Positions 1-64,000 of a stretch of 64,000 nt of DNA are shown piece after piece (position 1 is the stretch's first letter; every line of letters starts with the position of its first letter). The notes under the pieces were generated by a model. That model searched no databases, had not been told where the DNA came from, and saw only the letters and a program-made list of their open reading frames with translations. A program made the position numbers and the translations under genes. The stretch spans positions 868,001 to 932,000 of the forward strand of contig JAHHDT010000005.1 of NCBI GenBank assembly GCA_019739225.1. The letters are read 5' to 3'. This DNA comes from Aquamicrobium sp. Its GTDB lineage: Bacteria > Pseudomonadota > Alphaproteobacteria > Rhizobiales > Rhizobiaceae.

Positions 1-1
1 C

Positions 2-253
2 AGGTTGCAGGCAACGGGTCGCGTGTCGTTGTCGCCGCCTGCCGGCGCGTTCTACGCCTTCTTCAAAATCGACGGCGTGGAAGACACTACGTCGGCCGCG
101 TTCGACATCATCGACCGGGCTAATGTCGGGCTGGCGCCCGGCACGGCGTTTGGTGTGGGTGGCGAAAGCTACTTCCGCTTTTGTTTCCACCGCCGGCTCG
201 ACGAGGTCGAGGAGGCGGTCGAAAGGCTCGCCCGCTGGATCGAAGCGCGCTGA
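2..253 (+). CDS. Pyridoxal-phosphate aminotransferase (class I/II), C-terminal fragment; 5' end outside the window
   Basis: Open frame through the window start; 'SLSPPAGAFYAFFKIDG...LAPGTAFGVGGESYFRFCF' is typical of aminotransferase class I/II C-termini. Confidence 0.8.
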   Translation, partial: RLQATGRVSLSPPAGAFYAFFKIDGVEDTTSAAFDIIDRANVGLAPGTAFGVGGESYFRFCFHRRLDEVEEAVERLARWIEAR

Positions 254-262
254 ACGGCCGGT

Positions 263-1543
263 TCAGCCGCCGGACTTGGCAACCACCAGCGGTACGATGC
301 GGTCGGAACGCACAGGTTCCTGCGGCTGCGTCTCGTCGCGGAACGGAATGCCGAGCGCGGTCCAGGTTTCGACCAGCGCATCCTTCAGCGTACCGATCAG
401 CGCATCGTCGTGGCACGGCGTCGGTGTGATGCGCAGGCGCTCCGTGCCGCGCGGCACGGTCGGATAGTTGATCGGCTGGATGTAGATGCCATGCTTGGCG
501 AGCAGGCGGTCGCTGGCCATCTTGCACAGCTCCGGATCGCCGACCAGTACGGGCACGATATGCGTCTCCGACGGCATTACCGGCAGGTTGGCGGACGACA
601 GCACGTCCTTGGTGTGCCGGGCCTGTCGCTGCTGCGCGTCGCGCTCCGCCTGCGACGTCTTCAGGTGGCGGATCGAGGCGGTCGCCGCCGCCGCGATCGA
701 AGGCGGCAGCGCGGTAGTGAAGATAAACCCTGGCGCATAGGAGCGGACGGCGTCGATCACCTCGCGGGTGCCGGTGATGTAGCCGCCGAGCGCGCCAAAA
801 GCCTTGGCAAGCGTACCCTCGATCACGTCGATGCGGTGGGCCAGCCCGTCACGCTCGGTAATACCGCCGCCGCGGGCGCCGTACATGCCGACGGCATGCA
901 CTTCGTCGATATAGGTCATGGCGTTGTATTTGTCGGCGAGATCGGCAATCGCCTCGATCGGGGCGATGTCACCGTCCATCGAATAGACGCTCTCGAAGAC
1001 AATCAGCTTGGCGCGCTCGCGACCGGCCTGCTGGAGCAGGCTTTCGAGATGCGCAAGATCGTTGTGGCGGAAAATCTTCTTCTCCGCGCCGGAGCGGCGC
1101 ACGCCTTCGATCATCGAGGCGTGGTTGAGCTCGTCTGAGAGGATCAGGCAGTTCGGCAGCAGTCTGCCGATCGTGGAGATTGAGGCCTCGTTGGAAATGA
1201 AGCCCGACGTAAAGACCAGCGCGGCGTCTTTGTCGTGAAGGTCGGCCAGTTCCAGTTCAAGCTCGACCAGCGGGTGGTTGGTGCCGGAAATGTTGCGCGT
1301 GCCGCCGGCGCCGGAACCCATCGACCCGGCTGCATCCTGGGAGGCTGCGATAACCTGCGGATGCTGTCCCATGCCGAGATAGTCATTGGAACACCACACG
1401 GTGATTTCGCGGGAATCGCCGTTGGCGCGCCAGATCGCCTTGGGGAACGAACCGACGATCCGCTCCAGATCAGCAAACACCCGATAGCGCCGCTCCGCAT
1501 GGAGCTGGTCGATCGCTTCTTCGAAAAACCGCTGGTAGTTCAT
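263..1543 (-). CDS. hemA: 5-aminolevulinate synthase
   Basis: Full-length ORF; '[13 protein letters not shown]', '[21 protein letters not shown]', '[12 protein letters not shown]', '[13 protein letters not shown]' are ALAS signatures. Confidence 0.97.
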
Positions 1544-1823
1544 GTCGCCTTCCTGAAATTTCGGCCGGAAAATAGTCGCTGCGGCCAGATGCGTCTATGT
1601 GGTCTGGTCGGGCAAATTGCCACGCCGTGAAAGTGGCGTTTCAGATGGTTTTTGCTACGATTTCGGGCGTGGCGCGTTGATCTCGCGCAAGCATTCGCAA
1701 TTTATGTGGAACCATATCCGCCACGCCACGTTGGCGAACAGGCGGGTCACGGACGGGGGCCGGTTTCGGCTTGCCCGGTGAAACCGCTGTGTAGAAACGA
1801 CAAACGGAGGTTTTGCCCCAACC

Positions 1824-3599
1824 GTGTGTGGAATTTGCGGAGAAGTACGCTTCGACGGCGCCCAGCCATCGACACTCGCCCAGATCAGGATGATGGAGGC
1901 GCTGGCACCACGTGGACCGGATGGAAGCGGCCTCGTGATGCACGGGAATGCAGCCCTTGCCCATCGCCGGCTTAAGATCATCGACCTGACCGAAAAGGCC
2001 CGCCAGCCAATGGTCGATGCCGAGCTTGGCCTGACCATCGCCTTCAACGGATGCATCTACAATTATCCGGAGCTTCGCCAGGAACTGGAGCAGAAGGGCT
2101 ACCGCTTTTTCTCCCACGGCGACACCGAGGTCATCCTCAAGGCGTGGCACGCCTGGGGCAAGGAATGCGTGAACCGTTTCCACGGCATGTTCGCCTTCGT
2201 GATCCACGAGCGCGACACGGGGCGCGCCGTGATGGCCCGGGACCGCTTCGGCATCAAGCCGCTCTACTTGGCTGAGACGCCGCATTCGGTGCGTTTTGCC
2301 TCTTCGCTGCCAGCGCTCCTGAAAGGCGGCGAGGTCGACACCTCGATCGACCGCCATGCGCTGCACCACTACCTCTCCTTCCACGCCGTCGTGCCGCCGC
2401 CGCGCACGATCATCAATGGCGTTCGAAAGCTGCCGCCGGCCACGATCCGCGTGATCGAGCCCGACGGACGCAAAACCGACACCGTCTACTGGTCGCCGCC
2501 CTACGGGCGCGATTCATCGATGTCGGGCCTGTCGTCGCAGGACTGGCGCGACCTTGTTCTCGATGCGCTGCGCACGGCTGTGAAGCGCCGGATGGTTGCC
2601 GATGTGCCCGTCGGCGTGCTGCTTTCGGGCGGCGTCGATTCGAGCATGATCGTCGGCCTGTTGGCGGAACAGGGTCAGCACGGGCTGATGACCTTTTCGG
2701 TTGGCTTCGAGGAAGCCAATGGCGAGAAGGGCGACGAGTTCGTCTATTCCGATCTGATCGCCAAGCACTTCGAAACCGACCATCACAAGATTTTCGTGCC
2801 GTCCGAGCGCCTGATGGAGGCGCTTCCGGGTGTCTTTGCCGCCATGTCGGAGCCGATGGTCTCCTATGACAATGTCGGCTTCTACCTGCTGTCGCAAGAG
2901 GTGTCGAAGCACATCAAGGTGGTTCAGTCGGGGCAGGGTGCCGACGAGGTTTTCGGCGGCTATCACTGGTACCCGCCGCTGGCCGCCTCGAACGATGTCG
3001 TCGGAGATTATGCGCGCGTGTTCTTCGACCGCTCGCACGAGACGATGGCGCGCCACGTGAATCCGGATTGGCTCGTCGACGAGGATGCCAGCCGGCAACT
3101 CGTGTCCGAACATCTGCTGCGAGGCGGTGCGGATACGCCCGTGGATGCCGCGCTTCGGCTCGACAGCCAGGTCATGCTGGTCGACGATCCGGTCAAGCGC
3201 GTCGACAACATGACGATGGCCTGGGGACTGGAGGCGCGCGTTCCGTTCCTCGACCACGAGCTGGTTGAACTGGCCGCCAAGATCCCGCCCGAGGAAAAGC
3301 TGCGCGAAAATGGCAAGGGCGTGCTCAAGGATGCCGCGCGCCTGGTGGTGCCGCACGAGGTGATCGACCGCAAGAAGGGCTATTTCCCGGTCCCTCAGCT
3401 CAAATATGTCGATGGCCCCTATCTCGACATGGTGCGGGATGCGCTGACGTCGCGGGTGGCAAAAGAGCGGGGGATTTTCCGCGAGGACTATCTGGAAACG
3501 CTGTTTGCCAACCCGTCGGACCACATCACGCCGCTTCAGGGGTCCGAACTCTGGCAGGTCGGCCTTCTCGAACTCTGGATGCAGACCCATGGGGTATAG
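1824..3599 (+). CDS. asnO: N-acetylglutaminylglutamine amidotransferase (asparagine synthase-like)
   Basis: GTG start gives MCGICGEV (Ntn Cys2); asparagine synthase motif 'GVLLSGGVDSSMI'; adjacent to the NAGGN synthetase. Confidence 0.93.
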   Translation: MCGICGEVRFDGAQPSTLAQIRMMEALAPRGPDGSGLVMHGNAALAHRRLKIIDLTEKARQPMVDAELGLTIAFNGCIYNYPELRQELEQKGYRFFSHGDTEVILKAWHAWGKECVNRFHGMFAFVIHERDTGRAVMARDRFGIKPLYLAETPHSVRFASSLPALLKGGEVDTSIDRHALHHYLSFHAVVPPPRTIINGVRKLPPATIRVIEPDGRKTDTVYWSPPYGRDSSMSGLSSQDWRDLVLDALRTAVKRRMVADVPVGVLLSGGVDSSMIVGLLAEQGQHGLMTFSVGFEEANGEKGDEFVYSDLIAKHFETDHHKIFVPSERLMEALPGVFAAMSEPMVSYDNVGFYLLSQEVSKHIKVVQSGQGADEVFGGYHWYPPLAASNDVVGDYARVFFDRSHETMARHVNPDWLVDEDASRQLVSEHLLRGGADTPVDAALRLDSQVMLVDDPVKRVDNMTMAWGLEARVPFLDHELVELAAKIPPEEKLRENGKGVLKDAARLVVPHEVIDRKKGYFPVPQLKYVDGPYLDMVRDALTSRVAKERGIFREDYLETLFANPSDHITPLQGSELWQVGLLELWMQTHGV

Positions 3600-3603
3600 T
3601 GGA

Positions 3604-5415
3604 ATGGCCAAGAACCCCGGGGGCGACGATCGACAGCCGCGCAGTCGGTCGGACAAGGCGCTTGCGCACCGGCTCAAGCGGCTGCGAGCCGAATCGATGA
3701 AGCCCCCGATGGGGCTTTCGGACGCTGAGACCGAGGCGCGGGAGGAAAACGCCTCGGTCGATTGCGGTTGGGGCAGGCTTCTGTTCGCCCAGACATTCGG
3801 GGAACCCGACGACCTGATCGAGGCGATGCGCAAGGAAGGGCCGGAGCGGCGCGACATCGCCTTTTATGTACGGGACCCGCACGTGCTGCTCGCGGCGGCA
3901 CCGCAGGAGGTCTTTCTCGACCCATCTCATACGTTCCGCCTCGAACTTGCGACCTACCGGTCGAGCAGGCGCCAACCGCGCGGCTTCTTCGTGCGGCGGC
4001 TTTCCTCCGAATCCGACGCCCGGGCCGTGAACCGCATCTATGCCGCGCGCGGTATGGTGCCGGTGCGGCCCGATTTCTTCTGGTCCAACCGCGACAATCG
4101 CGCCATCACCTATTTCGTCGCCGAGGACGAAGCCTCCGGCGAGATCATCGGCACGGTGACCGGCATCGATCACGGCCGTGCCTTCTCCGATCCGGAAAAC
4201 GGTTCGTCGCTCTGGTGTCTGGCCGTCGACCCGCAGGCGCGTCATCCCGGCATCGGCGAAATGCTCGTTCGCCGGCTGGCCGAGCATTTCTCGGCGCGCG
4301 GCGCGGCCTATATGGACCTGTCGGTGCTGCACGACAACGATCAGGCGATCGCCCTTTACGAGAAGCTCGGCTTTCGGCGCGTGCCGGTTTTCGCCGTCAA
4401 GCGCAAGAACCCCATCAACGAGAAGCTCTATTCGAGCCCGCTCGCGGAATACGATGCGCTCAATCCCTACGCCCGGCTGATCGTCGACGAGGCGCGGCGT
4501 CGTGGCGTGCATGTTGAAATCACCGATGCCGAGGGCGGTTTCTTTCGCCTCTCTCAAGGCGGGCGGTCGGTTCATTGCCGCGAAAGCTTGTCGGAACTGA
4601 CCTCGGGCGTGGCCATGTCCATCTGCGATGACAAGGCCGTCACCCGCCGCGTGGTCGAGAATGCCGGCCTCGTGGTTCCGGAGCAGATGGTGGCAGAGGA
4701 TGACGCCAAGGCGCTGAAGGCCTTTCTCAAGAAGCATGGCAGCGTTGTGGTGAAGCCGGCGCGCGGAGAGCAGGGCAGGGGCGTTGCAGTCGGCCTCGAA
4801 ACGCTCGAAGACATTGAGCGCGCCATCGCCGCCGCCCGCGAGATTTGCGACCGCGTTCTTGTCGAGGCCTGCTTTGCGGGCGAGGACCTGAGGCTTGTCG
4901 TCATCGACTTCAAATTGGTCGCGGCAGCGGTGCGCCGTCCGCCACGCATTGTGGGCGATGGAAGGCAAAAGATACGCAGCCTGATCGAAAGCCAGTCGCG
5001 CCGCCGCGCCGCCGCCACCGGCGGCGAAAGCCGCATCCCGGTCGATGCTGAAACGGAACGCTGCCTTGCCGCTGCGGGCCTCACACTGGACTCCGTGCCC
5101 AAGAAAGGCGAGGATATCGTCGTGAGGAAAACGGCGAATCTGCATACGGGCGGCTCCATCCACGACGTCACCGGCATCGTTCATCCGCGCCTGGTCGAGG
5201 CGGCGGTGGCAGCCGCGCGCGCGATCGACATCCCCGTCGTGGGCATCGATTTCATGGTGCGTTCGCCGAGCGAGCCGGACTACGTCTTCATCGAGGCAAA
5301 CGAACGGCCGGGCCTTGCCAACCACGAACCGCAGCCGACGGCGGAGCGTTTCCTCGATCTGCTGTTCCCGCTCTCGGGACACAGGGCTGCTGCACAGGCA
5401 CTCGGCAAGCTCTGA
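3604..5415 (+). CDS. ngg: N-acetylglutaminylglutamine synthetase (GNAT + ATP-grasp)
   Basis: N-terminal GNAT-like region ('GIGEMLVRRLAEHFSARGAAYMDLSVLHDNDQAIALYEKLGFRRV') plus ATP-grasp; internal ATG at 3604 follows the asnO stop better than the 3505 start. Confidence 0.93.
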   Translation: MAKNPGGDDRQPRSRSDKALAHRLKRLRAESMKPPMGLSDAETEAREENASVDCGWGRLLFAQTFGEPDDLIEAMRKEGPERRDIAFYVRDPHVLLAAAPQEVFLDPSHTFRLELATYRSSRRQPRGFFVRRLSSESDARAVNRIYAARGMVPVRPDFFWSNRDNRAITYFVAEDEASGEIIGTVTGIDHGRAFSDPENGSSLWCLAVDPQARHPGIGEMLVRRLAEHFSARGAAYMDLSVLHDNDQAIALYEKLGFRRVPVFAVKRKNPINEKLYSSPLAEYDALNPYARLIVDEARRRGVHVEITDAEGGFFRLSQGGRSVHCRESLSELTSGVAMSICDDKAVTRRVVENAGLVVPEQMVAEDDAKALKAFLKKHGSVVVKPARGEQGRGVAVGLETLEDIERAIAAAREICDRVLVEACFAGEDLRLVVIDFKLVAAAVRRPPRIVGDGRQKIRSLIESQSRRRAAATGGESRIPVDAETERCLAAAGLTLDSVPKKGEDIVVRKTANLHTGGSIHDVTGIVHPRLVEAAVAAARAIDIPVVGIDFMVRSPSEPDYVFIEANERPGLANHEPQPTAERFLDLLFPLSGHRAAAQALGKL

Positions 5416-6566
5416 TGACAATCGACGAAGCTTATCTGCTGGCGCAACTCAAGGCGCTTCTGGAGATCGACAGCCCCACCGGCTACACGGATCAGGTTGT
5501 CCACTACTGCTCGCAGGAACTGGAAAAACTCGGCATTACGCCCGAACTCACCAGAAGAGGCGCCATTCGCGCCGTTCGCCAGGGAAGCCGGCGCAAGGGC
5601 GCCCGCGCCATCGTCGCCCACCTCGACACGCTGGGCGCGCAGGTCAAGCTGGTCAAGGACAATGGCCGGCTGGAACTGGTGCCAATCGGGCACTGGTCAG
5701 CGCGCTTCGCTGAAGGTGGTCGCGTTACGCTCTACAGCGAGCAGGGTAGTTTCCGTGGGACCGTTCTGCCGCTGAAGGCATCCGGCCATACCTTCAACGA
5801 CGACGTCGACACGCTGCCTATCGGCTGGCCTCATGTCGAACTGCGCGTCGACGCCGTGACGCAGTCCCGCGCCGAGACGCGTGCAATGGGCATCGATGTC
5901 GGCGATTTCGTCGCCTTCGACACCGGTGCGGAGTTTCTCGACAACGGCTTCATCAACTCGCGCCATCTGGACGACAAGGCCGGCGTGGCGATCGCTCTGG
6001 CGGCATTGGAAGCGCTGGAGCGGGAGAACGTCACGACACCCGTCGACGTCCATTTCCTGTTCACCATCGCCGAGGAGGTGGGTGTGGGCGCAGCGGCCAT
6101 CGTGACACCGGAGATCGCATCGATGGTGACGATCGACAATGGCACGACCGCACCCGGCCAGAACTCCTCGGAATTCGGCGTCACCATCGCGATGGCCGAT
6201 CAGGCCGGACCCTTTGACTATCACCTGACGAAGAAGCTCGTCGATCTCTGCCGCGAGGGAGACATCCCGTTCCAGAAGGATGTTTTCCGATACTATCGGT
6301 CGGATTCGGCCTCGGCGATCGAGGCGGGCCATGATGTGCGCACGGCGCTGATTGCCTTCGGCATCGATGCCTCGCATGGCTACGAGCGCATTCATACGCA
6401 CGCGCTGACGTCGGTGGCCACGCTCACGGCAGCATACGCATCGAGCCCGCTGGAGATCGCCCGCGACGTCAAGGAAGTTTCCGGCCCCGAAGGCTTCCCG
6501 AGCCAGCCGACCGAAGAGGCCAGTCAGCCCGATTTCGATCCCGAGAAGATCGCCGGCGCGGAGTAG
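5415..6566 (+). CDS. Osmoprotectant NAGGN system M42-family peptidase
   Basis: M42/M20-like metallopeptidase motifs ('AHLDTLGAQ', 'HLDDKAGVAIALAALEAL', 'AEEVGVGAA'); start overlaps the ngg stop. Confidence 0.9.
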   Translation: MTIDEAYLLAQLKALLEIDSPTGYTDQVVHYCSQELEKLGITPELTRRGAIRAVRQGSRRKGARAIVAHLDTLGAQVKLVKDNGRLELVPIGHWSARFAEGGRVTLYSEQGSFRGTVLPLKASGHTFNDDVDTLPIGWPHVELRVDAVTQSRAETRAMGIDVGDFVAFDTGAEFLDNGFINSRHLDDKAGVAIALAALEALERENVTTPVDVHFLFTIAEEVGVGAAAIVTPEIASMVTIDNGTTAPGQNSSEFGVTIAMADQAGPFDYHLTKKLVDLCREGDIPFQKDVFRYYRSDSASAIEAGHDVRTALIAFGIDASHGYERIHTHALTSVATLTAAYASSPLEIARDVKEVSGPEGFPSQPTEEASQPDFDPEKIAGAE

Positions 6567-6572
6567 GCGGCG

Positions 6573-7001
6573 TCAGCGCTGCACGACGATACGCGTGTTC
6601 TTCAGGCCTTCACGACGAGTCATCTCGAACAGCACCCTGGCATTTTCCGGATGCAGGCGAATGCAGCCTGAAGACGCCGGTCGGCCAAGCCGGCTGATCT
6701 GGTCGGTGCCGTGCACCGCATAGTTGCCGTTGTAGAAGATCGAATATGGCATCGGCGCGTTGTTGTAGCGGCTGGACCGGTGATTCTTCGAAAGCCACTT
6801 GGCCGACCAGGTCCCCGACGGCGTCACCTTGCCCGCGCGGGCGGTCGAGACCTTCCAGCGATACTTGACCTTGCCGCCATGCAACACCGTCATGGTCTGG
6901 GTCGAGATGTCGACCTTCGCGACGATCGTTGCTGCTTTTGCGGATAGAGTCGTGCCTAGTGAAATGGCTGACGCCAATGCGATGGCTGCGATTATTCTCA
7001 T
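6573..7001 (-). CDS. L,D-transpeptidase (YkuD domain), secreted
   Basis: Signal-peptide-like N-terminus (MRIIAAIALASAISLG) and 'YAVHGTDQISRLGRPASSGCIRLHPENA' (HGT...SxGCIRL). Confidence 0.92.
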   Translation of the reverse strand: MRIIAAIALASAISLGTTLSAKAATIVAKVDISTQTMTVLHGGKVKYRWKVSTARAGKVTPSGTWSAKWLSKNHRSSRYNNAPMPYSIFYNGNYAVHGTDQISRLGRPASSGCIRLHPENARVLFEMTRREGLKNTRIVVQR

Positions 7002-7299
7002 TTCTGCCCTAAGCCCCATTTGTTCCGAGAACAGAGTAGTCGCGTCGAAATATAGTTCCAATTCACTCTGTCGTTATAAAGCAAAAGGCTTAATAACCGC
7101 TTTCGCTGCCATGCAGTCTCAGGTCGTCGTCTGACCCCGGTCTTGCGGCGACCAAAAATCAGACGCTCGGATATAAGTCGGAACGCCGGGGGATCAGCGC
7201 GGGCCGGCGTGTTGCCTAACGTGGGCATGTCACAGCACGGCCGCGCACCAGACGTACCGGGAGGAATACCGCGCTGGCCCGCAAGGGAGGACCCAAAGC

Positions 7300-8553
7300 A
7301 TGAAACTGAAGCTCATCAGTACTGTCGCAGCGCTCGCGATCCTCGCGCCCGCCGCGGCATTGGCCCAGGACGATACGATCAAGATCGGCCTCATGGCGCC
7401 GCAGGAAGGCGTGTTCACTGAGCCCGGCAACGACGGTATCCGTGGTTTCGAGCTCGCGCTGAAGAAGTTCAACGGCGAGATCAACGGCAAGAAGATCGAA
7501 TGGGTGCTCGGCCCGACCGACGCCACGCCGGATCGCGCGGTACGCGAGGCCCGTAAGCTCATCGAGCAGGACCAGGTGGATTTCATCATCGGGCCGTTGT
7601 CGGGCTCCGAAGGCCTGGCGCTGCGCGACTACGCGAAGACCATTCCCGGCAAGACGATCATCAATGCCGCGTCGGGCGCGCTTGAAACGACCTATGTCGA
7701 TCCGGCGCCGAATTTCTTCCGCTTCCATCCGGACGGCGCACAGTGGGGCTATGGCCTTGGCAGTTATGTCGTCAACGAAAAGGGCTGGAAGAAGGTCGCC
7801 ACCATCGCGGCCGACTATTCGTTCGGCTACACCAACTTCATGGGCTTCGCGGTCGACTTCTGCAAGGCAGGCGGCGAGATCGTGGAGCGCTTCTGGCTGC
7901 CGCTGGGCAGCGGCGACTTCGCCTCGATCATCGCGGCCCTGCCTTATGATGTCGATGCCATCTATCTCGGCGTGGGCGGTACGGACGCGATCAACTTCCT
8001 GAACCAGTACGAGCAGGCCGGCGGCGACACCAACATCATCGGTGGCACGATTATGGTCGACCAGACGGTTCTGACCGCGCGCGGGCGCGCCAAGGAAGCG
8101 CTGATCGGCACGCCCAGCTCCGGCGTTCAGGCGGACGACTGGCAGGACGAGAACTGGCAGGCTTATGTGAAAGCCTATCAGGAAGCGTTCCCGGACGGGC
8201 TGCCCACGCCGTCGCTGTTTGCCACCAACTACTACAACTCGACCATGGGTGCGCTGATGGCGCTTGAGGCGATCGACGGCGAACTCGACGATGACCAGGC
8301 GAACTTCCACGCCGCCCTTTCGGCGGTGGAGATGGATACGCCGAACGGCCACATAAAGCTCGACGAGAACCGTCAGGCTATCGGCTCGGTGTTCATCACC
8401 GAAGTGGTCGAAGGCGACGACGGCGAACTCTACAACACGTTCAAGGCCAAGGTCGACAATGTCGACCAGAAGCTCGGCATGACCAAGGAGGAGTTCGATG
8501 CTATCGGCCTTCCTTCCCGCGATACGCCGGATTGCGCGGCGTTGAATCCGTAA
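7300..8553 (+). CDS. Branched-chain amino acid-type (Liv) ABC transporter substrate-binding protein
   Basis: Signal peptide; Leu/Ile/Val-binding fold sequence 'IKIGLMAPQEGVFTEPGNDGIRGFELALKKFNGEINGKKIE'; upstream of LivHMGF homologues. Confidence 0.92.
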   Translation: MKLKLISTVAALAILAPAAALAQDDTIKIGLMAPQEGVFTEPGNDGIRGFELALKKFNGEINGKKIEWVLGPTDATPDRAVREARKLIEQDQVDFIIGPLSGSEGLALRDYAKTIPGKTIINAASGALETTYVDPAPNFFRFHPDGAQWGYGLGSYVVNEKGWKKVATIAADYSFGYTNFMGFAVDFCKAGGEIVERFWLPLGSGDFASIIAALPYDVDAIYLGVGGTDAINFLNQYEQAGGDTNIIGGTIMVDQTVLTARGRAKEALIGTPSSGVQADDWQDENWQAYVKAYQEAFPDGLPTPSLFATNYYNSTMGALMALEAIDGELDDDQANFHAALSAVEMDTPNGHIKLDENRQAIGSVFITEVVEGDDGELYNTFKAKVDNVDQKLGMTKEEFDAIGLPSRDTPDCAALNP

Positions 8554-8565
8554 CGCGAATGCGGG

Positions 8566-8589
8566 CGGGCAGGGTTCGATCCCTGCCCG
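8566..8589 (+). terminator. Intercistronic stem-loop downstream of the substrate-binding-protein gene
   Basis: Perfect 9-bp stem CGGGCAGGG-TTCGAT-CCCTGCCCG starting 13 nt after the stop codon; no strong U-tract. Confidence 0.6.
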
Positions 8590-8665
8590 TCGGCTCTCTT
8601 CGGACAGATTCATTCAGCAGGGCGGACGACACTCACCGCGCCGTCGCCCGGCGGAGCGCGTTGCC

Positions 8666-9799
8666 ATGTCGCTCATCAGCTACGTGACCAAGATTCACTT
8701 CGCGGAGAACGTCCTGGAGGACGCGCTCGAGGCCGAACTGGAGCGGCTCGGTCTGTGTCGGCCGATGATCGTTTCAGACAATGGCACCTCGCGGCGCAAC
8801 GTGCTGGATCGGCTGCTCGCAGCCGTGCCGCGGCCGGTTTCCCCAACTGTCTACGAAAGCGGATGCTGCCGGGCAACGGAAGAGGCCTGTGCCGAGGCCG
8901 CGAACCTCTATCTCGATTGCGAGGCGGATGGCCTGATTGCGTTCGGCGGGGCGGCCGCTTTCAACCTGACGAAGGCCGTCGCGCTGCGCGTGAGCCATGA
9001 TGGCGCGTTGCGAAACTATGCCGGCATGGAAGGCGGCAGGCCGCGCATCCTCGATGTAATTCCCCCGATGATCGCCATCCCGACAATCGCGGGTTCGTGT
9101 GCGGAGACTGTCGGCATCGCTGTCGTTTCCCTTCGCGACGGTTCAAATGTTTCGTTTGTCAGTCAGTTCCTGACGCCGCGCGTGGTCATCTGCGATCCGA
9201 CGCTGACGCTTGATCTGCCCGCTGGCGATACGGCCGCTGCCGGCATGGACGCTCTGACCCACTGCCTCGAGACCTATATTTCCACTGCGTACAACCCGCC
9301 GGCAGATGGCATCGCACGGGACGGACTACGCCGGGCGATTGCGCATCTGGAGCGCGCCGTCGCGGATGGAGGTGACCTCGGCGCCCGTCGTGAGATGATG
9401 GCGGCGGCGCTCAATGGGGCACTGGCCAACCAGAAGGGGCTCGGTGGCGTTCATGCGATGAGCCACGCGCTGAGCGGCGTGGTCTCCGGCGCGCTCGATC
9501 ACGGCGCGACCAACGCCGTGCTTCTTCCGCTTGTGCTGGAGTTCAACGCACCGGCCGTGGCCGACCGCTACGACGACATCAAGCGCGAGTTCCGGCTGCC
9601 GGCCCGTGCCAGCCTTGCGGACGCCATCATGAGGCTGCGCGAGCGTATCGCGCTGCCGGCGCGTCTCGGCGACATCGGCGTGGTTGTCGGCGACCTGCCG
9701 CGCGCCGCGACATTGGCAGCCGCGGATTACGCCAACCGTACGAACCCCCGCCATGCCGGCGCACACGACTATCTTTCCATGCTGCAGGCCGCATTATGA
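8666..9799 (+). CDS. Iron-containing alcohol dehydrogenase / maleylacetate reductase-like
   Basis: Fe-ADH signatures 'AGMDALTHCLE' and 'GGVHAMSHALSGVVSGALDHGATNAVLLP'. Confidence 0.88.
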   Translation: MSLISYVTKIHFAENVLEDALEAELERLGLCRPMIVSDNGTSRRNVLDRLLAAVPRPVSPTVYESGCCRATEEACAEAANLYLDCEADGLIAFGGAAAFNLTKAVALRVSHDGALRNYAGMEGGRPRILDVIPPMIAIPTIAGSCAETVGIAVVSLRDGSNVSFVSQFLTPRVVICDPTLTLDLPAGDTAAAGMDALTHCLETYISTAYNPPADGIARDGLRRAIAHLERAVADGGDLGARREMMAAALNGALANQKGLGGVHAMSHALSGVVSGALDHGATNAVLLPLVLEFNAPAVADRYDDIKREFRLPARASLADAIMRLRERIALPARLGDIGVVVGDLPRAATLAAADYANRTNPRHAGAHDYLSMLQAAL

Positions 9800-9902
9800 G
9801 CCGTCTTTCTGACGTTGCGTCATGGGGGCTGGACTCGGCCGCAGGCTGGATTACAGTGAAAGAAAAAATCCGCATCCCGAAAAATTGCGGAAAGGGAGGA
9901 GC

Positions 9903-10739
9903 ATGAGCACCGCGTTGGCAGTGCATCACGGGCCGTTTGGTCGCGTGGCGCTGTACAATCTTGATCGTTCGCTGGCCCTGCATGCACACAGGGAAGGCCA
10001 TCTGATCTTTCACATCCAGGGCCCCGCCGCTTCCATCAGGATCGATGAGGACATCTACCCGCTGTCCGGCGGCCAAGCGGTGGCGATAAGCCCCTGGCAG
10101 CCGCACAACTACATGTCGCTGGATCACGACGAACCGTCGCTCTTTCTCACTCTCTACATAAAGCCGTTCTGGTTTCTCGAGGCGAGCCGCCAGGCCAATG
10201 CCGCTTTGCGCTTCGGGCGCAGCCCGATCGATGTGACTGAGCAGATTTGCCGCCTGTCGCTGCAGGTGTCGTCGGCAATGCTGGAAGACGCCGACGACAG
10301 CTTCGTCGCCGGCTATCTCTACGAACTGACGCAGGCCTGCTTCGACCAGTCCTGGCAATGGGTCGCGGAGGGGGCAACCTTCACCCGGTGCGCGCCGCCC
10401 GTGCGGGATTTCAGGGTGCGCAACTCGGTCAAGCTGATGCAGCATCGCGTCAGCGAGCGCATCGTCCTCGACGAAATCGCCAAGGACTCCGGCCTGTCGC
10501 GGCCGCACTTCTACAAGCTCTTCCGCCAGCAGGTGGGCATCACGCCCAATATCTACCTGAACACCTTGCGCATGGAGAGCGCGCTTCAGCGTCTGACGAC
10601 ATCGCACGACGCCGTTACGGATATAGGTCTCGATCTCGGCTTCTCGTCTCAGGCGAGCTTCACGCGCTTCTTCATCGCCAATGCGGGCATCGCTCCGAGC
10701 GACTATCGCCGCGTCGTCCATTTTGCCGGCGTCGCCTGA
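9903..10739 (+). CDS. AraC-family transcriptional regulator
   Basis: C-terminal double HTH 'LSRPHFYKLFRQQVGITPNIYLNTLRMESALQRL...DIGLDLGFSSQASFTRFFIANAGIAPSDYRR'; ATG at 9903 chosen. Confidence 0.93.
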   Translation: MSTALAVHHGPFGRVALYNLDRSLALHAHREGHLIFHIQGPAASIRIDEDIYPLSGGQAVAISPWQPHNYMSLDHDEPSLFLTLYIKPFWFLEASRQANAALRFGRSPIDVTEQICRLSLQVSSAMLEDADDSFVAGYLYELTQACFDQSWQWVAEGATFTRCAPPVRDFRVRNSVKLMQHRVSERIVLDEIAKDSGLSRPHFYKLFRQQVGITPNIYLNTLRMESALQRLTTSHDAVTDIGLDLGFSSQASFTRFFIANAGIAPSDYRRVVHFAGVA

Positions 10740-10934
10740 CGGAAGGCATTTCCGCCGCTGACGGTCGGTTTTGGCGATGATTGGCGACAGCAAGAGACTG
10801 TCGGGTATGCGCGATCGCGCATCTTGCGCTTAGCTTGACGACGAACAGATGCGATGCGGCTCTAGGGAGGAGAGTATCGGCATGATCGGCAGTCGAGTGC
10901 GACCGTTGTCGGAAGACCGGTCCGGGAGGTCGGG

Positions 10935-11942
10935 TTGAGCGGCTTTGTCCAGCGCAACCCCATCTGGACGGTAATCATCGCCGTGCTCGTCGCCGCGTTC
11001 GTCTGGGCCGTGGTGGCACCCTGGCCGCCGGGCATGGAGGCGGTGGTCGGGCGCAAGCAGATCTTCCTCAATGCGCTTTTCAACGGCATCACGTTGGGCG
11101 CGCTCTATTTCCTCGTGGCAAGCGGCTTCACCCTCATCTTCGGCCTGATGAAGAACGTGAACCTCGCGCATGGTTCGCTCTATTTGCTGGGGGGCTACAT
11201 CGGCTACGAATTCGCGGAAGCGACGGGATCGTGGCTCGGAGCCTTCGTCGTTTCCTTCGTCATCGTGGCGCTGCTCGGCATCGTTCTGCAATATGTCGTT
11301 TTCCGGCGGATGGAGGGCGAGGACCTGCGCCAGACGCTGGTGACGATCGGCATCTCGATCGTGCTGGCCGATTTGATGCTGTGGCGCTGGGGGAGCCATT
11401 CCTACCAGATACTGTCGCCTGATTTCCTGAGCGGGCCGACCACGCTGCCCCTGATCGCGGGCGTACGCGGCGATGGCGAGATCGTCTATCTGAGATTCCC
11501 GGCGGTACGCATCGCCATTCTTGTCGCTTCCATCGTGCTCGGCGCGCTGATGTGGCTGGCGCTCAACAGGACCCGCATCGGCATGCTGATCCGCGCGGGT
11601 GTCGACGACCGCGACATGCTCGCCGCCTCTGGCGTACGTATCCAGTATGTCTTCGTGCTGGTCTTTGCCTTCGGCGCGGGTCTCGCGGGCATGGCAGGCA
11701 TCGTCGGCGGCACCTTCCAATCGGTGGCGGCCGGCGAGGACATGCGCTTCCTGCTTGCCTCGCTCGTCGTCGTTATCGTCGGCGGGATGGGATCGATCTT
11801 CGGGGCAGCGCTCGGCGCGCTGCTCATCGGCCTCGCCGAACAGCTCGGCTCGGTCTATGCGCCGACCTATTCGGTCGTTCTGACCTTCCTCATCATGGCG
11901 CTCGTGCTGGCATTTCGCCCGCAGGGCCTCCTGGGGCGCTGA
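10935..11942 (+). CDS. Branched-chain amino acid ABC transporter permease (LivH type)
   Basis: 'GITLGALYFLVASGFTLIFGLMKNVNLAHGSLYLLGGYIG' LivH signature. Confidence 0.93.
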   Translation: MSGFVQRNPIWTVIIAVLVAAFVWAVVAPWPPGMEAVVGRKQIFLNALFNGITLGALYFLVASGFTLIFGLMKNVNLAHGSLYLLGGYIGYEFAEATGSWLGAFVVSFVIVALLGIVLQYVVFRRMEGEDLRQTLVTIGISIVLADLMLWRWGSHSYQILSPDFLSGPTTLPLIAGVRGDGEIVYLRFPAVRIAILVASIVLGALMWLALNRTRIGMLIRAGVDDRDMLAASGVRIQYVFVLVFAFGAGLAGMAGIVGGTFQSVAAGEDMRFLLASLVVVIVGGMGSIFGAALGALLIGLAEQLGSVYAPTYSVVLTFLIMALVLAFRPQGLLGR

Positions 11943-11945
11943 GCC

Positions 11946-13037
11946 ATGGCCGCGGTGGACCCGACCAGCGTTGAAAGAGGCAGGAGGGCGGCCAGGACCG
12001 GGCAGGCGTCTGACGTGCCGACCTGGCTCCAGGGGTTGCCCGTCTCATGGTGGGTCGTCGGCGTCATCCTTCTGTTCATGCCGGTGGTCGCCAATGATTT
12101 CATCCTGTTCCAGATCTTCGGCTGGGGCTTCATCCTCGGCATGATCGCGCTCAGCCTGATGTTCCTGGGTGGCTACGGCGGCATGGTCAGCCTCGCGCAG
12201 ATGTCGATCGCGGCACTTGCCGGCTACATGATCGCCATACTCGGCAGCAGCGGCGTCCAGACAATCAGCCTCAACTGGCCGTGGTGGCTGGCGATCCCGG
12301 TGGCGATCTTCATCGCGGCCGCATTCGCCACCATGATCGGCGCGCTCGCGGTACGCACCGAGGGCATCTACACGATCATGATCACGCTCGCGATCGCGGC
12401 CGCCTTCTTCTATTTCACGCGTCAGAACTACACCATCTTCAATGGCTATACGGGCTTTGCCAACGTGGTCCCGCCGGACCTGTTCGGCATCAACTGGCGC
12501 CGTTCCGTGCCGTTCTATTACCTGTCGCTCGCCTGCGCGGTCATCGCCTATTGCGTCGTCGTCTACGTGTCCCGTTCGCCGTTCGGACTTGCCCTGCAGG
12601 GCGTTCGCGACAATCCCCGCCGCATGGCCGCCCTCGGCTTCAACGTTTTCGCGCACCGCGTCTTCGCCTACACGTTTGCGGGCGCTATTGCCGCCGTCGC
12701 CGGCATTCTGATGGCCTGGCAGAACGCGCAGATATCGCCGGGCACGGCAGGCTTGCCGGCGGTCATCGACATCCTCGTCATCGCTGTCGTCGGTGGGATG
12801 AAACGGCCGATTGGCCCATTCATCGGCGCGCTGATCTACGTCGTGCTACGCACTTTCGCGCCGGACATCCTGCTTACCCTCGGCCTTTCGGGCGACCGTT
12901 TCAAGCTGCTGATCGGCCTCGGTTTCCTGGCCATCGTCTACTGGTCGCCCGACGGTGTGCTCGGGCTGTGGGAGCGCTGGCGTGCCCATCGGGCCAAGGC
13001 GGGTGATCCGCTGACAGGTGGCGGAGGCGCGCCATGA
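11946..13037 (+). CDS. Branched-chain amino acid ABC transporter permease (LivM type)
   Basis: Multi-TM protein with 'GYGGMVSLAQMSIAALAGYMIAIL' and 'VVGGMKRPIGPFIGALIYVVLR'. Confidence 0.93.
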   Translation: MAAVDPTSVERGRRAARTGQASDVPTWLQGLPVSWWVVGVILLFMPVVANDFILFQIFGWGFILGMIALSLMFLGGYGGMVSLAQMSIAALAGYMIAILGSSGVQTISLNWPWWLAIPVAIFIAAAFATMIGALAVRTEGIYTIMITLAIAAAFFYFTRQNYTIFNGYTGFANVVPPDLFGINWRRSVPFYYLSLACAVIAYCVVVYVSRSPFGLALQGVRDNPRRMAALGFNVFAHRVFAYTFAGAIAAVAGILMAWQNAQISPGTAGLPAVIDILVIAVVGGMKRPIGPFIGALIYVVLRTFAPDILLTLGLSGDRFKLLIGLGFLAIVYWSPDGVLGLWERWRAHRAKAGDPLTGGGGAP

Positions 13038-13835
13038 GCCCGGCCGCCAGCACCGTGGAACCGCGTAGCGTGGGCGATCTACTGAACGCGACCGGCAGCG
13101 GCAATGCGCTGGAACTGCGCGGTGTCACCCGCATGTTCGGTGCACTCGCGGCGCTGACCGATGTGACGCTGACCGTCAAGCCCGGCGAACGGCGCGGCGT
13201 GCTGGGCTCCAATGGTGCCGGCAAGACGACGCTGTTCAACTGTGTGACCGGCGATTTCCTGCCCACCTCGGGCACGATTCGCCTGTTCGGCGAGGACGTG
13301 ACCCGTTTTCCGGCACACGAACGCATCCGCCGCGGGTTGCGACGTACCTATCAGATTTCGCTGCTGTTCGGTGGCCTCACCGTTCTCGACAATGTCTACC
13401 TCGCCTGCCGGGGTGTTTCGCGCGGCCGCTTCTCGCTGGTGCGCCCGCGCCGCAACGACGCGCTGATGCAATCGGCTTTCGAACTCATTGAGGCAGTGCA
13501 CCTGAGCGACGTCGCCGAGACGCTGGTGGCCGAGCTTTCCTACGGCCAGCAGCGGCAGCTCGAAATCGCGCTGGCGCTGGCCGGCGCGCCGCGCTTCATT
13601 CTGTTCGACGAGCCTGCCGCCGGACTGTCACCGACCGAGCGCGCCGACCTTGTGACAATCCTGACCAGCCTGCCGCGACATATCGGCTTCATCATCATCG
13701 AACACGACATGGACGTCGCGCTGCGTGTCGCCGAAAGCGTTTCGATGATGCACAACGGCCGCATCTTCAAGGAAGGCCTGCCCAGCGAGATCGAGAACGA
13801 TCCCGAGGTGCAGGAACTCTACCTCGGAGGCGGCC

Positions 13836-13843
<8 letters not shown>
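13034..13843 (+). CDS. ABC transporter ATP-binding protein (LivG type)
   Basis: Walker A 'GSNGAGKTTLFN', 'LSYGQQRQLEIALAL', Walker B 'FILFDEPAAGLS'. Confidence 0.95.
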
Positions 13844-16049
<2,206 letters not shown>

Positions 16050-16053
16050 CAGC

Positions 16054-16884
16054 ATGGCGATACCGCGACAGCAAATCCTGGAAAAATTCCGCGCGATGAT
16101 CGCGCGAGGCGAGCCGATCATCGGCGGCGGCGCCGGAACGGGACTTTCCGCCAAGTGCGAGGAAGAAGGCGGCATCGACCTCATCGTCATCTACAATTCC
16201 GGGCGCTACCGCATGGCGGGTCGAGGCTCGCTTGCAGGCCTGCTTGCCTATGGCGATTCCAACGCGATCGTCGTTGATATGGCGCGCGAGGTGCTGCCGG
16301 TGGTGAAGCACACGCCCGTGCTGGCCGGCGTCAACGGTACCGATCCATTCCGTGTGATGGATGTCTTCCTGCCGGAGCTGAAGCGCCTCGGCTTTTCCGG
16401 CATCCAGAACTTCCCCACCGTCGGCATCATCGACGGCACCTTCCGCGCCAATCTGGAAGAGACCGGCATGTCCTACGGGCTCGAGGTCGACATGATCGCC
16501 AAGGCCCGCGCACTCGACATGCTGACGACGCCCTATGTCTTCAACGAGGACGAGGCGGCGGCCATGGCGCGGGCGGGTGCTGACATCATCGTTTGCCATA
16601 TGGGCCTGACAACGGGCGGCTCCATCGGCGCCGAGACTGCGCTGAAGCTGGAAGACTGCCCGGGGCTGATCGATGCCTGGGCCGAGGCCGCGCTGAAGGT
16701 CAATCCGGACGCGATCGTGCTTGCCCATGGCGGGCCGGTCGCGATGCCGGAAGACGCGGATTTCATCATGAAGAACACCGCCAATTGCCATGGCTTCTAT
16801 GGAGCCTCTTCGATGGAGAGGCTGCCGACCGAAGTCGCGCTTACCGAGCAGACCCGCCAGTTCAAGCGGATCAAGGGAAAATGA
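16054..16884 (+). CDS. Phosphoenolpyruvate hydrolase-family / TIM-barrel protein
   Basis: '[55 protein letters not shown]' signature; family often adjacent to Tm-1-like genes. Confidence 0.9.
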
Positions 16885-16932
16885 CATGCCGATAGAATTC
16901 ATCACGTCGGCGCGTTCGCGGGAGGGACGAAA

Positions 16933-19734
16933 ATGACTGGACAGATCATCGGCCAGCTCATCCTGTGGCTCATCGCAGCCGTCATAGTCATCGCCATCAT
17001 CTACTGGGTGATGAACTGGCTCTACCGCCGGTCGACGAAGGAGATAGCCTTCGTGCGGACCGGCTTCCTCGGCGAGAAGGTGGTGATCGACGGCGGCGCC
17101 TTCGTCTGGCCCATCGTCCACGACGTAACACCGGTCAGCATGAACACGCTGGTGCTGGAGGTGGTGCGCAACAAGGACCAGGCGCTGATCACTCGCGACC
17201 GGATGCGCATTGATGTGGAAGCGGAGTTTTATGTGCGGGTGCGGCCGACACGCGAGGCGGTGTCTGTGGCGGCCTCCACGCTGGGCCGGCGGACGCTGGA
17301 CGCCAAGAACCTGCACGAACTGCTGGTCGGCAAATTTGAAAGCGCCATGCGCGCGGTCGCGGCCGAAATGTCTATGGGCGAGATGCACGAGCAGCGCGGG
17401 GTCTATGTCAGCCGCGTTCGCGAGGCGGCGCAGGAAGATCTATCCCGCAACGGCCTGGAGCTGGAGTCGGTCGCTATCGTCGACATCGACCAGACCGCGC
17501 TCGAATATTTCAACCCCTCGAACCGCTTCGATGCCGAAGGTCTGACGGCGCTCATCAAGGACATCGAGGAGCGTCGCACGCTGCGCAACGACATCGAGCA
17601 GGGTGCGATGATCCAGATCCGCACCCGCAACCTCGAGGCGGAGAAGCAGTCGCTCGAGATCGAGCGCGCCAGCGAAGAGGCAAGGCTGGAACAGGAACGC
17701 GACGTCGAGTTCCGGCGCGCCCACCAGCGCGCGCAGCTTGCCCGCGAACGCGCCGAACGCGATACCGAGGCCGAGAGTGCGCAGATCACCGCCCGCGAGG
17801 CCATCGAGCGCGCGCGCATTGCCAACGAGCAGTCGATAGCAGAAAGCCGCATCGCTTCCGAACGCGAGATCAGGCAGCGTGAGATCGAACGCCAGCGCGC
17901 GATCGACTCTGCCGAAATCACCACGCGCGAGGAGATCGAGAAGGCCCGCATCGCTCAGGAACGCGCGATCAAGGAAGCGCGCATCGATAACGAGAAGGAA
18001 ACACAAACCCGCGAAATCTCTCGCCAGCGCGAAGTCGATCAGGCCGAGATCGCAGCAAAGGAATCGACCGAGAAGGCCCGCATCGAACAGGAGCGCGCGG
18101 TCGCCGAAAGCCGCATCACGACCGAGCAGGACATTCGCCGGCGCGAGATCGAGCGTAGCCGCGCCATCGAAGAGGCAGAGATCGCCTCACGCGAGGCGAC
18201 CGAGAAGTTGCGTATTCTCGAAGCTGCCAACACGAACGAAGAGCGCATCGAGACGGACCGCAAGATCCGCGAGCTGGAGATCGGCAAGCAGAAGGCGCTG
18301 GAGGAAGCCGAGATCGCCGCGGGGCAAGCCACGGAGGCAGCCCGTATCGCGCGCGAAAAGAAGATCGCGGCCGAACGCATCGCCTACGAGCAGGAAACGC
18401 GCGAACGCGAGATCGCCCGCAACCGGGCCGTCGACCAGGCCGACATCTCGGCACGCGAGCTGATCGAAAGTGCCCGCATCGAGGTGGAAGCCAAGATCGA
18501 GCGCGAGCGCATCGACAGCGAACGCGGCACGCGCGAGCGCGACATCGAACGCCGGCAGATGCTGGACGAGGCGCAGGTTGCGGCCGACGAGGCGGTCGAG
18601 GCCGCCCGCATCGCGCAGAGGAAGATGCTCGACTTCGAGCGTATATCTGCAGAACAGGAGACACGCGAACGCGAGATCGAACGCCAGCGGATCGTGGAGG
18701 AGGCCAGCGAACGGCGCATCGTCGAGCTCGCCGCCAGGAAGAGCGAACGTGCCGAGGCGGACGCCAAGGTGCGGCAGGCCGAAATCCTGGCGCAGCGCGA
18801 CGTGGAGCGCAGCGACATCGCACGCCAGCAGGTGCTGGATGCGGCGAAGCTGGAGCGTCAGCGCGCGCTGGAACAGCTCGAGATCGCCCGCGTGCAGACG
18901 CTTCGCGAGGCCGAGATTGCTTCGAAAGAAGAGATCGAACGCGCCCGCATCGCATCCGAGCGCGGCCTCGACGAAGCCCGCATCGGTCACGAGACGGAGC
19001 GGCGCCGGCTGGAGGTCGAGCGCGAGCGCAATATCGAGAGCGCGCAGATGGAAAAGGCCATCGTGCTCTACCGCAAATCGCTGGAGGAATCGGCTGCCCG
19101 TGCCGAGGCCGACATTGCCAGAGCCCGCGCGGCCGAGGCCGAGGAGCAGATCAAGACCGCCCGCGAGACCGAGGAGGCCAACCGTCGCAAGAGCGTCGAT
19201 GTGCTGATGGCGGAGAAGCGCGCTCAGGAGGAAAAGATCGCCGCCGAGGCCGAGAAGGTCCGCCGCGCGGTCGAGGCCGAGGCGCAGAAGCTGCTCAACG
19301 AGGCCGAAAACGTGCTGTCCGATCCGGCGCGGCACTCGCTGTTCCGCCGCAAGCTGCTGGAGCATGTCGAAGGCATCGTTTCGGCCTCCGTCAAGCCGCT
19401 GGAGAAGATCCAGGACATCCGGATCATGCAGCTCGACGGCATCGCTGGCGGACACGGCGGCGAACGGGCCAACATGACCGACGAGGTCATCAACTCGGCG
19501 CTTCGCTATCGCGTCCAGGCGCCGTTGGTCGACAGCCTGCTAGCCGACATCGGCATCGAGGGCGGCAATCTGACGAAGCAGGGCGGTCTGATCCGCGAGG
19601 CGTCCGACCTGACGCGCATCGCCGGCGAGGTGCAGAAACAGCAGCGCTCTGGAGGTGACGGCGGCTCCAGCGATGGCGGGAGCGGGTCCGATGGCGGCGG
19701 CAAATCGTCGTCCGGTTCGCGGTCGAAGAAATAG
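16933..19734 (+). CDS. SPFH/band-7 flotillin-like membrane protein with very long charged coiled coil
   Basis: N-terminal TM helix, SPFH domain, then ~600 aa of Arg/Glu-rich coiled coil with tandem 44-aa units, and a Gly/Ser-rich tail. Confidence 0.9.
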   Translation: MTGQIIGQLILWLIAAVIVIAIIYWVMNWLYRRSTKEIAFVRTGFLGEKVVIDGGAFVWPIVHDVTPVSMNTLVLEVVRNKDQALITRDRMRIDVEAEFYVRVRPTREAVSVAASTLGRRTLDAKNLHELLVGKFESAMRAVAAEMSMGEMHEQRGVYVSRVREAAQEDLSRNGLELESVAIVDIDQTALEYFNPSNRFDAEGLTALIKDIEERRTLRNDIEQGAMIQIRTRNLEAEKQSLEIERASEEARLEQERDVEFRRAHQRAQLARERAERDTEAESAQITAREAIERARIANEQSIAESRIASEREIRQREIERQRAIDSAEITTREEIEKARIAQERAIKEARIDNEKETQTREISRQREVDQAEIAAKESTEKARIEQERAVAESRITTEQDIRRREIERSRAIEEAEIASREATEKLRILEAANTNEERIETDRKIRELEIGKQKALEEAEIAAGQATEAARIAREKKIAAERIAYEQETREREIARNRAVDQADISARELIESARIEVEAKIERERIDSERGTRERDIERRQMLDEAQVAADEAVEAARIAQRKMLDFERISAEQETREREIERQRIVEEASERRIVELAARKSERAEADAKVRQAEILAQRDVERSDIARQQVLDAAKLERQRALEQLEIARVQTLREAEIASKEEIERARIASERGLDEARIGHETERRRLEVERERNIESAQMEKAIVLYRKSLEESAARAEADIARARAAEAEEQIKTARETEEANRRKSVDVLMAEKRAQEEKIAAEAEKVRRAVEAEAQKLLNEAENVLSDPARHSLFRRKLLEHVEGIVSASVKPLEKIQDIRIMQLDGIAGGHGGERANMTDEVINSALRYRVQAPLVDSLLADIGIEGGNLTKQGGLIREASDLTRIAGEVQKQQRSGGDGGSSDGGSGSDGGGKSSSGSRSKK
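17779..18702 (+). repeat. Seven contiguous 132-bp (44-aa) coding repeats in the SPFH gene
   Basis: Units start at 17779, 17911, 18043, 18175, 18307, 18439, 18571, each encoding A(E/Q/D)(I/V)xAxExxExxRI...ERI...E...REIERxRxxDx; a further unit lies at 18910-19041. Confidence 0.85.
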
Positions 19735-19743
19735 GAGCCGGCA

Positions 19744-20181
19744 ATGCCAAGGGTATTCGTCTCCACTGTCATCGATGCGCCGCCCGCCAGGGTTTGGGAG
19801 CGGATCAGGGATTTCAACGCGCTGCCGCGCTGGCATCCCCGCATCCGCGAAAGCCGCATCGAAAACGGCGAGCCTTCCGACAAGGTCGGCTGCGTGCGCG
19901 ATTTCACGCTGCAGAACGGCGACCGCCTACGCGAAAAGCTGCTCGGCCTGTCGGACTATGACATGTTCTGCACCTACGCGATCCTCGAAGGACCGATGCC
20001 GCTGACCGATTACGTCGCGACGTTGCGGCTGACCCCGGTAACGGATGGCGACCGCACCTTTGCCGAATGGTCGGCCGAGTTCGAGTGCGCCGACGAGGTG
20101 GCCGACGACCTCGTCGGGGGGATCGGCACCAATGTTTTCCAGGGCGGCTTCGACGCGCTCAAGCGGCACTTCGGGGGATAG
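19744..20181 (+). CDS. SRPBCC-family protein (CoxG/polyketide cyclase-like)
   Basis: 'STVIDAPPARVWERIRDFNALPRWHPRI...EPSDKVGCVRDF' SRPBCC/START-like signature. Confidence 0.85.
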   Translation: MPRVFVSTVIDAPPARVWERIRDFNALPRWHPRIRESRIENGEPSDKVGCVRDFTLQNGDRLREKLLGLSDYDMFCTYAILEGPMPLTDYVATLRLTPVTDGDRTFAEWSAEFECADEVADDLVGGIGTNVFQGGFDALKRHFGG

Positions 20182-20208
20182 GCGGATGCTTGCCGACGCT
20201 GCCTCTTT

Positions 20209-20381
20209 ACGTTGCCTCCCTCTGGCCTGCCGGCCATCTCTCCCACAAGGGGGGAGATCAGCCGTCGGCCGATCTTTCGCCAATCTCCAGCGTTGGAGAG
20301 GCAGCGCTGAGCGTGAAGCTGCCGATCTCCCCCCGTGTGGGGGAGATGGCCGGCAGGCCAGAGGGGGGCGCGAAGGAACGC
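20209..20381. repeat. Palindromic intergenic repeat, copy 1 of family A
   Basis: Arms 'CCTCCCTCTGGCCTGCCGGCCATCTCTCCCACAAGGGGGGAGAT' and 'ATCTCCCCCCGTGTGGGGGAGATGGCCGGCAGGCCAGAGGGGGG', ending GCGAAGGAACGC; same architecture as 24903-25081. Confidence 0.9.
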
Positions 20382-20421
20382 GGAGCATTCGGGAGTTGCG
20401 ATCACCCAAAGAGATCGCCCC

Positions 20422-20883
20422 ATGGTGAAGATCGTCAAATCCACCATCATGGAGGCGCCTGTCGAGGCCGTGTGGGAGGTGCTGCGCGACTTCAACGGCC
20501 ACGACCAGTGGCACCCGGCGGTCGCCGACAGCCACATCGAGCGCGGACAGCCCTCCGACAAGGTTGGATGCGTTCGCCGCTTCCATCTGGCCGATGGTTC
20601 GGAACTGCGCGAGCAGCTTCTGACCATGTCCGACATCGACATGGCGTTCTCCTATTGCCTGCTCGATACGCCGATCCCGCTGCTCAACTACGTCGCCCAT
20701 GTCCGTCTGATCCCGGTGACCGACGGTGACATGACGTTCTGGCACTGGGGGTCGCGCTTCGACACGCCGCCGGGCCGCGAAGCCGAGCTGCAGAAGCAGG
20801 TCGGCGAGGAAATCTACGAGGGTGGCTTTCACGCCGTCCGCGCCTTCATGGGGCTAGCGCCCGCATCGCAGGGAGGGGCCTGA
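20422..20883 (+). CDS. SRPBCC-family protein (CoxG-like), paralogue of 19744-20181
   Basis: 'KSTIMEAPVEAVWEVLRDFNGHDQWHPAV...QPSDKVGCVRRF'; ATG at 20422 preferred, the 20335 start lies in the repeat. Confidence 0.85.
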   Translation: MVKIVKSTIMEAPVEAVWEVLRDFNGHDQWHPAVADSHIERGQPSDKVGCVRRFHLADGSELREQLLTMSDIDMAFSYCLLDTPIPLLNYVAHVRLIPVTDGDMTFWHWGSRFDTPPGREAELQKQVGEEIYEGGFHAVRAFMGLAPASQGGA

Positions 20884-21701
20884 TGCCCGTGAAAGTGGAG
20901 ACCTACGATCGCGTTGAAGAGGCCGCGCGCGCCCTGTCGGCAAGCCGCTCCGCGCGTTTTCTGGGCGGCGGCACGCTTGTCATGCGGGCTGTGAATGCCG
21001 GCGACCAGTCATTCGATACGATCATACGACTGCGCGATCCGGATTTTCGGACGATCAGGATGCAGGGCGACGGTCTCGTCATCGGCGCCGGCGTCACTAT
21101 GGCCGCGCTCGTCGCCAATCGCGATGCGGTATTCCTTGCTCCCGTAGCGCGGGTGATCGGCGGTCCGGCCATCCGCAACATGGCGACCGTTGGCGGCAAC
21201 CTGTTTGCCAGCGGCAATTACGGCGATCTCGCCGTGGCGCTGCTGGCGCTGGGCGCCACGGTGCAACTCGCCGGCAGCGGCAGCCGCAGCATGCCGATCG
21301 ACGAGTTCCTGCGCGACCGCGACCGCCATGCGACCTCGCTGGTCCAGTCGGTCACGGTGCCACGGCCGCGCGACCCCGCCACATTTCGCTTCACCAAGGT
21401 CAGTCGCGTGAAGCCGAAGGGTGTGTCGCTGATGTCGATCGCGGCACTCCTGCCGCAGTCGGGCGGGCGCGTGCAGGGCGCGCGCGTCGCCTATGGCGCA
21501 ATGGGGCCGATGCCCCTGCGCGCGATCGCGGTCGAACGCGCGCTTGAAGGACAGGCGCTCGATGCCGCTGCCATCGATCGGGCGGCCGCGCTGGCGGTCG
21601 AGGGCATTGCGCCGCCGACCGACGCGCTCGCCTCGTCCTGGTATCGGGCGGAGGTGGCCGGTGTGCATCTGAAACGGCTCCTGGCCGGGGAACGGAGATA
21701 G
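20883..21701 (+). CDS. Molybdenum hydroxylase FAD-binding subunit (CoxM/XdhB-like)
   Basis: 'RFLGGGTLVMRAVN', 'VIGAGVTMAAL', 'ATVGGNLFASGNYGDLAVALLALGATVQL'. Confidence 0.92.
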   Translation: MPVKVETYDRVEEAARALSASRSARFLGGGTLVMRAVNAGDQSFDTIIRLRDPDFRTIRMQGDGLVIGAGVTMAALVANRDAVFLAPVARVIGGPAIRNMATVGGNLFASGNYGDLAVALLALGATVQLAGSGSRSMPIDEFLRDRDRHATSLVQSVTVPRPRDPATFRFTKVSRVKPKGVSLMSIAALLPQSGGRVQGARVAYGAMGPMPLRAIAVERALEGQALDAAAIDRAAALAVEGIAPPTDALASSWYRAEVAGVHLKRLLAGERR

Positions 21702-21703
21702 GC

Positions 21704-22189
21704 ATGGCGAAGAAACCGGTCCAGTTTCGTCTAAACGGCTCGGAAAAGGCGGTGTTCGTCGACGAGGGGCAGAACCTCCTCGATGTGCTGCGTCGCGGCG
21801 TCGGCGACCTGACGCCGAAATATGGCTGCGGGCAGGGAACCTGCGGCACCTGCACGGTGCTGATCGATGGCGAGCCGCATCTGTCATGCCTGACGCTCGC
21901 CGAAACCATCGACGGCCGGCAGGTCTCCACCACCGCCGGGCTTGCGCGCGGCAGCGAGCTTCATCCGCTGCAGGCCGCCTTCATGGATGGGTTCGCCGCC
22001 CAATGCGGCTACTGCACGCCGGGCATGCTGATGGCCGCGAGCGCACTGCTGGAGCGTAACCCGGACCCTTCACGTGAGGACATCGTGGAAGCCATCTCCG
22101 GCAATATCTGCCGCTGCACCGGCTACGAGCCGATCATCAACGCGATCCTTGCCGCGGCGAAGGCCGGCGGTGCACGGCGCTACGGGTAG
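21704..22189 (+). CDS. Molybdenum hydroxylase [2Fe-2S] subunit (CoxS-like)
   Basis: Two 2Fe-2S motifs: 'CGQGTCGTCTVLIDG...C' and 'QCGYCTPGMLMAASALL...GNICRCTGYEPI'. Confidence 0.95.
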   Translation: MAKKPVQFRLNGSEKAVFVDEGQNLLDVLRRGVGDLTPKYGCGQGTCGTCTVLIDGEPHLSCLTLAETIDGRQVSTTAGLARGSELHPLQAAFMDGFAAQCGYCTPGMLMAASALLERNPDPSREDIVEAISGNICRCTGYEPIINAILAAAKAGGARRYG

Positions 22190-22197
22190 GTGAGCCA

Positions 22198-23850
22198 ATG
22201 AGCATTGAGTTCCGCAAGGAATATTTCGCCGACGAGCGCGACGACAACCTGAACGAGGTCGGCAAGCCGACCCAGCGCCAGGATGCGCTTGGCCATGTCA
22301 CCGGCAGGTCGCCTTATTTCGACGATCATCTCTTCGACGGACTGCTTCACATCCGCTGCGTGAGAAGCCCGCACCATCACGCGCGCATCCGGCGCATCGA
22401 CACCAGCGAAGCCGAGCGCATGCCGGGCGTGGTGAGGATCATCACCGGCAAGGACGTGCCGCATAACCTCAATACGCTGCTGTCGCTGCTCGACTTCGGC
22501 CTCGATGACGAGCCGCTGCTTTCTGACAAGAAGGTCGCCTACAAGGGCGAGCCGGTAGCGGCGGTGGTCGCCGAGACCGAGCGGGCGGCGCGGGATGCTG
22601 TAGCGAAGGTGCGGGTCGACTGGGAGGAGCTTCCTGCCGTCTTCGACGTGGAGGACGCAGTCAAGCCGGGCGCGCCGGTGGTCAACGAGGTCTACCCGAA
22701 GAACCTCTTCGTCTATCACGGCCGGTACGACCACCAGAAGCTGCGCTACGGCGACGTGGAAGCCGGTTTCCGTCAGGCGGACCGCATCATCGAAGGGCGA
22801 TACCAGATGTCGCCGATCGAGCAGGCGCCGACGGAGACCTGCGGCGCAATCGCTGCCCCCGAGACCAACGACCGCTACGTCGTCTACACGTCCACGCAGG
22901 CGCTGTTCTTCTCGCTCGACACCACGTCGAAGCTGCTCAAGACGCCGTCGAACCGGCTGCATTTCATCGGCGGCACCGTGGGCGGCGGCTTCGGCGGCAA
23001 GGTCGATTCCCTGCACGAGCCGATGGCGGTGCTGGGCACCATGCTGACCGGGCGGCCATGCAAATACATCTTCGACCGTGAGGAGGAGATGCAGGTGGGC
23101 GCGCCGCGCGGCGCGGAACGCTGGTACCTGAAGGACGGTGTGATGAATGACGGGCGCATCGTCGCCCGCAAGTTCGTCGGCTATTTCGACAGTGGTGCCT
23201 ACACGCGGCTTTCCAGCTACGCCATCATCAAGGGCGTCGGCCACCTGCCGGGGCCGTACACCATCCCCAACGTCTATGCCGACGTCTATTGCGTCTTCAC
23301 CAACCGGACGCCCGCGACCGCCATGCGCGGCTTCGGTATCACCGGTGTCGATTTCGCCATCGAAGCGCATATGGACAAGGTGGCGCACGAGGTCGGCCTG
23401 GACCCGATCGAACTGCGCATCCTCAACGCCTATCGCGACGGCGACATGAAGGCGCATCGCCGTCTCGCCAAGAACACGGCGCTGATCGAGTGCTGTCAGG
23501 TGGCCGCCGAAAAGGCCAAGTGGCCGCTCAGCCAGGCGGCCAGCCAGGCATCGTCTTTGCGCGATGGCGGCGGCGAGCGCGGCCGGCTGCCCGCCCACAC
23601 GGCGACCGACCAGAACGGCCTCGTCTCCGGGTTCACCGCGCAGAGTTACGCCAAGAAGTCCAGGGCTACGCAGCCATCCGCGACGCCGCCGCCCCAGATG
23701 GCGCGGCACGAAAGTGCGCCGGTGACGCCGCGTGTCGAACAGCCCCGGCCGCAGCCTGTGCAACCCGCCTCTGCACCGCCCCCGCCACCGGCCGCAACCG
23801 AACAACGGCACACGCGGTTTTCCTCCATCTCCGGCCTCAGGAGGCGATGA
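22198..23850 (+). CDS. Molybdopterin-binding subunit, N-terminal part (aldehyde oxidase/xanthine dehydrogenase-like) with Pro-rich C-terminal tail
   Basis: 'GKPTQRQDALGHVTGRSPYFDDH', 'GGTVGGGFGGKVDSLHEPMAVLG', 'TPATAMRGFGITGVDFAIE'; ends in a low-complexity tail (QPRPQPVQPASAPPPPPAATEQ) where the second Mo domain should continue. Confidence 0.9.
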   Translation: MSIEFRKEYFADERDDNLNEVGKPTQRQDALGHVTGRSPYFDDHLFDGLLHIRCVRSPHHHARIRRIDTSEAERMPGVVRIITGKDVPHNLNTLLSLLDFGLDDEPLLSDKKVAYKGEPVAAVVAETERAARDAVAKVRVDWEELPAVFDVEDAVKPGAPVVNEVYPKNLFVYHGRYDHQKLRYGDVEAGFRQADRIIEGRYQMSPIEQAPTETCGAIAAPETNDRYVVYTSTQALFFSLDTTSKLLKTPSNRLHFIGGTVGGGFGGKVDSLHEPMAVLGTMLTGRPCKYIFDREEEMQVGAPRGAERWYLKDGVMNDGRIVARKFVGYFDSGAYTRLSSYAIIKGVGHLPGPYTIPNVYADVYCVFTNRTPATAMRGFGITGVDFAIEAHMDKVAHEVGLDPIELRILNAYRDGDMKAHRRLAKNTALIECCQVAAEKAKWPLSQAASQASSLRDGGGERGRLPAHTATDQNGLVSGFTAQSYAKKSRATQPSATPPPQMARHESAPVTPRVEQPRPQPVQPASAPPPPPAATEQRHTRFSSISGLRRR

Positions 23851-23851
23851 C

Positions 23852-24877
23852 ATGGCGATCCATCGTGGACGTGGCTTTGCCTCGATCAACTATCCCATCG
23901 GCATGAATCTCGGCGGTGACCCTTCTCAGGCTCTCGTGCACTCCAATCCCGGCGGCAAGTTCATGGTGGCGCTGTCCTCCATCGATCTCGGCCAGGGCAT
24001 GAAATCGGTGACACGCCAGATCGCCGCCGAAACGCTCGGCGTGCCGGTCGAGGACGTCTATGTGGATACGGCTGACTCCGATACCGGCCCGCACTGCATG
24101 GGCTCTTTCGCCTCGCGCGGCACGCACCGCGTCGGCAATGCCGTCATTCAGGCCGCTCAGGAAGCGCGCTCGGTCATGCTGGAAGCGGCGGCCGAGGAAC
24201 TGGAGGTCGACCCCGCCGATCTCGTCACCGACGGCAAGGGCAACATTCACGTCAAGGGCGCGCCCTCGAAATCGATCACCACGGCGGAAGCCTGCGGGGC
24301 GGCGCAGTTCAAGCAGGGTCGCACCGTTTCGGGGCGCGGCATCTTCCTGATCCCGCTGTCGGAGGTGGATGCGGATACCGGCGAGATGACGCCGGTGTCC
24401 TGTTTCGCCCATGCCGCTCTGATCGTCGACGTCGATGTCGACGACGAGACCGGCGAAATTGATGTCATCCAGATGAACAGCGCCTACGAGCTCGGGCGAG
24501 CGCTGAACCCGCGCCTTGTCGAGCAGCAGCTCGTGGGCGGCGCCTGGATGGGTATGAGCCATGCCGCGTGGGAGACGACGGAACCCTACTATCCGGAACG
24601 CAGCCACGGTCCGCTCGACTTCAACACCTATCTGATGCCCGGGCCCGGTGACATCGCCCCGCATAACATCGCGATCCTCGAGCGTCCCGCGCCGGATGGC
24701 CCCTTTGGCGGCAAGGGGCCGGGCGAAATGTGCGCCAATCCGGTGCTGCCGGCGATGGTCAATGCCGTTTTCAACGCCGTCGGGGTCCGCATCGACGAAT
24801 TGCCGATCACGCCGGAAAAGGTGCTGCGCGGCATCCGCGCCAACGGCGGTGCGCAGCCGCAGGGCCGGCGGGGTTGA
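23852..24877 (+). CDS. Molybdopterin-binding subunit, C-terminal part, as a separate ORF
   Basis: Starts 1 nt after the previous stop; 'FASINYPIGMNLGGDPSQALVHSNPGGKFMVALSSIDLGQGMKSVTRQIAAETLGVPVEDVYVDTADSDTGPHCMGSFASRGT' and 'GPFGGKGPGEMCANPVLPAMVNAVFNAVGVRIDELPITPEKVL'. Confidence 0.9.
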   Translation: MAIHRGRGFASINYPIGMNLGGDPSQALVHSNPGGKFMVALSSIDLGQGMKSVTRQIAAETLGVPVEDVYVDTADSDTGPHCMGSFASRGTHRVGNAVIQAAQEARSVMLEAAAEELEVDPADLVTDGKGNIHVKGAPSKSITTAEACGAAQFKQGRTVSGRGIFLIPLSEVDADTGEMTPVSCFAHAALIVDVDVDDETGEIDVIQMNSAYELGRALNPRLVEQQLVGGAWMGMSHAAWETTEPYYPERSHGPLDFNTYLMPGPGDIAPHNIAILERPAPDGPFGGKGPGEMCANPVLPAMVNAVFNAVGVRIDELPITPEKVLRGIRANGGAQPQGRRG

Positions 24878-24902
24878 GGGGCTTCTAGGATGCAGGTGCT
24901 CT

Positions 24903-25081
24903 ACGTTGCCCCCCTCTGTCCTGTCGGACATCTCCCCCACGAGGGGGGAGATAGGCAGCTTCGCGCTCATCGTCCTTTCTGCAACGCCCAGGTTGATGAT
25001 TTGCGAAAGTCGGGCGGCCGGCTGATCTCCCCCCTTGTGGGGGAGATGTCCGGCAGGACAGAGGGGGGTGCGAAGGAACGC
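24903..25081. repeat. Palindromic intergenic repeat, copy 2 of family A
   Basis: Same arms as 20209-20381: 'CCCCCTCTGTCCTGTCGGACATCTCCCCCACGAGGGGGGAGAT...ATCTCCCCCCTTGTGGGGGAGATGTCCGGCAGGACAGAGGGGGGTGCGAAGGAACGC'. Confidence 0.9.
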
Positions 25082-25104
25082 GACGGTGGCCAGCGGGGTG
25101 CCCC

Positions 25105-25986
25105 ATGCCGATAAGGCGCTCCATCGTCGGCATAGACAGCCCTGATCGCCTCGCAACCTCGCTGCGCGATGCGCAATATCTGGCCGATGACAGCCTTGCG
25201 ACGGCGGCATATCTCGCGCTGGCGCTCGGCAAGCCGCTGCTGCTCGAAGGCGCGCCGGGCGTCGGCAAGACCGAGGGTGCAAAGGCCATCGCCTCCGTGC
25301 TTGGACGCCAGCTCGTGCGCCTGCAATGTTATGAGGGAATCGATTCCGCCCACGCGCTCTATGAATGGAACTATCCGCGCCAGATGCTGGCGATCCGCCA
25401 GGCGCGGGAGGAATTCGTCAACATCTACGCCGACGATTTCCTCATCGCGCGGCCCATGCTGGAGGCGCTGCGCCATCCGCGCGATACGGTGCTGCTGATT
25501 GACGAGATCGATCGTGCCGACCACGAGTTCGAAGCGTTCCTGCTGGAGTTCCTGTCCGACTTCTCGATCTCGATCCCCGAACGCGGCACGATCCGCGCGC
25601 AGGAGCATCCCGTTGTGGTGCTCACTTCCAACCGCACGCGCGAGCTTCATGAGGCCTTGCGGCGGCGCTGCGTCTATCACTGGATCGATTATCCCCATCC
25701 GACGCGCGAGGCGGAGATCGTGATGATGCGCGCCAGCCAGGTGGCGCACGACACGGCATATCGCGTGGTCGTGGCGGTCGGTGCGCTGCGTGCCGAGCCG
25801 CTTGCGAAGCCTCCCGGCGTTGCGGAAACCGTGGAGTGGGCGGAAGCAGCGACCTTGCTGCACGAGCAGGGCGCTGCGTGGCCGGCAGCGTTCCGGCGGG
25901 CTATCGGCGTTGCGCTGAAGGATCAGGACGACCTCATGTTCCTCGAACCCCGCCTCGACGATATGCTGCGGGAGGCCGCAGCGTGA
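25105..25986 (+). CDS. MoxR-family AAA+ ATPase (CoxD-like)
   Basis: Walker A 'LLEGAPGVGKTEGAKAIA', 'DTVLLIDEIDRADHEFEAFLLEFLSDF'. Confidence 0.93.
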   Translation: MPIRRSIVGIDSPDRLATSLRDAQYLADDSLATAAYLALALGKPLLLEGAPGVGKTEGAKAIASVLGRQLVRLQCYEGIDSAHALYEWNYPRQMLAIRQAREEFVNIYADDFLIARPMLEALRHPRDTVLLIDEIDRADHEFEAFLLEFLSDFSISIPERGTIRAQEHPVVVLTSNRTRELHEALRRRCVYHWIDYPHPTREAEIVMMRASQVAHDTAYRVVVAVGALRAEPLAKPPGVAETVEWAEAATLLHEQGAAWPAAFRRAIGVALKDQDDLMFLEPRLDDMLREAAA

Positions 25987-26018
25987 ACGATTGTTTTCTA
26001 GAGATGCTGGTTGTGGGT

Positions 26019-26154
26019 ACCCCCACCCCTTACCCCTCCCCACAAGGGGGAGGGGAGACATCCACGCTGGCGTTTAATTCGGAAACCTCTGATGACACGC
26101 GCATCGGTTCCAGAATCCCCCTCCCCCTTGTGGGGAGGGGTAAGGGGTGGGGGT
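26019..26154. repeat. Palindromic intergenic repeat, family B
   Basis: Inverted arms 'ACCCCCACCCCTTACCCCTCCCCACAAGGGGGAGGGG' / 'CCCCCTCCCCCTTGTGGGGAGGGGTAAGGGGTGGGGGT'. Confidence 0.9.
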
Positions 26155-26197
26155 GTGCAACCTCGGTTCGTTGGACGGCTGACTGCGGGGGCGTGGG

Positions 26198-27310
26198 ATG
26201 ATCTCTCCGCTTCCCCGTCCGCTTCTGCCCTTCGTCGAGTTCGCAACCCTGCTGCGAACCAACGGTTTCGCGGTTGCGCCGGAGCAGACGCAGACCTTCG
26301 TCGCCGCGGTGGGACTGCTCGGTCCGCGCTCGATGGAGGACATTTACCGCGCCGCCCTCGCCACAATCGGCCCGTCGCCGGATCGCCGCGATGAGTTCGA
26401 TGCGCTGTTTCGACTGGCCTTCCTCGGACAATCGCTCCCGGCCGCGACCGGCGAGCCGGACGAGGACGAACTGGAGGCCTATGACGATCGCGATGGCGGT
26501 ATGGAGCCGCCTGAAACCGACGAGGCCGAAGAGTCGGGCGGCACGCCGACGGGGGCGGAGCGCTTGTTTAATCGCCGCTTTGCCGAGCTGTCGGAGGCTG
26601 AGGCGCTGCGCCGTTTCCGTCGCCGCGCGCCATCGGAACTGCCGCGCAGGCGCTCGCGAAGGCTTGTCGCGGGTAAGGGGCGCGGTCGTCTCGACATGCG
26701 CGGGGCGCTGCGCGAAGCGGTCGCGCGCGATGGCGAGGTCGTGCATCTGCCGACGCTCGATCGCAGGCAGCGCCGCCGGCGTATCTTGCTGCTGATCGAC
26801 GTGTCCGGATCGATGAAGGACAACACCGACACCTATCTGCGCTTTGCCCATGCTTTGGCGCAGGCGACGGACAGGCTCGAGGTCTTCACGCTCGGAACCC
26901 GTCTCACGCGCATCACGCGGGCGCTCCGTCGGCGCAGCCGCGATCAGGCCCTCGGGCTCGCGTCGACGCTCGTGGCGGATTGGGATGGCGGCACACGGCT
27001 TGGCGATGCCTTGCAGGCATTTCTCGCCGTGCCGCGCTTTTCCGGTTTCTCGCGCGGCGCGCTGGTCGTCATTCTTTCCGACGGATTGGAGCGTGGCGAC
27101 CACACCGCCATGACCGATGCCATGCAACGCCTGGCGCGGCTTGCATGGCGAATCCTGTGGCTGAATCCGCTTGCCGGCGGTGCGGCCTATACCGCCGAGA
27201 CCGGCGCGCTCAGGTCGGTGCTGCCATTCATCGACCGGCTCGGCGATGGATCGAGCGCGCGCAGCGTCTGCGCAGAGGTGCTCGGCTTCGAACGGAGACT
27301 GTCTGCATGA
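26198..27310 (+). CDS. VWA domain-containing protein (CoxE-like)
   Basis: MIDAS-like 'ILLLIDVSGSMKDNTDTYLRFAHAL'; follows the MoxR gene. Confidence 0.92.
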   Translation: MISPLPRPLLPFVEFATLLRTNGFAVAPEQTQTFVAAVGLLGPRSMEDIYRAALATIGPSPDRRDEFDALFRLAFLGQSLPAATGEPDEDELEAYDDRDGGMEPPETDEAEESGGTPTGAERLFNRRFAELSEAEALRRFRRRAPSELPRRRSRRLVAGKGRGRLDMRGALREAVARDGEVVHLPTLDRRQRRRRILLLIDVSGSMKDNTDTYLRFAHALAQATDRLEVFTLGTRLTRITRALRRRSRDQALGLASTLVADWDGGTRLGDALQAFLAVPRFSGFSRGALVVILSDGLERGDHTAMTDAMQRLARLAWRILWLNPLAGGAAYTAETGALRSVLPFIDRLGDGSSARSVCAEVLGFERRLSA

Positions 27311-28188
27311 AGATCATCGACGCGCATCACCATATCTGGCGGCAGGCGGATCTGCCCTGGCTTCTCGGCCCGACCCAGCCGCGCATTTTCGGCGCATACG
27401 ACGCGATCAAGCGCGACTACCCGATCGAAGAATATCTGGAGGACATCGCGGGAAGCGGCGTCGAGAAATCCGTCTACGTGCAGGCGAACTGGGCGCCCAA
27501 CTGGGCGGAGGACGAGGTCGCCTGGGTGCAGGAAACGGCAGATAGAACGGGCTGGCCGCATGCGATCGTCGGCTATTGCGACATGACGGTCCCAGACGCA
27601 CGGCCCGCCCTCGACAAGCTTGCGAAATATCCGCTCATGCGCGGCATCCGCCAGCAGTTCCACTGGCACGAGAACGAGCAGTACCGTTTCGCCAGGACGC
27701 CCGACCTATGTCGTGACGCCAACGTGCAGCGCAACGTCGCCTATCTGAGGGATTACGACTGGAGCTTCGACCTGCAGGTCTTCGCCGACCAGATGGACGG
27801 GGCGGCCGAGCTTGCGGAAGCATGCCCCAAGATCACGTTCATCCTCCAGCATGCGGGCATGCTGGAGGACCTTTCCGACGACGGCCGCGCCACGTGGAAG
27901 GCGCAGATGCGCAAGCTTGCGAAGCAGGAGAACGTCGTCTCGAAACTTTCGGCCTTCGGCACCTTCATCCACCAGAACGACACTGCGCACATCGAACGGA
28001 TCCTGCACGACACCGTCGCGATCTTCGGCGCGAAACGCTGCCTCTACGGCTCCAATTTCCCCATCGAGAAACTTTGGACCAGCTACGGGGAACTCATGCG
28101 CGCCTTCCTGAAGGCCGCGAACGACCTCAGCGCGGGACGGCAGAAGGCGATCTTTTACGACACGGCAAAGCGGGCCTACCGGCTTTGA
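27307..28188 (+). CDS. Amidohydrolase family 2 (L-fuconolactonase/PDC-hydrolase-like)
   Basis: 'MKIIDAHHHIWRQADLPWL', 'RGIRQQFHWHEN', 'CLYGSNFPIEKLW'; start overlaps the VWA stop. Confidence 0.88.
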   Translation: MKIIDAHHHIWRQADLPWLLGPTQPRIFGAYDAIKRDYPIEEYLEDIAGSGVEKSVYVQANWAPNWAEDEVAWVQETADRTGWPHAIVGYCDMTVPDARPALDKLAKYPLMRGIRQQFHWHENEQYRFARTPDLCRDANVQRNVAYLRDYDWSFDLQVFADQMDGAAELAEACPKITFILQHAGMLEDLSDDGRATWKAQMRKLAKQENVVSKLSAFGTFIHQNDTAHIERILHDTVAIFGAKRCLYGSNFPIEKLWTSYGELMRAFLKAANDLSAGRQKAIFYDTAKRAYRL

Positions 28189-28215
28189 TCATCAGGCAAT
28201 GGAGGGAGAGGGACC

Positions 28216-29064
28216 ATGGCTCTTGAAATCAAGGTTCTCGACTATGGCGACATCGAGCTCGAATCGAGCTTCCTCGTGCTCGGCCGCAACTGCGGCATCA
28301 GGGCGCGCGTCTACACCTATGGGTTTCTGATCCTCGGCGGGCAGTATCCGATCGTTGTCGACACCGGATTCCGCGACAACGCGATCATGGAAACGCTTGG
28401 CATGCGCGGCCTGCAGTTCCATGAGCAGATGATCGAGAACCAGCTTGCCCGGCACGGGGTGAAGCCCGGCGACGTCCGCTACATCTGCCATACGCATCTG
28501 CACATCGACCACGCCGGCAAGGACGATCATTTCCCGATGAACACGACGGTGGTGATAAACCGCCGTGAGATGGAATGCTCGGTCTCGGGGCTCATGCATC
28601 CGCAATATCCGAAGCCCGACATCATGCATCTCGTCGAACGGCTGCACACGCCCGGCGCGCTACGCTTCGAGGATCTGGAGCTTTCGGGGCCGGTGGAGCT
28701 GATCCCCGGCGTCGTGCTTGAGGCCGCCAACGCCCACACCGAGGGCTCGATGAACGTCCATGTCGAGACCGCCGAGGGCCGCGCCACCATCTGCGGCGAC
28801 GTGATCTACGACATCCAGAACCAGATCGTCGAACCGTTCCACCAGATTCAGGCGAACGAGCCGCAGGTCACCGGCAACCATGCCGGATCGAAACGCTCGG
28901 AAAAGGCCGCGATCAAGAAGCTGCTCAACGGTTCGCGTTTCCTGCTTCCGGTGCACGACAAGCCGGCCAAGGTGGAAAACGGCCAGATCGTCGGCCGGCT
29001 CGACATGGCCGTGCCGGGCCCGGTGAGCCAGACGGTGCACCGCCGCAACTGGTTCCCGGTCTAG
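28216..29064 (+). CDS. MBL-fold hydrolase, N-acyl homoserine lactonase-like
   Basis: Zn motif 'THLHIDHAGKDD' (HxHxDH) and 'LEAANAHTEGSMNV'. Confidence 0.87.
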   Translation: MALEIKVLDYGDIELESSFLVLGRNCGIRARVYTYGFLILGGQYPIVVDTGFRDNAIMETLGMRGLQFHEQMIENQLARHGVKPGDVRYICHTHLHIDHAGKDDHFPMNTTVVINRREMECSVSGLMHPQYPKPDIMHLVERLHTPGALRFEDLELSGPVELIPGVVLEAANAHTEGSMNVHVETAEGRATICGDVIYDIQNQIVEPFHQIQANEPQVTGNHAGSKRSEKAAIKKLLNGSRFLLPVHDKPAKVENGQIVGRLDMAVPGPVSQTVHRRNWFPV

Positions 29065-29088
29065 GTTCGGCGATACGAGGAGGGGACA

Positions 29089-30678
29089 ATGGCGCACGAC
29101 GCAGCAAGACCGCACTTCCGCGATCTGATCGACGAACACGCGCCGGTGCGGCAGATCGGGTCCGGCTTTATTTTCACCGAGGGGCCGATCTGGCATCCGC
29201 TCGAGCATCATCTGCTGTTCTCGGACATGCCCGGCGACGTGCGCCGGCGTTGGGACCGCGACGGCGTTCGCGAGGTGATGCGGCCGGCCAACAAGGGCAA
29301 CGGCATGACCTACGATGCCGATCTCAACCTGTTGGTTTGCGAGCACGCCACGTCGAGCGTAGCGCGGTTCGGGCCTGACGGCCGCCGCGATGTCGTTGCC
29401 AGCCATTTCGATGGCAAGGAGCTGAACAGTCCGAACGATCTGTGCGTACACTCCAGCGGCGCGATCTATTTCTCCGACCCGTGGTACGGCCGCATGGCGC
29501 ATTACGGCGTGGAGCGCCCGCGCCAGCTCGGATGGCAGGGCGTGTTCCGTATCCCGCCCGGGCAGGTTGGCGGCGAGCCGCAATTGCTGGTCGACCGCTA
29601 CCTCTTCAGCCAGCCCAATGGACTGTGTTTCTCGCCCGACGAGACGCTGCTCTATGTGAACGACACCGAGCAGTGCAACATCCGTGTCTTCGACGTGAAG
29701 CCGGACGGCACGCTGGGCGGCGGCCGCCTATTCGCCTCTGGCATCAAGGATACGCTGAAACCCGGCGTGCCCGACGGCATGAAGTGCGATGCGGATGGCA
29801 ACGTCTGGGTGACGGCGCCGGGCGGTGTGTGGGTCTACGATCCGGCAGGGCAGCTTCTCGGCAAGGTGTCCATTCCCGAACTGCCGGCCAACCTGCACTG
29901 GGGCGGGGAAGACTGGCGCACGCTGTTCGTCTGCGCGTCGACCTCGGTCTATGCCGTAGACGTCAAGATCGGCCCGCGTATCGAACCTTTCATGCGCCCG
30001 CGTGCTGCTGCGCGGTCGGCACCATCCGCCGCCAACCAGTCCGTCGCTGCGGCCGGCGACGGCAGCTTCAAGCTCGATACGTCGCGCTGCGCACTCATCA
30101 TACAGGACATGCAGAACGATGTGGTGATGGAGGGCGGAGCCTTCGCAGATTCCGGTTCGCCGCAGCACTGCCGCGAGCAGAACGCGATCGAGAATGCGCG
30201 CCGCCTCGCCGAGCATTGCCGCGCGATCGGCGTGCCGGTGATCCATGTCTGGTTCGAGGTCGACAACGCCGGCCGCGGCATGACGCTGAACGCGCCGCTG
30301 TTCGAAAACACGGTGCAGGCCAACGCGCTGGTGAAAGGCAGCTGGGGCGCCCAGCCCGTGCCGGGGCTGGAAGCACAGGCGGGCGACCATGTCGTCTCCA
30401 AGAACCGCATGAGCGCCTGGGAAGGCACCAGCCTGGAAACCGTGCTCAAGGCCGAAGGGCGGGACACGATCATCGAGACCGGCGCCTGGACCAACATGTC
30501 CATCGAGCACACGGCGCGGACCGGCGCCGACAAGGGCTACATCATGATCGTGCCGGAGGATGCCTGCTCGACCATGAACGCCGACTGGCACCGCGCCTCG
30601 ATTGACTACGCGTTGCAGAATGTCGCCGCCGTGACCACGACCGATGAGGTTCTGCGGGCGCTTGGAGCGGCCGGCTAG
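29089..30678 (+). CDS. Fusion: SMP-30/gluconolactonase-like beta-propeller + isochorismatase/cysteine-hydrolase-like domain
   Basis: N-term 'FTEGPIWHPLEHHLLFSDMPGDVRRRW...SPNDLCVHSSGAIYFSDP'; C-term from ~30080 'CALIIQDMQNDVV...LVKGSWGAQPVPGL...GAWTNMSIEHTAR'. Confidence 0.9.
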   Translation: MAHDAARPHFRDLIDEHAPVRQIGSGFIFTEGPIWHPLEHHLLFSDMPGDVRRRWDRDGVREVMRPANKGNGMTYDADLNLLVCEHATSSVARFGPDGRRDVVASHFDGKELNSPNDLCVHSSGAIYFSDPWYGRMAHYGVERPRQLGWQGVFRIPPGQVGGEPQLLVDRYLFSQPNGLCFSPDETLLYVNDTEQCNIRVFDVKPDGTLGGGRLFASGIKDTLKPGVPDGMKCDADGNVWVTAPGGVWVYDPAGQLLGKVSIPELPANLHWGGEDWRTLFVCASTSVYAVDVKIGPRIEPFMRPRAAARSAPSAANQSVAAAGDGSFKLDTSRCALIIQDMQNDVVMEGGAFADSGSPQHCREQNAIENARRLAEHCRAIGVPVIHVWFEVDNAGRGMTLNAPLFENTVQANALVKGSWGAQPVPGLEAQAGDHVVSKNRMSAWEGTSLETVLKAEGRDTIIETGAWTNMSIEHTARTGADKGYIMIVPEDACSTMNADWHRASIDYALQNVAAVTTTDEVLRALGAAG

Positions 30679-30772
30679 CGCCCGCTCACCCGGCTGCGCA
30701 ACATTGCTCGCGGGAAATCTCACGCTACGCGTTGACACACTCCGCGTAGCAGATACTAGATGTAGTCGTCAT

Positions 30773-30955
30773 GGTTCTTGCGAGTCGGGTTTAGACTCAA
30801 GAGCTAAGAGGGAAGCCGGTGCGCATGTAGTGCAAGGCCGGCGCTGCCCCCGCAACTGTAAGCAGTGAGCTTGCGTCGAGTTACGCCACTGGTGCGAGAG
30901 CGCCGGGAAGGCCGACGAAAGCGGCGACCTGCGAGCCAGGAGACCTGCCGTGACG
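30773..30955 (+). promoter_or_regulatory. Cobalamin riboswitch aptamer
   Basis: Conserved blocks: 'GAGGGAAGCCGGTGCG', 'GCCGGCGCTGCCCCCGCAACTGTAAGC', 'GCCACTG', 'GCCGGGAAGGC', 'GCGAGCCAGGAGACCTGCC'. Confidence 0.93.
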
Positions 30956-31043
30956 AACACACACGAACCTCGGGCGGGGTGTCCCGATGGTGCGCGTTGC
31001 TGATGCGCGGTCCGCCGTGCGCCCCGGCATGCGTCCCGCGAAA

Positions 31044-31067
31044 TCCCCGTCCAAAACGCCACGGGGA
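31044..31067 (+). promoter_or_regulatory. Candidate ribosome-binding-site-sequestering hairpin (riboswitch expression platform)
   Basis: TCCCCGT-ccaaaacgcc-ACGGGGA, 7-bp stem ending 4 nt before the nrdA ATG (31072); the 3' arm holds the purine-rich SD-like GGGGA. Confidence 0.6.
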
Positions 31068-31071
31068 CAAG

Positions 31072-33954
31072 ATGCCGGCAACCTCAATTCAGCACACCAA
31101 CGGAACCGCACCGGTTCCGATTTCCATCGAAACCGCCGACCGGCCAGCGGCCGAACCGGGCTACCGCGTCATTCGCCGCAACGGAGCTGTCACGCCCTTC
31201 GACCCGACCAAGATCACGGTAGCGCTGACCAAGGCGTTTCTGGCGGTTGAGGGCTCGACGGCGGCCGGCTCGCGGCGCGTCCACGACGTCGTTGAGGAAC
31301 TGACCGAGCAGGTTGTCTCCGCGCTCACCCGTCGCGTCGGCGAGGGGCGCACATTCCACATCGAGGACGTGCAGGACCAGGTGGAACTCGCGCTGATGCG
31401 TGGTGAAAACCACAAGGTCGCGCGCGCCTATGTGCTCTACCGCGAGGAGAGGGCACGAGAGCGTGCCGCCGGGAAGGCAACGTCGACCGAAAGCGCCGTG
31501 CCGTTCCTGCATGTGAAGGCGGAAGACGGATCGCTTCTCCCGCTCGACGAAGCGCGCCTTGCGCAGATCGTCGAAGAGGCCTGTGCCGACCTTGATGCGG
31601 TCTCGTCCACGCCAATCCTTACCGAAGCGCGGCGCAACCTCTATGACGGCATCACGCTCGACGAACTGTCTCTGGCACCGATTCTCGCCGCGCGCACGCT
31701 GGTCGAGCAGGAGCCGAATTACGCCTTCGTTTCCGCCCGCCTGCTGCTCGACAGGTTGCGGCGCGAGGCGCTGACCTTCGTTTCCGGCCGGGCCGAGCAG
31801 GCAACGCAGGCGGAGATGTCGACGCGCTATGCGAGCTATTTCCCGGATTTCGTCAAGACCGGCATCGAGGCCGAGCTGATCGACCCGGAGCTCGGCCGTT
31901 TCGACCTCGCGCGCCTCGGCGCCGCGCTGAAGCCGGAGCGGGACCTGAACTTCCAGTATCTCGGGCTCCAGACGCTCTACGACCGCTATTTCCTGCACAC
32001 GAAGGGCAAGCGTTTCGAGCTGCCGCAGGCCTTCTTCATGCGTGTCGCCATGGGGCTGGCGATCCGCGAGATCGATCGCGAAGGCAGGGCGATCGAGTTC
32101 TATGACCTGCTGTCGTCGTTCGATTTCATGGCCTCCACGCCGACGCTGTTCAATTCGGGGACGACGCGGCCGCAGCTTTCCTCCTGCTTTCTCACCACCA
32201 TCGGCGACGACCTCGACGCCATCTTCAAGGGCGTGAAGGACAATGCGCTGCTTGCCAAATATTCGGGCGGGCTTGGCAACGACTGGACGCCGGTGCGCGG
32301 CCTTGGCGCCCACATCAAGGGCACCAACGGCGAGAGCCAGGGCGTCGTGCCGTTCCTGAAGGTCGCCAACGACACCGCCATCGCCGTCAACCAGGGCGGC
32401 AAGCGCAAGGGCGCGGTCTGCGCCTATCTCGAGACCTGGCATGTCGACATCGAGGAATTCCTCGACCTCAGGAAAAACACCGGCGACGACCGCCGTCGCA
32501 CGCATGACATGAACACGGCCAACTGGGTGCCGGACCTGTTCATGGAGCGTGTGGAGGCGGATGGGGAGTGGATGCTGTTCTCGCCCGACGAGACGTCGGA
32601 CCTGCACGATCTCTACGGCCAGTCGTTCCGCAAGGCTTACGAGGCCTATGAGGCGAGGGCCGCGGCCGGCGGGCTGAAGGTGTTCCGCAAGGTCCGCGCG
32701 CTCGACCTGTGGCGCAAGATGCTGACCATGCTTTTCGAGACCGGGCACCCGTGGGTCACCTTCAAGGACCCGTGCAACATCCGCTCGCCGCAGGGCCACG
32801 TCGGCGTTGTGCATTCGTCCAACCTGTGCACGGAAATCACCCTGAATACCTCGAAGGACGAGGTTGCCGTGTGCAATCTCGGCTCGGTCAACCTGCTCAA
32901 CCATGTGACGGAAAACGGTCTGGACCTCGAGCGCCTCGCGAGAACGGTCGGCACCGCGATGCGCATGCTCGACAACGTCATAGACATCAATTTTTACACG
33001 ATCCCGGAGGCGCGCGCGTCCAACCTGCGACATCGTCCGGTAGGCCTCGGCCTGATGGGCTTTCAGGACGCGCTGCAGACGCTGCGCATCCCCTATGCTT
33101 CGGCCGCAGCGGTCGAGTTCGCCGATCGGTCGATGGAGGCAATCAGCTATCACGCAATCTCCGCGTCGGTCGATCTCGCTGCCGAACGCGGCCGCTATGC
33201 AAGCTTCGACGGCTCTCTGTGGTCGAAGGGCACCCTGCCGCTCGATTCGATCAGGCTTCTGGAAGACGCGAGACCGGGTGTCGAGATGGACAGCGGCTCG
33301 AAACTGGATTGGGAAGCATTGCGCAAGCGGGTCAGGAAGACCGGCATGCGCAACTCCAACACGATGGCGATCGCGCCTACGGCGACGATCTCCAACATCT
33401 GCGGCGTGTCGCAGTCGATCGAACCCGCCTACCAGAACCTGTTCGTGAAATCGAACATGTCGGGCGACTTCACAGTGGTCAACGCGCAACTCGTTCACGA
33501 CCTGAAGCAGCGCGGGCTGTGGGATGAGGTGATGGTGTCGGACCTCAAATATTTCGATGGCTCGCTCGGCCAGATCGACCGCATCCCCGACGATCTCAAG
33601 GCGATCTACGCGACCGCGTTCGAGATCGATTCCGCATGGCTGATCGAGGCCGCATCGCGTCGCCAGAAATGGATCGATCAGGCCCAATCGCTCAATCTCT
33701 ACATCGCCAATCCGAGCGGGCGGAAGCTCGACGAGCTCTATCGTTTCGCTTGGAAGAAGGGCCTCAAGACCACCTACTACCTGCGCTCGCGCTCGGCCAC
33801 CCATGTCGAGAAGTCGACGCTGAAAGGAACCGACGGCAAGCTAAACGCGGTTTCGGCCGGGACGGTGGCTGCAGCACCGATCGCCATCGGTCCGGACGCG
33901 GCATGGGGCAAGGCCTGCGCCATCGACGATCCCGACTGCGAGGCTTGCCAGTAG
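31072..33954 (+). CDS. nrdA: Class Ia ribonucleoside-diphosphate reductase alpha subunit
   Basis: ATP-cone N-terminus '[28 protein letters not shown]', '[20 protein letters not shown]', '[25 protein letters not shown]', '[17 protein letters not shown]'. The 30865 start would run through the riboswitch. Confidence 0.96.
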
Positions 33955-33987
33955 GCGGAAAGGCGATCGCGCAGCTTCGCGCCGCCA

Positions 33988-34107
33988 CTCATCCCCCTGC
34001 CGGGACCTTCTCCCCGTAAACGGGGAGAAAGAGGTTGGCCGCAACGCTGAAACTGCTCTCCTCTCCCTGTTTACGGGGAGAGGATGCCGGCAGGCGGGTG
34101 AGGGGCA
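33988..34107. repeat. Palindromic intergenic repeat, family C (between nrdA and nrdB)
   Basis: 'CTCATCCCCCTGCCGG...CTTCTCCCCGTAAACGGGGAGAAAG...CTCTCCCTGTTTACGGGGAGAGGATGCCGGCAGGCGGGTGAGGGGC'. Confidence 0.88.
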
Positions 34108-34144
34108 GCGCCGACCTCTCAAGAAATTCAAGGAGAACAAAAAA

Positions 34145-35260
34145 ATGCTCGACTGGTCAGAACCAAAAGCCATCCCCACAAGCGCAGGCATCGGCGCACC
34201 CGAAGCCGATGCCACCGGCCTTGGCGAGATCGAACGCGGGGCTGCGCGTGTCTCGGTAGACGACAAGCGCATGATCAATGCCCGCGCCGACGTGAACCAG
34301 CTTCTGCCGCTCAAATATCGCTGGGCGTGGGAAAAGTATCTTTCCGGCTGCAACAACCACTGGATGCCGACTGAGGTTTCCATGCAGGCCGACATTGCGC
34401 TGTGGAAGTCGAAGGACGGCCTGACGGATGACGAGCGGCGGATGCTTAAGCGCAATCTCGGCTTCTTCGCCGCCTCCGAGTCGCTGGTGGCGAACAACAT
34501 CGTGCTCGCCATCTACCGCCACCTGACCAACCCGGAATGCCGGCAGTATCTTTTGCGGCAGGCCTTCGAGGAGGCGATCCACACGCACACCTTCCAGTAT
34601 ATCGTGGAAAGCCTCGCGCTGGACGAGGGCGAGCTGTTCAACATGTATCGCGAGGTGCCGTCGATCACCGACAAGGCTGCATGGGCGCTCAAGCACACGC
34701 AGAACCTCGACAATCCCGACTTCAAGACCGGAACGCCGGAGGCCGACCAGTCCTTCCTGCGCGACCTCGTCGCCTTCTATGTGATCTTCGAGGGCATGTG
34801 GTTCTACACCGGCTTCGCGCAGATCCTGTCGCTTGGCCGGCGCAACAAGATGGTAGGCATCGCCGAGCAGTACCAGTACATACTGCGCGACGAGTCGATA
34901 CACCTGAATTTCGGCATCGACGTAATCAACCAGATCAAGCTGGAGAACCCGCATCTGTGGTCGAAGGCGTTCCAGGACGAGGTGCGCGGCATGATAGCCG
35001 ATGCTGCCAGGCTGGAGGCCGCCTACGGCCGCGATACCATGCCGCGCGGCTTCCTCGGTCTGAATGCGGCGTTGTGCGAACAGTACATGCATTTTATCGC
35101 CAACCGGCGCTGCGCCCAGCTCGGTCTGCAATCGGTCTTCGCCGAGGCCGAGAACCCGTTCCCGTGGATGTCGGAGGCGATGGACCTGAAGAAGGAGAAG
35201 AACTTCTTCGAGACACGGGTGATCGAATACCAGAACGGCGGTGCGCTTTCCTGGGACTGA
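34145..35260 (+). CDS. nrdB: Ribonucleoside-diphosphate reductase beta subunit
   Basis: '[30 protein letters not shown]' and '[22 protein letters not shown]' diiron ligand motifs. Confidence 0.96.
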
Positions 35261-35332
35261 TCTCACGCGAAGAATTCGACGGAAGCGCATCCCCGCGTCG
35301 GCTCAACCGTCATCGCGCCGCTGACGATCTTA

Positions 35333-35360
35333 AAGCCCGCTGAAGAGATCCAGCGGGCTT
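35333..35360 (+). terminator. Stem-loop terminator downstream of nrdB
   Basis: Perfect stem AAGCCCGCTG / CAGCGGGCTT with an 8-nt loop; weak T-rich trailer. Confidence 0.65.
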
Positions 35361-35487
35361 GCTGATTTCTGCCGAAGTTTCACGGTCAGGCAGGAATCCG
35401 GCTGGCCCATGCCAGCGCTCGACCGCCTGGGCAAGCCCGAAGCATCTAACAAGATCGGCGTTGCATTTCCGGAGCTGTTCGCTAATT

Positions 35488-35505
35488 TGCTATAACGTTA
35501 AAGCA
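35488..35505. promoter_or_regulatory. Candidate LacI-type operator
   Basis: TGCTATAACGTTAAAGCA, 18-bp near-perfect palindrome (one mismatched pair), ~150 bp upstream of the 35659 gene. Confidence 0.6.
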
Positions 35506-35658
35506 TCGTGGAACTGAGCTTTGTTGCGAAGCGGTATCGTGCTGGATACGAGCAGGTCGAGATGAGCTTAGAAATTTCCGGATACCCTTGGCCCTCGGCA
35601 TCGAGTGGCCCCGGGCGGATTGCTTGAAATCGTCATATCAATCACCGAAGGACCAGGC

Positions 35659-36546
35659 ATGATCATCGATATCCATACCCATACACCGCAATACCGAGGC
35701 GAGGTTCCGGCCGACAAGCGAACGGTCAACAAGAGCTGGCGGCCGGATACTCATCGCAATTCCAACTTCTCGTGGGCCGAGTATCGCGAATCGCAATCGA
35801 CTGTGGACAAGTCGATCGTGTTCGGAATCGCCTGGGAGCCTGGCGAGAGGGTTGGAGGGAGCAACGGCCCGCGCGATCATGGGGATGTCGCCGACAAGGC
35901 GAACGACTTCACGGCCCGGTTCGTGCAGGCCTATCCTGATGAGCTCATTGGCTTCATGTGCGTGCATCCTTACGATGTGGAGGCCATGGACGAGATGGAG
36001 CGCAGCCGTGTGGATCTCGGCTTGCGTGGCGTCAAGCTCGGCGCCAACTATCAGGCCTACGATCCGCTCGACCGCCGCGCGCTCGCCGTCTACCAGTATG
36101 CCGAGCGCCATGGCTTGCCGATTCTGTTCCACACAGGCACCTCGGCGGTGAAATCCGCGCCGATCCCGGCAGCGCATCCCCTGACCATCGATGAGATCGC
36201 CAGCCGCTACCCGGAACTCAGGATCGTCATGGCGCATATGGGCCATCCGTGGACGGCCGATGCGACTGTCGTGGTCCGCAAGCACGCGCATGTCTACACG
36301 GATATTTCCGGCCTCTTCTATCGGCCGTTCACCCACTACGAAGCGCTTATTCGCGCGACCGAGTGGAACATTCTCGACAAGGTGCTCTTCGGCTCGGACT
36401 ACCCCGTGACCACGCCGGCGGAGACCATGGCCGGCCTTCGCGGCGTCAACGACATCGTGGAAGGAACGCGCATGCCGCGCGTGCCGCTCGACAAGATCGA
36501 GGAGATCATCCATCGTAACAGCCTCGCCCTTCTCGGTCTCGATTGA
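35659..36546 (+). CDS. Amidohydrolase family 2 protein
   Basis: 'MIIDIHTHTPQ', 'LRIVMAHMGHPWTADA', 'LFGSDYPVTTPAETM'; ATG at 35659 preferred. Confidence 0.88.
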   Translation: MIIDIHTHTPQYRGEVPADKRTVNKSWRPDTHRNSNFSWAEYRESQSTVDKSIVFGIAWEPGERVGGSNGPRDHGDVADKANDFTARFVQAYPDELIGFMCVHPYDVEAMDEMERSRVDLGLRGVKLGANYQAYDPLDRRALAVYQYAERHGLPILFHTGTSAVKSAPIPAAHPLTIDEIASRYPELRIVMAHMGHPWTADATVVVRKHAHVYTDISGLFYRPFTHYEALIRATEWNILDKVLFGSDYPVTTPAETMAGLRGVNDIVEGTRMPRVPLDKIEEIIHRNSLALLGLD

Positions 36547-36570
36547 TCCGGCGAGGCGAGTGACAAAACG

Positions 36571-36602
36571 AAAAAGGGCCCGGTCTTTCCGGGCCCTTTT
36601 TC
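36571..36602 (+). terminator. Rho-independent bidirectional terminator
   Basis: AAAAAGGGCCCGG-TCTTT-CCGGGCCCTTTTT between convergent genes. Confidence 0.93.
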
Positions 36603-36621
36603 ATTCTTGGGAGGTGCTGCC

Positions 36622-37467
36622 TCAGCCGTCCGCGCGGAATGTCTGCGTCTGGGTTCCGAGGCCCTCGATGCCGAGCTCGACGACGTCGCCGTCCCTGAGG
36701 TAGCGCTGCGGCTTCATCCCCATGCCGACGCCGGGCGGCGTGCCGGTCGAGATGATGTCGCCGGGCAGCAGCGACATGAACTGCGACAGATAGGAGACCA
36801 GATGCGCGACGCCGTAGACCATCGTCTTCGTCGAGCCGTCCTGCATCGTCTCGCCATTGACCTTCAGCCACATGCCGAGGTTCTGCGGATCGGCGACCTC
36901 GTCGCGCGTCACCAGCCACGGACCGATCGGACCGAACGTGTCGCAGCTCTTGCCCTTCGTCCACTGGCCCTGCCGTTCCTGCTGGAACGCACGCTCGGAA
37001 ACGTCGTGCGCCACGCAGTAGCCGGCCACATAGTCCATCGCATCGGCTTCCGAGACGTATTTCGCGGGCTTGCCGATCACCACGCCGAGCTCGACCTCCC
37101 AGTCGGTCTTTTCCGAACCGCGCGGGATCAGCACGTCATCGTCGGGACCCACGATCGCCGAGGTAGCCTTCATGAAGATCACCGGCTCCGGCGGCACCGT
37201 CATGCCGGATTCGGCGGCATGGTCGGCATAGTTGAGGCCGATGCAGATGAATTTGCCGACGCCTGCAACGCAGGGTCCGATGCGCGGGTTGCCGGCAACG
37301 AGCGGCAGGCTCTGCGGATCGATCTGCGAAAGCGTCGCCAGCGCGTCCGGATGCAGTTGTTCTCCCGCAACGTCGGCGATCACGCCGGAAAGATCGCGGA
37401 GCGCGCCGGAGGCGTCCAGAAGAGCGGGCCTTTCGGCGCCCGCTTCACCGTAGCGAAGCAGCTTCAT
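36622..37467 (-). CDS. Fumarylacetoacetate hydrolase-family protein
   Basis: 'CIGLNYADHAAESG', 'EVELGVVIG', 'LMSLLPGDIISTGTPPGVGMG'. Confidence 0.92.
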   Translation of the reverse strand: MKLLRYGEAGAERPALLDASGALRDLSGVIADVAGEQLHPDALATLSQIDPQSLPLVAGNPRIGPCVAGVGKFICIGLNYADHAAESGMTVPPEPVIFMKATSAIVGPDDDVLIPRGSEKTDWEVELGVVIGKPAKYVSEADAMDYVAGYCVAHDVSERAFQQERQGQWTKGKSCDTFGPIGPWLVTRDEVADPQNLGMWLKVNGETMQDGSTKTMVYGVAHLVSYLSQFMSLLPGDIISTGTPPGVGMGMKPQRYLRDGDVVELGIEGLGTQTQTFRADG

Positions 37468-37559
37468 GGGTTGTTCCTTGAATAGGGTGGCTGTCGGTCT
37501 TTGTCGCCAAGGCCCTCATGCCGCGCCAGCAGGACACGGCATGCAAAGGTGGACTGCGG

Positions 37560-38879
37560 TCAGTTCAGCGTCGAGACGACCTTTTCGGCAAGCTCGATGG
37601 TACGATCGATGTCGGCGTCCGTATGGGCCAGCGAGATGCTGCCCTGCTTCGTGACCACCGGGAACTGGAACACGCCTTCCTCGATCAGCGCGCGACGGAA
37701 AGCGATGTCCCGCTCGCCGTCATGGTTCAGCACCACGTCGCGCCAGCTAACCGGTGCGTGATCCATGAAATATACCGCGAAGGCCGAGCCCTGACGAACG
37801 ATGGTGGTTGCGTAGTTGCGGGTAGAAAAGACCTGCTTGAGCCCTGCTTCGAGCCGCGCGCCGAGACGCTCCAGTTCGCCATACACTTCCTTCTCGCGCG
37901 TCTTGAGCCGGGTGAGGCAGGCTTTGGCAGCAGCGACGTTGACGGGATGGCCGTTATAGGTGCCGGCGACCGAGACGCGCTTTGCCGGCGAGGGGTCGCT
38001 GCACAGCTTCATGATCTCGCGCTTGCCGCCGACAACGCCCATGGGATAGCCGTTGGCGACGGCCTTGCCGAAGGTGCACAAATCCGGCGTCACGCCCGAA
38101 AGCGACTGATAGCCGCCGAGGGCGTGGCGGAAGCCGGTCTTCACCTCGTCGAAGATCAGCACGGTGCCATATTTGTCGCACAGCGCGCGTAGCCCCTCGA
38201 GATAGCCCGGCAGTGGCTTGACGATGCCGATGTTCTGCAGGATCGGCTCGAGGATGATCGCGGCGACGTCCCCCTTGGCGAGCACACGCTCGGCTGCTTC
38301 GAGGTCGTTGTACTCGATCGCGCGCACGACCTGGTCGATGACCTTCGGTACGCCGGCCGTCGTGACGCTGAGCGGATATTCCTCGCCCGGCTTGTGAGGC
38401 TCGACGAAGGCAGCCGGGTCCATCAGGTTGTAGCTGACATAGTCGAAGCAGCCATTGTAGCCACCCTGCATGACCACGACGACGTCACGGCCCGTATAGG
38501 CGCGCGCCAGGCGCAGCGCATAGCCGACCGCTTCCGATCCGGTGCTGGTAAGCTGGAGCTGCTCGATCCCGGGTACAGCCTCGGCAATCAGCTCGGCGAT
38601 CTCGGCTTCCCAAGGCATGGTGCCGGCGCCAATCAGCGACGCACCGGAGCGGATCGCCTCGATGACGGCTTCATCCACTTCCGTGTCGCCATGCCCGAAA
38701 AGATACGGCGCGAAGCCGGCATGATAGTCGATATATTCCTTGCCGTCGGCATCGTAGAGGTAAGCGCCCTTGGCGCGTACGAACAGCTTCGATGGATTGA
38801 TCGCGCGGTTCAGCGACATCGTGCCGCCCGCGATGTACTGGCGCTGCCGCTCTACGGTGTCCTGCAGGTTCTGTGACAT
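37560..38879 (-). CDS. Class III PLP-dependent aminotransferase (glutamate-1-semialdehyde aminomutase-like)
   Basis: 'GTVLIFDEVKTGFRHALGGYQSLSGVTPDLCTFGKAVANGYPMGVVGG'. Confidence 0.92.
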   Translation of the reverse strand: MSQNLQDTVERQRQYIAGGTMSLNRAINPSKLFVRAKGAYLYDADGKEYIDYHAGFAPYLFGHGDTEVDEAVIEAIRSGASLIGAGTMPWEAEIAELIAEAVPGIEQLQLTSTGSEAVGYALRLARAYTGRDVVVVMQGGYNGCFDYVSYNLMDPAAFVEPHKPGEEYPLSVTTAGVPKVIDQVVRAIEYNDLEAAERVLAKGDVAAIILEPILQNIGIVKPLPGYLEGLRALCDKYGTVLIFDEVKTGFRHALGGYQSLSGVTPDLCTFGKAVANGYPMGVVGGKREIMKLCSDPSPAKRVSVAGTYNGHPVNVAAAKACLTRLKTREKEVYGELERLGARLEAGLKQVFSTRNYATTIVRQGSAFAVYFMDHAPVSWRDVVLNHDGERDIAFRRALIEEGVFQFPVVTKQGSISLAHTDADIDRTIELAEKVVSTLN

Positions 38880-38981
38880 ATCCTCGTCTTTCAGATTGTG
38901 GGTCGCGGCCGTCTCCTTGGCCGCAAGCCGGCGGCCGATAGCAGCCCTAACCCGGTGTTGCTGAGCGAAAATGAGATAGAT

Positions 38982-38991
38982 TTAACGTTAA
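38982..38991. promoter_or_regulatory. Candidate LacI-type operator core
   Basis: TTAACGTTAA perfect palindrome, ~100 bp upstream of the minus-strand aminotransferase gene; on that strand it follows a TTGACT -35-like hexamer. Confidence 0.55.
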
Positions 38992-39026
38992 GTCAACGAC
39001 AGAAACGGTTCCAATCGACAGATTCC

Positions 39027-39956
39027 TTATGCGACTTGGCTGAGAAGCGGCTTGCCGCCAAAGTGGGCGATGAGATTGGCAACGACCAATGCGCCCATGG
39101 CGTCTCGAGCTTCCTTGGTCGCCGATCCCTGATGCGGCGACAGAACAACGTTTTCGAGGCTCCGTAGAGTCTCGGGCACTTCAGGTTCGGCGTCGAAAAC
39201 GTCGAGGGCCGCGCCACCGAGCCTTCCGGTCGCAAGAAGGTCTATGAGCGCATCCTGATCGACGACGGAGCCGCGGGCGACGTTGACGAACATGCCCTGG
39301 GGCCCAAGGGCCTCCAGCACCTCGCGGCTGACCAGGCGTTCCGTGCCCGATCCTCCCGGCGTGACGGCGACCAGCCAGTCGACGTCCTGCGCCATTTCCA
39401 CCAGATCGCCATAGAAGACATAGGGCTGGCGCGGCTGGCGAGACCGCCCGTGATAGACGACGCGCATCTTCATAGCCTGCGCGCGGTTGGCGATTTCCTT
39501 GCCGATGCGCCCCAACCCGACGATGCCAAGCGTGTAGCCGCCGATTTCCCGGTAGATCGGCAGATTCCCCGTCGGCCAGCGGCCGTCGCGGACGTAGCGG
39601 TCCGCCAGTGGCAGCCGGCGGGCAAGCGAGAGCATCAGGCCGATCGTGAGTTCAGCCACCGCATCGCTTAGAACGTCCGGCGTGTTCGTCACCCTGATAT
39701 TGCGAGCCTGCGCCGTCGGCAGATCGATCGAATCATAGCCGACACCGAAATTGGCGATGATCTCGAGCGCGGAGAGGCGATCCATGAGCGCCTTCGGAAC
39801 GCCGATTCCAGCGATTGCCCTGACCAGCCCGCCAACCTCGTCGATGAGGCGGTGCGGCTCGGAAGCCGCATGCAGCTTGTGGACGATGAAGCGCTCGGCC
39901 AGCATGTTCTCCGTGCGTTCGGGCATCGGGTACGTTTGCAGAAGATGAATGCTCAT
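39027..39956 (-). CDS. D-isomer-specific 2-hydroxyacid dehydrogenase
   Basis: 'GIVGLGRIGKEIANRAQAMKMRVVYHGR', 'FVNVARGSVVDQDALIDLL'; internal ATG 'MSIHLLQTYPMPE' preferred to the ORF-track start 40442, which overlaps the neighbouring gene. Confidence 0.9.
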   Translation of the reverse strand: MSIHLLQTYPMPERTENMLAERFIVHKLHAASEPHRLIDEVGGLVRAIAGIGVPKALMDRLSALEIIANFGVGYDSIDLPTAQARNIRVTNTPDVLSDAVAELTIGLMLSLARRLPLADRYVRDGRWPTGNLPIYREIGGYTLGIVGLGRIGKEIANRAQAMKMRVVYHGRSRQPRQPYVFYGDLVEMAQDVDWLVAVTPGGSGTERLVSREVLEALGPQGMFVNVARGSVVDQDALIDLLATGRLGGAALDVFDAEPEVPETLRSLENVVLSPHQGSATKEARDAMGALVVANLIAHFGGKPLLSQVA

Positions 39957-39996
39957 GGTGTTCCTGTCCTGTCGGGAAAGCGGATCGGGATGGGCG

Positions 39997-41151
39997 TCAC
40001 GGCCAAAACGTGCTGCCTTCGACGAAGGCGTAACGGGCAAGAAGTTCGTCGGTGAGCTTGACGCCGAGTCCGGGTTCCGTCGGGGCTGCGAACTTGCCTT
40101 CGACCAGCTGGAACGGCGTTTGCGCGAGTTCCTCCACCAGCGGCAGACCGTGGGTCGGATATTCGAGATAACGGGCATTGGGGTCTGCGAAGGCGAGGCT
40201 GTAGTTTGCGGCCAGGCAGGGTGCCATGCCCCATGAGTGGTAAATGACGCGCACGCCATGCGCGCGGGCGAGGGCGGCGATGTCCATGCATTCCGTGATC
40301 CCTCCCGAATGGGTGGGGTCGGGCTGGACCCAGTCGAGCGCGCCGTGTTCGAAAAAGGGCAGGAATTCGTGCACGCCGACGGCCGTCTCGCCGGCCGCCA
40401 CCGGGACCGGCGAATGCTGCCGCACGAAGGCGCATCCTTCATAGTCGCGATTGCCGACCGGGTCCTCGAACCACGTGATGTCGAACTTTTCGATGGCCGC
40501 GATGTGGGCCAGCGCCTCCTTGGCGCTGAAGGGGCGAGGATTGTGCCCCATCACCGCGTCGACCATGAGCTCGACGTCCGGCCCCAGCACGTCCCGGCAC
40601 AGTCGCACTTTCTCGACGTCTTCGGCCACCGACCTGCCGATGCGGATCTTCACCGCGCGGAACCCGCGTTCGAGATAGCTTTCCATCTCGGCGACAAGTT
40701 GGTCGCGAGGCGCGTCATTGCCGCCGCTCGCATAGACGGTGATGGCGTCATGGGCCTTGCCGCCGAGGAGCTGGTGCAGCGGAACGCCAAGCGCTTGTGC
40801 CTTGATGTCCCATAGGGCGACTTCGATCGAGCCGGCGACCATCAGGGGCAGGCCGGCCTTGCCCCATGCGAGGGACTTGGTGCGCAGCCGGTGAAAAAGT
40901 GCGGTAGCTTGTGTCGCATCCTCACCGATGAGCAGCGGCGCGTAATTGTCCACCAGCGCGCGTGTTGCCAGCGGCGCGCTCAGCCCCGGATAATAGGCTT
41001 CGCCGAACCCGCGCAGGCCGCTTGCGGTCGTCACCTCGATGAGCGCCGTGTTCCAGTAGCGCATGTTGCCGCCGGCCCAGCGAATCGCCATTCGGCTGAT
41101 ATCCTGGGTAAGCAGATGGCACTGCACGTTTGTGATCGTCGTGTCGTTCAT
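39997..41151 (-). CDS. Enolase-superfamily (mandelate racemase/muconate lactonizing enzyme) protein
   Basis: 'AGSIEVALWDIKAQALGVPLHQLLGG', 'RAVKIRIG', 'ELMVDAVMGHNPRPFSAKEALAHI', 'WFEDPV'. Confidence 0.92.
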   Translation of the reverse strand: MNDTTITNVQCHLLTQDISRMAIRWAGGNMRYWNTALIEVTTASGLRGFGEAYYPGLSAPLATRALVDNYAPLLIGEDATQATALFHRLRTKSLAWGKAGLPLMVAGSIEVALWDIKAQALGVPLHQLLGGKAHDAITVYASGGNDAPRDQLVAEMESYLERGFRAVKIRIGRSVAEDVEKVRLCRDVLGPDVELMVDAVMGHNPRPFSAKEALAHIAAIEKFDITWFEDPVGNRDYEGCAFVRQHSPVPVAAGETAVGVHEFLPFFEHGALDWVQPDPTHSGGITECMDIAALARAHGVRVIYHSWGMAPCLAANYSLAFADPNARYLEYPTHGLPLVEELAQTPFQLVEGKFAAPTEPGLGVKLTDELLARYAFVEGSTFWP

Positions 41152-41234
41152 GGGTTGCGTTCCTGTTCGTTGGCGGAAACAAAGAGGTTGCGGCTGCGCG
41201 ACGGGGCGCGGGCGCGCTCGAAAGGATCGAAGAC

Positions 41235-42287
41235 TTGAAGACGCCGAAGAAACCCGCTGCGGACCGGACCGTGACGATCAAGGACGTCGCGCGAGAGGCC
41301 GGCGTGTCTGCGATGTCGGTATCGAATGTGCTCAACGGCCGCGGCCGGATTTCGGAGGCGACGGCCGACCATGTTCGTGCGGTGGTAGAAAGGCTTGGCT
41401 ATCGCCCGTCGGTGGCTGCGCGGCGCCTGCGACTGTCCCAGCAGTGGACGATCGGCATGCTGATCGTGGTCGAGGATCCGGATTTCCTCAGCGACCCCTT
41501 CATCACCGCTCAGGTGACAGGCCTCACGAATTACCTGACGGCGCATTCCTACAGTCTCATCCTGCGAGGCATCAAACCGTCGGATTTCCGTACGACGGGC
41601 CTGTTCCAGGACATCGAGGCCGACGGAATGGTCGCGATCCTGTCCGGCGAGCAGGAGCAGCGCGAATGGTTCATTCAGGAGCTTTCCACGCTGCGGGTTC
41701 CTGTTGTGCTGATGCAGGAGCAGCGCCTTCCCGACGAGGCCGATTGCGCGATCATTCGTCAGGACGATTTCGGCGGCGGGCGGCAGGTCGGCGAGCATAT
41801 CCTGGCGACCGGCGCGAGGAATTGTTGGGTGCTTCTGCCGCAGGTCGAATGGGCCGCCATGCGCGCCCGCATGGCAGGCGCAGCCAGCGCATTCGCCGAA
41901 GCGGGTGCATCGGAACTCAAGATCGTCCGCTGCGGCGACGAAAGTTTTGAGGTGAGCTACGACGCGACCCTCCAGGCGTTGCGGCGGGGCCCGCCGCCGG
42001 ATGCCATCATCGGTGGCAACGATCAAATGGCCATCGCGGCAATGAAGGCGTGTCTCGATGCGGGCTTCAGGATTCCTGAGCAGGTGCAGATCACCGGCTT
42101 CAACGCCTTTGAAATCTGGCGCTATGTCGACCCCGTGCTGACGACCGTCCGATCGGCAGCCCACGCCTTGGGTGAGCGGGCTGCGGAAGAGCTGATTGCC
42201 CGTTTTAAGTCGGGCCAGTTCCGACAGCGCGAGATCGTTCTGCCGGTGGAATTCCAGCCGGGCAACTCGACGCGCTCTCCCTCCTGA
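41235..42287 (+). CDS. LacI-family transcriptional regulator
   Basis: HTH 'VTIKDVAREAGVSAMSVSNVLNGRGRISEATADHVRAVVERLGYRPSVAARRL'. Confidence 0.95.
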   Translation: MKTPKKPAADRTVTIKDVAREAGVSAMSVSNVLNGRGRISEATADHVRAVVERLGYRPSVAARRLRLSQQWTIGMLIVVEDPDFLSDPFITAQVTGLTNYLTAHSYSLILRGIKPSDFRTTGLFQDIEADGMVAILSGEQEQREWFIQELSTLRVPVVLMQEQRLPDEADCAIIRQDDFGGGRQVGEHILATGARNCWVLLPQVEWAAMRARMAGAASAFAEAGASELKIVRCGDESFEVSYDATLQALRRGPPPDAIIGGNDQMAIAAMKACLDAGFRIPEQVQITGFNAFEIWRYVDPVLTTVRSAAHALGERAAEELIARFKSGQFRQREIVLPVEFQPGNSTRSPS

Positions 42288-42333
42288 CATCGATGCCCCC
42301 CTCGCGACTTTGCAGATTTCGCGCACGACGCGT

Positions 42334-42370
42334 TTGACAACTTGAAAGATCGGTGTATCGTTAAATCAAA
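42334..42370 (+). promoter_or_regulatory. Candidate promoter with overlapping operator half-site
   Basis: -35 TTGACA (42334-42339), 16-nt spacer, -10-like TATCGT (42356-42361); TATCGTTAAATCA resembles the TAACGTTA motifs at 35488 and 38982. Confidence 0.5.
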
Positions 42371-42510
42371 AGGGGAGCAAGACGTTGCCGGCGATTGAAC
42401 CGGTGGTTGGGAGTAGCAGGCCAGATGCCGGCGCGAACTCCCGGATGATCCTTGCGAACACCTGTAAAGATGCCGTGAGAGAACGGTAGACGGCGTTGAA
42501 CGGAGCCTGG

Positions 42511-43374
42511 ATGATGATTGTCGACTGCCACGTGAACATCTTCAACGCCGACCAGTTTTCTCCGCCCGACGTCGATCTCAGCGGCGGCGCGCGCCCTGGC
42601 GGTGTGGCGATGGCGGCAGATGCGGATACGCTCTATTCGGCAATGAGCGAAGTGGACAAGGCGATCATCTTTTCCCTTCGCTACAAGGATTCAGTCGGCG
42701 TCGACGGCAACGACGAGGTCACTGCGGAGGCCGTGGCGAAATACCCCGACAAGTTCGTCGGCTTTGCCTGCGTCGATCCGCGCCGTCCCGACTACATGGA
42801 ATTGCTCGAGCATGCGATCGGCACGCTGAAACTGAAGGGCGTCAAGTTCGGCCCGATCTACAACAGCGTCCCGCTCGACGATCCGCGCCTGGATCCGGTC
42901 TACGCCTATTGCCAGAAGAACGACGTCCCGCTGACCATGCATATGGGCACGACCTTCGCGCGCGACACGCTGCTCGATGCCGGCCGGCCGCTGCACGTGG
43001 ACGCCGTGGCGCAGCGCTACCCGGATCTCAAGATGATCATGGCGCATATGGGTCATCCGTGGATGGACGAGTGCATCGTCGTCGCCCGCAAGAGGCCCAA
43101 CGTCTACACCGAGGTTTCGGCGCTGTGTTACCGCCCATGGCAGTTCTACCAGGCTTTGGTCTCGGCCCAGGAATATCTGATCACCGACCGTAACAAGATC
43201 TTCTGGGGAACGGATTTTCCGTTCGCGCAGGTCGGTGAATCGATCGAGGGGCTGCGAAACATCAATCGCCTTGTCGAGGGTACTCCGTTGCCGAAGGTCT
43301 CGCAGGAGACGATCGACGCGATCCTCCACTCAAATCCCTTCGACCACTGGTGGCATAGCCCCTTGCCGGTCTGA
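42511..43374 (+). CDS. Amidohydrolase family 2 protein, paralogue of 35659-36546
   Basis: 'LKMIMAHMGHPWMDECIVVARKRPNVYTEVSALCYRPWQFYQAL', 'IFWGTDFPFAQVGESIEGLRNINRLVEGT'. Start 42511 or 42514. Confidence 0.87.
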   Translation: MMIVDCHVNIFNADQFSPPDVDLSGGARPGGVAMAADADTLYSAMSEVDKAIIFSLRYKDSVGVDGNDEVTAEAVAKYPDKFVGFACVDPRRPDYMELLEHAIGTLKLKGVKFGPIYNSVPLDDPRLDPVYAYCQKNDVPLTMHMGTTFARDTLLDAGRPLHVDAVAQRYPDLKMIMAHMGHPWMDECIVVARKRPNVYTEVSALCYRPWQFYQALVSAQEYLITDRNKIFWGTDFPFAQVGESIEGLRNINRLVEGTPLPKVSQETIDAILHSNPFDHWWHSPLPV

Positions 43375-43417
43375 AGGTTTCTCGCCTGCATTCGAAAATT
43401 CAATGGGAGATTGTCAA

Positions 43418-44389
43418 ATGAAGAAAGTTCTCAGCTTCATGACGGCTGGCGTCATGGCTGCCGGCATGGCGTTGTCCACGGCGGCAGCAAGCGATTGGCC
43501 GAACCGTCCGGTCACGCTGATCGTTGCAGCGGGTGCGGGTGGCGGCACGGATGCGACAGCGCGCTGGCTCGCCTCGGGTCTGGAGCAGAAATTCGGTCAG
43601 CCCTTCAACGTGGTGAACCGCGCCGAAGGTGGTGGCATCGCCGGCATCACCGAACTCGCCAATGCCGACCCGGATGGCTACACCATCGGCATCCTGTTCA
43701 ACTACGCGCCTTTCCGCCTCCTTGGCATGGGCAGCCTGTCGGCGGAGTCCTACACACCGATCGCACAGTACAACTTCGACTATGCCGCGATCCATGTGAA
43801 GGCCGACAGCCCCATCCAGTCGCTCGCCGAAGTGCTCGAAAAGCTGAAGGCCGATCCGAATTCCATCACCATCGGCTGCGGCGCCGTCTGCCCCAGCAGC
43901 TGGAGCAGCGCTCTTTCCAAGGTGCTGATCGACAACGGCATAGACATCAAGGTTCTTCGCTGGGTGCCGAGCGCCGGCGCTGCCGCGGGTCTCCAGGAAC
44001 TCGTCGCCGGTGGCGTCGACATTCTCACCGCATCGCTGCCGGAAGCCGCCGCGCTCATCGACGCCGGCGAGGTCCGCCCGCTGGCCGTGCTTGCGCCCGA
44101 CCGCCTCGACGCCTTCCCTGATGTTGAAACCGCCGGTGAGCAGATTCCGGATGCCGCCCCCGGCGGCGTGTTCCGTGCCCTCGTTGGTCCTGCTGGCCTG
44201 CCGGAAGACATCGTGGTTCAGCTCGAAGAGGCCATGAAGGAAATTTACGAAAGCGAGGATTTCCAGCAGAAGATGTCCAACGCCGGTTTCGGTCTTCGGT
44301 TTGCCGATCGCGAAGGGCTTGTCGACTGGATGGCGACGCATGAGGCGGACACCGAAACGGTGCTTCGTGCAGCCGGCGCAATACAGTAA
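43418..44389 (+). CDS. Tripartite tricarboxylate transporter substrate-binding protein (TctC family)
   Basis: Signal peptide; 'WPNRPVTLIVAAGAGGGTDATARWLASGLEQKFGQPFNVVNRAEGGG'. Confidence 0.93.
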   Translation: MKKVLSFMTAGVMAAGMALSTAAASDWPNRPVTLIVAAGAGGGTDATARWLASGLEQKFGQPFNVVNRAEGGGIAGITELANADPDGYTIGILFNYAPFRLLGMGSLSAESYTPIAQYNFDYAAIHVKADSPIQSLAEVLEKLKADPNSITIGCGAVCPSSWSSALSKVLIDNGIDIKVLRWVPSAGAAAGLQELVAGGVDILTASLPEAAALIDAGEVRPLAVLAPDRLDAFPDVETAGEQIPDAAPGGVFRALVGPAGLPEDIVVQLEEAMKEIYESEDFQQKMSNAGFGLRFADREGLVDWMATHEADTETVLRAAGAIQ

Positions 44390-44444
44390 GCGCTGTCTGA
44401 GGTACGCACGGAAGGCATAGCAGGAGGCGGCGGAGACAGGTGCC

Positions 44445-44936
44445 ATGAAACTATCCGACATCCTTATGGGGCCAATCATCGTCGGGATAGGCATTGTCGC
44501 CCTCATCGCCGCCTCGATGCAGCCGAAGCCGTTCTTCGGCACGGGTTACGGAGGAGGGCTCTTCCCCACGGTGGTCGGGTGCGGCCTCCTCCTCGCCGGG
44601 GCCCTTCTGACCCTGAACGGCTGGAAAGAACGAGCAAGCCAGCCGCTCGTGGTCATAGGCGACTGGATAAGGTCACCCCGTCACATCGCCAATGCTGCCG
44701 TCGTACTCGGCGCACTTCTCTTCTACATCCTCTTCTCGAAATCACTCGGCTTCATCCTGGCCGGTTTCGTGGTGATATTCGTTACGCTGCTCCAGTTCAC
44801 CCGCGCGCCCGTTCGCTCGCTGATCGTGGCCGTGGCAACAACGCTGGTCGTGAAGATCGGCTTTCAGGACGTGCTGCTCGTGCCGCTTCCGTGGGGCATC
44901 CTCGAACCTTACGCGGGAGTCCTGACATGGAGGTGA
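44445..44936 (+). CDS. Tripartite tricarboxylate transporter small membrane subunit (TctB family)
   Basis: ~160-aa four-TM protein between TctC- and TctA-like genes. Confidence 0.88.
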   Translation: MKLSDILMGPIIVGIGIVALIAASMQPKPFFGTGYGGGLFPTVVGCGLLLAGALLTLNGWKERASQPLVVIGDWIRSPRHIANAAVVLGALLFYILFSKSLGFILAGFVVIFVTLLQFTRAPVRSLIVAVATTLVVKIGFQDVLLVPLPWGILEPYAGVLTWR

Positions 44937-46426
44937 TCTACGACGCTTTTCTGGCGCTCATGCGGCTGGATGTGCTGCTGGTCATCCTGCTGGCGTCGAT
45001 CTTCGGACTTTTCGTTGGCGCCATTCCCGGCCTGACCGCCACGATGGCAGTCGCACTGCTCGTTCCCGTCACCTTCTTCATGGATCCCCTGCCGGCCATC
45101 GCCGCCATCGTCAGCGCGAGTGCCATGGCCATCTTTGCAGGCGACATCCCCTCGGCGCTTCTGCGGATCCCGGGCACGCCGTCGTCTGCCGCCTATACCG
45201 ATGTTGCCTACAAGCTGACCATGGCGGGCAAGGGAGAGCTGGTGCTCGGCGCCTGCGTCGTCACCTCGGCGGTGGGCGGGCTGTTCGGCGGCGTCTTTTT
45301 GATGTTCTTCGCACCGGCCGTCGCCAAGTTCGCTCTCAATATGAGCAGCTACGAATATTTCTGGCTCGTCTGCCTTGGGCTCACGTCTGCAGCGTTCATC
45401 GCGCCCGGCAGTGCGATCAAAGGCATGATCTCCCTTTTCCTTGGCCTTCTGGTCGCGATGGTCGGCCTGTTTCCGGTGACCGGCCAGCCGCGCTTTACCT
45501 TCGGCAGCACCGCCCTCTATGGCGGGGTCGGGCTTGTCGCAACGCTGATCGGCATGTTCGCGATCGCCGAAATTCTCCGCTACGCGCTATCCCGCGATCC
45601 GCTGCCGCCGATGGCGACAAACAAGATCGGCAACATCTTCAAGGGCCTGGCGCCCGAGCTGTGGCGTTATCGACGGGGGTTCGGCAGCGGCATCGTGGTC
45701 GGCACCGTTACCGGGCCGCTGCCGGGTGCAGGCGCCGACATCGCCGCGTGGATCTCATATGCGCTGTCGCGCCGCTTCTCGATCAACCGCAAGGAGTTCG
45801 ACAAGGGCAACCTCGAAGGCATCGTTGCTGCCGGCGCGGCCAACAACGCCAGCGTGTCGACTTCCTACGTGCCTGCGACGGTTCTCGGCATTCCCGGCGA
45901 TTCCATGACCGCGATCGTCATCGGGGTGCTGTTCATCAAGGGTCTGACCCCCGGCCCCGCGATCTTCCAGAACCAGCCGACACTCATCTACGGCATCTTC
46001 CTGTCCTTTATCCTGGCAAACCTGCTGATGATCCCGCTTGGCTATGCCGCCATCAAGCTGTCGCGCTATATCCTCGATGTTCCGCGTGCCTATCTCATGC
46101 CGATCATCCTGCTCTTTTGCGTCGTAGGCGCGTTTGCGATGGACAACACGCTGAGCGCGGTCGTCACCATGCTCGTCTTCGGCGTCGTCGGCTGGTTCAT
46201 GGAAGAAAACGGCTTTCCGATCGCGCCCGCTCTTCTCGGCGTGGTGCTGGGGCGGATGCTGGAGGAAACGTTTCTGACCTCGATGATCAAGGCCCAGGGT
46301 GACTTTCTGCAATTCTTCTCGCGCCCCATTTCGGCAACGCTCGGTGTGATTACCATCCTTATCTGGTTGTCGCCGCTGGTCATGCTGCTCCTGAAACGGG
46401 CGGGGCGGCGTCGGGCCGAGGCCTGA
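44927..46426 (+). CDS. Tripartite tricarboxylate transporter large membrane subunit (TctA family)
   Basis: 'GLFVGAIPGLTATMAVALLVPVTFFMDPLPAIAAI', 'GIPGDSMTAIVIGVLFIKGLTPGP'; ATG 44927 overlaps the tctB-like stop. Confidence 0.93.
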   Translation: MEVIYDAFLALMRLDVLLVILLASIFGLFVGAIPGLTATMAVALLVPVTFFMDPLPAIAAIVSASAMAIFAGDIPSALLRIPGTPSSAAYTDVAYKLTMAGKGELVLGACVVTSAVGGLFGGVFLMFFAPAVAKFALNMSSYEYFWLVCLGLTSAAFIAPGSAIKGMISLFLGLLVAMVGLFPVTGQPRFTFGSTALYGGVGLVATLIGMFAIAEILRYALSRDPLPPMATNKIGNIFKGLAPELWRYRRGFGSGIVVGTVTGPLPGAGADIAAWISYALSRRFSINRKEFDKGNLEGIVAAGAANNASVSTSYVPATVLGIPGDSMTAIVIGVLFIKGLTPGPAIFQNQPTLIYGIFLSFILANLLMIPLGYAAIKLSRYILDVPRAYLMPIILLFCVVGAFAMDNTLSAVVTMLVFGVVGWFMEENGFPIAPALLGVVLGRMLEETFLTSMIKAQGDFLQFFSRPISATLGVITILIWLSPLVMLLLKRAGRRRAEA

Positions 46427-46489
46427 CAGGCGCGGAGCCGAGTCAAACCGTCGAATCTATAGCCAGGCGTCGTCCTGGAAGGAGGCACT

Positions 46490-48226
46490 GTGTCCCGCAA
46501 GAAGGCAGACGAGCAAAAGCGCATGCGCAGCGCCGAGTGGTTCGGGCGCGAAGGCAAATACGGCTTCATCCCGCGAAGCTGGATGCGCAGCCAGGGCTTC
46601 GGACCGGAATTGTTCGACGGCAGGCCGGTCATCGGCATCTGCAATACTTGGTCTGAGCTGAATCCGTGCAACCGGCATCTGCGCGAGCTCGCCGAGCATG
46701 TGAAGCGCGGCGTCCTCCTGGCAGGGGGCTACCCGCTCGAGTTCCCGGTAATGAGCCTCGGCGAGCCGCTGATGCGGCCGACGACCATGATGTTCCGCAA
46801 CCTGGTGAGCATGGATGTCGAGGAGACGATCCGCGCCAACCCGATAGATGGCGTCGTGCTGCTTGCCGGTTGCGACAAGACAACGCCCGCGCTGCTCATG
46901 GGTGCTGCAAGCTGCGACATCCCGAGCATCCTGGTTTCCGGCGGCCCAATGCTCAATGGTCGTTTCAGGGGACATGATCTGGGATCCGGCACCGATGTCT
47001 TCCGCTTCGACGAGGAGTACCGCTCCGGCCGGCTCAGCAAGGAAGACTACGAGGAAGCCGAAGCCGCGATGAGCCGTTCGGCCGGATCGTGCATGACGAT
47101 GGGGACCGCCTCGACGATGGCTTCGCTGGCCGAGGCGTTGGGGATAGCCTTGCCGATGAACGGAGCGATCCCCGCCGTCGACAGCCGGCGCAGGCGCCTG
47201 GCGGAGGAAGCAGGTCACCACATCGTTTCACTCGTGCGTGGCGGCATCTCCATCTCGCGTATCCTGACCCGTGCCGCGTTCGAAAACGCGATCATGGTCA
47301 ACGGCGCCATCGGCGGTTCCACCAACGCCGTCGTCCATCTGCTGGCGCTGGCCGGCCGCCTCGGCGTGCCGCTGTCATTGGATGACTGGGACAGGCTTGG
47401 CGCGGGCGTGCCGTGCCTCGTCGACCTGAAACCCTCCGGGCGCTTCCTGATGGAAGACTTCTTCGATGCCGGCGGCGTTCCCGCGGTGATGAAGCGTATC
47501 GAGGATCTGCTGCATCTGGATGCCCCAACCGTCGAGGGCGGCACACTGCGGGCACGCCTGACGAAGGCTGACTGCTACAACGACGAGGTGATCCGTATCC
47601 GTGACAAGCCGGTTTCTTCTCAGGGAGGGATCGTCGTGCTGCGTGGCAATCTGGCGCCCGAAGGCGCGGTCATTAAACCGTCAGCGGCCTCGCCGGAATT
47701 GATGTCGCATCGCGGCAAAGCCATCGTTTTCGAGAACGTGGAGGACTATCGCGCCCGAATAGACGATCCGGACCTGCCGGTCGATGAAAGCTCGGTTCTG
47801 GTGCTCAAATGTGCCGGCCCCGTCGGCTACCCAGGCATGCCCGAAGTCGGCAACCTCGCCTTGCCGACAAAGCTCGTCCGGCGCGGGATCACCGACATGG
47901 TGCGCATTTCGGATGGGCGCATGAGCGGCACCGCCTACGGTACCGTCGTTCTGCATGTTTCCCCGGAATCGGCGGTAGGGGGACCGCTCGCACTCGTCCG
48001 CACGGGTGACGAAATCGTTCTGGACGTGTCAGGTAACCGGCTGGAGCTTCTGGTCGACCAAGACGAACTATCGCGTCGCCGCACCGAACTCGAACTGCCG
48101 GACGCGCATTTCGAGCGCGGCTATGGGCAGATGTTCACAAGATCGGTTCAGCAGGCGCATCTCGGCGTCGATTTCGACTTCCTGGTGGGCGCGACGAAGC
48201 TTGCGAAAAGCAAAGAGTCTTTCTGA
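46490..48226 (+). CDS. IlvD/Edd-family dihydroxyacid (sugar-acid) dehydratase
   Basis: 'GICNTWSELNPCN', 'LLAGCDKTTPALLMGAAS', 'GSCMTMGTASTMASLAEALGIALP', 'SDGRMSGTAYGTVVLHVSPE'. Confidence 0.93.
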   Translation: MSRKKADEQKRMRSAEWFGREGKYGFIPRSWMRSQGFGPELFDGRPVIGICNTWSELNPCNRHLRELAEHVKRGVLLAGGYPLEFPVMSLGEPLMRPTTMMFRNLVSMDVEETIRANPIDGVVLLAGCDKTTPALLMGAASCDIPSILVSGGPMLNGRFRGHDLGSGTDVFRFDEEYRSGRLSKEDYEEAEAAMSRSAGSCMTMGTASTMASLAEALGIALPMNGAIPAVDSRRRRLAEEAGHHIVSLVRGGISISRILTRAAFENAIMVNGAIGGSTNAVVHLLALAGRLGVPLSLDDWDRLGAGVPCLVDLKPSGRFLMEDFFDAGGVPAVMKRIEDLLHLDAPTVEGGTLRARLTKADCYNDEVIRIRDKPVSSQGGIVVLRGNLAPEGAVIKPSAASPELMSHRGKAIVFENVEDYRARIDDPDLPVDESSVLVLKCAGPVGYPGMPEVGNLALPTKLVRRGITDMVRISDGRMSGTAYGTVVLHVSPESAVGGPLALVRTGDEIVLDVSGNRLELLVDQDELSRRRTELELPDAHFERGYGQMFTRSVQQAHLGVDFDFLVGATKLAKSKESF

Positions 48227-48702
48227 AGGCTGCATATCTGCCGAAGCCATTGCGGCACTCTTGGGCGGTGCTGTCGAGGCACTCATTGATCGTTGGAGCC
48301 AGATTGATCAGTGTCCGCAGAAGCGGCGCTTCCAATGGTGTGGGTCACGACAAACGCGCGATGGGCTCTTGCCTGCGCCGACCGGGTGACGTGCTGCAAG
48401 AGATGAGCGGTCGCGAAATCATCGTCTACTTCGATTGAACAATGTTGCACCCTGCAGCACGCGATACATCATTGCTTGCAGCGTCCTCACGGGAGAATGC
48501 TCTTGCAGGCCAATTTCTGCAAATATTTCAATCAGATAAAATGGTGCTGCGAGAGAGGATTGAAATCGAGCCGGAGCCAATAAAATCAATAGGTTACGAA
48601 GCGTTTTGTAACATTGTGACGGACTGAAAAACGGGCGCGCAAGGGCGGTTTCTGGAACCTTGGCGTGCACCTTCTGGAACATCGTCACGCGTTGTCGATG
48701 GA

Positions 48703-49314
48703 TCAAACGAAGGGCGGAGCTTTGAGCCGGGCATCGACTTCGTATGCAAGCTCATACAAAACCTCGTAAACCGCGTTCTCTTGCTTCAGGTAGTCCTCAT
48801 ATGTGGCATCCACCGCCTGCCCGTGCGCGATCCCATTTCGTTTACCCACAAGTGCTTTTAGCAGTATTCGGTTCTTCTCGATTGAAGCGCATTTTATGTC
48901 CGCAAGGGTTAAAAGGTCTTCTAGAACGCCGGGCCATAAGTTTGATCTCGTATCAACCTCTGGAAAGTTCGGCTTTTGCGCTCCGGTCGTCGCGGCAAAG
49001 GTCTCCAGCATTTGAAGAAAGTCGGAGGCCGGCAAGCTACGTATGCGCTTCAGTTCAACAAATAAAGCATACTCTTTCGTTTTGGGCGGCAATAATTGAC
49101 ACGATGCAACCGTTCGCGCCGCTCGCTCGAAGAACAATGTTAGGCAGAATTTGGCATAACCCTCGTAGTGAGCATACAGCAGACTCCAAGCGGCACGGGC
49201 AAGAACACCGTGTTGCTTCGCAGTTACATCCTTCCGCTGGAGAAAGACCTTCAACAACGCGAGTTCTGTCTCCCTCCAACCAAGATCGGCTGTGAGTTCG
49301 TCAATCGCTTCCAT
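48703..49314 (-). CDS. HEPN-domain protein (MAE_28990/MAE_18760-like)
   Basis: All-helical; 'LVGKRNGIAHGQAV' fits the HEPN Rx4-6H motif; 'LLYAHYEGYAKFCLTLFF' resembles MAE_28990-type N-termini; start overlaps the upstream DUF262 gene. Confidence 0.8.
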   Translation of the reverse strand: MEAIDELTADLGWRETELALLKVFLQRKDVTAKQHGVLARAAWSLLYAHYEGYAKFCLTLFFERAARTVASCQLLPPKTKEYALFVELKRIRSLPASDFLQMLETFAATTGAQKPNFPEVDTRSNLWPGVLEDLLTLADIKCASIEKNRILLKALVGKRNGIAHGQAVDATYEDYLKQENAVYEVLYELAYEVDARLKAPPFV

Positions 49315-50395
49315 TAGCGAGCGCCAAAAGATGATTTTTCACCACGGCAATACGGCTATTAAATTTCTGGATGGAGTTTGCTCCCGGTCCCGTGGAATTC
49401 ACGAATTCCTCCGAAGCAAACGCCGCCATCAACCGAGCCCGTAAAGTCGCACCCTCTATGCCGGAAATGGCATCAAACTCGTCGGTAATCGCTCCTACGA
49501 CTGCCTCAAAATATGCTGGGGCAAGTCGTCCAGTGGGCTCGCCATGAGAATTGTAACGAGAAAAAGCCCCGTCCCCGAAGGTCTCTGATATCAAACCAAA
49601 CACCTTTCGAAATAATACATCCTCGGAATCAATATCAAATTCCTTATTTCGTAAAAGGATATCCTCCATATAGTTGTTGAGCCATTCTTCAATGTTTCCT
49701 TTGAATCCTTCACGATAATTCTTTACTGCAAAGAACCGCAATACGAGCTCTTCGTCTGCTCGCATATCTTTGTTGATCGCCGGAAGCCGAGCGATCGCCC
49801 CCTCGAATTCGTCTATCTTTGCCCAATTTTGAAGAGCAGAATAAAATACTTCACCTCCGTCAATCATTCGTGAAGAGCAGTTTCTTATTTCCTGGGCGGA
49901 AAGCAGGGAGCCGCCTGTATTAAGGCGTTTAAACATCTCATATTTAACAAATTGATCTCCGGATTTCTTAATGATGATAGCGCGAATAGGAGTCCGCTTG
50001 ATTTTAAGCTTCAGAGAGGTTGATAAATCATCAAATTTCACCCCGTTAAGGGTCTTAAGGATATCGCACCCTTCTAAAACTAGTTCCGGTTGTTCGATCG
50101 CGGTGTGATCAAGAAATTGGAGGACCGAGCTTGTTCGCTGCAAACCGTCTATAAGTTCGAGAACATTGTCTTCATTCTCGACAAGAAAAATAGGCGGGAT
50201 CGGCAGTCGAAGTATGACCGACTCGATCAAGCGCGATCGCTGCTCGTTGCTCCAGCGGAAAAGCCGCTGATATTCCGGACGGATGATTATCTCTTTGTCG
50301 CGGTGAAGATTAAGAAGTTCGCCAAATGAAAAATCGACGGCATCCGTCGAGATTTCACTGTCAAGCGTAGACTCATCAAGCATTGGATTCTCCAT
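49301..50395 (-). CDS. DUF262 domain-containing protein
   Basis: 'IIRPEYQRLFRWSNEQRSRLIESVILRLPIPPIFLVENEDNVLELIDGLQRTSSVLQFL' is the DUF262 (ParB-like) signature; internal ATG (50395) preferred. Confidence 0.88.
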   Translation of the reverse strand: MENPMLDESTLDSEISTDAVDFSFGELLNLHRDKEIIIRPEYQRLFRWSNEQRSRLIESVILRLPIPPIFLVENEDNVLELIDGLQRTSSVLQFLDHTAIEQPELVLEGCDILKTLNGVKFDDLSTSLKLKIKRTPIRAIIIKKSGDQFVKYEMFKRLNTGGSLLSAQEIRNCSSRMIDGGEVFYSALQNWAKIDEFEGAIARLPAINKDMRADEELVLRFFAVKNYREGFKGNIEEWLNNYMEDILLRNKEFDIDSEDVLFRKVFGLISETFGDGAFSRYNSHGEPTGRLAPAYFEAVVGAITDEFDAISGIEGATLRARLMAAFASEEFVNSTGPGANSIQKFNSRIAVVKNHLLALANGSD

Positions 50396-50481
50396 CGTTG
50401 CCGGGAACATATCCTGCGGGGTTTGTCCGAGCAATGACGCGACAAGCCCCGCCCGCTCCCGGTGCGGGAGGGGACAGGAGT

Positions 50482-51135
50482 TTATGGCAAGAAGTCGAGG
50501 ACGAGCGCTATGAGCTTCTTGATGAGCTGGCTGGTCGCCTCGTCTCTCGCCTTCTTGGCGAACCATGCGAGCGAAGGCAGCAACAGACGCCGGATCAGTC
50601 CCGCGTCGGCTTGGTCCGCCTGAAGGAGTCGATTTCCTGCCTCTAACTCGGCGAGCCGCTGGCTTACCTCTGCACCGCCCTCGGCAATTAGTTCGTTATC
50701 TCCTTTAAGTTCTCGAATTCGTTCCCGAAGCGCTTCATCCAATTGTTTGAAAGCCTCGGACGAACGATCGATCGTGATTGGTGCGGCTTCCACGATGGCG
50801 GTCGCGTCCACATGAAATGGGCCTCTTTCCTCGGCTTCATCCATGAGTTCATAGATGTCCGAGCCCCGCTCGTTGGCAGCCGTTTCGGCAGCGCGCAGGC
50901 CGCTGCCTGTAAGGTGGTGAGCGTCCCCATGAGTTCCGAGAAGAACGTCACCAATCAGCCGCTCCCGTGCTAGCTCTCGCACCGCCTCGGGAATCCAGCT
51001 ATTTGGGAAACGCCCGTCGATGGTTTTTGCAACGTCATTCACCAAGAAATCTGTATCAAGATCGCCCTCCACCGCTACTGCAATGGCAACTAGCAACTCG
51101 CTTTTGAAGTCTGTGTAAGAAAGCCGTTCGACCAT
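50482..51135 (-). CDS. Hypothetical protein, C-terminal helical/amphipathic segment
   Basis: ORF with start MVERLSYTDFKSELL; no recognised domain. Confidence 0.6.
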   Translation of the reverse strand: MVERLSYTDFKSELLVAIAVAVEGDLDTDFLVNDVAKTIDGRFPNSWIPEAVRELARERLIGDVLLGTHGDAHHLTGSGLRAAETAANERGSDIYELMDEAEERGPFHVDATAIVEAAPITIDRSSEAFKQLDEALRERIRELKGDNELIAEGGAEVSQRLAELEAGNRLLQADQADAGLIRRLLLPSLAWFAKKARDEATSQLIKKLIALVLDFLP

Positions 51136-51273
51136 CGAATCCCCCTTGGCCTCGCTAAACTTTAGCAGGTAATCGATCAGGTCAACCGGCGATGATGCGA
51201 TAAGGGAATAGCCCGCCGGGTAGACTCGGCGAGCTTCTGTCATGCTGCCGGTGATCGGTGGCATCAAGGCGCG

Positions 51274-51852
51274 TCAGGGCCAAGCCGGCCAATCGAGCAA
51301 AATTGCCAAATAGTGGTAGTATAGAAGAAGTGCACCGCCGAAGCCGGGAATGATGGTAACGGCAAGAATGACAAACCAAGCGCGCCCAAACCATAGTTGA
51401 GCGACCTTTGCTTCGGTTTGAGTTTTTTCCAGTTCCGTAAAGAAGTCGCCCGGAGACTTGTTTCCGGAAATTAGCTTTGTCATTTTTGATACATGAAACG
51501 ATCCATGGATCATCTTTGCCAACTCCCACCCTACGAAGAACATGAGAGAAAGTCCCACCAGCAGCGCTACGGTAAGGCTGGCCGTTTCGGTAAGATGGTC
51601 CTTTGTGAAGGACCAGATGCCGAAGATGCCAGCGTAGCCGGCAAGCATAAGAACGTTGGTGTAGGCGGTGCCGCGTTCATAGCCGGCCGAAGTTACATCT
51701 ATGAGAACCTTCGTATGAGCCTCTTGCATCTGCTTGGCCAAGCGCGCCTGCTGCTCTTGCGCCATCTGCTGAACAGCTTGTTCCAGCCCCGATATGCGCT
51801 TCTCGTTCTTTTCGAACCGCTCCCCGATTTGCCGCACGTCCGCTCTCCCCAA
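51274..51852 (-). CDS. Hypothetical coiled-coil membrane protein
   Basis: N-terminal 'GERFEKNEKRISGLEQAVQQMAQEQQARLAKQMQEAHTK' then three hydrophobic segments (YTNVLMLAGYAGIFGIW, ASLTVALLVGLSLMFFVGW, WFVILAVTIIPGFGGALLLYYHYLAIL). Confidence 0.65.
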   Translation of the reverse strand: MGRADVRQIGERFEKNEKRISGLEQAVQQMAQEQQARLAKQMQEAHTKVLIDVTSAGYERGTAYTNVLMLAGYAGIFGIWSFTKDHLTETASLTVALLVGLSLMFFVGWELAKMIHGSFHVSKMTKLISGNKSPGDFFTELEKTQTEAKVAQLWFGRAWFVILAVTIIPGFGGALLLYYHYLAILLDWPAWP

Positions 51853-51889
51853 TGAAACAGCGATTATGCCGCGATCAGGGTCAAAAACA

Positions 51890-51912
51890 AAAGCCCGCTG
51901 TTAGACGGGCTT
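51890..51912. terminator. Bidirectional stem-loop terminator
   Basis: AAAGCCCG-CTGTTAGA-CGGGCTTT with A/T tracts on both sides. Confidence 0.75.
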
Positions 51913-51939
51913 TCAATTTCGTATCGGATACCAGTCAGG

Positions 51940-52137
51940 TCAAATCTGTGACCATTCAACTGTGTCGTCGTGGTCGGTCCACGCCAAATGCTTGTCCTTG
52001 AATGCCTGTAAACCGGGATCAAGCGTGATCGCATCCGCGATGCGGCGGCGAAGCCCGTCGGCGTCGATGGTGCCTTGCCGGTAATCGTCAACAGCTTTGG
52101 CAAATGGGGCGGGCATATCCTTCGGCAGCGGCATCAC
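51940..52137 (-). CDS. Small hypothetical protein
   Basis: 65-aa ORF overlapping the next small ORF by 4 nt. Confidence 0.5.
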   Translation of the reverse strand: MMPLPKDMPAPFAKAVDDYRQGTIDADGLRRRIADAITLDPGLQAFKDKHLAWTDHDDTVEWSQI

Positions 52138-52319
52138 GCAGCCCTCGCGTTGTCATTGGCCTGAAGCTCCCCGCGCATGCTTTCCGGCCACACGTCTGCG
52201 ACCATGCAAAGGGCTTCGCTCACCTGTGCGCTACGGTCGCCGGTGATCGGTTCGGGCTCGATGGCGGCAAGCGCCTCAACAAGCCGGGTGAAGGTGTCAT
52301 CGGAAAGAAAAGCAGTCAT
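52134..52319 (-). CDS. Small hypothetical protein
   Basis: 61-aa ORF, overlapping start/stop with 51940-52137. Confidence 0.5.
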   Translation of the reverse strand: MTAFLSDDTFTRLVEALAAIEPEPITGDRSAQVSEALCMVADVWPESMRGELQANDNARAA

Positions 52320-52465
52320 GTGCGGGACGTCTCCAAAGCGGTGTTGCCTGAGTGGCAGAAGCTTTGTGAGTCAATTCGCGAATCCTGTCTAGTGGATAAT
52401 TTGAGAAAAACCGAACAAAATCAGATAGTAAGTAGATATTTACTTACATCTCTCCAAGAAAAAAA

Positions 52466-52490
52466 CCCGCCGGTAGTTAGGACCGGCGGG
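52466..52490 (-). terminator. Rho-independent terminator for the minus-strand phage operon
   Basis: CCCGCCGGT-agttagg-ACCGGCGGG perfect 9-bp stem with an A-tract on the low-coordinate side (U-tract on the minus strand). Confidence 0.75.
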
Positions 52491-53166
52491 TATCATCAAA
52501 GAAGGAGAGTTGCCGGCTTGGGAGAGCCGACACCTTTATTATAGCAGAATCGCCGGACGGATGCATAGAAATAGTAAGAAATAATTCCTAGATTGTCGTT
52601 CGGTGCCTAACGCTCGCTTCGCTCGCCTGCGCGGCCCTTCGGGCCTTGCCCGCGCTTCGCGCGAACCGTTCAAAGAAGGAAGGAAGAACGAAGTTAGTAG
52701 GGAATGTCAGGGGTAACTAACTAATTGCGGAAATGAGCTATCCCCCCCCTGTAGATCGATGACGGATAGACAGGCAGAAACCCGCCTATGATGTCGCCGA
52801 TCTACAAGAGGGGAAATTTCGTTGGACTTGCGTCTAACGAGAGTAGGAGCCACTAGCGCTAATCAAGCGCGGAAGGCGGTCAGCATTGACCTTCCATAAA
52901 GCCGAATCCGAATCTGACGGTAATCACTTCCGGCGAGCACCTAACTCAACCGGCCGGAAGTATCAGGTTGTCCCTGCGCTTGGCGCTTTCGACATTGCCT
53001 GAATCCTTAAGGCGAACTTTCGAAGCAGAGAGCTTCCGGCGCGACCATACCTTTCGCGGCATGATCTCCGTTTTGCGCTTGCGGACGCTGGATGACGGTC
53101 TCGTTTTCCGTCAATTACCTGTAACCAGAAGGTCGCGGCAGGGGCGAACCTGCCCCGCAAGTATAG

Positions 53167-53193
53167 CCCGCCAAGCTGATTAAGCTTGGCGGG
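53167..53193. repeat. Perfect inverted repeat just downstream of the tape-measure gene
   Basis: CCCGCCAAGCT-GATTA-AGCTTGGCGGG, 11-bp stem; no clear U-tract. Confidence 0.7.
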
Positions 53194-53263
53194 AAATCGA
53201 ATGTCTCTCTAAACACTAGAATAGCAAGAATGCGGAAGCGTTGCATAGAAAATGCACGCCACG

Positions 53264-55282
53264 TCACCGGGCGCGCGTATTGAGATAGTTGCCCGGCCGG
53301 GTCTGGCGTCTGATTTCGTCCATCACCACGCCGCGCATGGTCGCTTCCATGTTCTTTGCAGTGCGGCGGGCAAGGTCTTCATTCTGTTCGGGCGTGCCGG
53401 CGCTGCCGTTCACCGTGACGGGTGCGGAAATCGAAATCACCTGTCCACCGACGCCGGCAGCGAGCGGCGCGCTACCGCCGCCGACAAGACCACCACCGGC
53501 AAACCGGGGAAGCGAGCCGCTGTTGATGGCCTCAAGTATTGCCCGGTGCTTGCGGGTGGCAGCGGCGTTCACCATGAACTCGCCATCGCTGGCAAGCACC
53601 GGAATCCTGTCATCGGTCGGTCCGCCCGGTCCGTAGATCATGCCACCCCCGGCACGGCGAAGGACGGGCGTGTTCTGGCTAGCGTTGATCTGCCCGCCAC
53701 CTGCGAAGCCGAAAAGCTTGCCGAGCCATCCGAAGATGCCACCGAAACCACCGCCGGCATTCTGCACCTCAAACATCGCCGTAAGCAGTTCGTCAAAGAT
53801 GCGATCGCTCAAGCGGCCGATGGCGTTGCCGAGCGCCTGAAGGGGCGGCACGCCGTTCATGATGTCCGCGCGGAAGCCGCCGATGAAGTCGCGCGCGGTA
53901 TCGGCCATGCCCTGCAAGCGCTGCTGCTGCGCATCAAGCGCCGCGTTTTCCTGATGGATGGCTTCATTCAGGGCAATGATGCGCTGGCGCTCATCGTCGG
54001 TAGCGGCCGCACCGGCTCGCCGGGAAGCTTCGGCGGCACGGCGCTCGGCATCCGTCGCACCGACAAGCCGCAATTCTTCCTCAAGCTCGGCAATGAGGTC
54101 CGCCACGGCCTGCCGTTCGCGTTCGATCTTCGACGCCGAAGCATCGCGTGAAGCACCACCGGAAGACGGGGGCGGGGTGTAAGGCGGTGGCGTGAAGGAA
54201 GTGCCGGGCGGTGTTGCGGCGTTCTCGCGTGCTTTCCGCCGAGCTTCGATCACGCGCACAATCTGCGCTTCGGTTTCCAGAAGGGCGGCGCGTTCTTCCT
54301 CCAGATATTGAATGTCGCCGGTCACGTCGCGGGCGAACATGCCGCCCTGCGATTGCTCGCCTTTCAGCTTAAGTATCTTGTTTTCGAGGTCCATCTGTTG
54401 CTTGCCGATGGTGGCAAGCTGGGCATCAAGGCTGGCCGCTTGCTGGTCCTCGAAATTGCGGAAGCTATCGATGAACTGTTGCAGCGCGCTCGCGGCGTTG
54501 ACGATTGCCCCTTTCAGCGCCGTGCCGACAGTCTGCGACACAATTTGAAACTGCCGATCTACCTCGGCGGCGCGCGTGATCACGTCATCGGACAGGATAT
54601 TGCCGAGCCGGTGCGCTTCATCGATGGTGCGGCGGATGCCGGCCGCGCCTTGGTCCAGAAGCTCAACGAAACGCTCGCCAGCCGAACCGCCGAACAACTC
54701 ATCGGAAATCCGTATCTGCGCTGCCTTATCGAACTTACCCAGCCGGTCGATGATTTCGAGTAGCAGCGTTGACGGGTCGGCAAGCTTCCGTTTCAGTTCT
54801 TCGGCCGTATAGCCGAGCCGCTCGAAAGCTTCGGCCGCGCTCCCCTTGCCTGTCAGTGCGAACTCGTCGCCGCGTAGGGATAGCTCTTTCAGGCCATCAA
54901 TCATCGCGTCCACAGGGATGCGAGCCTGTTCGGCAACCGTAGCCCATTCCTGAAAGACGCGGTTTGACACGCCAGCACGCTTCGCTTCGTCGCCGATCTG
55001 GGCAATGCCTTTCGCAATCTGTCCGAATTGCCCGACGATGCCGGCCACGCCACCGGCTGCAATGCCGCCTAAAAGCCCAACGCCGAAGTTCTTGAAGACA
55101 CCACCGACACGGGCAGCGGCTGCGCCCATGGTTTTCTCGAGGCGGTCGCCGGATAGCTTTGCGCGCTTTTCGATCTGGCCGAAGCCGCCGCCGAAAACCT
55201 TGGAAGCTTTAGCCATGTTCTTTTCGAGGTCGCGCGTGCGCGCCTCAACGCTGACTATCAGGCGTTCAATATCGGCGTTCAT
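53264..55282 (-). CDS. Phage tail tape-measure-like protein
   Basis: 'SGDRLEKTMGAAAARVGGVFKNFGVGLLGGIAAGGVAGIVGQFGQIAKGIAQIGDEAKRAGVSNRVFQEWATVAEQA' and hydrophobic Gly-rich central/C-terminal segments. Confidence 0.88.
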   Translation of the reverse strand: MNADIERLIVSVEARTRDLEKNMAKASKVFGGGFGQIEKRAKLSGDRLEKTMGAAAARVGGVFKNFGVGLLGGIAAGGVAGIVGQFGQIAKGIAQIGDEAKRAGVSNRVFQEWATVAEQARIPVDAMIDGLKELSLRGDEFALTGKGSAAEAFERLGYTAEELKRKLADPSTLLLEIIDRLGKFDKAAQIRISDELFGGSAGERFVELLDQGAAGIRRTIDEAHRLGNILSDDVITRAAEVDRQFQIVSQTVGTALKGAIVNAASALQQFIDSFRNFEDQQAASLDAQLATIGKQQMDLENKILKLKGEQSQGGMFARDVTGDIQYLEEERAALLETEAQIVRVIEARRKARENAATPPGTSFTPPPYTPPPSSGGASRDASASKIERERQAVADLIAELEEELRLVGATDAERRAAEASRRAGAAATDDERQRIIALNEAIHQENAALDAQQQRLQGMADTARDFIGGFRADIMNGVPPLQALGNAIGRLSDRIFDELLTAMFEVQNAGGGFGGIFGWLGKLFGFAGGGQINASQNTPVLRRAGGGMIYGPGGPTDDRIPVLASDGEFMVNAAATRKHRAILEAINSGSLPRFAGGGLVGGGSAPLAAGVGGQVISISAPVTVNGSAGTPEQNEDLARRTAKNMEATMRGVVMDEIRRQTRPGNYLNTRAR

Positions 55283-56916
55283 GCTGCATCCTTATTGTTC
55301 AAGAGCGCGTCCAGTTCGTCGGGGTCCATTTCGAGGAATGAACGGGTGTTGTCGTTGAGGGCGGCGAAGCGCACGGCCATAAGGGTAGCTACGGCGCCAT
55401 CGATCTTGTCGCGGGACTTCGACTTGTCGAATTTGCGATTGCCGGCCGCATCGCGCACCACGGCCACGTTGTCGAAGTTCCAACGAAGGATAGGGTTGCC
55501 GGCGTGATAGAGTTTGCCGGTGATGATGGCGCGCTCCACCTCGTCACAGGCCGGCGACATGGAAATGAAGCCCTGTCGGAAATCGACCACCGGCAAGTCA
55601 TCATTCATTAGGTTGCGCTGAAGCTGTTGCGCCCGCCACGGATCGAAAGCGATCTGGCGCACGTCATACTCCGCGTGAAGCTTTCTGATTTCGGCTTCAA
55701 CGAAGTCGTAATCGACAGCAGCGCCGGGCGTTGCAGTAATCAACCCGGCCTTTTCCCATTCCTGATAATTCACGCCTTCAACACGCGACTTCTTCGCCAG
55801 CGCGTCGGCTGGGCAGAAGAACCATGGCCGGACGATGTAACCGCCGTCATCGGTCGGCCACGCGGCAACGATTGCGGTTAGGTCCGACACTTCGGACAAA
55901 TCAACGCCTAGGAAACACGGCTTCCCTTTCAGCGCTTCGAAATCGACAGGGACCGATCCGCATCGGTCATAGGTCACCATGTCCACGAAGGGGCTGGAAC
56001 TCTGGTTCTGCCAAACCCCTAGGTAAAGCTGAAGCAGGGTTTCGCGCTCGATAAGCGAATAGCCGGCCTTGATCTTCCGTTCCTGAAGCGCCTTCAGCGA
56101 CGGATAGCCGCTCGACAGGCCGGGAAGAAGCTTGTGCCAGATGGCTTCGTCCTTCCAATCGACATCGGGGCCACACTCGAAAATGACCGGCAGCACATGA
56201 GGGTCAACGATCTGTCCAAGCTGAATTCGCTTCGCGGCGGACACCTCTTTATATGCTAGCGATTCCTGACCACGGCCGGCCGTGGTCAACACCACCATGA
56301 GCGTATCATTGGTTTTGTCGAGCGCCGACGACAGGACGCGCCAAAGTTCACGGTGCTTTTCCGTGGTCCAAGCGTGTAGCTCATCGGCGATCACTACCGA
56401 AGGCGTCGAACCGTGATGGCCGAGACCTTCCGACGAAATCGCCTCATAGCGGGTGCGCGTCTTGCTGTTCACAATCTGGTTCTTGTAGTCGCGGACGCGC
56501 GCCGTCTTGTCGTAACGACGATCCTGCGACACGATCAACGCGACTTCCTCGAAAAGCTCGCGCGCCTGCTTCCGGGCATAAGCCGCCGACTGGATCAGGC
56601 CACCGGCGATCTTCTCGGGACCGAAAGCGCACAGAAGGACGATGGCGGCGGCGAGCGCCGTCTTTCGCGAACCACGACCAAGCTGAATCACCACCTTCTT
56701 GATGATGCGTGTGCCATCGGGGTTTCGGGGTCCGAAGATCGCGCGGATGATGCGTTCGTGCCATTCGTCCAACTGGAAAGGATGACCGAGTGCGGGGTTC
56801 TTCGGATGGCGGTTCTTTCGAAGCCATTGCACGGCGCGCTCGCCATAGCCGAAAGGATCGGGGATCGGCGAGCCGTCGAAAAGCCATTCGGGATAGATGA
56901 CAAGGGTGTTGGTCAC
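55279..56916 (-). CDS. Phage terminase large subunit
   Basis: 'VVIQLGRGSRKTALAAAIVLLC', 'SVVIADELHAWTTEKHRELWRVL', 'PCFLGVDLSEVSDLTAIV'. Confidence 0.94.
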   Translation of the reverse strand: MTNTLVIYPEWLFDGSPIPDPFGYGERAVQWLRKNRHPKNPALGHPFQLDEWHERIIRAIFGPRNPDGTRIIKKVVIQLGRGSRKTALAAAIVLLCAFGPEKIAGGLIQSAAYARKQARELFEEVALIVSQDRRYDKTARVRDYKNQIVNSKTRTRYEAISSEGLGHHGSTPSVVIADELHAWTTEKHRELWRVLSSALDKTNDTLMVVLTTAGRGQESLAYKEVSAAKRIQLGQIVDPHVLPVIFECGPDVDWKDEAIWHKLLPGLSSGYPSLKALQERKIKAGYSLIERETLLQLYLGVWQNQSSSPFVDMVTYDRCGSVPVDFEALKGKPCFLGVDLSEVSDLTAIVAAWPTDDGGYIVRPWFFCPADALAKKSRVEGVNYQEWEKAGLITATPGAAVDYDFVEAEIRKLHAEYDVRQIAFDPWRAQQLQRNLMNDDLPVVDFRQGFISMSPACDEVERAIITGKLYHAGNPILRWNFDNVAVVRDAAGNRKFDKSKSRDKIDGAVATLMAVRFAALNDNTRSFLEMDPDELDALLNNKDAA

Positions 56917-57302
56917 AGGAAATCCTCGTCATCGTCGCCGGCCGCCATCACGGCACGGGACCGGGCAGCAGGAGTCAGGCCAAGCTCACCGGCCGCGCGA
57001 AGATGTTGCTGCATCATCTGCACTAGCGCGGTGCTGGCGGGATTGCGCTTGCCGTTCGGCAGCACGTTGCCGTTGGCCTGCACGTCACGAGCGGCCTGTC
57101 TCATCATGGCGACGGCGATCACGTAATTCTCAAAGGCGGCAAGGTCGGCGACGGTAAGCACCTTGCGCTCATTTACGATGATCGGCGCGATCTTGCGCCA
57201 TTCCGCCTTGGCGTCCTTCGACAGATACGAAGGTGCCTTCGGGACGGCCGTCACCGGCGAGGTGCCGGTGACGATGGTCGCGGGCTTTAATCCACGAGTC
57301 AC
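56913..57302 (-). CDS. Phage terminase small subunit (P27 family-like)
   Basis: 'PSYLSKDAKAEWRKIAPIIVNERKVLTVADLAAFENYVIAVAMMRQA'. Confidence 0.88.
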   Translation of the reverse strand: MTRGLKPATIVTGTSPVTAVPKAPSYLSKDAKAEWRKIAPIIVNERKVLTVADLAAFENYVIAVAMMRQAARDVQANGNVLPNGKRNPASTALVQMMQQHLRAAGELGLTPAARSRAVMAAGDDDEDFL

Positions 57303-57613
57303 GACACGGCCACCGCGCGAAGCTCAAGGCCACGTCGCCGGCCGATCTCGGCGATTTCCTTGATATTGTAGGCGGTGCCTTCGTAGGTGATCCGGTCGGC
57401 AGTGGTGATGCCGGCGAGGTAGCGAACGCGGAAAATCACCGTGCCGGTTTCAGCCTCGCCGAAGCCAGTCAGGAACTCGCTTGCCGACTGCTGCACGATC
57501 TCGGCGCGCACCGAGGCAAGATTCGTCCAGGCGGTGACGACGCCACCGGACGGCGTGACGGTTTCCGTCTTGCGCTCGATGGCAATGACACGATCAAGCT
57601 TCCCGGCGCGCAT
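57299..57613 (-). CDS. Phage head closure / head-tail joining protein
   Basis: 'MRAGKLDRVIAIERKTETVTPSGGVVTAWTNLASVRAEIV' typical of this family. Confidence 0.82.
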   Translation of the reverse strand: MRAGKLDRVIAIERKTETVTPSGGVVTAWTNLASVRAEIVQQSASEFLTGFGEAETGTVIFRVRYLAGITTADRITYEGTAYNIKEIAEIGRRRGLELRAVAVS

Positions 57614-57614
57614 G

Positions 57615-58028
57615 TCAGATGCTCCACCGGATGACGGCTTCAACCGACAGAACGCCGTGACCATAGGCCGGGTCGGGGTCACGCGGCCAAACCGTGCGCG
57701 TGTGCTTGAAGTCATCGAACGCAAAGCCGACGCCATCGGGCCAATCGATAAGCGTTTGAGCCACGGCAGCGCCGATAGCTTTGGCACGGTCAAGCCCGTC
57801 TTCAACCGCCCACACATGCAGGTCGAGGAACACGCCGGCCACATACTGCCCATTGGCAGCGCGGCCGTGCATGACGGTCGTGCCGTTCGGGATCATGATC
57901 GCCGGGAGGTTTTCGGGGCGGCTGGAACCGGAACGGATATTCGAGGGATCGACAAGCGCCACCACGGCCGGCGCGGAAACCAGCGCCGTGCGGATGGCAG
58001 TCTGAAGGGCAAGGGTCGGCTCAATCAT
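57615..58028 (-). CDS. DUF3168 family tail completion protein
   Basis: 'ALQTAIRTALVSAPAVVALV...FLDLHVWAVEDGLDRAKAIGAAVAQTL'. Confidence 0.8.
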   Translation of the reverse strand: MIEPTLALQTAIRTALVSAPAVVALVDPSNIRSGSSRPENLPAIMIPNGTTVMHGRAANGQYVAGVFLDLHVWAVEDGLDRAKAIGAAVAQTLIDWPDGVGFAFDDFKHTRTVWPRDPDPAYGHGVLSVEAVIRWSI

Positions 58029-58453
58029 GGCTTGGCCCGATGCTGGCGAACGGCTTTCGCGATGGCGCGTTTCGTCCGGTTCTTCAGGCGCTTTTGCAGC
58101 ATCCGCACCGAAGGCCAGAAGAACGGTTGCGCCTCGTGCTCGCTGGTCCCGTATTCCTGAAGGTGCGGGTAGCGCACGTCGCTGTTGCCGGCCGTCACGA
58201 TGGCCTCAAGCTCGCCGGCAACACGCGAACCGCCCGGCTGCGAATAGGGCGGCGTCGTGCCACCGGGCGGCGTCACGGCGATGCTGGATTTCAAGTCGGG
58301 CGCGTCGGTGGCCGGATCGTCCGGTGCAAGGTGGCGCATGGTGGCGGCAAGTTCTTCCGCGTTCTGCACAAGCACCGGCTGCACGGCTTCGCGCACGTCC
58401 TGCGGAATAGCCATGAGCCGCCGCTGAAGCCGCTTGATCTGGTCAGAAGCCAT
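58025..58453 (-). CDS. HK97 gp10-family phage protein
   Basis: 'MRHLAPDDPATDAPDLKSSI...YPHLQEYGTSEHEAQPFFWPSVR'. Confidence 0.85.
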   Translation of the reverse strand: MASDQIKRLQRRLMAIPQDVREAVQPVLVQNAEELAATMRHLAPDDPATDAPDLKSSIAVTPPGGTTPPYSQPGGSRVAGELEAIVTAGNSDVRYPHLQEYGTSEHEAQPFFWPSVRMLQKRLKNRTKRAIAKAVRQHRAKP

Positions 58454-58769
58454 CTTCGGCAGCCTCATCAACGGTGACGCCGAAGCGGGAAACGCGGTAG
58501 CTTTCGGCGATGGACACGACGCCAAACGGGGCCATCTGGCCGGCGATGCCGTAGGCGACGGCCTCGCGTTGCTCGTAATAGAACGCGACCAGCATCAACA
58601 TGGCGCGTTTCAGGTCGGCCGGGACGGGGTCGAAGTCGGCGAGCGGCTTGCCGATGTAATTGCCGAGCCACGTTTCGGCGGCGTCGATGAAAAGCGTCAA
58701 AAGCTCGTCATCGTCATTGCCGGCGATGTTCGAATAGGACTTGGCGAGCGACAGGGTGACGGTGCTCAT
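58443..58769 (-). CDS. Phage head-tail connector protein (gp6-like)
   Basis: 'DELLTLFIDAAETWLGNYIGKPLADF...LKRAMLMLVAFYYEQREAV'. Confidence 0.85.
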   Translation of the reverse strand: MSTVTLSLAKSYSNIAGNDDDELLTLFIDAAETWLGNYIGKPLADFDPVPADLKRAMLMLVAFYYEQREAVAYGIAGQMAPFGVVSIAESYRVSRFGVTVDEAAEDGF

Positions 58770-59023
58770 TCCGTGGTGGCCTTCTGTGAAAAAGTTATTT
58801 CGGGAATCTCTTGCGCGGTGCTCCCCGCGCCGGTCCCCTTCAAAGCCGCAAAGTTCGAGACCACCCCCCGCCTGCGCTGGGTCGGGGTCGGCGTGTTCAT
58901 AGCTTGCTCAAGCGTCCAGCCGCGCCGAAGGCGGTTGCGTAACGTTCCTTCCGGGACGCCGCACATGCCGGCAAGCTCATTGATCGTGTGACGGGTGTCA
59001 CGGAACACAAGCAGCGTGGTCAT
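58766..59023 (-). CDS. Small HTH-like protein
   Basis: 'HTINELAGMCGVPEGTLRNRLRRGWTLEQAMNTP' resembles phage HTH/AsiA-type DNA-binding segments. Confidence 0.6.
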   Translation of the reverse strand: MTTLLVFRDTRHTINELAGMCGVPEGTLRNRLRRGWTLEQAMNTPTPTQRRRGVVSNFAALKGTGAGSTAQEIPEITFSQKATTE

Positions 59024-59367
59024 CGGCGGCGCTCCATGCGCTGCTTGGTGCTGTTGTGGCAGCGGGTGCAAAGCGACTGCCAGTTGCGGCGATTCCAGAA
59101 CAAGGCGAGGTCGCGTCGATGCGGAATGATATGGTCAACGGTTGTGGCCGGTGCGCCGCATCCGGGCATCACGCAATAGGGATGCGCGGCGAGGTAATCG
59201 CGCCGAGCCTTGCGCCATTCGTAACCGTATAGGCGTTGTGATGCCGAGCCGCGTTGTGCGTCATGGCGGCGATTGCGTTCGCGAGTGGCATTGATCTGGC
59301 AAGGGCAGCGCTCGCCATGCGGTATCTTGCGCATGCCGCAAGCACAAAGATGCGGCGGGCGGGTCAT
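59020..59367 (-). CDS. HNH endonuclease
   Basis: 'HPYCVMPGCGAPATTVDHIIPHRRDLALFWNRRNWQSLCTRCHNSTKQR'. Confidence 0.93.
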   Translation of the reverse strand: MTRPPHLCACGMRKIPHGERCPCQINATRERNRRHDAQRGSASQRLYGYEWRKARRDYLAAHPYCVMPGCGAPATTVDHIIPHRRDLALFWNRRNWQSLCTRCHNSTKQRMERRR

Positions 59368-59960
59368 GACAGCGCCCTTAGTCTGGCGATGCCCTCGCGA
59401 ACTTCCGCGTCGGAAGGCAGGTCTTGCGGATCATATTCGCCATCCTGCTTTTCCTCGCCGCCGCCATAGATGGCATACAGCTTGGCGACGTGGCCTCGAT
59501 GGGCGGTGATGATCTGCGGAACGGTCGCGTTGAGAGCGTCGTCGGCGGACCAGCCAAGCCAGCCGGTGGCAATGGCGAAAAGTTCTTCCAAGCTCTTGCG
59601 GATCGACAGCGGCTTGCCGGCGCGTTCGCGCTTCTCGGCATGGCTGTCGTCGCCATCTTGCGAAAGGCCATAGCAGTCCGCCAGAAGATCAATGAGCGGT
59701 TCGGCAAGGTGCTGAAGGTCGCGGACGCCGCTTTCGGTCACGCGCGCCGTAAGCAGGCGTCGCGCGGCTGGCCCGTTGTCGCTGCACTCGGCGATCATGT
59801 CGCCGATGATGATGGTGTTGCATTCTTCGATGCCGCGCAAAAGGTTAGTAAGACCATGGCGGCACTCAAGGCGGTAAGCGGCTCGCAAGGACGGGCGAAG
59901 GTGCACGGCGTTGCCGCCATGCACAATCACTATGTCGTCGGATGCGAGCCGCGTTGTCAT
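59364..59960 (-). CDS. Hypothetical phage protein, possible tail-assembly-type
   Basis: Position in the operon; 'IRKSLEELFAIATGWLGWSADDALNATVPQIITAHRGH'. Confidence 0.5.
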   Translation of the reverse strand: MTTRLASDDIVIVHGGNAVHLRPSLRAAYRLECRHGLTNLLRGIEECNTIIIGDMIAECSDNGPAARRLLTARVTESGVRDLQHLAEPLIDLLADCYGLSQDGDDSHAEKRERAGKPLSIRKSLEELFAIATGWLGWSADDALNATVPQIITAHRGHVAKLYAIYGGGEEKQDGEYDPQDLPSDAEVREGIARLRALS

Positions 59961-59965
59961 GGTCG

Positions 59966-61522
59966 TTACGCTGCGATCTTCAGCTTGATCAGGGCTTCGC
60001 CCATCACAACCTTGCCGCCGACGCGACGACGGCCACCGAACACAACGATGTCCTCGCCGAAGCGGGTGTTGTAGTCGGCGAACGGCTCAAACGAGACGCG
60101 ATCCGTGATCAGGTAGCCGCGATTGAAGTCGCCGAAGATGATCGGCGTAGCGTTTTCGGCCACGTCCGGCATGTAGTCGCATTCATAGACCGGCTTGCCG
60201 AGCAGAAGACCGGGCTGGCCTGCCTGAAGACCGGACTGCCAAAGCAGATTGCCATCGCTGTCACGAAGGCCGCGCACAACGCGCATGGTCTTGCGGTTCA
60301 TCAGCCAAGCGCCATTGAGCGCATATGCCGACTTCACGCCATAGAACACGTCGAGCAAGGCGTCGGTGCCGATTGCGGCCGCTTCGATGTCCTCGACTTC
60401 GGCAGAAGTCAGAACGCCTTCCGCCTGCGTGGTGCCGTTGCCGGTAACAAACCACTCGTTTTCGAGAGTGCCGAACTCGGCGACGATATGCGACTGAAGG
60501 AAGTCGACCAGATTGACGGCGCTGTCCTCCAACGCGGTGCGCGATACCGGCGTCATGACGCCCATGGCAAAATTCTTCACGTCGATCTGTTCGAAGGTCG
60601 GTTCGGAAGACGGCTTTGCCTGCACTTCCGTCACGATGCCGGGCTGCACGCGGTTCACCAAACGCGGAATCTGAAGCAGGGCGCTGCCTACGGTAACGAC
60701 GCGCGCAAGCTGACGAACCGGCGAGGCAGGACGCAGCTTTTCGAGGATGGTTGCCGAAAAATCGTCCTGCACCAGATTGCCGGCGGTGCCGGGCGTGGCG
60801 ACGGTGAGCGTCTTCTTTTCGAGAAGGGACGTGCGAAGCTCGGCTTCGAACGCCTTCATATTGTCGTTTTCGCCGGCCGGATGATTGTTGTTCGCAGCAA
60901 CAGGCCGTTTGCTCTTGGCTTCCAGCTTGTCGGTTGCGGCCTTCAGGGCGGCAACTTCCGCCTTCAGGTCGGCGAGTGCCTTGGTCTCAATAACCGGATC
61001 GGCGGTCTTCACTTCCGGCGCGGCCGGATCGTTCTTCACTTCAGGTTCCATGCTGTTTTCCTTGGGAGAGATTGCCGCGCCATCTGCGGACTTCACGTTG
61101 AGAACGCGCGCGCCCGGATGGCTCGGATTCGCGACGATGGAGATTTCGCAGACGCGCAAGGCGTAGATGTCGCGACCACCACCGGGCCGGGACTTGGTTT
61201 CGGCGGGCCTGAAGCCGATGGACAGGCCGGACACGCGGCCGGAACGAAGGCGGGTGTGCACTTCGCGGGCGCGGGGAACGGATTCGAGGTAGAGCCGGCC
61301 CTTTGCTTCAAGGCCGGCATCTGTTTCCGTGACCGCTTCCCAATGGCCGATAGCCGTTCCGGCATCGTGCTCGAAAAGGATCGGCATTGCCGGGGCGATG
61401 CTGAAAGCGCCCTTGTGGATCACGTCACCGGCGCTATCAGGGGAACCAAAGGGCCAAGCAAGCCCGGTGATGGTGCCGGCATCGTCAACGTTGAAGCTGG
61501 CTTTGATTTCGAGCTTATCCAC
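59966..61522 (-). CDS. HK97-family prohead protease fused to phage major capsid protein
   Basis: N-term protease 'GLAWPFGSPDSAGDVIHKGAF...LRSGRVSGLSIGFRP'; coiled-coil delta-like region; capsid 'SPVRQLARVVTVGSALLQIPRLVNRVQPGIVTEVQAKPSSEPTFEQI...GDFNRGYLITDRVSFEPFADYNTR'. Confidence 0.93.
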   Translation of the reverse strand: MDKLEIKASFNVDDAGTITGLAWPFGSPDSAGDVIHKGAFSIAPAMPILFEHDAGTAIGHWEAVTETDAGLEAKGRLYLESVPRAREVHTRLRSGRVSGLSIGFRPAETKSRPGGGRDIYALRVCEISIVANPSHPGARVLNVKSADGAAISPKENSMEPEVKNDPAAPEVKTADPVIETKALADLKAEVAALKAATDKLEAKSKRPVAANNNHPAGENDNMKAFEAELRTSLLEKKTLTVATPGTAGNLVQDDFSATILEKLRPASPVRQLARVVTVGSALLQIPRLVNRVQPGIVTEVQAKPSSEPTFEQIDVKNFAMGVMTPVSRTALEDSAVNLVDFLQSHIVAEFGTLENEWFVTGNGTTQAEGVLTSAEVEDIEAAAIGTDALLDVFYGVKSAYALNGAWLMNRKTMRVVRGLRDSDGNLLWQSGLQAGQPGLLLGKPVYECDYMPDVAENATPIIFGDFNRGYLITDRVSFEPFADYNTRFGEDIVVFGGRRRVGGKVVMGEALIKLKIAA

Positions 61523-61940
61523 GGTCGGCCTCGCTGATAGCTGCGGCGAGGTCGCCGGTTGCGGCGGCTTCCGTGGTCGCTGTCACGCTGGCGGCATCGA
61601 TCTTGCTGCCGTCGATCTGGCCGGGTTCGTCCTGGCTGTCGGCGGGCGCGCCGAACCAAATGACTTCAAGGATGGACAGCGCCACCGGCAGGGTTTCGGC
61701 AAGCGGGCGCTGCTGCACATAGACCGCGACCAGCTTGAAGGCTTCGGCCGGTTCCATGCCGCCGCCGACCAAGGCGAGCCGGATCGTTTCCGAAATATCG
61801 CCGATGCTGAAGGACAAGGAACGGATACGCTGAAACAGAAGGCCGATGCCGACGCCGGTCTTGCGCTGAAGTTCTTCGATTAGGGGAAAGGGCAGGGCGA
61901 AGGTGTGTTCGCTATCGCCGAGAAAGGCGGTGTGCTTCAT
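61515..61940 (-). CDS. GTA-gp10-like / gene transfer agent family protein
   Basis: 'LPFPLIEELQRKTGVGIGLLFQRIRSLSFSIGDISETIRLALVGGGMEPAEAFKLV'. Confidence 0.7.
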   Translation of the reverse strand: MKHTAFLGDSEHTFALPFPLIEELQRKTGVGIGLLFQRIRSLSFSIGDISETIRLALVGGGMEPAEAFKLVAVYVQQRPLAETLPVALSILEVIWFGAPADSQDEPGQIDGSKIDAASVTATTEAAATGDLAAAISEADRG

Positions 61941-62158
61941 TCGCCTTCGGCCTCGCGCCGGCCGAACTCTGTCGGCTCACTATAGTGGGGCGGCGTGTCG
62001 GGCGTGACGACGACAGGGTCGGGTAGACCTTCCATGAACTCGGCGAGCACGTCGCCGATGGCATTGCGAAGGGCTGGCTTGAAGCGTTCTTCAATGGCGC
62101 GCTCGAATTCCGCGATACGGGCATCAAATACGATGGTGAAGCGTTCGCTTTGGGTCAT
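61937..62158 (-). CDS. Small hypothetical phage protein
   Basis: 73-aa ORF overlapping both neighbours by 4 nt. Confidence 0.55.
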   Translation of the reverse strand: MTQSERFTIVFDARIAEFERAIEERFKPALRNAIGDVLAEFMEGLPDPVVVTPDTPPHYSEPTEFGRREAEGE

Positions 62159-63357
62159 TTGGAATCCTTCGCCTTCGCCGTCGCCGTCGCCGGCCCGGTC
62201 GTCGTGGTCGTGGTGTAGGGGTTCGCCAGTTCGTCGCCGCCTTCGATAGCCGGCAGGTTCATTGCGGCGCGCACTTCGTTCGGCGTCATGGCGCGCATGG
62301 CGACCAACTTGCCGAAGATTTCGGCGCGGCCGGCTGCATCGGCGCGCTGAAGGTCGTCAATGACAAACTCGAAATAGAAGTCGTCTTGCTCGTCTTCAGT
62401 CAGAAGCACCGTGGCATAGGCGTCCTGCCAACGGTCCAGCCAAGGGCGAAGGCAAAGCTGAAGAAAGCTCGCCGCCATCTGTTCGGCGTTGCCCCACGTG
62501 GCCCGGTCTAGCTGATAAAGCATCGACGGCGGCACGCCGAAGACGCGCGCAATCTCGTTGATCTGTTCGACGCGGTTTTCGAGGAACTGCGCATCGGTCG
62601 AGGTCATAGTCGGCTGGTCGTATTTCCAGCCGGCATCAAGAATGAGCGGATCGCCACTGGCATTGGACTGCCACGCGCGCCACTGCTTGAGGATGCTCGC
62701 AACGGTCTTTGCCCCGGCTTCGCTGCCGGAGGGCTTCTCATTCGAGATGATACCGGAAGGTCGAGCGCCGGAAGCGAAGAACTGTTCGGCGTGGCGTTCA
62801 AGCACCATGGCAAGGCCGATGGCCCTTTTGCCGGCATGGACCGGCGAGAAACCACCGAAGGCCGGGACATAGAGCACGTCACGATAGGAAAGCCGAACCT
62901 GCTTCCGGCCCTTCACGTTCACAACGTAATAGGGCTCGCCATCGTCTTCGATGCGGCGCTGCACCGTGCCGGGTGCAAGGCGGTGTAGCTCAAGCGGCCT
63001 GTCATCACTGGCGCGCACGATCTGCGCATAGCCAGCGCCATGCAGAAGCGCATCGGCAGTCAGGTCAACGCGAAGCTGGCCGGCGCTGGTCCAAGGGTTC
63101 GCGCGGCCATGCACGAGACGGAACGCGGAGTGATCCTTCGCCGCTTCCTTGCTGTCGCCTTCATCCGCATAGAGCTTGGACGGCAGGGAACCGACAGTCT
63201 CGGCGATCAGGCGCACGGCATGAAGGACGGCCGGCACATAGTTCGCGGTAATACTGTTGACGACAGCGCCCGAAAGCGTCGGCGTTACACCGAAGATTTC
63301 GGCAATGGCTGGGTCGGAAAGCGGCACGGATTTCTGTTCCATGCCGCCGCCGAACAT
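62155..63357 (-). CDS. HK97-family phage portal protein
   Basis: 'AVLHAVRLIAETVGSLPSKLY', 'AEQFFASGARPSGIISNEKP', 'RVFGVPPSMLYQLDRATWGNAEQMAASFLQLCLRPWLDRWQDA'. ORF-track start 63384 is TTG; ATGs at 63357 and 63342. Confidence 0.93.
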   Translation of the reverse strand: MFGGGMEQKSVPLSDPAIAEIFGVTPTLSGAVVNSITANYVPAVLHAVRLIAETVGSLPSKLYADEGDSKEAAKDHSAFRLVHGRANPWTSAGQLRVDLTADALLHGAGYAQIVRASDDRPLELHRLAPGTVQRRIEDDGEPYYVVNVKGRKQVRLSYRDVLYVPAFGGFSPVHAGKRAIGLAMVLERHAEQFFASGARPSGIISNEKPSGSEAGAKTVASILKQWRAWQSNASGDPLILDAGWKYDQPTMTSTDAQFLENRVEQINEIARVFGVPPSMLYQLDRATWGNAEQMAASFLQLCLRPWLDRWQDAYATVLLTEDEQDDFYFEFVIDDLQRADAAGRAEIFGKLVAMRAMTPNEVRAAMNLPAIEGGDELANPYTTTTTTGPATATAKAKDSK

Positions 63358-63396
63358 ACGCTTTACAGGACTCAAGAAACGCAACGCGACACAACA

Positions 63397-63413
63397 CCTA
63401 AGTTCAACTTAGG
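63397..63413. promoter_or_regulatory. Perfect palindrome upstream of the portal gene (candidate operator)
   Basis: CCTAAGTT-C-AACTTAGG, 17 bp, in the int-portal intergenic region. Confidence 0.5.
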
Positions 63414-63505
63414 AATATTGTCTCACATGCCGAATCCGGTGTGAATCCCGAAAATGAATAAATTCCTACAAAAATAGGAAAATAATCATCTCGTGTTGTT
63501 TGTCA

Positions 63506-64000
63506 TTAGGCAGCTTCAGCCGCTGCCGTATCCAAATTGTAGTGCGGAAACCGTTCGATTGCTGCTTTCCGAGCCTTGAGCGTCACGTCGCCGTAGTTGT
63601 CGCCGGCCGTCTTTGATGCGTGGCCTTGAATGGCGTCTAGTGTTCTGTCGGAAATCCCTTGCTCCTGCCCGACTGTCTTGAAGCGGTGCCGCCAGCCATG
63701 GCTAGGCGCAACACCTTCAGGGATGACGCCGAGGCCTTGAAGCCATACGCTGATACGGCCGGTGACGGTCTTTGCAGCAAGCGCCGGATTTTTGCCGCGT
63801 CGGTCTGGATAGAACAACGGGCCATCCGCCGAAGCGTCCACGAAGTCCATGAAGCCCATTTCGATCAACTGCGGATGCAAAGGCACGTCGCGGTAGTCGC
63901 CAGCCTTCACCGTGCCGGCATCAGGCCGAATGCGCATGACGTGCGTCTCGCCTTCCTTGCGGAAGTCCTGTTTCCGAAGCTGCGTGATTTCTGCGATGCG
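63506..64000 (-). CDS. Site-specific tyrosine recombinase/integrase, C-terminal part; 5' end outside the window
   Basis: Frame stays open to 64000 (RIAEITQLRKQDFRKEGETHVMRIRPDAG); 'APSHGWRHRFKTVGQEQGISDRTLDAIQGHASKTAGDNYGD' has the HxxR...H...Y arrangement. Confidence 0.88.
   Translation of the reverse strand, partial: RIAEITQLRKQDFRKEGETHVMRIRPDAGTVKAGDYRDVPLHPQLIEMGFMDFVDASADGPLFYPDRRGKNPALAAKTVTGRISVWLQGLGVIPEGVAPSHGWRHRFKTVGQEQGISDRTLDAIQGHASKTAGDNYGDVTLKARKAAIERFPHYNLDTAAAEAA

Follow-up and report, generated by a model that had tools for sequence, protein, structure and literature searches.

At the right-hand end of the window (the whole stretch of 64,000 nucleotides of Aquamicrobium sp. 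DNA that was analysed), and extending past it, lies a complete integrated element of 16.7 kb that runs from window position 48,525 to 65,216, with 16,652 bp between its two att copies. At its two boundaries the terminal 3′ sequence of a tRNA-Thr gene is repeated, perfectly over 25 bp and near-perfectly over 40 bp. The left copy (48525-48564, no strand assigned) is 40 bp long with one mismatch, and its 25-bp perfect core (48540-48564) matches the 3′ end of tRNA-Thr(GGT) at L003:3192-3216, which corresponds to the right copy at window 65,192-65,216, inside the tRNA-Thr gene (L003:3194-3268). A tyrosine integrase of 531 amino acids (window 63506 to 65,101, equivalent to L003:1506-3101; phrog_1, 4.8e-12) is encoded between the tRNA-Thr gene on one side and the portal gene on the other. 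Only its C-terminal part (63506-64000) falls within the window; past 64,000 come the rest of the integrase gene, the tRNA-Thr repeat, and then murA and the chromosome. An exact empty site is present in a genome of the same genus (G202), where the sequence is unbroken over the junction. The initial annotation had drawn the element as 52134-64000, an extent that failed, but the checks it had proposed, for a second att site with flanking direct repeats and for genomes lacking the element, both succeeded, and the tail or lysis module past 64,000 that would have refuted its reading is not there.

All genes of the element described here lie on the minus strand. The left end encodes a MAE_28990-type HEPN protein (48703-49314; PF18737, 1.5e-40) and a DUF262/GmrSD_N protein resembling NsnA and PD-T4-2_A (49301-50566; PF03235, 6e-28; PADLOC NsnA, 3e-68). 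The DUF262 protein is defence cargo, and the HEPN protein is likely to be its partner in that role; a 71-72% identical copy adjoins an nsnA homologue in relative L045. Next to them are two accessory ORFs of unknown function, one of 261 amino acids (50482-51267) with no match in Pfam, PHROG, or NCBIfam and one of 192 amino acids (51274-51852) with no significant family match, which, judged from sequence alone, likely encodes a membrane protein. Two small ORFs follow, one of 65 amino acids (51940-52137) with a homologue in relative L063 (61%), and s61, of 61 amino acids (52134-52319), which is kept downstream of the tape measure protein (TMP) or Rep gene in many relatives. Beyond s61, a 0.94-kb stretch (52320-53263, no strand assigned) contains no recognisable gene but has perfect hairpins at 52465-52491 and 53167-53193. 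In many relatives this position is occupied by a gene encoding an HUH Rep protein (REP_ORF2-G2P). A search of the 52.3- to 53.3-kb gap for a Rep remnant found none, and no RNA families were found when sought within the element.

Head, packaging, and tail assembly genes

The element encodes a portal protein (62155-63384; PF04860, 3e-87), a small unknown protein of 73 amino acids with no significant family match (61937-62158), and an HK97-type prohead protease-major capsid protein fusion (59966-61522; PF04586, 1.9e-19; PF05065, 2.9e-63). Further along are a packaging-associated HNH endonuclease (59020-59367; PF01844, 2.6e-08), u101, a small HTH-like protein akin to a domain found in HNH proteins of phages (58766-59071; phrog_3377, 4.7e-05), and the head-tail connector Ad1 (58443-58769; PF05135, 6.5e-14). 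These are followed by an HK97-gp10-type tail completion (neck) protein (58025-58465; PF04883, 1e-05; phrog_5, 1.8e-16; TIGR01725 above cut-off), on which the N terminus of the TMP is predicted to dock, a tail terminator or gp17-like tail completion protein (57615-58028; PF11367, 7e-15; phrog_176 tail terminator, 1.6e-05), and the head closure (head completion) protein Hc1 (57299-57670; PF05521, 8e-23). The terminase small subunit, TerS (56913-57302; PF05119, 2e-21; phrog_83, 1e-30), and large subunit, TerL (55279-56916; phrog_9, 1.8e-130; PF20441, 3e-42), complete the packaging genes. Tree comparison suggests that TerL has recombined, and the TerL tree was therefore rejected as a misleading guide to the kinship of the element.

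Two further genes encode likely tail assembly chaperones. The first (61515-61940; PF11836, 9e-22) is of the GTA-gp10 type, a family found directly after the tail tube gene in the gene transfer agent (GTA) of the host itself (L117) and directly before the TMP gene in the complete phages L104, L107, and L108. The second, u198 (59364-59960), matches a PHROG of unknown function (phrog_7493, 6.5e-22); homologues lie between the tail tube and TMP genes in phage phi2LM21 and in prophages L056 and L061, and relatives have u198 alongside a separate tail tube. For both chaperone-like proteins, the structures predicted from single sequences are mostly helical and weak (pLDDT ~40), and no relatives of either were found among solved structures.

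Both Pfam and PHROGs label the 61515-61940 product as a "tail tube protein." The PF11836/phrog_8985 protein was considered as the missing tube and rejected, because the tube of RcGTA is g9 rather than g10 (PMC7296036), because the host GTA has a separate tube gene before its PF11836 gene, and because relatives possess both a PF11836 gene and a phrog_158 major tail protein.

Profile searches of the element with Pfam, PHROG, and NCBIfam found no tail tube, distal tail, hub, baseplate, or fibre gene, and profile searches likewise found no lysis, repressor, or replication gene; the remaining ORFs gave no significant informative phage-family match. The core of the element leaves insufficient space for a tail tube gene, and it remains possible, if only just, that a tube has diverged beyond the reach of profiles. 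The element therefore fails as a complete prophage, which would have tail tube, baseplate, and lysis genes. Of the initial annotation, the list of integrase, portal, protease-capsid fusion, connector, head closure, TerS, TerL, and TMP held, with profile matches far above chance, as did the absence of tube, baseplate, fibre, lysis, repressor, and replication genes; its refuting outcome, tube or baseplate proteins among the ORFs at 51.9-61.9 kb, was not met in profile searches. Its description "without recognisable tail genes" held only in part, since it missed the two chaperones, the tail terminator, and the HK97-gp10-type tail completion protein.

The element resembles the capsid-forming PICIs (cf-PICIs, e.g., EcCIEDL933). 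It is an att-bounded island with an integrase at a specific site, it has its own HK97-type capsid, protease, portal, and head-tail connectors and its own HNH, TerS, and TerL packaging module, and it lacks lysis genes and a complete tail. Unlike cf-PICIs, which are defined as having no tail genes (PMC10690885), it carries a TMP, two tail assembly chaperones, and a tail terminator. The regulatory and replication module of cf-PICIs consists of AlpA and a primase; the element has neither, its integrase abuts the portal gene, and an HUH Rep is found in relatives only. The Streptomyces satellites MulchRoom and MiniFlayer also encode their own capsid and packaging genes, but no tail component homologues are reported for the MulchRoom type, whose tail is of helper length, and MiniFlayer encodes a fibre instead (PMC10690885).

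The tape measure protein and its family

The TMP (53264-55282; 672 amino acids) matches phrog_10574 over its whole length (3.5e-147). Its body is ~38-46% identical to the TMPs of lambda-headed siphophages such as phi2LM21, and both the body and the C-terminal regions remain homologous to phage TMPs. The phi2LM21-type rhizobial siphophages (MF614627; prophages L008, L056, L061, and L062) share the TMP body and a u198-type chaperone with the element, but they are complete phages with lambda-type heads and their own tube, hub, fibres, and lysis genes; no head gene is held in common, and their TMP N terminus is not homologous to that of the element. The first ~48 residues of the TMP instead track the type of neck. 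The N-terminal type was found in 49 of 52 cases with a homologous HK97-gp10 protein, as against 1 of 18 without (Fisher p 2.5e-12; not corrected for common descent). In phage 80alpha, TMP residues 1-37 join the tail completion protein that is equivalent to HK97-gp10 in a sheet, and Tal is bound by the TMP C termini (PMC11661146).

The gene order of the element was found again in more than 40 Rhizobiales loci, and some of these relatives also encode a tail tube and a distal tail protein. The 33 att-delimited elements, 10 of which came from an open search of 40-60 kb, range from 15.9 to 18.4 kb (mean, 17.5 kb; SD, 0.58 kb), and this narrow size holds for either type, with or without a tube gene. 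The TMP is present in all Type I/II elements, whereas the tube gene has been gained and lost within the family, with at least 6 changes of state on supported branches. Purifying selection acts on the TMP (dN/dS ~0.26 versus L045, 625 codons); the ratios for the capsid and portal are 0.08 and 0.15 versus L113. The initial annotation had called a TMP unexpected for a classic cf-PICI, and that oddity stands, yet the TMP is a family-wide feature rather than a leftover. No description of TMP-carrying satellites in the Rhizobiales was found in the literature searched, but the main cf-PICI papers lay outside its coverage, so priority is not established.

These data bear on whether the element is a decayed prophage, that is, the inert remnant of a complete siphophage from which the tube, tip, lysis, and replication genes have disappeared. 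In favour of decay, this copy lacks Rep and has the 0.94-kb geneless stretch, and clearly decayed relatives occur (L046). Against it, the att pair and integrase are intact and the empty site is exact, no core gene is frameshifted, gene content, gene order, and the ~17.5-kb size are shared by dozens of species, and selection is purifying. Decay is therefore very unlikely, since the constancy of size and gene order already goes most of the way to refuting it, and a satellite is favoured because the arrangement is conserved across the order, the size is narrow, and selection is purifying. Where the initial annotation offered "a head-autonomous satellite or decayed prophage," the first half is supported and the second disfavoured.

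Proposed particle assembly

We suggest that this complete, integrated element is a capsid-forming phage satellite in which the TMP connects the satellite's neck with a borrowed tail, and that it and its family probably complete their particles with tail parts of another phage, although against this reading neither a helper nor induction nor particles have been observed. Also against it, the host genome contains no second related TMP, its sole hub-type tail gene belongs to its GTA, and TerL appears to be recombined. In the proposed sequence, a siphophage would infect or be induced in the same cell and the integrase would excise the island, with its putative defence cargo at the end. The island's TerS, TerL, and HNH proteins would fill small heads, built from its own capsid protein, with the ~17-kb island genome, while the TMP and chaperones would act as the ruler for polymerisation of the helper's tube protein. 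At its C terminus the TMP would dock on the helper tip, and at its N terminus on the HK97-gp10-type neck protein of the satellite, so that the finished tail would fit the satellite head. The helper would supply lysis and, for the present copy without Rep, replication. Rep is absent here and present in many relatives, and the element may therefore be poorly mobilised.

Two other sources of the tail can be considered. In the classic cf-PICI mode, finished helper tails would be docked on satellite heads, and the TMP would have some other role, for example in ejection or as a pilot protein, as a plug inside the neck, or as a decoy poisoning the assembly of helper tails. This remains possible: cf-PICIs are described as taking whole helper tails (PMC10690885), and TMPs can leave the particle along with the DNA (PMC11661146). 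Against it, the element keeps chaperones and a tail terminator, which are needed only for building tails, and the homology of its TMP to phage TMPs persists in the body and C-terminal regions. Alternatively, the tail parts could come from the host's own GTA instead of an infecting phage. GTA clusters are common in the Rhizobiales, and the RcGTA-like cluster of this host (L117), elsewhere in the genome, has a tube gene, a gp10-type chaperone gene, and a 1297-aa hub gene, the sole hub-type tail gene (PF13550) in the genome. This source is very unlikely, since the element TMP is ~3 times the length of the GTA g11 described in PMC7296036, a search of the host genome gave no further TMP-related hit, and the relatives of the element TMP are phage TMPs. 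Nor is the element itself a GTA, a fixed, non-mobile cluster without an integrase, given its integrase, att repeats, and empty site. RcGTA-type agents share with it a gp10-type chaperone and HK97-type head genes, but they form no att-bounded mobile island, encode a full tail, and have a short TMP.

A bolder form of the satellite reading, on which we would not quite rely, is that these satellites do more than dock finished tails, a modular TMP setting tail length and linking their own neck to a foreign tube and tip, with the borrowed part shifting across the family. cf-PICIs have been described as taking only whole tails, and a widespread TMP-keeping, often tube-less family would show how compatibility between a satellite head and a foreign phage tail can evolve. 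Such a family offers a test of which end of the TMP fixes head specificity and of whether a satellite can impose a length on the tail that it borrows, and its narrow 17.5-kb size makes the elements easy to recognise in genomes. In the bolder reading, members with a tube gene would borrow only the tip, members like the present element would borrow tube and tip, and TMP-less relatives would borrow the whole tail; such TMP-less, cf-PICI-like relatives do occur in the Rhizobiales (e.g., L086, L101, and L102).

A 16,652-bp island in tRNA-Thr

The gene for the 531-aa integrase extends past the window (G000:C5:868001-932000 of a 5.35-Mb genome) to position 65,101 and is followed by tRNA-Thr(GGT) and then by chromosomal genes, including murA and hisD (named by eye from the sequence). 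A direct repeat at 48,525-48,564 and 65,177-65,216 is perfect over 25 bp and has one mismatch over 40 bp; its right copy spans the tRNA-Thr 3' end. When joined in silico, the flanks gave 2 kb that aligned without a break to a genome of the same genus (G202) at 93% identity. The repeat pair and this empty site establish that the element is 16,652 bp long and is inserted in tRNA-Thr. The initial annotation had claimed a possible satellite, encoding a capsid but no recognizable tail genes, at 52134-64000. Its query about the sequence beyond 64,000 is answered, as no tail or lysis module lies there, and the satellite reading is retained.

All genes are on the minus strand. Leftwards from the integrase, they encode the portal, a 73-aa ORF, a gp10-type chaperone, a protease-capsid fusion, a chaperone-like protein (u198; 59364-59960), an HNH protein, a small HTH-like protein, a connector, an HK97-gp10 tail completion protein, a tail terminator, head closure, TerS, TerL, the tape measure protein (TMP; 672 aa, 53264-55282), small ORFs, and two unknown accessory ORFs. 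The other ORFs gave no informative match, even at a loose threshold. No intergenic gap within the core is long enough to hold a tail-tube gene, and no hidden tail genes were found among the cargo ORFs of the close relatives L113 and L045. At the end distal to the integrase, a DUF262 gene (NsnA/PD-T4-2_A-like) and a HEPN gene (MAE_28990) overlap (48703-50566); the related island L045, from another genus, has both genes at its end (83% and 72% identical), suggesting a mobile two-gene defense unit.

The protein encoded at 61,515-61,940 is labeled "tail tube" by Pfam PF11836 and phrog_8985. We reject this label, since in the gene transfer agent (GTA) RcGTA, whose virion tail comprises stopper, terminator, tube, and distal tail proteins, the tube is g9 (PMC7296036), and a separate tube gene coexists in the host GTA and in some relatives of the element. 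The host GTA has a tube gene and then a PF11836-type gene, the complete phages L104, L107, and L108 carry a PF11836-type gene immediately before the TMP gene, and some relatives of the element combine one with a phrog_158 major tail protein. The host cluster (L117; G000:C5:1452000-1471999) is RcGTA-like, with a 1297-aa hub gene.

A family of narrow size range in the Rhizobiales

Profiles made from the element's proteins were used to map 68 loci, revealing conserved gene orders. Type I runs integrase-portal-chaperone-protease/capsid-(decoration)-(tail tube)-u198-HNH-connector-neck-terminator-closure-TerS-TerL-TMP-(HUH Rep)-s61-cargo, s61 being a small ORF (52134-52319 in the window). Type II has the integrase at the opposite end and the tube after HNH; in some cases the TMP is followed by a distal tail protein (phrog_1302). 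The Type I tube gene is absent in 19 members, including the window element, and present in ten. Among mapped members, no lysis gene of the types profiled was found, nor any profiled hub or NlpC gene inside the element. Confirmed members occur in about 22 genomes of the 200-genome family sample, and TerL matches at 1e-60 in 40 of 398 genomes of the order sample. Two genomes hold two different members at different tRNA genes (L096 and L089 in G343; L045 and L058 in G196). One locus includes a fiber-like protein (L053:5328-6857; phrog_21060) after the TMP, a homologue of which adjoins the hub in prophage L062; some satellites may thus bring their own receptor-binding part. Another, L050 (G017:C2:104000-123999), has integrase, protease-capsid, gp10-type chaperone, HK97-gp10 protein, and TMP, with terminase and portal undetected, and could be a decayed or further reduced element.

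The 33 att-delimited elements, all but one of which have their repeats at tRNA genes (the exception lies at an unidentified site), span 15,887-18,446 bp (mean 17,505, SD 578). Because 20-kb loci favor short elements, ten were re-examined in 40-60 kb and measured 16.8-18.1 kb. Size did not differ with or without the tube gene (17.4 versus 17.5 kb). The simplest reason for this narrow range, inferred from sequence alone, would be fixed head capacity.

Rough dN/dS values (synonymous sites are near saturation) were 0.08 for the capsid and 0.15 for the portal against L113, and 0.26 for the TMP against L045 (625 codons). A portal-plus-capsid tree places the element next to L113 (83% identity); on its supported branches, the tube gene changes between present and absent six or more times. 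The TerL placement of the element conflicts with this tree, probably reflecting recombination. The TMP is kept in every Type I/II element; loci were found via TMP or TerL, so the TMP-found share is biased for its presence, but Type I loci found via TerL carry it too.

In many relatives, an HUH Rep (REP_ORF2-G2P; HxH and YxxK motifs) immediately follows the TMP (e.g., L044:13353-14363, L045:7258-8190, and L063:14690-15571), placing a rolling-circle-type replication gene inside a head-encoding satellite. It is missing from the window copy without detectable remnant, so replication there is inferred, again from sequence alone, to be helper-driven or absent. The corresponding site (52320-53263) is a 0.94-kb gene-free stretch. 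It contains two perfect hairpins (52465-52491 and 53167-53193) and may represent an origin of replication or transcription terminators.

A modular TMP and the relation to cf-PICIs

The TMP is modular. Across its body (roughly residues 54-520), identity to the TMPs of lambda-headed siphophages, for example the rhizobial phage phi2LM21, is about 38-46%; those phages have no head gene in common with the element. Residues 1-48, by contrast, are common to nearly all satellites and also occur in HK97-headed phages. This N-terminal type is present in 49 of 52 cases with a homologous HK97-gp10 neck protein and in 1 of 18 without (Spearman 0.80; Fisher 2.5e-12, indicative only, as rows share descent and the 18 include two truncated ones). 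It is missing from phages whose TMP body is strongly similar but whose neck differs, and present in phages that have the same neck despite a weakly similar body. In phage 80alpha, a sheet is formed between TMP residues 1-37 and the tail completion protein that corresponds to HK97-gp10, and the C termini bind Tal (PMC11661146). Such contact offers a simple mechanical rationale for why a satellite would retain a TMP of its own.

In the mode of action we propose, which is inferred, entry of a helper into the cell would lead to excision, and the element's DNA would be packaged into its own small heads. Tails would be assembled from its own TMP, chaperones, and terminator with the helper's tube and tip, and the helper would supply lysis. 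The element would work like a capsid-forming PICI (cf-PICI). However, cf-PICIs as defined take the whole tail from the helper (PMC10690885), a criterion the element fails, and it lacks AlpA and primase. For these reasons we call it a cf-PICI-like, TMP-carrying variant, a reading we consider likely, with excision, packaging, and helper use remaining inferences. Earlier notice by others of TMPs in cf-PICI-like islands is not excluded. Some same-order TerL relatives are cf-PICI-like and without a TMP, two of them with primase- or helicase-like genes (judged by eye).
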